From NCBI GenBank assembly GCA_030672885.1, contig DAOVFN010000012.1:1-10840 (forward strand): a stretch of DNA of 10,840 nucleotides, written 5' to 3'. The DNA is from Candidatus Aenigmatarchaeota archaeon. GTDB taxonomy: Archaea; Aenigmatarchaeota; Aenigmatarchaeia; QMZP01. Positions 1-10,840 of the stretch are shown here, in pieces (position 1 is the stretch's first letter; each line of letters starts with the position of its first letter). The translations under genes and the position numbers were made by a program. The notes under the pieces were generated by a model that was not told where the DNA came from, ran no database searches, and saw nothing but the letters and a program-made list of their open reading frames with translations.

Positions 1-683
1 CTGAAGAGACATATATACCAATAAAGCCGATATCATATCTCCTGGCAACAGAGAGGTTCTTTCTCCTCACTGTCCTGAGAAAGAGGGGAATCCCGACCAT
101 CAACCTGAATATGGCCAGGTCGACCAGTGCGGCCACCCGGATGGTGGAATCAGGAACGTACCCGATGATAATCAGGACCACTGAAAAGAAGACAGGCATC
201 GTAGTCAAGAACTATAAAGAGGCCAGGGGCATCATAGACGCGCTTGCGCATCTCAACCAGCCCATAGTCATAGAAGAGACCCGCAGGGATATTATATCAG
301 CGTACGTGGCAGAGCCTGGTGTTATGGCCTCGGTCAAGAAGAAGACCAAGGCAACGGATGTGCTGTTTGCTTCAGGGGAGTTCAAGAACCACAGGATAGG
401 CATTGACGAGGAGCAGCTCGCCCTTGAGACTGCCCGGTCCATGGATGCCCATATAGCCAGGGTGGACATCTCCCTGAACGGAGACCCGGTCGTGGTCAAT
501 GTGGAGCTGAATCCAGAACTTATCGGGCCCAGCAAAGCGAGCGGCGTAAACATACCCGGCAGGATAATAGAGTCAGTAAGGGACAACCACAAGTCCTATA
601 CCGAGAGGCCCATCATGCTGAAGTTCTTTGAGGACGCCAAGTCTGTGGTCAGGGACGTCCTGAAGGGCAAGCACCTGCTATAG
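1..683 (+). CDS. RimK-like ATP-grasp ligase, 5' end missing
   Basis: The reading frame is open from the left edge (first full codon at 3) to TAG at 681-683, giving the last 226 residues of a protein that starts outside the window. An internal ATG at 111 is unlikely to be the true start, because the sequence upstream is in frame and protein-like. The C-terminal part fits the ATP-grasp fold of the RimK/LysX/MptN group: the segment VELNPELIGPSKASGVNIPG matches the family's E-x-N metal-binding motif and following glycine-rich stretch, and it is preceded by an acidic/hydrophobic strand pair typical of the grasp domain. Family members join an amino acid (often glutamate) to a carboxyl group using ATP. 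The usual 'K-P...G-S-x-G' ATP loop appears only as a divergent RTTEKKTGIVVK stretch, so substrate and even activity are open. Fold assignment is fairly firm, function is not. Confidence 0.7.
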   Translation, partial: EETYIPIKPISYLLATERFFLLTVLRKRGIPTINLNMARSTSAATRMVESGTYPMIIRTTEKKTGIVVKNYKEARGIIDALAHLNQPIVIEETRRDIISAYVAEPGVMASVKKKTKATDVLFASGEFKNHRIGIDEEQLALETARSMDAHIARVDISLNGDPVVVNVELNPELIGPSKASGVNIPGRIIESVRDNHKSYTERPIMLKFFEDAKSVVRDVLKGKHLL

Positions 684-738
684 GGGTCGCGGGTTGCCCC
701 ATCGGGACAGCATAAGCCATAGTTGATGACACAGCATG

Positions 739-780
739 TTAGAAAAGCTTACTTGAATGTCAGATCACATGATTTTCTAA
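739..780. repeat. 8-bp inverted repeat upstream of the MscS-like gene
   Basis: TTAGAAAA at 739-746 is perfectly complementary to TTTTCTAA at 773-780, with 26 nt between. It lies just before the probable TATA element of the gene at 859. It could be an operator or the 3' end signal of the upstream gene; the A/T-rich composition also allows chance. Confidence 0.3.
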
Positions 781-798
781 AAAATTATGTCATGTACC

Positions 799-815
799 AT
801 ATATTAATATTAAAA
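799..815 (+). promoter_or_regulatory. Probable TATA element for the MscS-like gene
   Basis: The run ATATATTAATATTAAAA stands out in the 175-nt gap after the ATP-grasp gene. With archaeal spacing, transcription would start around 830-840, leaving a short leader before the ATG at 859. A GGGG run at 847-850 could act as a weak ribosome-binding site. Confidence 0.45.
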
Positions 816-858
816 AGGTAAGTATTCTAATCCAAAGCATTGTATCGGGGTATTTTGT

Positions 859-1710
859 ATGTCAATGGAGATTCAGGAATTTGTGCAGTCCCTCTGGACA
901 TGGGTGGTGGGATTCTTCAGCGAATTCGTTCCGAATTACATACTTCCGAACCTGCACATTATAATACAGGTGGCGGTGCTGCTGCTTGTGGCCTATGTGC
1001 TGGGAAGGATATGCAAGGCAGTGGCAGTCAGGCTACTGAGCATAGCCGGGCTGAGAAAGGTGACGGTAAGGAGCTGGACCGATGACATACTCAAAGCAGT
1101 GGGCTACCGGGGAAACATAGTGGGCCTCATAGGCGACATGGTTAAATGGTCTGTCTATATCATAGTGCTGGGCATCATAATAGAGACACTTGGGTTCCCT
1201 GGACTCTTCAATGTCTTTACCCAGATAGCGACCTTTGTGCCGAGGTTTATAATAGCCATACTCATCATAGTCGTGGGCTTCATCATGGCTGATTTCATGG
1301 GCAATGTATTTGAAGAGGCCGGAAGGAGGTTCTTTGCTGACGAAGCCGTGAGCGTCATATCGGGCACAGTGGTCAAATGTGCGGTCGCCCTGGCATCCAT
1401 AGTCATGGCTCTGGGGCTGGTGGGCCTCGATGCCATGGCACTGAATATAATCCTTGCCATTCTGCTGACGGCTGCTGTGGCCATACTGGTACTGGCAATA
1501 AAAGACACGCTTGCGGATTTCACTGCAGGGCTCTACCTCAAGAAGACACTCAATCCCGGCGAGTTCATAAAGGTCAACGGACACAAGGGGCTTGTTGAGA
1601 GGGTGAATGCGATTTCTGTTACGCTCAGGGACGGTGAGAAGAGGATTGTTCTTCCCAATTCATTTCTCGTGAAAACACCATTTGAGAAGCACGGCAAGAG
1701 AAAGAGGTAA
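859..1710 (+). CDS. MscS-family (conserved TM helix) membrane channel-like protein
   Basis: A 283-residue membrane protein. Hydrophobic segments lie near residues 31-55, 93-113, 125-147, 169-190 and 195-214. They are followed by a beta-rich soluble piece, DTLADFTAGLYLKKTLNPGE then IKVNGHKGLVERVNAISVTL and RIVLPNSFLV, which is the layout of the MscS beta-domain: the conserved 'N/D..AG' after the pore helix, the 'G..G.V..I' strand and the closing 'PN' turn. The repeated helix pattern also fits the 'conserved TM helix' proteins grouped with MscS. Such proteins open under membrane tension to release solutes. The protein ends directly after the beta-domain with a basic tail (EKHGKRKR), so the C-terminal alpha/beta vestibule of bacterial MscS is missing. 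ATG at 859 is chosen; ATG at 865 is a close alternative. The next gene follows after 26 nt and may be cotranscribed. Confidence 0.75.
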   Translation: MSMEIQEFVQSLWTWVVGFFSEFVPNYILPNLHIIIQVAVLLLVAYVLGRICKAVAVRLLSIAGLRKVTVRSWTDDILKAVGYRGNIVGLIGDMVKWSVYIIVLGIIIETLGFPGLFNVFTQIATFVPRFIIAILIIVVGFIMADFMGNVFEEAGRRFFADEAVSVISGTVVKCAVALASIVMALGLVGLDAMALNIILAILLTAAVAILVLAIKDTLADFTAGLYLKKTLNPGEFIKVNGHKGLVERVNAISVTLRDGEKRIVLPNSFLVKTPFEKHGKRKR

Positions 1711-1736
1711 ATAGTATCAGCCACATATATTAATTC

Positions 1737-2726
1737 ATGCAGGCATTTTTCAGAAGGGGCTATGTCATATACAAAGAGAAGGGAGAGCACGACTTTACAT
1801 ATGTTGCTCCCCATTCCGGGCCTGCCCTGGAGACCCCGACATCCAGGGACGACAACTCCGAGACCGTGGCCAGCCTGTGCTGGATGAAGACAGGCGGAAC
1901 CCTCATACTCTCCACACTGCCCAGGAAGAGGGCGTTCGGGATAGATTTCAACAGAGGGATTCCCAAAAAAAGCGAATCCATTGAGCTCTTCAGGGACTTC
2001 CTTGGTGACAAGAACCTTCTAAGGCTCCACAATTTCAGGAACAAGTACGCATGGAGCGCGTGCAACGGTGAGGATTACAGGAAGAGGTTCAAGATATACC
2101 AGTCCTTTTGGAACGAGGCCAGGAATGGCAAGAGCGTTGCGCTCATACACTCGGCATTCAACAGGCTGAAGCTCGTGCCCAGCATCATGGATATCTCCAC
2201 CTTTGACGGCATAGGCGTTGACAGGAAGCTGCTGGATGGGATAGTGAAGGACATAAACGATGAGTACAAGGGGTTCTTCAAGGAGATAGACAAGTCCTAT
2301 AAGGCAGTCGTCCTGCTGGAGGAGGAGCGCGCAATAAACAACATAATCAGGGTATCGGAGAAGTTTGGGCTTGATGGCATGAACCCAGATTTTCTGGAGA
2401 ACATAAAGGCAGACCTGGAGGCCATAAGGGCTTGTACAGACAAGGATGTGATGATGGAGCTTGAGAGGGATTTCACTCCCCGCAACTTCCTGCAGGCATC
2501 CAAGAAGGCCCTGCTGAACATGGAGCCTCCCAAGGTGACTGTAGAGCACTTCTTTAAGTGCATGAAGTCCGTGGCGCCCAAGAAGCAGCTCATGGGAAGA
2601 AGGAAACACCCCAAGGGAAGGACTGTCATGAACATCGAGTGCAGCAGGTTCATAAGCTTCTGGTATCCAAATGAGGCAGCGGATATGATAGTCAGGATTC
2701 TGGAAATGGTTCACGAAACAGGTTAG
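1737..2726 (+). CDS. N-formylglutamate amidohydrolase-like protein (tentative)
   Basis: A soluble 329-residue protein. I do not recognise it outright, but its N-terminal third resembles the N-formylglutamate amidohydrolase (HutG-type) family: a strand leading to PHSG (residues 25-28), an R-D-D at 37-39, and FGIDFNR (67-73), where the family has 'vDlNR' after 'R'. Near the C-terminus NIECSRF (299-305) could be the family's 'iE..R' segment. These would place metal or substrate contacts at H26, D38, N72-R73 and E301. The middle (about 150-270) is helical and charged and matches nothing I know. The family hydrolyses formyl or acyl amide bonds, but the substrate cannot be guessed. An in-frame TAA at 1731-1733 fixes ATG 1737 as the first possible start. 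It lies 26 nt after the MscS-like gene, with an AT-rich element (1724-1735) between. Confidence 0.45.
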   Translation: MQAFFRRGYVIYKEKGEHDFTYVAPHSGPALETPTSRDDNSETVASLCWMKTGGTLILSTLPRKRAFGIDFNRGIPKKSESIELFRDFLGDKNLLRLHNFRNKYAWSACNGEDYRKRFKIYQSFWNEARNGKSVALIHSAFNRLKLVPSIMDISTFDGIGVDRKLLDGIVKDINDEYKGFFKEIDKSYKAVVLLEEERAINNIIRVSEKFGLDGMNPDFLENIKADLEAIRACTDKDVMMELERDFTPRNFLQASKKALLNMEPPKVTVEHFFKCMKSVAPKKQLMGRRKHPKGRTVMNIECSRFISFWYPNEAADMIVRILEMVHETG

Positions 2727-2750
2727 AGACTCAGTGGGCCTGCCAGAGGC

Positions 2751-2822
2751 GTGACAGTTTTGCTGTCACTGCCTGCCAACAAAGTTGGCAGGGGCAGTGC
2801 ACTCTTGTGCTGAAGCACAAGA
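2751..2822 (+). ncRNA. Three tandem hairpins, possible structured RNA or 3' end signal
   Basis: Three hairpins without mismatches follow each other: GTGACAG/CTGTCAC with loop TTTTG (2751-2769); CCTGCCAAC/GTTGGCAGG with loop AAA (2772-2792); and TCTTGTGC/GCACAAGA with loop TGAA (2803-2822). Only 2 and 10 nt separate them. They start 24 nt after the stop codon of the preceding gene, so they could be the 3' part of that mRNA, a processing or termination signal, or a small RNA. No known RNA family (SRP, RNase P, C/D or H/ACA guide) was recognised. The structure is seen; the role is inferred. Confidence 0.4.
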
Positions 2823-2918
2823 TCTCTCGTCTGCTTTGCATAGATAGAGACAAGATTTAGTCAGATGTTACAGAAAAGCAATATTAGGCGTTCTCTATAC
2901 GTCGCCATTGGAATTATA

Positions 2919-2955
2919 GTACCTGACATATTTTTTTTGGAATAGTGTCAGGTAC
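2919..2955. repeat. 10-bp inverted repeat enclosing a T-run
   Basis: GTACCTGACA (2919-2928) is perfectly complementary to TGTCAGGTAC (2946-2955). The 17-nt loop contains eight T in a row (2931-2938). The arms resemble the short palindromes spread by REP-type or MITE-like elements, but only one copy is present here and no transposase is near. On the plus strand the T-run alone could also work as an archaeal terminator. Confidence 0.45.
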
Positions 2956-3068
2956 AACTAGCAAAGGACACTTTCCGATTTATTATGCCCTTTACTATAA
3001 CTCATTTGTGCTTGGGAGTGAATGGCTTGCCTTGCCCCTCTTCCAGGCTTCCCACACTCATAAAATCA

Positions 3069-3080
3069 CTTTAAATATGC
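3069..3080 (+). promoter_or_regulatory. TATA element (box A) of tRNA-Arg
   Basis: CTTTAAATATG lies about 28 nt upstream of the first base of the tRNA (3103), the usual distance for an archaeal box A. The region around it is otherwise less A/T-rich, so the element stands out. Confidence 0.65.
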
Positions 3081-3140
3081 TCCGCATAACTTAATAGATT
3101 GTGCCCCCGTAGCTCAGCTGGATAGAGCACTGGCCTTCTA

Positions 3141-3201
3141 TGGGCCTCTTCAGGTTTAGAAGGGTTGAGCCCTGGCTCAGGCCAGGGTGATGAGAGAGGC
3201 A
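3141..3201 (+). other. Canonical 37/38 intron of tRNA-Arg (61 nt)
   Basis: The anticodon stem CTGGC/GCCAG is followed by a 4-bp helix CTTC (3135-3138) with GAGG (3196-3199, one G-U), flanked by the bulges TA^T (3139-3141) and CA^A (3200-3202). Cutting after the second bulge base gives exactly the expected 37/38 junction. Inside, CCCTGGC (3170-3176) and GCCAGGG (3181-3187) form a 7-bp hairpin with loop TCAG. Confidence 0.85.
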
Positions 3202-3221
3202 AGCCAGGGGTCGCGGGTTCG

Positions 3222-3261
3222 AAATAAACTTTTTTCAAGAAAAGGCTTAAGCCAAAAGGAG
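3222..3261 (+). repeat. Conserved 5' block of the T-loop introns, copy 1 (tRNA-Arg)
   Basis: This 40-nt block, starting with the last exon bases, matches 3485-3524 at 37 of 40 positions without gaps. The differences are TT against CC at the start of the T-run and one C against T. The purine-rich half, CAAGAAAAGG then TTAAGCCAAAAGGAG, is unchanged. The intron ends are also alike: GAAAGAAGATTATGGAAAT at 3353-3371 here, GAAAGAGGTTTGGTAAAT at 3555-3572 in tRNA-Pro. Confidence 0.9.
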
Positions 3262-3370
3262 CTTCGCTTCACTTCGTTGCGCTTGCTTCCATTAATATGG
3301 AAGGTGGTCGGTGTCTTGGAGACCACATCCTCCTTGCTTAAGCTTCTTTTTTGAAAGAAGATTATGGAAA
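3224..3370 (+). other. T-loop (59/60) intron of tRNA-Arg (147 nt)
   Basis: The T-loop reads TTCGAA, then runs into unrelated sequence until T3371 followed by CCCTC and the acceptor strand. BHB geometry is complete: TTCG (3218-3221) pairs with TGGA (3365-3368) using U-A, U-G, C-G and G-U; the bulges are AA^A (3222-3224) and AA^T (3369-3371). Beyond this, CTTTTTTC (3229-3236) pairs with GAAAGAAG (3353-3360), and GCTTAAGC at 3245-3252 can pair with its second copy at 3336-3343. AAGGAG (3256-3261) pairs with CTCCTT (3330-3335). The core has two hairpins, CTTCCAT/ATGGAAG (3286-3303) and GTGGTC/GACCAC (3304-3326). The AAAT direct repeat at both ends makes the exact cut uncertain by a base or two; 3224-3370 gives a normal 7-nt loop. 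Its first 40 nt, with flanking bases, match those of the tRNA-Pro intron. Confidence 0.8.
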
Positions 3371-3386
3371 TCCCTCCGGGGGCGCT

Positions 3387-3399
3387 CATATATATAAAT
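3387..3399 (+). promoter_or_regulatory. TATA element of tRNA-Pro
   Basis: CATATATATAAAT begins three bases after the end of tRNA-Arg and lies about 30-38 nt upstream of the tRNA-Pro 5' end (3427). tRNA-Pro therefore probably has its own promoter rather than depending on read-through. Confidence 0.6.
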
Positions 3400-3484
3400 C
3401 GCAAGGGAAAAGATACAGGAGCCAATGGGGCTATGGTGTAGCTTGGTCTAGCATTGGAGCCTGGGGGGCTTCAGACCCCGGTTC

Positions 3485-3524
3485 AAATAAACCCTTTTCA
3501 AGAAAAGGTTTAAGCCAAAAGGAG
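3485..3524 (+). repeat. Conserved 5' block of the T-loop introns, copy 2 (tRNA-Pro)
   Basis: Second copy of the block at 3222-3261. Here the purine-rich part (3500-3520) faces only three bases on the other strand in the predicted fold, so most of it is unpaired, yet it is as well kept as the paired part. Confidence 0.9.
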
Positions 3525-3571
3525 TGCTCCTCCGAAACTTCGGAACACTTCCACGAAAGAGGTTTGGTAAA
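3488..3571 (+). other. T-loop (59/60) intron of tRNA-Pro (84 nt)
   Basis: The intron interrupts TTCAAA^T. The T-stem CCCGG/CCGGG and an intron helix AAACC (3489-3493)/GGTTT (3561-3565) are separated by exactly 7 nt on each strand, the 4+3 spacing of a BHB, but only two of the four central pairs (TTCA with GGTA) can form, so this is a relaxed version. The helix continues as TTTTC (3495-3499) with GAAAG (3555-3559). GGAGTG (3521-3526) pairs with CACTTC (3546-3551), and TCCGA/TCGGA (3531-3544) forms the tip. A competing local hairpin (3489-3511) is possible. AAAT directly repeats at 3485-3488 and 3569-3572. Confidence 0.8.
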
Positions 3572-3585
3572 TCCGGGTAGCCCCA

Positions 3586-5226
3586 TTACATCTTTTCCAG
3601 AATCCCCGCTACCCTTTCCTGCCCTAGGGCCAGGATGAACGGAGCGAGCCTGGGACCGGAATCACTGTTTATCAGGACCTTGTAGGTTGCACTGAAGAAA
3701 TCAGGCGCTGTTATGCCGTGCTTCTTGGAGATGTCCCAGAACATGTCATAGAGTTCTTCTTCCCTCAGGGGCTTTCCAGACAGCCTCCTGGCAAGGTCAC
3801 CTAGGGCAGCCTTCTGGCCACCCGAAAGCCCTGACAGTGCCTTGGGGTCAGGTCTCTCTGAGACCTCTATCCTGTAGTGCGGGGCAGCATAGAGCCTGGC
3901 CCAGTTCCCTGCAAGTTCGAGCCTTTTCTTCACTGCATTGAGCTCTGTTTTTGAGGGCCTGTCTCCCAGGTGGCCTGTTGACTGGAGTATGCTCACAGCC
4001 CTGTCCAGGAAGCCCCTGCCTGACACCACCTGGCTTATCACAGAGGCGAACTGGTAGGGAATCCTGAGCGGCATCCTTTTGGGCATGTCCTTGCTGGACA
4101 TCCAGTACTGCCTCATGACATTCTTTTTCTCCCTTATGTTGCTCTCTCTTTCCTTGCCGAAGTATATCCTCTCAGATCGCTCGAAGTCATCTATGAGAAG
4201 TATGATGTTCTCCAGGTCAAGGTCCCGCTGCTTGGCGGGCTTCTTGGTGTAATAGTACAGGAACGCCTCGGGCTCCATTATCTTCAGCATGTCCTGAACT
4301 ATGTAGACGTTTCCCACAGAGGCGGACATCTTCTTCCCGTTCACGAGGAAGAACTCGTAGACGAATGGTATGGGAGGCTCGATATCAAAGACCTTCCTGG
4401 CTATCTCCTGGCCACTTATCCAGGAGCCTGCTGCGTGGTCCTTGCCGAATGGCTCGTATGTTGTCCTGAAAATCGACCACATGGCCGCCCATTCGAAACG
4501 CCATTGCAGCTTGCCCTCGCTCCAGGGAATCTCGCCCCTGAAGCCGCACCCCTCACTCTTCCTCTTCTTTATGGCCTTGCCACCGCAGGTGAAGCAGACC
4601 CTTTTGCTCTTCAGGTCGAATGAGCTCACATTGGCAAGGCGGCCGCACTCCGGGCATATCGCGTCAAATGGAATGTAATCACTGGACTTGGTCTTCTGGT
4701 ACCTGGATACAATCTCCCCTGCCTTGCCAGCCCTTTCAAAGACCATCCTGATGCAGGACTCGAACCTTCCCTGCTTGTAAAGCTCGTCCACTGAGTAGAG
4801 TTTTGGATTCATCCCCAGGGCATGGACGCCGTCCATCCATACTTTGGTAAAGTGCTCTGACCAGGAGCTGCAGCACCCGAACGGATCGGGTATCCTGCAC
4901 AGTGGCATGCCCAGGAACCTTGATATGTTCTTGAACCTTGCTGATTCGTGCCACCTGCCGTCGAGGTCAGTGAGCCTTTTCGGGACGTCCTTGAGGGGGT
5001 CCCTGTCGTCTGTGGTGTGGACGAAATCGGCTCTTATCCCCTTCTCGAGCAGGGACTTGTACGGAAAATATGCCCTGGCCACGTCATTAAGGTTGCCTAT
5101 GTGCTTGCCCCCCGACGGGGTCTGCTGGCACTTTATGTTAGGGGGTCTCTTCTCCCTTCTGGAGCGCTCGATAATCCTGTCAGCGAGCTGGTCTGCCCAG
5201 AACAGGGACTGCGCCTCTTTTTTCAT
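3586..5226 (-). CDS. lysS: Class I lysyl-tRNA synthetase
   Basis: A 546-residue enzyme that attaches lysine to tRNA-Lys with ATP in the cytoplasm. It is the class I (LysK-type) form found mainly in archaea. TPSGGKHIGNLND holds the HIGH-type signature (HIGN at 42-45, the usual form in this family) and GKKMSAS (297-303) the KMSKS-type loop. Two cysteine pairs, CPECG (191-195) and CFTCGG (211-216), fit the zinc-binding insertion, and GKDHAAGSW (261-269) is another family block before the C-terminal helical anticodon-binding part. Length is normal and the gene looks intact. The start is ATG at 5226-5224. A TATA-like element 25 nt upstream suggests a leaderless transcript. The gene lies 46 nt after scpB on the same strand, and its stop codon touches the 3' end of tRNA-Pro on the other strand. 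Confidence 0.95.
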   Translation of the reverse strand: MKKEAQSLFWADQLADRIIERSRREKRPPNIKCQQTPSGGKHIGNLNDVARAYFPYKSLLEKGIRADFVHTTDDRDPLKDVPKRLTDLDGRWHESARFKNISRFLGMPLCRIPDPFGCCSSWSEHFTKVWMDGVHALGMNPKLYSVDELYKQGRFESCIRMVFERAGKAGEIVSRYQKTKSSDYIPFDAICPECGRLANVSSFDLKSKRVCFTCGGKAIKKRKSEGCGFRGEIPWSEGKLQWRFEWAAMWSIFRTTYEPFGKDHAAGSWISGQEIARKVFDIEPPIPFVYEFFLVNGKKMSASVGNVYIVQDMLKIMEPEAFLYYYTKKPAKQRDLDLENIILLIDDFERSERIYFGKERESNIREKKNVMRQYWMSSKDMPKRMPLRIPYQFASVISQVVSGRGFLDRAVSILQSTGHLGDRPSKTELNAVKKRLELAGNWARLYAAPHYRIEVSERPDPKALSGLSGGQKAALGDLARRLSGKPLREEELYDMFWDISKKHGITAPDFFSATYKVLINSDSGPRLAPFILALGQERVAGILEKM

Positions 5227-5244
5227 GGAGAGTAATTGGCAGAA

Positions 5245-5256
5245 GAATTAATAAAA
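5245..5256 (-). promoter_or_regulatory. TATA element of lysS
   Basis: On the minus strand TTTTATTAATTC is centred about 25 nt before the lysS ATG, which would make the mRNA start at or next to the start codon. No ribosome-binding site is visible, in line with that. Confidence 0.5.
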
Positions 5257-5272
5257 GCAGGCCGTGAGGGAG

Positions 5273-6040
5273 CTACTCTATCTCCTTGAAGGCGTGGTTG
5301 TGTGATGGCCTGGGCTTGCCCTTCTCCTCGGTTTCGGGTTCCTCTTCCTCGTCGTCACCCCCGAACTCGTCTGTTTTCTGCTTGGGAATCTCTTTGGCAG
5401 CTTCCTCCTTTATCACAGATACCCGGGCCTTTTCTTTTGCCTGCCGCTTCTCTGTCCGAGGTGGGAGCTCAGTGAATTCCTGGCCTTCCCCGGGCACCCC
5501 CCCTGTTGGGGCGGTCTTCTCATATACGGGCTCGCCTCCCCTGCTCGATGCCTCGAGATGCCTCTGGAGCTGCTCCTTTATCTTGTCCTTTTCCTCGCCG
5601 AAGTAGCGCTCGAACTCCTGGGTGAGCTTCAGGACCTTGGTGTGGCCCTCACTCTCTGATGTTATGAGGCCGCGCTTCATAAGGCCCTTGATATAGGAAT
5701 ATGCCTTGTTGCCCTGCGTCTTGATTATCAGGGACTGCTTCACGGGCTCCTTCAGGGTGATGAGCGCAAGGGTCCTCTTCGGCCCCTCTCTCAAATCAGA
5801 ATAGGGTGTCAGGTGGGCGACACTGGGAAGTATCTTTGGCCTCACCTGCATTATCCATCCATCTGATGTGTTCAGCAGCTCAAGCCCGCGCCCCTCATAA
5901 TCCTTCTGCAGGGACTCCATGAGTTCCTTGACGTGGCCCAGGGAATTTATGCCAGACACCCTGGCTAGCTGATCCAGTGTAATGGGTGATGTGGATATGA
6001 AGAGTGCCGCCTCGAGAATCTTCTTGTGCATAACAATCAC
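5273..6040 (-). CDS. scpB: Segregation and condensation protein ScpB
   Basis: A 255-residue protein of the SMC-ScpA-ScpB complex, which compacts and helps separate chromosomes. Two winged-helix domains are visible: residues about 5-68 (KKILEAALFISTSPITLDQL to GWIMQVRPK) and about 80-148, ending in AYSYIKGLMKRGLITSESEG and LKLTQEFERYFG, a typical ScpB finish. ScpB binds the middle of the kleisin ScpA as a dimer. Residues 150-255 form a long charged tail rich in Glu, Lys and Pro that most short ScpB proteins lack; it is probably disordered. The start is GTG at 6040, overlapping the scpA stop by GTGA, which indicates translational coupling; an ATG nine bases later (6031) is an alternative. lysS follows after 46 nt. 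Confidence 0.85.
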   Translation of the reverse strand: MIVMHKKILEAALFISTSPITLDQLARVSGINSLGHVKELMESLQKDYEGRGLELLNTSDGWIMQVRPKILPSVAHLTPYSDLREGPKRTLALITLKEPVKQSLIIKTQGNKAYSYIKGLMKRGLITSESEGHTKVLKLTQEFERYFGEEKDKIKEQLQRHLEASSRGGEPVYEKTAPTGGVPGEGQEFTELPPRTEKRQAKEKARVSVIKEEAAKEIPKQKTDEFGGDDEEEEPETEEKGKPRPSHNHAFKEIE

Positions 6041-6834
6041 TTGCGCCCTTTCCTCTTTATTGTTTTGGCTTCAATGCTTTTATCTTCAGCCCCTCTCTTG
6101 ACATATATCTCCTTGAACATCTCATTCTGGGTTGCATTGATCCTTCTCTCGTGGTCCAGGAATACCAGGGGCAGGAACGTATTCACGACCTCCTGGCGCT
6201 CCCATCTGTCAACAAGTTTTGAGAATTCCACCTCTTCTTTGTTTATCCTTCCGAGGATGTCATTAATCTTGTGGTAGAGCATGGATATCCTGTGGGTGAT
6301 GTTGTCGTCCCTGATGTCTATCTTTTCTCTCCTGCGCCTGCTCTTGAGCTCCCTCCTGCTGTCTGCCTTCATCACCCTTCTCAACGCAGAGACGAGGTCG
6401 CTCACCACCAGCTTTCTTCTGGGCTGCCTCTTGGGCGGGACGGTTATGGGGCTCACATGAAAGCCGTTTATGCCGTTTGTCTCCGGAAGGAGTCCCTCTT
6501 CATCATCATCTTCTGCCCCGCTCTCTATATGGCCCTCAAGATCGTCCTCTACGACGTCCATGGCGAAGTTGTCCTCGACAAGGTCGCCCAGGTACTGGAG
6601 GTGGTCTGATTTCATCCTGAGGAGCACGGCCGAGATTATCACGTATTTGGCGGGAATCTTGAAATCTATCTCCTTGAGCCTGGCAATGTAATCCGCAAAG
6701 GAATCCGAGAGCTTCACGAGGTCCAAGTTCCATGGGTCAAGCCCCTCCCAGGCCACTATCTTGTATATCACCTGCTCCCAGGAGTATTCTGATGTGATGA
6801 AGTCCATTATCTTGTTTTCTGCTGACATTGCCAT
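6037..6834 (-). CDS. scpA: Segregation and condensation protein ScpA (kleisin)
   Basis: A 265-residue kleisin that bridges the two heads of an SMC dimer. The N-terminal domain has the clear ScpA signature: EGLDPWNLDLVKLSDSFADY (31-50 counted from the TTG codon), then IPAKYVIISAVLLRMKSDHL. An acidic linker (about 86-118) and a basic stretch (about 136-172) follow, where ScpB would bind. The C-terminal winged helix, EEVEFSKLVDRWERQEVVNTF then PLVFLDHER (201-231), contacts the SMC head. ATG at 6834-6832 is preferred; a TTG at 6837 and an ATG at 6828 are also in frame. It is the first gene of scpA-scpB, with a 4-nt overlap between them. The SMC gene itself is not in this window. Confidence 0.9.
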   Translation of the reverse strand: MAMSAENKIMDFITSEYSWEQVIYKIVAWEGLDPWNLDLVKLSDSFADYIARLKEIDFKIPAKYVIISAVLLRMKSDHLQYLGDLVEDNFAMDVVEDDLEGHIESGAEDDDEEGLLPETNGINGFHVSPITVPPKRQPRRKLVVSDLVSALRRVMKADSRRELKSRRRREKIDIRDDNITHRISMLYHKINDILGRINKEEVEFSKLVDRWERQEVVNTFLPLVFLDHERRINATQNEMFKEIYVKRGAEDKSIEAKTIKRKGRK

Positions 6835-6890
6835 CAAATGCCTGGTTGCCCGCCACCTGTCTGGATGGGAACAGGTCCCATAGAAATTGT

Positions 6891-6900
6891 ATTATAATAT
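6891..6900 (-). promoter_or_regulatory. Probable TATA element of the scpA-scpB operon
   Basis: ATATTATAAT on the minus strand lies 57-66 nt before the scpA ATG, predicting a leader of about 30-35 nt. A small 5-bp hairpin (TGGGA/TCCCA, 6866-6880) falls at the expected transcript start. Confidence 0.4.
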
Positions 6901-6938
6901 GGGAGGGAATGTTTATATTGGTGAACCTTGCGGTTTTG

Positions 6939-7265
6939 CTACGTTACGCAGCCCTCAAGGGTCTTTTTCTCCTCATCGCATGTGCAATCCGTTTTCAAGC
7001 CGCTTCTTAGCATTACCTGGGAGCAGCTCATGTCCACGGTCTTGCCATTCTCAGTGACCTTTCTGTTCTGGATGTTCCAGGTCGGGGGCATCTTGCCGTA
7101 CGTCGCGCAGGACATGGTGGCCTCGGTCATGCACAGCGACTTGGCGCTGGTTATCCCTGTCGCAGGGGTCACGCCCTGAAAGAATATGGCAAGCACCACC
7201 ACAGCTGTCACGAGAATCACGACTGCGGCAACAACGAGATACAGGGTGTTGGACATGGCTTTCAT
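6939..7265 (-). CDS. Small cysteine-rich type IV pilin-like protein 1
   Basis: A 108-residue exported protein. The start is placed at ATG 7265 because the sequence then opens with MKAMSNTLYLVVAAVVILVT: a very short basic leader, then a long hydrophobic helix (about 7-30), the form of an archaeal class III signal peptide (possible cut A3/M4). An AGGT sits 9 nt upstream, and the frame extends 16 codons further without a signal-like sequence. The outer part has six cysteines (45, 53, 81, 94, 96, 106), an even number that suggests disulfides. It is a paralogue of the neighbour at 7333-7644: the stretch from TSAKSLC to PPTWN aligns with TEAKNHC to SPTWN, with equal spacing between the first two Cys and PTWN. 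Its role (pilus subunit, minor pilin or anchored surface protein) is unknown. No assembly genes are near. Confidence 0.65.
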   Translation of the reverse strand: MKAMSNTLYLVVAAVVILVTAVVVLAIFFQGVTPATGITSAKSLCMTEATMSCATYGKMPPTWNIQNRKVTENGKTVDMSCSQVMLRSGLKTDCTCDEEKKTLEGCVT

Positions 7266-7332
7266 GGGGATACCTGTAGAATAATTGGCGATTGTGTAAT
7301 AAATTGATTTCATTTATCGATAGAGATATCAG

Positions 7333-7644
7333 TTACCCACAAGAAAATACATATACTTCTCCTATTAGCCTACAGGCTGCCATAGCATCCATACCACACA
7401 CATCTTCACAACTACTTAGCACCCCTTCATAATTTATTGTAGCCAGGTTCCATGTAGGGGAAACCGTTCCTGTTGTTTCGCAAATCTGTTTGTTGGTAAG
7501 TGTGCAGTGGTTCTTTGCTTCTGTCAGTGATGCAATCGGCGTCATGCTGCCGCCGAATATAGTGAGCAGGACAAGGGCAGCTACCAGTATGACTACAGCG
7601 GAAACTATGATAACAAGCGTGGTGGACATGCCCTTTGATGCCAT
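7333..7644 (-). CDS. Small cysteine-rich type IV pilin-like protein 2
   Basis: A 103-residue protein beginning MASKGMSTTLVIIVSAVVIL, i.e. a charged leader ending in KG and a hydrophobic helix to about residue 31, as expected for processing by an archaeal prepilin peptidase after Gly5. The outer domain carries six cysteines (47, 55, 79, 83, 91, 102) and the PTWN motif (63-66) shared with the downstream paralogue. A TATA-like element lies about 26 nt before the ATG. The gap to the next gene's ATG is 67 nt, with a second TATA-like sequence (about 7298-7306), so the two may be transcribed separately. No soluble domain of known fold was recognised. Pilin-like is inferred from the N-terminus only. 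Confidence 0.65.
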   Translation of the reverse strand: MASKGMSTTLVIIVSAVVILVAALVLLTIFGGSMTPIASLTEAKNHCTLTNKQICETTGTVSPTWNLATINYEGVLSSCEDVCGMDAMAACRLIGEVYVFSCG

Positions 7645-7663
7645 GTTTAATTAATGGGGCCGG

Positions 7664-7676
7664 GCATTTAAATGTT
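7664..7676 (-). promoter_or_regulatory. TATA element of pilin-like gene 2
   Basis: The A/T-rich palindrome CATTTAAATG (7665-7674), read on the minus strand, is centred about 26 nt before the ATG at 7644. It sits in otherwise G/C-rich sequence, which supports it as a promoter with a leaderless or nearly leaderless transcript. Confidence 0.5.
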
Positions 7677-7768
7677 TATCCGGCTGGCCTGTGATGCAGG
7701 CCGGGCAGGCGGCTGTTCGCGGGCATGCGTTGGTGCGGGTTTCTGTTTTTGTATCCAGTGGGCCGCGG

Positions 7769-7802
7769 TTTTTAATATGCTTGGCTATAAGAATTAAAGG
7801 AG
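7769..7802 (+). promoter_or_regulatory. Promoter and ribosome-binding site of the Mth938-like gene
   Basis: TTTTTAATATG (7769-7779) is a TATA candidate 27-37 nt before the ATG at 7806. AAAGGAG (7796-7802) is the clearest ribosome-binding site in the window, though only 3 nt from ATG 7806; a GTG at 7809 would have 6 nt spacing. Confidence 0.5.
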
Positions 7803-7805
7803 ATC

Positions 7806-8147
7806 ATGGTGAATATTCAGTTCGTGAAGTTCGGGGAGGTCATGGTGGATGGCAAGGTCTATTACTCGGACATGATGGTGTGGTGGGACGGGGAGAAGGA
7901 GATGGTCCCCAAGAGCCATGTCTTGGGAATGAAGGCCTTTTCAATGCTGCTCAGGAAGAACCCGGACATCGTGGTCGTGGGCACAGGCCAGCAGGGCTGC
8001 GTCAAAATATCGGATGACGTCAGGGACATGGCCAGGAAAGGGGGAATCAAGATATTCGAGGATACCTCTGCAAAGGCCGCTGACCTGTTCAATGGGTTTG
8101 TGGCCACGAAGAAGAATGTGGTGGCCTTTATACATACTACTTGTTAG
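7806..8147 (+). CDS. Mth938-like (DUF498) domain protein
   Basis: A 113-residue single-domain protein of the Mth938/DUF498 family, related to mitochondrial NDUFAF3 and human AAMDC. Family marks are FGEVMVDGKVYYSDMMVW at the N-terminus, the central strand and turn DIVVVGTGQQG (54-64), DTSAKAADLFNGF (86-98) where the family has 'T..A...yN', and the ending AFIHTTC, close to the common 'a.lHlTC'. Length is normal for the family. The molecular function in archaea is unknown; in mitochondria a relative helps assemble respiratory complex I, which cannot be carried over here. It is the first of three genes on the plus strand, with 51 nt before trm56. Confidence 0.85.
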   Translation: MVNIQFVKFGEVMVDGKVYYSDMMVWWDGEKEMVPKSHVLGMKAFSMLLRKNPDIVVVGTGQQGCVKISDDVRDMARKGGIKIFEDTSAKAADLFNGFVATKKNVVAFIHTTC

Positions 8148-8167
8148 TTTTCTGTCTTCAGTGGGTA

Positions 8168-8178
8168 GTTTTATTAGA
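8168..8178 (+). promoter_or_regulatory. TATA element of trm56
   Basis: GTTTTATTAGA is centred about 26 nt before the ATG at 8199, again predicting a leaderless mRNA. No ribosome-binding site is visible before that ATG. Confidence 0.45.
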
Positions 8179-8198
8179 ATCCTTGGCAAAATCTTATT

Positions 8199-8708
8199 AT
8201 GGCAATAACGGTTCTCAGGTTGGGGCACAGGCCTGCAAGGGACAAGAGGATAAGCACGCATGTGGGCCTTGTTGCAAGGGCGTTCGGAGCTGACAATCTT
8301 TTCTATAGTGGCCTGAAGGACTCCTCGCTTGAGGATTCCATACACGGTGTGGCCAGGCAGTGGGGAGGCTCCTTTGGCGTGGCCCACGTCAGGGACTGGA
8401 GAGCCCTTATCAGGGACTGGAAGGGAAAATCGGTTCATTTAACCATGTACGGAATGCCGCTCCAGAAGAGGATGGGGCAGATAAGAAAGGTCAGTGACCT
8501 GCTGATTGTTGTGGGAGGGGAAAAGGTCCCGCCCGATGTTTACAGGATGGCCGACTGGAACGTTTCCATTACGTCACAGCCCCATAGTGAAGTAGCTGGC
8601 CTGGCAGTCTTCCTGCACGAGTACTTCCAGGGCAGGGAGCTTGAGAAGAAATACATGGGTGCCAGGAAGAGGGTAATACCGCAGGCAAGGGGCAAGAGGC
8701 TCGTGTGA
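8199..8708 (+). CDS. trm56: tRNA (cytidine(56)-2'-O)-methyltransferase Trm56
   Basis: A 169-residue SPOUT-class methyltransferase that puts a 2'-O-methyl group on C56 in the T-loop of archaeal tRNAs, using S-adenosylmethionine. The start VLRLGHRPARDKRISTHVGL and VARAFGADNL is the family's hallmark N-terminus (5-33). The C-terminal knot that binds the methyl donor is seen as LLIVVGGEKVPPDVYRMADWN (101-121) and QPHSEVAGLAVFLHEYF (127-143). Length is normal. The position it modifies lies three bases before the intron site of both tRNA genes in this window, so modification before and after splicing may differ. The start codon is the first in-frame ATG after the TATA element. Confidence 0.93.
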   Translation: MAITVLRLGHRPARDKRISTHVGLVARAFGADNLFYSGLKDSSLEDSIHGVARQWGGSFGVAHVRDWRALIRDWKGKSVHLTMYGMPLQKRMGQIRKVSDLLIVVGGEKVPPDVYRMADWNVSITSQPHSEVAGLAVFLHEYFQGRELEKKYMGARKRVIPQARGKRLV

Positions 8709-8728
8709 CAGGTTCTGAATTCTCTGAG

Positions 8729-8740
8729 AGATAAATATAC
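8729..8740 (+). promoter_or_regulatory. TATA element of the MFS gene
   Basis: GATAAATATACT lies about 25 nt before the ATG at 8760, so this gene probably has its own promoter and a leaderless transcript although it follows trm56 by only 51 nt. Confidence 0.45.
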
Positions 8741-8759
8741 TGGAGCCCAACAATAAGAC

Positions 8760-9896
8760 ATGCTGGGAAAGAGGCTTGCGCACATCTGCTCCATGGATTA
8801 CCTGTCAAGGCTTTTTGTCGGATTCTTCATGTTTTTCATTCCGCTGCACCTTGTAGGCCTGGGCTTTGACGGGCTTCAGATTGGGCTTCTGGTCTCGTTG
8901 CTGGCAATAACAGCGCTTTTCATAGAGCTTCCGATGGGGGTCATAGATGACAGGCTGGACATGCGCTATGTCATACTCCTCGGTTACATAACATCCTCTG
9001 CGTTCTTTTTTTCTATTGGGATATTCTCGGATTTCTTGCTATTTATCCCGCTCTTCTTTCTTGGCGGGGTCGGGTTCAATATCCTGGCAAAATCTTACAG
9101 GGACTATGTCTTCAAGGACCGCGAGCCATGTCACGAGGGAAGGAAGTTCGGGATTTTCACGCTTGCAGATTATCTGGCATACTTCTCAGGGGCTATCCTG
9201 GGGATGTTCCTTGTTTCCCTGCTGGGATTCCCTGTAACGCTCATGATAATAGGGGCCTATTACCTGTTTTTGATTCCTCTTCTTTTCTGGCTGGAGCCCG
9301 TCAGCGTTGCAAGAACAAAACTCATTCAGTACGAGAGGGACTTTTTCCATACAAACAACATCCTGCTTGCTGTTGTATTGTTTCTCTTTGCCACACACTG
9401 GGGAGCAGAGATGACATCCTATGGGCTTTTTCTTAAAGATGTCCTGAACCTCAGCACAATCAATATGGGTTTCTATACTGCATTTTCGGTTCTGTTCCTC
9501 GGCATCGCTGCATTCATATTCGGCAGCAGGATAGATCACAGGACCAATTTCAAGAACATATTCTTGATAGGCCTTCTGGTTTCTGGATTTGCCCATGTGC
9601 TCATGACCATACCGCAGGTTCATGTCTCGTTTCTCTTCAGGGCCATTCACGAGGTCGGTGACGGGATTGCAGCGGTCTCCCTGCTCTTCTGGCTAGGCAG
9701 GAAGTTCAGGAGGTCCAGGCTGGGAGGGGATTCAGGGATATTCTATGTAATCATGAGCATTGGGGGCTTCGCAGGCTCCATATTCTATGGCCCCATGGGC
9801 TTTGCATACGGGTACTCCATGCCCCTGATCATGTCAGGGATAGCCACAATAATCTGTGCTGGCCTCTTTATGGTTCTCAAGAGAAGGCTGGAGTGA
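8760..9896 (+). CDS. MFS-family transporter
   Basis: A 378-residue membrane protein with about 11-12 hydrophobic helices in two halves. The loop after the second helix, MGVIDDRLDMRYV (59-71), is the major facilitator motif A (G...DR...R), and a weaker copy, GSRIDHRTNFK (255-265), lies at the same place in the second half, as expected for the duplicated fold. The central cytoplasmic loop (about 180-198) is short. It probably moves a small solute coupled to an ion gradient; the sequence gives no clue to the substrate, and I see no similarity to a named subgroup. It ends 17 nt before the stop codon of the convergent taw1 gene. Confidence 0.8.
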   Translation: MLGKRLAHICSMDYLSRLFVGFFMFFIPLHLVGLGFDGLQIGLLVSLLAITALFIELPMGVIDDRLDMRYVILLGYITSSAFFFSIGIFSDFLLFIPLFFLGGVGFNILAKSYRDYVFKDREPCHEGRKFGIFTLADYLAYFSGAILGMFLVSLLGFPVTLMIIGAYYLFLIPLLFWLEPVSVARTKLIQYERDFFHTNNILLAVVLFLFATHWGAEMTSYGLFLKDVLNLSTINMGFYTAFSVLFLGIAAFIFGSRIDHRTNFKNIFLIGLLVSGFAHVLMTIPQVHVSFLFRAIHEVGDGIAAVSLLFWLGRKFRRSRLGGDSGIFYVIMSIGGFAGSIFYGPMGFAYGYSMPLIMSGIATIICAGLFMVLKRRLE

Positions 9897-9913
9897 ACAT
9901 GACACAGTCATGT
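9897..9913. terminator. Perfect hairpin filling the gap between two convergent genes
   Basis: ACATGAC + ACA + GTCATGT: a 7-bp hairpin with a 3-nt loop occupies every base between the MFS stop codon (9894-9896) and the taw1 stop codon (9914-9916). Being symmetric, it could act on transcripts from both sides. No T-run follows directly, so it is not a classic terminator. Confidence 0.4.
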
Positions 9914-10840
9914 CTATTTCCTTGATAGCAGCACCACCCTGGAGGCGGTCTGCTCGTCCTTGTAATGATATCCGCATTCCCTGGACACCTGTTCCGCAAA
10001 GGCCTTTACCTCGTGGTGGCGGGGCATGGCCTCTCTCGGGAGCCTCTTCTGGGACTCGCCGATGTGCATGTATGCCTTCAGCTCCACGAAGTCGCACCCC
10101 GAGCGCTCTATGAGCCTGGCATACTTTCCGGGGTCCCTCATGTTCCATCCCTTGACCATGGTGAGCCGCAGGACCCTCCTGCACGAGAGCGTGTTCATGA
10201 CATCCAGGCTCTTGAGGAGGCGCTCCCAGTGGTCCCTTTTTGAAGGCCTGTCTATTATCTTGTTTGTTTCCTTGTCTGGGGCATCTATGGAAATATATAG
10301 CTGCTTTGGCTCTGTCAGCTTCTCCAGAACTTCTGGGAACTGGCCGTTCGTGACAAGGAATGTGACTATGTTCATCTTGTGAAACTCACCTATCAGTTCG
10401 GACAACCTCGGATAGAGCGTGGGCTCTCCCACAAGCGATATGGCCACATTGGTGGGGTTCTGGGCTTCCCTGAACTTGGTCATATTAGTGCCCTCAAATC
10501 CCCTGAACCCTGACAGAAGGAGCCTCTGGGCAGCTATTGAGCCCTGGATTATGTCCCCTGGTTCGTCAATGATGTAATTGTTTATGTCAGCCTTTATGCC
10601 TGCCTCTATCCTGCGCCAGCATATCAGGCATCTGTTCGTGCACCAGAACGCGGCAGGGCTCATTTGGAGGCACCCGTGGCTCTTGACCCCATAGAACCTC
10701 TCCTTGTAGCACACGCCCTCATCGCGGAGGCTCTTCTTGGTCCATGAGCAGAGCTTTACCGCTGTGTTGTTCCCCACTATCTTGTAGTGCTGGTGATTCC
10801 ATGCAGGCTTTATCGATTCAGGTATCAGCTCAGAGCCCAT
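9914..10840 (-). CDS. taw1: 4-demethylwyosine synthase Taw1 (TYW1), radical SAM
   Basis: A radical-SAM enzyme that condenses N1-methylguanosine-37 of tRNA-Phe with a carbon unit from pyruvate to form 4-demethylwyosine, the first tricyclic step of wyosine synthesis. The radical-SAM cluster motif is CTNRCLIC (C67, C71, C74). Three further cysteines, C31, C44 and C57, have the 13/13/10 spacing of the second iron-sulfur cluster known in archaeal Taw1. LVGEPTLYPRL (137-146) is the SAM-binding GEP block, and KAYMHIGESQKRL (255-267) is typical of the family. K46 in CYKERFYG corresponds to the conserved lysine of the family's CYK motif. The 308 residues look complete; the ATG falls on the last three bases of the window (10838-10840), so an upstream extension cannot be excluded. 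Confidence 0.93.
   Translation of the reverse strand: MGSELIPESIKPAWNHQHYKIVGNNTAVKLCSWTKKSLRDEGVCYKERFYGVKSHGCLQMSPAAFWCTNRCLICWRRIEAGIKADINNYIIDEPGDIIQGSIAAQRLLLSGFRGFEGTNMTKFREAQNPTNVAISLVGEPTLYPRLSELIGEFHKMNIVTFLVTNGQFPEVLEKLTEPKQLYISIDAPDKETNKIIDRPSKRDHWERLLKSLDVMNTLSCRRVLRLTMVKGWNMRDPGKYARLIERSGCDFVELKAYMHIGESQKRLPREAMPRHHEVKAFAEQVSRECGYHYKDEQTASRVVLLSRK

Follow-up and report, generated by a model that had tools for sequence, protein, structure and literature searches.

T-loop introns of two neighbouring archaeal tRNA genes probably belong to a mobile BHB-intron family built on a two-hairpin element

Introduction

According to the available portions of two reports, similar introns are spread among different tRNA genes in the Thermoproteales, where non-canonical positions and several introns per gene occur and such introns were already called transposable elements in a meeting report (PMC4033280, PMC10714607). 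The sequence-only reading that preceded this work had placed introns outside position 37/38 mainly in Crenarchaeota, a view which is out of date, as the accessible text of later reports documents them also for Thaumarchaeota (PMC8450103), Asgard archaea (PMC11291895) and ARMAN (PMC4033280). Within the Asgard Atabeyarchaeia and Freyarchaeia, the consulted section of the source gives 228 tRNA introns in three genomes, often non-canonical, with more than half of the tRNA genes holding several introns (PMC11291895). For the epsilon2 type of splicing endonuclease, acceptance of non-canonical motifs is stated in the part of the source at hand (PMC12397907). The available text on REP/BIME and their REP-associated tyrosine transposases describes short palindromes that frequently alternate in orientation (PMC2817692). 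By what route archaea acquire introns is a question of long standing. Reverse splicing and copying back is the usual idea for the transposition of archaeal tRNA introns, and eukaryotic introners are mobile sequences that become introns on insertion.

Here, a stretch of 10,840 nucleotides (the window) from the DPANN genome of a Candidatus Aenigmatarchaeota archaeon (74% complete) was analysed. We consider it probable that the T-loop introns of its two tRNA genes represent a mobile archaeal bulge-helix-bulge (BHB) intron family, which is built on a two-hairpin element (R1), would be removed by an epsilon2 endonuclease and has spread within genomes.

The tRNA-Arg(UCU) and tRNA-Pro(GGG) locus

The two tRNA genes are located between a gene without Pfam match (1737-2726) and a convergent gene for a class I lysyl-tRNA synthetase, with the following features:

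3103..3140, plus strand: tRNA-Arg(UCU) exon 1, positions 1-37, placed by ARAGORN on the gene minus both introns
3141..3201, plus strand: tRNA-Arg(UCU) canonical 37/38 intron, 61 nt, central helix 4/4, without R1 match
3202..3223, plus strand: tRNA-Arg(UCU) exon 2, positions 38-59
3224..3370, plus strand: tRNA-Arg(UCU) T-loop 59/60 intron, 147 nt, central helix 4/4
3224..3291, plus strand: first R1 core of the Arg T-loop intron, flush with the 5' splice site (71.5 bits, E 3.8e-16)
3298..3365, minus strand: second, inverted R1 core of the Arg T-loop intron, forming a head-to-head doublet (49 bits, E 2.2e-10)
3371..3383, plus strand: tRNA-Arg(UCU) exon 3, positions 60-72, with 3384 as discriminator G
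3427..3487, plus strand: tRNA-Pro(GGG) exon 1, up to position 59, without 37/38 intron
3488..3571, plus strand: tRNA-Pro(GGG) T-loop 59/60 intron, 84 nt, central helix 2/4 only, relaxed
3487..3553, plus strand: R1 core of the Pro intron, its first base being the last exon base (83.2 bits, E 3.9e-19)
3554..3571, plus strand: 3' tail of the Pro intron, predicted to pair with the intron start and to hold the 3' splice-site side
3572..3584, plus strand: tRNA-Pro(GGG) exon 2, with 3585 as discriminator A
3586..5226, minus strand: class I lysyl-tRNA synthetase (LysS), convergent neighbour; the order Arg-Pro-LysS also occurs in locus L032

Neither ARAGORN nor Rfam (at E<=1) finds a tRNA in the raw window. 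Once all introns are taken out, the two genes are recognized by ARAGORN as tRNA-Arg(tct) and tRNA-Pro(ggg). The T-loop introns at 59/60 that the sequence-only reading had proposed, 147 nt long in Arg and 84 nt long in Pro, were confirmed. That reading had recognized the T-loop break of the Arg gene and missed its second one, the canonical 37/38 intron at 3141-3201. Removal of the 37/38 intron alone leaves ARAGORN without a tRNA call, and removal of the T-loop intron alone makes it misplace the 37/38 intron and call Ala(tgc). A single T-stem mismatch (50:64) remains in the mature tRNA-Arg(UCU). The same window encodes aTrm56 (8199-8708, by Pfam), the enzyme that methylates T-loop C56, a residue adjoining the 59/60 intron site.

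R1, a two-hairpin element common to both introns

The common part of the Arg and Pro T-loop introns is R1, an element of 69 positions. In 16 aligned copies, its first hairpin is formed by pairing of UAAGCCUUUU with AAAAGGCUUA and is followed by unpaired AGCCAAAA and then by a GGAG...CUUCC hairpin with a bulged U. Double changes were found at 13/20 pairs among the 16 sequences from this genome, whereby 39 double-change cells were observed versus 11.3 in shuffles, with 0/500 shuffles reaching 39. When 102 matches from related genomes were fitted to the model, 92.4% of the cells were paired and double-change cells amounted to 295 as compared to 84 in shuffles. Conservation in 28 copies of the genome drops sharply beyond the core, except for the upstream T-loop consensus.

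A covariance model of the introns, the check proposed earlier, detects three cores in the window with E 4e-19, 4e-16 and 2e-10, the 16 sequences behind the R1 model including the Pro core and the first Arg core, not the inverted Arg core. Two details of the sequence-only reading had to be corrected: the intron cores, taken there to be unrelated, both hold the same two-hairpin R1, which the Arg intron carries twice (forward and inverted), and the 37/40 identical first bases given there amount to 34/40 in register (34/37 when counted over the first 37). Head-to-head double cores were also found in Lys(CUU) on C17 and in a Leu gene on C37. A group I intron was discarded, as Rfam gives no such match in the window at E<=1.

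Copies of R1 in the genome

With the Pro intron as BLAST query, 19 matching stretches were obtained from the genome, the window's own two counted in. With the R1 model, at least 28 copies reach E<1e-6 and 47 rows E<=10; the former number is a lower bound because 150 of 295 first-look candidates were scored. Inside tRNA genes, as placed by program and by eye, are 22/28 copies, 16 of them in T-loops (three being inverted second cores) and six in anticodon loops, versus 0.2-0.33 expected when 200 nt are assumed per tRNA gene. One further copy is located inside the RNase P RNA gene (L018 394-443), which was recognized by Rfam with 55 bits and E 4e-13, below the gathering score of 84, another one 2 nt past the 3' end of the 23S rRNA and one on the strand opposite to the 5S gene, at a distance of 95 nt; three copies (C22, C43, C49) have no Rfam match nearby.

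The position of R1 relative to the splice site was measured by script for 15 of the 22 tRNA copies, of which 13, all in sense orientation, could be placed, and in 13/13 the core begins at the first intron base or up to 2 nt ahead of it. The tails following the core in these copies are 6 to 21 nt long, or 77-81 nt if succeeded by an inverted second core. In the genome, 12 places score with the Rfam tRNA model at E<=10, and by reading, eight of these (one spanning two contigs) carry a T-loop intron and four do not. A tRNA-Met is apparently split over contigs C107 and C38 of G000, the ends of which overlap, with R1 both in its anticodon-loop intron and in its T-loop intron.

Further kinds of T-loop introns were noticed. 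By eye, a second dispersed family (AACCCTTTTGGACAGGCAAGCGTCCAAAAGCGTTC...) occupies the T-loops of the Asp and Arg(UCG) genes of the same genome, and two copies of it lie in the T-loop intron of the L032 Pro gene (loci L032, L023, L005). A third family (CCGCAGAGGGCTTCGGACGCAAGTCTGCATG...) is located in the T-loops of Ser(CGA), Ser(UGA) and Glu(UUC) (L006, L029, L014), with 77/81 identity between the two Ser introns and 70/81 between Ser and Glu. Short T-loop introns of yet another kind (TGCGTTGCTGGC...CCAGCA...) were seen in tRNAs of C13, C37 and C45 (L027, L025, L004), and arrays of other short repeats (GCTTGTGCCTGCTTGTTCGC...) adjoin a Leu tRNA gene on C49 (L011).

Evidence for splicing

Our own tRNA finder, used at a score of at least 19 (one false call per 154 kb of base-shuffled sequence) on loci that came from R1 or Rfam matches, called 16 tRNA genes of the genome, 15 with a T-loop intron. 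ARAGORN reads 0/15 of the latter in raw form, 15/15 with the T-loop intron removed and 0/60 after shifted removals; for 26 genes of related genomes the respective values are 3/26, 24/26 and 6/104, whereby the anticodons given by ARAGORN are unreliable where a gene keeps a 37/38 intron. This removal test is not fully independent because the finder requires a rejoined T-stem. More independent is the test of BHB pairing, in which pairing was scored between the exon 4-mer that precedes the 5' bulge and the intron 4-mer preceding the 3' bulge (the L116 GGA call and loci L168-L169 being set aside). Mean central-helix pairing at the 59/60 junction was 3.33/4 for the genome (n=15) and 3.92/4 for its relatives (n=24), and at most 2.47 at 24 other offsets. 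All four pairs are formed in 9/15 T-loop introns of the genome and in 22/24 of its relatives, and only 2/4 at the predicted junction in the Pro, Ala(CGC), Glu(CUC) and Trp introns of the genome.

The BHB motif ascribed earlier to both window introns hence needs to be graded. With 4/4 pairs, the Arg intron shows the archaeal BHB form, i.e., a 4-bp central helix and 3-nt bulges which hold the splice sites; the Pro intron represents a relaxed motif because its central helix reaches 2/4. The genome encodes a three-unit splicing endonuclease of 403 aa, which belongs to the epsilon2, ARMAN-type enzymes and aligns over its full length with ARMAN-2 EndA (4fz2; residues 10-403 with 12-387, E 2e-96). 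We infer that the T-loop introns are cut out by this enzyme and that the tRNA exons are subsequently ligated.

The failure of ARAGORN and Rfam to recognize any tRNA in the window would also follow if the interrupted genes were disrupted pseudogenes. This reading was rejected as highly improbable: each of the 15 called T-intron genes of the genome is recognized as a tRNA when its intron is taken out, the maximum of BHB pairing falls on the junction, the Arg body is conserved in its L032 orthologue (53/54), and intact second copies of tRNA-Arg(UCU) or tRNA-Pro(GGG), named earlier as part of what would speak for pseudogenes, were not found in the 74%-complete genome.

Spread within genomes versus descent

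Where a tRNA could be compared with its orthologue from another genome as well as with a different tRNA at home (orthology being assigned by anticodon alone, and the stretches of the relatives having been selected by R1 content), T-loop introns were found to be nearer to the different tRNA at home in 21/24 cases and nearer to the orthologue in 3/24, without ties. For the exons, the orthologue is nearer in 28/34 cases (paralogue 5, tie 1), and for the 37/38 introns (n=22) the paralogue in 13 and the orthologue in 8 cases, with one tie. The T-loop introns of Pro and Ala match at 77/83 positions (19 gap columns), and whole introns are common up to the splice sites between the T-loop introns of Pro, Ala and Glu, of Arg and Lys and of Ser and Glu; among the 37/38 introns, those of Glu and Ser match at 71/73 positions.

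A direct comparison is offered by L032, which is part of a MAG deposited as Ca. Aenigmatarchaeota and, by its matches, the same genome as G002. The body of the window's Arg gene differs from the syntenic L032 Arg at one of the 54 positions; its 37/38 intron is alignable (z 5.3) and its T-loop intron is not (z 0.9). The Pro T-loop intron reaches z 5.2 over a gapped alignment, and on this basis the Pro T-loop introns of the window and of L032 may have some relation. Outside tRNA genes, the T-loop copy of tRNA-Lys aligns with an intergenic copy from ATAAGCC to CTTCC, stopping at both ends, and the two have nested modules in common. Taken together, these comparisons document, at the level of sequence, a spread of the R1 intron family within genomes, from tRNA to tRNA and elsewhere, as opposed to descent. 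The earlier suggestion that such spread between tRNA genes took place outside Crenarchaeota is borne out by the 21/24 T-loop introns that are nearer to other tRNAs at home.

A mobile element would be unneeded if short-tract gene conversion between tRNA genes had homogenised the introns, and both the similar exons around the T-loop (GGTTCRA), which could seed recombination, and the fact that the nearest introns are those of other tRNAs at home suit this explanation. We regard it as unlikely, since exon flanks differ where introns are near-identical, as in Pro and Ala with bodies matching at 29/49 positions only, and copies are present at sites without tRNA homology (intergenic, 16S gene, RNase P RNA gene).

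R1 in related genomes

In a search with stricter filters and at most 83 candidates scored per genome, R1 was found at E<=0.01 in at least 37/61 genomes, this one counted in, which corroborates the earlier idea of a T-loop intron family in related genomes. Matches per genome were highest for G016 (39), followed by G011 (33), the window's genome (28) and G021 (24); within the family of 24 genomes the range is 0 to 39, nine genomes being without R1 match. Across the phylum set, with at most 32 candidates scored per genome, at least 25/156 genomes have R1 at E<=1e-5, and 18 of these 25 belong to the same order (again counting this genome). Genomes reached via named loci have R1 at E<=0.01 in 3/14 cases. 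The LysS relatives were deposited as Aenigmatarchaeota, Micrarchaeota and Woesearchaeota, together with one Clostridia MAG, and five labelled Woesearchaeota with 30-32% LysS identity (L041-L045) gave one single weak match (E 0.0025).

The more R1 a genome holds, the fewer Rfam-visible tRNAs it has, with rho of -0.73 for the 24 genomes of the family, -0.58 for the 41 of the order and -0.50 for all 61, values which are corrected for completeness and uncorrected for kinship. Most of the tRNA genes seen in the window's genome escape the finders run (ARAGORN and the Rfam tRNA model), two being above the Rfam cut-off. Claims of missing tRNAs would hence need care for such genomes.

In 60 stretches from relatives, which were picked for R1 content, 102 R1 matches were obtained at E<=1e-3. 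Program classification covered 81 of the best 84 among these (the 18 weakest were left out) and assigned 22 to T-loops, 7 to anticodon loops, 2 to elsewhere in a called tRNA and 50 to places outside called tRNAs; the L116 GGA tRNA call, which holds two matches, is probably false. Reading 43 of the 50 uncalled matches by eye placed about 21 in or against tRNA genes missed by the program, in D-loops, T-loops and anticodon loops and in part antisense, and about 19 outside visible RNA genes, the remaining ones being one copy in a 16S gene, one at the 3' end of a 5S gene (G011) and one beside a tRNA 5' fragment. The family proposed earlier is supported, its designation as a distinct T-loop family being too narrow, as R1 also occurs in anticodon-loop and D-loop introns, in 16S, in RNase P RNA and between genes. 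As suggested by the sequence-only reading, the introns might shield the tRNA genes from integrases. The 16S copy interrupts the rRNA near its 3' end in G016 (L123 503-550), its central helix is fully paired by eye (GTCG with CGAC), and it is possibly an rRNA intron.

The alternative that R1 is a non-mobile cellular RNA-processing signal, e.g., an endonuclease-recognised hairpin recruited at many RNA genes, finds support in the copy that follows the 23S 3' end at 2 nt and in the one starting at the 5S 3' end in G011, and a structure kept by compensatory changes is in line with it. Given that match numbers vary from 0 to 39 within one family, that nested modules and inverted doublets exist and that about 19 of the 43 eye-read copies are outside visible RNA genes, a mere processing signal appears quite improbable.

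A model for the movement of R1

In the suggested model, R1 begins in tRNA transcripts at the 5' splice site or no more than 2 nt away from it, whereby the short 3' tail would pair with the 5' exon and complete the bulge-helix-bulge. Excision by the epsilon2 splicing endonuclease would then restore the T-loop. The core itself would travel as a palindromic DNA element with its machinery encoded elsewhere, and insertions into RNA genes would persist where the endonuclease can remove them. Among the modes of movement this one is held to be the most likely, and we give it somewhat less than an even chance. Slightly more tentative still is the proposal that R1 acts as an archaeal introner, i.e., an element the own fold of which makes insertions spliceable and through which BHB introns arise de novo in the genes for tRNA, rRNA and further RNAs. 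If this holds true, a short, palindromic and mobile introner, relying on an endonuclease of broad specificity and preferring T-loops, would by now break up a large fraction of the tRNA genes in some DPANN genomes.

Several candidate movers were considered. Neither a reverse transcriptase nor a Y1 transposase was found in the window's genome (74% complete), and movement driven by RAYT/IS605 or RT was set aside for it. Among ten genomes, one has a reverse transcriptase (G001, without R1 match) and one a Y1 transposase; the latter is G016, the genome richest in R1, so the Y1 route may operate in some genomes. Tyrosine integrases (PF00589) were rejected, as they are present in 9/10 genomes, two of them without R1 (G027, G028), and therefore do not discriminate. 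Viral carriers were dismissed likewise: two core patterns have no exact match in viral contigs and the introns have no phage match. A general target-site duplication was not seen, flanking repeats of at least 6 nt being present in 2/31 non-tRNA rows (one copy counted twice) and in 2.3% of 930 control pairs, and the second of the repeat-flanked rows (L117) sits in another repeat. In the first one (L137, about 490-610), the repeat on both sides of R1 is a 16-nt direct one and represents a tRNA 5' end, a tRNA fragment being left beside the whole gene.

Spread at the RNA level would mean that excised introns reverse-splice into BHB-capable transcript sites and are then copied to DNA. Whole introns being alike up to their splice sites between tRNAs with different bodies, the strong bias of R1 to stable RNA genes and the core start at the 5' splice site are what this route would be expected to leave behind. 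We nevertheless judge it rather unlikely: the 74%-complete genome yielded no RT and the sole RT genome of the ten is without R1, cores move without their tails (Lys T-loop versus intergenic copy), and copies occur between genes, antisense and in tandem. Whichever way R1 moves, its many copies allow a single element to be traced through tRNA, rRNA and intergenic sites of related genomes, with 0 to 39 matches per genome in one family, and gain, loss and movement are hence directly comparable.

Comparison with known systems

As judged from titles and the openings of abstracts, with subscription journals thinly covered, no such intron family was found in the literature for DPANN archaea. The three-unit endonuclease described for ARMAN (Micrarchaeum) matches the one identified here and non-canonical introns occur there as well; unlike for R1, the available parts of these sources mention no intron family shared between genes (PMC12397907, PMC4033280). 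Similarly, the accessible text on the Asgard tRNA introns makes no mention of a common mobile element (PMC11291895), in which they differ from R1. With REP/BIME, as far as the consulted portion of that literature describes them, R1 has in common that it is short, palindromic and often found in alternating orientations; it differs in that the window's genome is without Y1 transposase and its R1 copies are located mainly inside tRNA introns. Compared to eukaryotic introners, R1 would be removed by the tRNA splicing endonuclease instead of the spliceosome, and its hosts are mainly RNA genes.

Closest are the Thermoproteales introns, which, in the available descriptions, resemble those built on R1 in that related introns are found in different tRNAs of one genome, the exons of which are less alike. 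The R1 introns differ from them by belonging to another lineage, by the ARMAN-like epsilon2 endonuclease and by the dominance of the T-loop site. The R1 introns are further characterised by an explicit two-hairpin element, which in the genomes studied here is also present between genes, in the RNase P RNA gene and in the 16S gene of one relative. Measured against the portions of the literature at hand, the spread of introns between tRNAs is known from the Thermoproteales, and what is new is another lineage, the T-loop dominance and the occurrence of the element outside tRNA genes.
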